Source: Candidatus Njordarchaeota archaeon
GTDB taxonomy: Archaea > Thermoproteota > JANJXX01 > Panguiarchaeales > Panguiarchaeaceae
Length of the DNA: 7,091 bases
Assembly (NCBI GenBank): GCA_029855985.1
Contig: JAGSHR010000201.1
Coordinates: 1-7,091, forward strand
Direction of reading: 5' to 3'
The notes below the pieces were generated by a model that did no database searches, had not been told where the DNA came from, and saw only the letters and a program-made list of their open reading frames with translations. A program made the position numbers and the translations under genes. Shown piece after piece: positions 1 to 7,091 of the stretch. The stretch's first letter is position 1, and the number at the start of each line of letters is the position of its first letter.

Positions 1-1542
1 GGACTCAACATTGGTAACATGTATGCTACAAATAGCACTATTTGGGTAAACAATTCATTCATAGAGATGGTTAACTCGATGCGAGTAGGCGTACACGTAT
101 ATAATTCAAGTATACAAATGCTCGGTCTGTTCAACTCAACCGGCTTCGTAGAGAAGTCAAACATTAGTTACATAGGCTGTGTAAACACTGTAAACCTAAC
201 GGTTATAAACTCCACCATGAAACAATTACTCTATATTAAACCCGTATACAGGCTCCCTCTAGCTGAATTATTCTATGTTACCGCGAATGACCCAAATAAA
301 TTTAATTTAGAGGTTTATAATTCAACCGTCACAGAGCTAATCTACAAGAGTTACAATATCAATGGTGCCGGTGAGGTACTGATAAACGGGGAAACAATCT
401 CTACGAGAGGTTTGTTGTCCACTGTAAACTCTACGGGGAAATATGTTAACACGGTATATAGAGGAATGGAGAGTAATGCATATAAGCTCGACGGGATCAT
501 GAAGGGATCCGTGGACTACAAATCCGTTCTTAGTAATGTGACAATAGCAGCGCTTGAAATCTCGCTACAACGCGATAATACGCCCCCAACAATAAGTGTT
601 AATCCAGGCTCTCTCCATTATGAGTTTGGCATGAAGGAATCAATAACGGTATTTGCGAATGATGATGTGATTCTTAAGTACATAGTTGTTAAATTAAATG
701 ATGTCCAAATATACCAATATGAGATATACAATAAACCCTTTGGCGTAAACCTACCCATCAGCAATTATATAAGTGAACCTGGTACGTACACTTTGAATGC
801 TACAGTAATTGATTTGAACGACAACACCGCAATTGTGACTGCAACAATCACAGTTGAACCCTCAGAGGCTCCTCAAATCGAGCAGAACATTAACTTACAG
901 ATATTCGAGCTGGGCATGGTTCCCGATAACATCACATGGAGAATCACGGAAAGTTACCCCAACTACTTTATCGTTAGGGTAAACGGAAGCGAGATCATGC
1001 AAGGCAACTATACCAACGGTCAATTGATAATCTTCAATACAAATAAAGAGATAACCTCGTCTGGCACGTACATAGTTAACATAACTGTATACGATCAAGC
1101 TGGAAATAAAGCCTCAAAGGAAGCTACAATAAAAGCGCTACCTGGGAAACCACCTCAAATATTAACATCCCCCAACGAAACAATCACGATAACCCAAGGA
1201 GAAACAATACAATTGAACTGGACAGCAACAGACGATTACCCGGGAACCTACGAGATTAAGGTAAACGGGACAGTTGTAACAAGCGGCAACTGGGACAACA
1301 ACCAAATAATCTCCTATAACTTTTACGGAGAAGAACCCGGAACATATGTTGTTGAAATATCATTCATGGATTTGGCAGGACACATAACAACTAGCACAGT
1401 GACTATCAAAGTTACTCCCCAAACCACTGGCGGTCTATGTATCGGTAGTGTTGAGCTAGCATTCGGTATAAGCCTAGCGGCGGTAGCTATCGTTTTACTC
1501 ATACTTATAAGAACAAAGAAATTGAAGGTTAGAAAGAAATAA
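1..1542 (+). CDS. Cell-surface glycoprotein, beta-helix plus three Ig-like domains, C-terminally membrane-anchored (5' partial)
   Basis: The frame is open from base 1, so the gene begins upstream; the ATG at 19 is only an internal Met. Residue numbers below count from it (507 aa). Residues 1-185 contain short repeated turns such as YNSSIQ, FNSTGF, INSTMK and YNSTVT, the pattern of a right-handed parallel beta-helix. Three Ig/cadherin-like beta-sandwich repeats follow at about 188-282, 283-376 and 377-470; each starts near a Pro-rich PPTI or PPQI turn and carries a PGTY or SGTY strand followed by D-x-A/N-G/D-x-x before a TITV/TIKV edge strand. A QTTGG linker leads to a transmembrane helix at about 476-497 and a short Lys/Arg-rich cytoplasmic tail. 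I count 18 N-x-S/T sequons, consistent with heavy archaeal N-glycosylation. The protein is therefore probably exposed on the outer face of the membrane or S-layer; a role in adhesion or polysaccharide binding is inference. It converges with the MFS gene 21 bp downstream. Confidence 0.85.
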   Translation, partial: GLNIGNMYATNSTIWVNNSFIEMVNSMRVGVHVYNSSIQMLGLFNSTGFVEKSNISYIGCVNTVNLTVINSTMKQLLYIKPVYRLPLAELFYVTANDPNKFNLEVYNSTVTELIYKSYNINGAGEVLINGETISTRGLLSTVNSTGKYVNTVYRGMESNAYKLDGIMKGSVDYKSVLSNVTIAALEISLQRDNTPPTISVNPGSLHYEFGMKESITVFANDDVILKYIVVKLNDVQIYQYEIYNKPFGVNLPISNYISEPGTYTLNATVIDLNDNTAIVTATITVEPSEAPQIEQNINLQIFELGMVPDNITWRITESYPNYFIVRVNGSEIMQGNYTNGQLIIFNTNKEITSSGTYIVNITVYDQAGNKASKEATIKALPGKPPQILTSPNETITITQGETIQLNWTATDDYPGTYEIKVNGTVVTSGNWDNNQIISYNFYGEEPGTYVVEISFMDLAGHITTSTVTIKVTPQTTGGLCIGSVELAFGISLAAVAIVLLILIRTKKLKVRKK

Positions 1543-1564
1543 AAAATCTTTTTCCCAATTTTTT
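1541..1564. terminator. Two-way T-rich terminator between convergent genes
   Basis: The 24 bases between the stop codons hold A6 at 1541-1546, T5 at 1549-1553 and T6 at 1559-1564. AAAAAAT (1541-1547) is the exact reverse complement of ATTTTTT (1558-1564). Transcripts from either strand therefore leave through a U-run, which is the archaeal intrinsic termination signal. It would serve the surface-protein gene on + and the MFS gene on -. Confidence 0.6.
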
Positions 1565-2754
1565 CACTTGGTCGAACCAAGGATCTCTTTTTCTACTATT
1601 TTCTGAGTCTTTTTGTCTTTTAGTTTGGCTATAAGAGAAACTATTAGGAAAATGAGCACGGGAACAACGAAAGCTGCTCTGTCGGGTTCAATGTTGGTCA
1701 CGTTGTGTTCAATGAATGCACCGGTTGTGGAACCTATTCCAGTGTAAGTGAATCTTAGTATGCTTAATCCTGCCCCGAATCCTCCCACTCCAACGGTTGA
1801 ATACTCTATGTTCTCGGTGGTTGCCTTGGTTAACTGTCCGCTTGGCAGTATGCTTGATAGAAATGTCCCAATTATGAATGCGGATATGCTTAGGAATATT
1901 GTTTCACGGTTTGTTAACATTGCAAAGGCAATGTATGATGCTAGAGCCAAGATGTTTATCGAGTACCTTTTTTCTAGAATCCAATTGTAGAATCTTGCCG
2001 CTGGGTATTGTGCCACCACGCTTATCACCCTATTAACAGTTAGTATCAACCCAACGAATCCCTCTGTTAACCCAGCGTTCAACATCATCACTGTTCCATA
2101 AGTTCTAATCAAGGGGAAGACCGCTATAGAGTTAATGCTCTTAGCAGTCTCTGAAACATTCTTAAACGTTATCTTGAAAGCCACCTTGTAATTGACATTG
2201 CTGGAACCACCGATGTTCTCTAGCGGAACACTTAGCACAAAAGAAGCTAACATGATTAGGGAGGAATAGTAGAATACTTGATCATAACCAAACCATTCAA
2301 CCAGGTACCCTGAGAAAAAAGCTCCAACAACGGAGCCCATGAACGAGGTGCTCAGCATTGAACCCACTGAGAAAGCTGAATCAGCCCAAGCTAGTCTTAC
2401 GTTGTGACTGAAAACAGAACTCCAAAACATTGATACTGCTAAACCTTGTATAAGTGCGCTTAATAGTATTGTGGTGAGGTCGTATGAAACATAATATGCA
2501 AAGTATGCAAGTGCATAGAGAATGTTTGCCATCATGATTGGGATCTTTGTTCCTATTCTATCCCCGATGTATCCAAATATGGGTCTTCCCGGTATTTGCA
2601 GCGCATTTGATACGAGAACCACTAGAGCTACTGTTCCCCTTGTCAAACCGTTATCGAGCGCTTTGAGGGGTAGGGCTATTAGGGTAAGATTGAATGTTAA
2701 CGGGACGAGAAAACTCATAATGTATAATATGGCACTGTCTCTCGCTGCACTCAA
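1564..2754 (-). CDS. Major facilitator superfamily (MFS) transporter
   Basis: The 396-residue protein is almost wholly hydrophobic, with about 12 membrane helices in two halves joined by a hydrophilic loop at about 180-210, the usual MFS length and arrangement. The loop between helices 2 and 3 carries MFS motif A, G61-Y-I-G-D65-R66-I-G-T-K70, preceded by a GRPIFG turn. The tail after residue 376 is Lys/Glu-rich and cytoplasmic. It should be a secondary transporter in the cytoplasmic membrane; substrate and direction cannot be read from the sequence, though its general look is that of drug/metabolite exporters. The start is TTG: an in-frame TGA lies at 2758-2760, so nothing further upstream is possible. 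A weak GGTG Shine-Dalgarno (cacc at 2762-2765) sits 7 nt before it. The next in-frame Met is residue 13 (MSFLVPL), a possible alternative start. The gene diverges from the CxxC-protein gene. Confidence 0.88.
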   Translation of the reverse strand: MSAARDSAILYIMSFLVPLTFNLTLIALPLKALDNGLTRGTVALVVLVSNALQIPGRPIFGYIGDRIGTKIPIMMANILYALAYFAYYVSYDLTTILLSALIQGLAVSMFWSSVFSHNVRLAWADSAFSVGSMLSTSFMGSVVGAFFSGYLVEWFGYDQVFYYSSLIMLASFVLSVPLENIGGSSNVNYKVAFKITFKNVSETAKSINSIAVFPLIRTYGTVMMLNAGLTEGFVGLILTVNRVISVVAQYPAARFYNWILEKRYSINILALASYIAFAMLTNRETIFLSISAFIIGTFLSSILPSGQLTKATTENIEYSTVGVGGFGAGLSILRFTYTGIGSTTGAFIEHNVTNIEPDRAAFVVPVLIFLIVSLIAKLKDKKTQKIVEKEILGSTK

Positions 2755-2784
2755 ATTTCAACACCAACAACATATGAGAAAAAA

Positions 2785-2796
2785 CCTATAAAAATA
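2785..2796 (-). promoter_or_regulatory. TATA box for the MFS transporter gene
   Basis: On the minus strand this reads ATTTTTATAGG followed by a T-rich stretch, a crenarchaeal box A. Counting about 26 nt from its centre puts transcription start near 2764, giving a leader of about 10 nt before the TTG start. The same A+T-rich tract (2787-2808) could also act as a TATA element in the + direction. Confidence 0.55.
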
Positions 2797-2879
2797 TTTA
2801 AAATATTACAAGTATCTAAAGAATAGTATACATTTCATCCAAAATAATTATCTATGTGATTCTCTCATCTCAGCTTTAT
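2797..2879 (+). promoter_or_regulatory. Probable promoter and leader region of the CxxC-protein gene
   Basis: Two TATA-like elements face the + gene: the tract at about 2795-2806 (TATTTAAAATAT) and a weaker AATAGTATACA at about 2822-2832. They would give leaders of roughly 65 or 38 nt, both long enough for the Shine-Dalgarno at 2880 to be transcribed. I cannot choose between them. Confidence 0.35.
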
Positions 2880-2884
2880 GGAGG
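2880..2884 (+). promoter_or_regulatory. Shine-Dalgarno (GGAGG) that sets a TTG start
   Basis: GGAGG lies 7 nt before an in-frame TTG at 2892. The longer reading from GTG at 2856 has no such site and would bury the GGAGG inside the coding sequence, so the TTG is the better start. Confidence 0.7.
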
Positions 2885-2891
2885 ATTATTC

Positions 2892-3731
2892 TTGTCAACT
2901 AAAAGTGAATCAATTAAACTCTTAATGGTAAAATGTCCAAAATGCAACAAGACACTAAACCTAAAAGTTGACTTAGACCTACTAGAATATGTTGGAGGCA
3001 TAGCAAAAGTCGCAATATTTCACGGATCACCTCCACACAGTTTAATATTGTATATTGATAGGAGAGGAATGATTCGAGGGACCGAGGTAGCTGAATTTGT
3101 TGTGTTAATGGACAAAAGGGAGAAAGATCTATCGAAAGAAGAAATAGAAAAACTGAGAGACAGTTTGGGATCTGAAAGCTTATCTGCTCTTTTCAGTTCC
3201 TACATAGCTAATATGCCACTATATGTGGTATCCCAAACTTCACCAACGGTGTTCAAAAGGGTTCTAGAAGGAATCCTTGGTGAATTCTTCCCAGAAGTAA
3301 AGGTTATTTCAAACACAATCGCTGAAGAGTTTGAAATAGTTATTGTGAATGATGATTTCTACAGAAACACAAAGGATAAAATTAATGGGTTAGTTTTTGA
3401 TATGCAAAGCGGTTGGCTGCTAAGCAACGTAAGTCTAAAATATATGAAGAAATTAGTTAACAGGTATCTTGAGAATAAAAAACGGAGTCCAGAACGGTTG
3501 AAAACCGAAATCAAAGAGTTAAAGAGAAAATATGATCTGTTGTGGGAAGAAATTGTGAGCTTCAAGAACTTTTTCAAAGTTATAAAAGGATCGACTCGCA
3601 GGATAAGTTTAAAAAAACTAAAATCAAGATTTAACCTCTCAAATTCGGAGACAAAGTTCCTAATAGAGCTCATTAAGATAAGGGATAATGATGTTCACGA
3701 TATAATCAAGGATGACATAGGTATATTCTAA
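2892..3731 (+). CDS. Unrecognised protein with CxxC knuckle, coiled coil and possible winged helix
   Basis: I do not recognise this 279-residue soluble protein. A single zinc-knuckle-like pair, C15-P-K-C18, lies near the N terminus with no second CxxC; H44 and H49 in FHGSPPH could complete a metal site. They sit in a compact beta-rich stretch (about 38-73) ending LILYIDRRGMIRGTEV. The middle (about 80-190) is mixed alpha/beta, with strands such as EVKVIS and FEIVIVND and a possible further strand GLVFD. Residues about 199-222 are charged and heptad-like, a likely short coiled coil. Residues about 236-266 have the spacing of a winged-helix/HTH (SLKKLKSRFNLSNSETKFLIELI). There are no membrane segments or signal peptide. 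The gene is divergent from the MFS transporter, so a DNA-binding regulator is possible but unproven. Reading from GTG 2856 would add 12 residues; the Shine-Dalgarno favours TTG 2892. Confidence 0.75.
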   Translation: MSTKSESIKLLMVKCPKCNKTLNLKVDLDLLEYVGGIAKVAIFHGSPPHSLILYIDRRGMIRGTEVAEFVVLMDKREKDLSKEEIEKLRDSLGSESLSALFSSYIANMPLYVVSQTSPTVFKRVLEGILGEFFPEVKVISNTIAEEFEIVIVNDDFYRNTKDKINGLVFDMQSGWLLSNVSLKYMKKLVNRYLENKKRSPERLKTEIKELKRKYDLLWEEIVSFKNFFKVIKGSTRRISLKKLKSRFNLSNSETKFLIELIKIRDNDVHDIIKDDIGIF

Positions 3732-3793
3732 TATGAGTCCTTTGGATTAGTTCGCTCTTTCAATAACTGGAACATCCACTTGGAAGAAGCTTT

Positions 3794-3925
3794 TCACGGT
3801 ATAGATGCAATATTAGGGAATAAATCCAACTCTTTCCACTTTATCCTCAACTTGGTTGTCCAGTGAACTTTATAATTCGAGCTTTCACGTGGAAAACGTG
3901 ATTGTCGTTGTTTTCTTTTTACCAT
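3794..3925 (-). CDS. Possible small basic protein, 43 codons, perhaps a frame-broken remnant
   Basis: An ATG-to-TGA frame encodes 43 residues with a strongly basic start (MVKRKQRQSRFPRESS) and a core that reads KVHWTTKLRIKWKEL. A TATA-like TTTTTAAAA at about 3959-3967 would place transcription start about 11 nt before the ATG, but no Shine-Dalgarno is visible. Immediately after the in-frame TGA, a shifted frame starting with GTG AAA continues for 16 codons to a TAA at 3747-3749, reading VKSFFQVDVPVIERAN, which looks protein-like. The whole may be the 59-residue end of a gene broken by a one-base indel. A run of 43 open codons is not rare by chance, so this is tentative. I recognise no family. 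Confidence 0.25.
   Translation of the reverse strand: MVKRKQRQSRFPRESSNYKVHWTTKLRIKWKELDLFPNIASIP
3885..3901. repeat. Perfect 6-bp inverted repeat (TCACGT-5 nt-ACGTGA)
   Basis: TCACGT (3885-3890) and ACGTGA (3896-3901) flank a 5-nt GGAAA loop, and the + strand is followed by T-rich sequence ending at 3920. It could be a stem-loop near the 3' end of the CxxC-protein transcript or a protein-binding palindrome; the CACGTG at 3886-3891 is itself palindromic. It lies inside the possible small minus-strand ORF. Confidence 0.4.
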
Positions 3926-3996
3926 CAAATTTAGAACTAGAATAAAAAGGGGATAATGGTTTTTAAAAATGCAAGTCTGGCGGTTTCTTGTTGAGC

Positions 3997-4959
3997 TTAT
4001 TGTTCGCTTCTCCTCCAGAGTTTTATCATGAAGAACAAATATGCTAGACCCACGAGAGTCATTCCCGCTGGGTTTTCTGCGGGGTTAGGGTGAGCTATTT
4101 CTATAATTGGTGCTAGGATTATGTGCCATAGTAGTACTCCAAAGATTATACCAACGTAGTGTTTGTCTGTTGCGAATTCCCAGTTAAACCTTGATAGGTA
4201 CCTGTAGGATAGATATAATTGCATCGCTCCCAATAACGCTATGATAACTGGGTTTTTCACAATGTATGGGCCAATCCAGAATATTGCGTACCATGTTATC
4301 ACCCATGTGAAACCAAAGAGCAATAATCTCTTAGGTGAAGGTAATTCAGCGGTTCCCCTACCTATATCATTAGGTAACCTGTATGCCGCATAAGTAAAAA
4401 CCCCGATCAAAATCAAACAAAGTAAATAGTACTCTAAACCCATTTGAAAATCCGTTAGAAACCTATTTAGAACAATAGTAGAAGCGATAAATGCAAAAAC
4501 GGCTGTAGCCTTCCCTCTTCTCCCCAGTAGTTCCTCGCCTTTAATGTGTGGAAACAACACTTCAACTAATACAACGGGGATCGTTATGCTGATGACTGCG
4601 TGGTATACAGTGAGTTCAAATACCCAAATCCAGTTGACACCTAACCATCTACCGAATGACCCTAATATTCCGAGATCAACCCAGTTTGGGTCAAAGAATG
4701 ATTTTACCGCGATGCCCTCCTCCCAGACACCATAAGCGGCTCCGACAAGTAACAGGGACGCTTTACCTTTATCCCATTTGACTATTAATTCTCTTGCAAG
4801 AACGGCTCCACACCCATAAAAGGAGATAAACAAGAGGAAGGCTATTGGGTTAAAAAACAGTAGTGGTGGGGTAGAACCAGAAAGCAATTCAGCGGTCATT
4901 GGGGATAATAGAAGTAATGCTATTGTTGCTTTTCTTTTCGTTGGATCCAATTTTAACAC
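3997..4959 (-). CDS. Polytopic membrane protein with Glu-Glu motif, possibly related to CPBP-type intramembrane proteases
   Basis: This 320-residue protein has about 8-9 hydrophobic segments and short charged loops. Striking motifs are SPMTAELLSGSTPPLLFFNP (residues 19-38), R56-E57 after a YGCGA helix, GAAYGVWE80-E81-GIAVKSFFDP, GRWLGVNW, and H120 in ELTVYHAVISI; H279 lies in a late helix (LLWHIILAP). Paired glutamates in one membrane helix plus a histidine in a later one resemble the catalytic pattern of CPBP (CAAX protease/bacteriocin-processing) glutamic intramembrane proteases, but the canonical EExxxR is absent: K85 is the nearest basic residue and there is no Arg at that place. The relation is therefore only a hypothesis, and a transporter-like or structural role is equally possible. 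The start is GTG with a promoter 26 nt upstream, which implies a leaderless or nearly leaderless mRNA. It lies 91 bp downstream of the NurA operon on the same strand but has its own promoter. Confidence 0.8.
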   Translation of the reverse strand: MLKLDPTKRKATIALLLLSPMTAELLSGSTPPLLFFNPIAFLLFISFYGCGAVLARELIVKWDKGKASLLLVGAAYGVWEEGIAVKSFFDPNWVDLGILGSFGRWLGVNWIWVFELTVYHAVISITIPVVLVEVLFPHIKGEELLGRRGKATAVFAFIASTIVLNRFLTDFQMGLEYYLLCLILIGVFTYAAYRLPNDIGRGTAELPSPKRLLLFGFTWVITWYAIFWIGPYIVKNPVIIALLGAMQLYLSYRYLSRFNWEFATDKHYVGIIFGVLLWHIILAPIIEIAHPNPAENPAGMTLVGLAYLFFMIKLWRRSEQ

Positions 4960-4979
4960 TTACCTTTAAACCAGTGAGA

Positions 4980-4990
4980 CCTTAAAAAAG
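4980..4990 (-). promoter_or_regulatory. TATA box of the Glu-Glu membrane protein, overlapping the upstream operon's terminator
   Basis: The minus strand reads CTTTTTTAAGG, centred near 4986. A start about 26 nt downstream falls at or next to the GTG at 4959, predicting leaderless transcription. The same T-run follows the palindrome at 4997-5023 and can end the nurA-HAS transcript. Confidence 0.5.
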
Positions 4991-5023
4991 AAAAATGTTT
5001 AAAGCAATTTAATTGATTCAAAC
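4984..5023 (-). terminator. Hairpin plus U-run terminator of the nurA-HAS operon
   Basis: A 27-bp imperfect palindrome (4997-5023) is followed directly on the minus strand by ATTTTTCTTTTTT. It pairs 11 of 13 positions around a central CAATTTAATTG (5005-5015). This is the layout of a hairpin-type terminator, although archaea mainly need only the U-run. The hairpin is A+T-rich and would be weak at high temperature, so the palindrome may instead be an operator. Confidence 0.45.
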
Positions 5024-5050
5024 CTGTTTTCTATGATTCCTTAACATAAA

Positions 5051-5674
5051 CTAATCCGAGAGAACTTTTTCGATTTCTCTCAGAGCCTCAATTAGACTAC
5101 CATAATCAAAGTTGCGCAGCGCGTCAATCACAGCATTAAGAATTGCTTCCTTCTCTTCAATTTTGCTGTTAAAGTATTCCGCGTGATTCATGAAGAATTC
5201 TCTCACATCAATATGATCTGCGCCTTCTAATAGGTAGTATTCTAGGAAAGTGAAATCCCAACTCCCTTCTGGTTTGAAGAATAAATCCAGGAAGTCGGGT
5301 TCTCGCAGTATGTAAACTCTATCGTGAAGTAAAGGCATTATCGATCTATAATGCTTTATTCTATTATTACGCAGAGTGCTTGTGTAGACTATTCTAGAAA
5401 CAAACTTGTGGTAGTTCTTTAGATCCGGGTAAGATTCATCGATTTTATCTCTCGGTTGTCTCAAAGGGGTAAAGGAAGAATAGGATGCTTCATGCGCTTT
5501 CTTTAAAACAATCCCCACGGGCCTAACATCGCCTGAATCAATAACAAGAATCGAACCTTTAGCCACCGTGTTGAATTTCTCTGGGTAAACAAAAACGTCA
5601 ATTAAGTTATCGTTAACGTTAGCGACCTCCCCTACAATATAATTCTCATTCGAGAAGAATTTTCCCCAACTCAT
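5051..5674 (-). CDS. HerA-type HAS-barrel protein without ATPase domain, encoded with nurA
   Basis: This 207-residue protein begins with a segment typical of the HAS-barrel at the N terminus of HerA helicases: YIVGEVANV (12-20), DVFVYPEKF (26-34), then GSILVIDSGDVRPVGIVLK (40-58). A second conserved-looking stretch, YHKFVSRIVY...MPLLHDRVYI (88-122), may complete the barrel. Residues about 125-207 are mainly helical and acidic and end in a possible amphipathic helix (SLIEALREIEKVL). No Walker A (GxxxxGKS/T), Walker B or arginine finger is visible; full HerA proteins are about 500 residues or more, so the ATPase core is wholly missing rather than frameshifted away, and the gene ends cleanly at TAG. 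Its ATG overlaps the nurA stop (ATGA), with a strong AAAGGAGG 8 nt upstream, so the two are co-translated. In HerA-NurA complexes the HAS region contacts NurA; by inference this protein binds NurA and acts as an adaptor, clamp or inhibitor, or recruits an ATPase encoded elsewhere. Confidence 0.75.
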   Translation of the reverse strand: MSWGKFFSNENYIVGEVANVNDNLIDVFVYPEKFNTVAKGSILVIDSGDVRPVGIVLKKAHEASYSSFTPLRQPRDKIDESYPDLKNYHKFVSRIVYTSTLRNNRIKHYRSIMPLLHDRVYILREPDFLDLFFKPEGSWDFTFLEYYLLEGADHIDVREFFMNHAEYFNSKIEEKEAILNAVIDALRNFDYGSLIEALREIEKVLSD

Positions 5675-6792
5675 ACAATCGGCCTCCTTTTCGATCTTCT
5701 TTTACCAGAATAAGCCATTTCAACGTAAGGTATTCCAAGCAGTCTTGCAGTTTCCCTCTCTATTAACTCTCTATCCTGGGATGTTAAGACAGCCCATTCA
5801 TGGGCCCTTTGAAGAGCGAGGGGATACCCCATTCCAATAATGGATTGGGCTAAAACTACCTTGTGGATGAAGTCGGCTTTGGATTCTAGGATTGATGGAA
5901 ACTCGACTCTGAAAACGTTTTTGTCTCGGATTTTCAGGTAGAAAGCACTTATCTCCATTCCTAACCCAGAGACAACCTTATTGTAAACCTTGAAAACATT
6001 GGATCTAGCAAAGTTGCTTAGATACAAGTCCATTATGGCTTTATCTTGAAGTAAACTTAACACTTCTGTTTTCTTGTTTTTCTTGGACTGATAAGTCCTA
6101 ACTAGGTCCGTGGAGTTAGTGTAAAAAACAGCAATAGGGTAGTAGCCATTACTGAGCACTAGGTTTAAGTGGTTGTTAACCATCCTAGCATACCGCGTCC
6201 TTGTCTCTTGGTCCCAAGATAATGTGAACAACAAGTTAAAGGATTCATCGTACAAGATGAACTTGTGGTGTGAAGGGTTTAGGTCCTCGAGGTGCCTTAT
6301 GAGAACTTCGTACTCGAATTTTTTTGAAAGAAATCTTTTGACTTCTCTTTCAGGTTTATCAACTATCACGTCAACCTCGTTTCCCCAACCGTGGGAATCA
6401 TTGCCGTAATTTTTGAACCAAAAACCAACATTAACGACGTTTAGGGAGTAAGAGAAGTGGCGACCCAAGCTATGTAGACTTCCATCAAAAGAATAAACAC
6501 CCACTTTCTCTCTTGTGAGGACATCGATTGCCCAATCCATGTTAACATTTTCGGGGTTGCAACAAGTTTTCTTACTAACGCTTTCAACAGGAATTAGTAT
6601 GCTTGGTTTCTTTGATAAATCGTAGTCCTCTACATTGGGGGTCAACTCGTCCTCTAAGATATTCACGAACTCTACTAACTCTAGTTTATAATTTCTAAGA
6701 CTCGCGGAATCGACCTTCTCCTTTATTTTCTCTAAAACTCTTAAAATTTTTATTTCTGATGAAGTAATTGCCAACGCTAAGAAACCCCTCAC
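5671..6792 (-). CDS. nurA: NurA-family 5'-3' nuclease
   Basis: NurA is an RNase H-like, Mn2+-dependent nuclease that, driven by HerA, resects DNA ends for recombinational repair with Mre11-Rad50. The 373-residue protein shows the family's landmarks in order: VGVYSFD103-GS (metal-binding motif I), the acidic strand ILYD182 (second aspartate), a YYPIAVFYTNST strand and FRVEFP near 294-299. Near the C terminus is GY323-PLALQRAH331-EWAV. The 8-residue Y-to-H spacing matches the Tyr/His pair of Sulfolobus NurA as I recall it. E160 or E162 is the likely remaining carboxylate. After D182 the usual Gly-Ser is replaced by Glu-Ser. Residues 10-55 are helical and charged, possibly a coiled coil; C77-C78 is an unusual adjacent pair; the tail (KRRSKRR) is very basic and may bind DNA. 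The start is GTG with no Shine-Dalgarno and a promoter just upstream. It is the first gene of an operon with the HAS-barrel gene; no herA ATPase, mre11 or rad50 lies within this window. Confidence 0.85.
   Translation of the reverse strand: MRGFLALAITSSEIKILRVLEKIKEKVDSASLRNYKLELVEFVNILEDELTPNVEDYDLSKKPSILIPVESVSKKTCCNPENVNMDWAIDVLTREKVGVYSFDGSLHSLGRHFSYSLNVVNVGFWFKNYGNDSHGWGNEVDVIVDKPEREVKRFLSKKFEYEVLIRHLEDLNPSHHKFILYDESFNLLFTLSWDQETRTRYARMVNNHLNLVLSNGYYPIAVFYTNSTDLVRTYQSKKNKKTEVLSLLQDKAIMDLYLSNFARSNVFKVYNKVVSGLGMEISAFYLKIRDKNVFRVEFPSILESKADFIHKVVLAQSIIGMGYPLALQRAHEWAVLTSQDRELIERETARLLGIPYVEMAYSGKRRSKRRPIV
5683..5690 (-). promoter_or_regulatory. Strong Shine-Dalgarno for the HAS-barrel gene
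   Basis: The minus strand reads AAAGGAGG, 8 nt before the ATG at 5674 and inside the last codons of nurA. It fixes the start and fits coupled translation of a leadered internal cistron, in contrast to nurA itself, which has no such site. Confidence 0.8.
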
Positions 6793-6827
6793 AATAGCGT
6801 ATGCTCTAAAAATGAGAATAATTGAAA

Positions 6828-6838
6828 CCTATAAATAT
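6828..6838 (-). promoter_or_regulatory. TATA box of the nurA operon
   Basis: The minus strand reads GATATTTATAGG followed by TTTC. Its core TTTATAGGTTT is the same as at the MFS promoter. A start about 26 nt downstream falls near 6806, leaving a leader of roughly 13 nt before the GTG, too short to hold a useful Shine-Dalgarno, and none is seen. Confidence 0.6.
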
Positions 6839-6855
6839 CTTACCAGAAATCCTTC

Positions 6856-6890
6856 AAAAATACTCTAAAAAATGTTTTGTGTTAAAAAGT
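6856..6890 (-). terminator. T-run terminator downstream of the partial gene
   Basis: Three T-runs follow the stop on the minus strand: T5 at 6884-6888, T6 at 6867-6872 and T5 at 6856-6860. They lie between the partial gene and the nurA promoter and should separate the two transcripts. No strong hairpin is seen. Confidence 0.5.
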
Positions 6891-6903
6891 GGGTAGCAAT
6901 AAC

Positions 6904-7091
6904 TTACTGTTCACTTTCCAAGAGGCTTTTGATTTCCTTTATTCTCTCATAGTCTGGTTCCCCATGCCTGTTTTTTATTTGTTCACCCTTCTTTGTCCCC
7001 AAGAATCGCTCTATTTTTTCCTTCAAAGCATCCATTGTTATTTTTTCTAAATCCTCTCTGCTCTTTATACCAGCGTAGTATAGGTAGGTGA
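6904..7091 (-). CDS. C-terminal end of an unidentified protein (5' partial)
   Basis: The minus strand is open from the window edge to a TAA at 6904-6906, giving 61 complete codons. The peptide starts TYLYYAGIKSREDLEKITMD and continues as charged, helix-forming sequence ending SLLESEQ. The AGIKSREDLEKIT stretch recalls a helix-hairpin-helix turn followed by a helix, and HGEPDYERIKEI suggests a final helix. This is too little to name a family. It is upstream of nurA on the same strand but separated by 111 bp holding a terminator and a promoter, so it is probably not in the same operon. It was read directly from the sequence as it has no start codon in the window. Confidence 0.7.
   Translation of the reverse strand, partial: TYLYYAGIKSREDLEKITMDALKEKIERFLGTKKGEQIKNRHGEPDYERIKEIKSLLESEQ

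What the first reader, a model, noticed from the sequence alone, without database searches (positions are those of the whole stretch)
5051..6792. NurA nuclease operonic with an ATPase-less HAS-barrel protein
NurA is normally paired with HerA, a full HAS-barrel plus P-loop translocase. Here the overlapping downstream gene keeps the HAS-like barrel but has about 80 helical residues in place of the ATPase, and no Walker A appears in the gene. The 4-bp overlap and strong Shine-Dalgarno argue for obligate stoichiometric production. This could be a motorless NurA regulator or clamp, a split HerA whose ATPase is encoded elsewhere, or a second NurA system distinct from the canonical repair operon.
Basis: partly seen in the sequence, partly recalled or inferred. 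Interest (0 to 1): 0.7.

Follow-up and report, generated by a model that had tools for sequence, protein, structure and literature searches.

The report
Motorless HAS-barrel partner of NurA-HerA
Next to the DNA-break-trimming nuclease NurA this archaeon carries a small protein that is only the docking domain of NurA's usual motor HerA, and relatives carry the same small gene right beside a HerA gene, so it looks like an overlooked third part of a DNA-repair machine rather than a substitute for the motor.

Summary
Window 5671-6792(-) encodes a NurA-family nuclease, followed (4-bp overlap, AGGAGG Shine-Dalgarno) by a 207-aa protein (5051-5674) without P-loop. Its model is a HAS barrel plus about 80 mostly helical residues; the best structural matches are HerA complexes, and its family profile matches the HerA N-terminus (hhalign 97.6%, E 2e-11).

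The protein is neither a truncated HerA nor shown to replace the motor. I found its family (201-223 aa) in 22 other archaeal genomes: in 22 of 22 within 17 bp of a herA gene, in 20 of 22 exactly between nurA and herA, with mre11-rad50 following in 9 of the 11 whose wider context I read. It is best read as a third, HAS-only subunit of the NurA-HerA end-resection machine, probably acting where HerA's own HAS ring docks NurA (published structures). In this window herA is not next door; the rest of the genome is not held. Nine library searches found no description of it. New variant of a known kind, uncommon (12 of 398 genomes sampled from one phylum), function inferred and untested.

The parts
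5671..6792 (-). nurA, 373 aa, GTG start, no Shine-Dalgarno seen before it; D103 (FDGS), E160, D182 (YDES), Y323 and H331 kept
5051..5674 (-). HAS-only protein, 207 aa, 'third subunit' candidate
   Evidence: profile-profile match to HerA N-terminus 97.6%, E 2e-11; model pLDDT 85.7; 42 of 50 Foldseek rows from entries titled HerA
5267..5647 (-). HAS-barrel part (about residues 10-136)
   Evidence: aligned range of HerA entries on the model; residues 61-90 are low confidence
5054..5248 (-). C-terminal helical part (about residues 143-207) where HerA has its RecA-like ATPase
   Evidence: DSSP on the model; no P-loop
5671..5674 (-). ATGA: stop of nurA overlapping start of the HAS-only gene
5683..5688 (-). 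AGGAGG Shine-Dalgarno, 8 nt before the ATG of the HAS-only gene

Best explanation
The 207-aa protein is a dedicated HAS-only relative of the HerA docking domain and a third subunit of an archaeal NurA-HerA DNA end-resection machine. Supported by computation: it has a HAS barrel and no ATPase; its family lies next to herA in 22 of 22 genomes and between nurA and herA in 20. Inferred: its barrel sits at the HerA HAS ring, where NurA docks, as an adaptor or cap between the NurA dimer and the HerA hexamer, and its helical tail contacts NurA, DNA or Mre11-Rad50. The likely effect is to recruit NurA, hold it in register, or gate DNA passage into it. In the window's lineage the gene stayed with nurA while herA moved elsewhere (inferred; the rest of the genome is not held).
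For: Gene order nurA-small-herA in 20 of 22 genomes and small-herA in 22 of 22; gap small to herA at most 17 bp, nurA to small at most 99 bp, most of them overlapping when the first possible start is taken. mre11-rad50 follow in 9 of 11 whose context I read (G001, G002, G003, G374, G465, G379, G024, G595, G422; not in G470, G485). The 18 of the 22 genomes that were searched with a HerA profile all hold HerA. The gene stays linked to herA when nurA is not adjacent (G470, G595) and to nurA when herA is not adjacent (window), which suits a bridging part. Fold and profile match the HerA HAS barrel; the hhalign control against NurA gives 0.04%. In D. radiodurans and T. kodakarensis HerA-NurA the HAS domains carry the NurA interface (PMC9960219 and PMC12977600, passages read).
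Confidence: 0.65

Rival explanations
1. Motorless NurA complex: in this lineage NurA works with the HAS-only protein as clamp or regulator, without any HerA.
For: In the window the pair stands alone: no herA by profile, no Walker A, and the next gene on that strand (3997-4959) is an unrelated, apparently membrane protein.
Against: All 22 other genomes with the gene have herA beside it, including the nearest rows in the tree of the small protein (G374, G465, G379, G024; G379 and G024 are flagged there as long branches). A 7 kb window cannot show absence of herA.
Confidence: 0.1
2. Negative regulator: the free HAS domain competes with HerA's HAS ring for NurA (or caps the HerA ring) and restrains nuclease activity until Mre11-Rad50 presents an end.
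For: Same fold as the docking domain; co-encoded with nurA by overlap in the window; docking through HAS domains in published structures.
Against: No biochemical data; the position between nurA and herA suits a structural subunit just as well.
Confidence: 0.17
3. Split HerA: the HAS barrel and the ATPase of one HerA are encoded as two genes.
For: The small protein covers the barrel part and has no ATPase.
Against: In the 11 relatives read in full the neighbouring HerA is 527-604 aa, and the stretch before its Walker motif is what the small-family profile aligns to, so it keeps its own barrel. The small proteins also have a helical tail of their own.
Confidence: 0.04
4. Decaying or chance ORF.
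For: Function untested; rare family.
Against: Homologues at 99, 84, 57 and 57% identity over 99-100% of the length and lengths of 201-223 aa over 37 members; confident fold.
Confidence: 0.01

Closest known systems
HerA N-terminal HAS-barrel domain (PF09378), e.g. Sulfolobus solfataricus HerA 4d2i, T. kodakarensis HerA 9x1l/9x1m, D. radiodurans HerA 7wrw
   Same: Same barrel fold in the model, same gene neighbourhood as nurA, detectable profile homology
   Different: No RecA-like ATPase, no Walker motif; own C-terminal helices; exists beside a HerA gene in relatives
NurA-HerA-Mre11-Rad50 end-resection operon of thermophilic archaea
   Same: 9 of 11 relatives read with context show these genes in one cluster
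   Different: One extra gene between nurA and herA; in the window herA, mre11 and rad50 are not adjacent
Pyrobaculum nurA-csm6-herA clusters (PMC3396285, passages read)
   Same: A gene lies between a nurA and a herA paralogue
   Different: That gene is named csm6 and lies near CRISPR arrays; I looked for no CRISPR link here and did not compare the two genes
SIR2-HerA and DUF4297-HerA antiphage complexes (8wld, 8zit and others)
   Same: Entries of this kind give the best structural matches
   Different: Their HerA is a complete ATPase with other effectors (recalled and from entry titles); the three window proteins scanned match no PADLOC family

Membership tests
NurA nuclease (PF09376) | Profile match over the curated cut-off | tested here: met
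   E 4.3e-6, 26.8 bits against 21, residues 238-335
NurA nuclease (PF09376) | NurA fold | tested here: met
NurA nuclease (PF09376) | Active-site acidic residues, Tyr and His (D58, E114, D131, Y291, H299 of SsoNurA, recalled) | tested here: inconclusive
   Conserved D103, E160, D182, Y323, H331; only the Tyr/His stretch was aligned to 2ygk, at a weak score (E 0.58); the first three were matched by order and conservation
NurA nuclease (PF09376) | 5'-3' exonuclease activity with HerA | not testable with these tools
   -
HAS-barrel (PF09378), 207-aa protein | Pfam match of the window protein itself | tested here: not met
   No family at E <= 10 and none as a member of A4
HAS-barrel (PF09378), 207-aa protein | Family members match PF09378 over cut-off | tested here: inconclusive
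   1 of 26 family proteins scanned: P0025 26.3 bits against 25.2; below it P0026 24.3, G422 19.3, P0022 17.8 and one A4 member at E 0.18; the rest no match
HAS-barrel (PF09378), 207-aa protein | Barrel fold as in HerA and ATP synthase | tested here: met
HerA translocase, 207-aa protein | Walker A P-loop and RecA-like ATPase | tested here: not met
   No Walker A in any frame of the window nor in 37 family members; no DUF87 match
Canonical nurA-herA-mre11-rad50 cluster (window) | herA, mre11 or rad50 adjacent | tested here: not met
   No such gene in the window by profile
Canonical nurA-herA-mre11-rad50 cluster (window) | Homologous pair lies in that cluster in relatives | tested here: met
   20 of 22 nurA-small-herA; 9 of 11 with mre11-rad50

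The most novel reading that the evidence does not exclude
In this lineage NurA has parted from HerA altogether and works as a two-protein, ATP-independent nuclease whose HAS-only partner replaces the translocase ring as DNA-holding clamp, a machine derived from a three-part NurA-HAS-HerA complex that I found nowhere described.
Probability: 0.1. Interest if true: 0.78.

Novelty: new variant of a known kind. Interest (0 to 1): 0.5.

Why it matters
HerA-NurA is studied as a two-protein machine (six HerA, two NurA). A conserved HAS-only gene at the junction of nurA and herA in several archaeal lineages suggests that some of these machines have a third part at the very interface that couples motor and nuclease. 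That gives a direct handle on how end resection is switched on and kept in register, and names a family (about 200-220 aa, largely without Pfam annotation) that can be expressed and tested.

Tried and rejected
Searching the window's own genome for herA: none is held. Sequence searches of the 207-aa protein alone against Pfam, NCBIfam, PADLOC, PHROGs and PDB sequences gave nothing useful; a PDB sequence search with the family profile also gave only chance rows. No relative of either protein was confirmed in the viral contigs. The idea that the 61-aa fragment upstream (6904-7089) is the end of HerA, Mre11 or Rad50 was dropped: chance-level scores (E 0.03 or worse). The promoter and terminator scan is of the bacterial type and says little for an archaeon. 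Taxonomy of the window stays open: NurA groups with P0006, P0007 (named Candidatus Njordarchaeia) and P0008 (support 99/97); the small protein groups with genomes drawn from the phylum of a Geothermarchaeota MAG.

Rows dropped before counting. G234 (E 0.0011, a 327-aa frame, profile 135-194 only; no match to my profiles)., first phylum pass: 19 of 398 genomes, of which the same 12 were kept; dropped were G495, G399, G539, G563 (HerA itself) and G497, G499, G086 (E 0.001-0.005, not resolved)., second pass: 18 of 398, 12 kept; G495, G399, G539, G583, G568 are HerA itself; G619 is a 252-aa HAS-only-like frame at a contig end, left out because its context cannot be read; a second match in G508 is a 52-aa frame with stops. 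The genome search samples are draws from larger groups, and their completeness is not told.

Papers: 15466593 (the FtsK-HerA comparative genomics paper, recalled), PMC390275 and PMC4376295 are not held, so an earlier mention there cannot be excluded.

Full report

Relatives. Protein searches gave 4 relatives of the small protein, and with a profile 14, namely the same 4 and 10 more. One scan of genome contigs with the NurA alignment found four loci. Three read nurA - small - herA - mre11 - rad50 (L001-L003, one Nitrososphaeria and two Geothermarchaeota MAGs); the fourth ends inside nurA. The small-protein profile then found the family in 11 of 300 genomes of that class and 12 of 398 of the phylum, one genome (G003) being shared: 22 genomes in all. 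In the order of L003, 12 genomes were examined: 10 have the gene, one (G004) breaks off inside nurA, and one (G030) shows no NurA match. Gene order, read by profiles: small next to herA in 22 of 22, gap at most 17 bp; nurA directly before small in 20 of 22, gap at most 99 bp. In the other two, G470 has a nurA 2.5 kb beyond herA on the opposite strand, and G595 has none on the contig read (6.9 kb) but NurA matches on two other contigs. The herA frame is full length in 19 (548-629 aa open frames in 18; 585 aa in G002); in G035, G006 and G027 the locus ends inside it. Of 11 genomes whose wider context I read, 9 continue with mre11-rad50; G470 and G485 do not. Where the small gene is lacking, as in G495 and G563, nurA and herA overlap directly. 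The 18 of the 22 genomes searched with a HerA profile all hold HerA.

Reading. The relatives show a HAS barrel in addition to HerA. The partner HerA proteins are 527-604 aa where read in full (11 genomes), and the region before their Walker motif is what the small-family profile aligns to, so this is not a split HerA; Pfam itself sees that region of HerA only weakly or not at all. The small gene keeps company with herA when nurA is not adjacent (G470, G595) and with nurA when herA is not adjacent (window); that is the pattern expected of a part that touches both. In published HerA-NurA structures the HAS domains of the HerA hexamer carry the NurA dimer: in D. radiodurans each NurA touches four HAS domains, and in T. 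kodakarensis the alpha1 helices of the HAS domain and the loops before them are involved (PMC9960219 and PMC12977600, passages read). A free HAS domain is therefore most likely an adaptor, cap or competitor at this junction. Which of these it is cannot be told from sequence. The stretch that aligns with the docking helix is the least certain part of the model.

The window's lineage. Its NurA groups with P0006, P0007 (Candidatus Njordarchaeia MAG) and P0008 (99/97), and its small protein with P0001-P0004 (100/100). Within a set of nine (97/99) the small protein sits with G374, G465, G379 and G024, all four of which have the complete five-gene cluster; G379 and G024 are flagged as long branches whose place is unsure. 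Loss of synteny in the window's branch is thus the simplest account; loss of herA itself is not excluded, because no genome is held.

Novelty. Nine library searches turned up no listing that describes a HAS-only gene between nurA and herA; I read passages of five of the papers, not the whole texts, and older comparative papers are not held. The domain, the nuclease and the operon are known; the third component appears not to be described.

Noticed in passing
L072 (G619:C169) 1189-1944 +: A 252-aa HAS-only-like frame (family profile E 2.5e-7) at a contig end, outside the nurA-herA pattern that could be read; no Pfam match.
   Followed up: partly
18 genomes: 14 of 18 genomes show two or more NurA-family matches, so several nurA genes per genome are common; Pfam even misses some operon copies (G379 none, and in G021 only a second copy).
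   Followed up: no
window 2856-3731 (+): 291-aa protein with no family match over cut-off in Pfam or NCBIfam, none in PADLOC, and only a weak one in PHROGs (E 0.023, unknown function).
   Followed up: partly
window 3997-4959 (-): 320-aa protein, by its sequence apparently multi-pass membrane, no Pfam or PHROGs match; it is the next gene downstream of the HAS-only gene.
   Followed up: partly
window 1-1542 (+): Surface-type protein with weak Ig-like or PKD-like matches below cut-off and, by its sequence, a C-terminal membrane anchor; open at the window start.
   Followed up: no
L053 (G470) 5995-12115: small-herA pair with a nurA 2.5 kb further on the opposite strand and no mre11-rad50 beside it: a rearranged version of the cluster.
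   Followed up: yes
window 6792: nurA begins with GTG and no Shine-Dalgarno is visible before it, unlike the gene after it.
   Followed up: no
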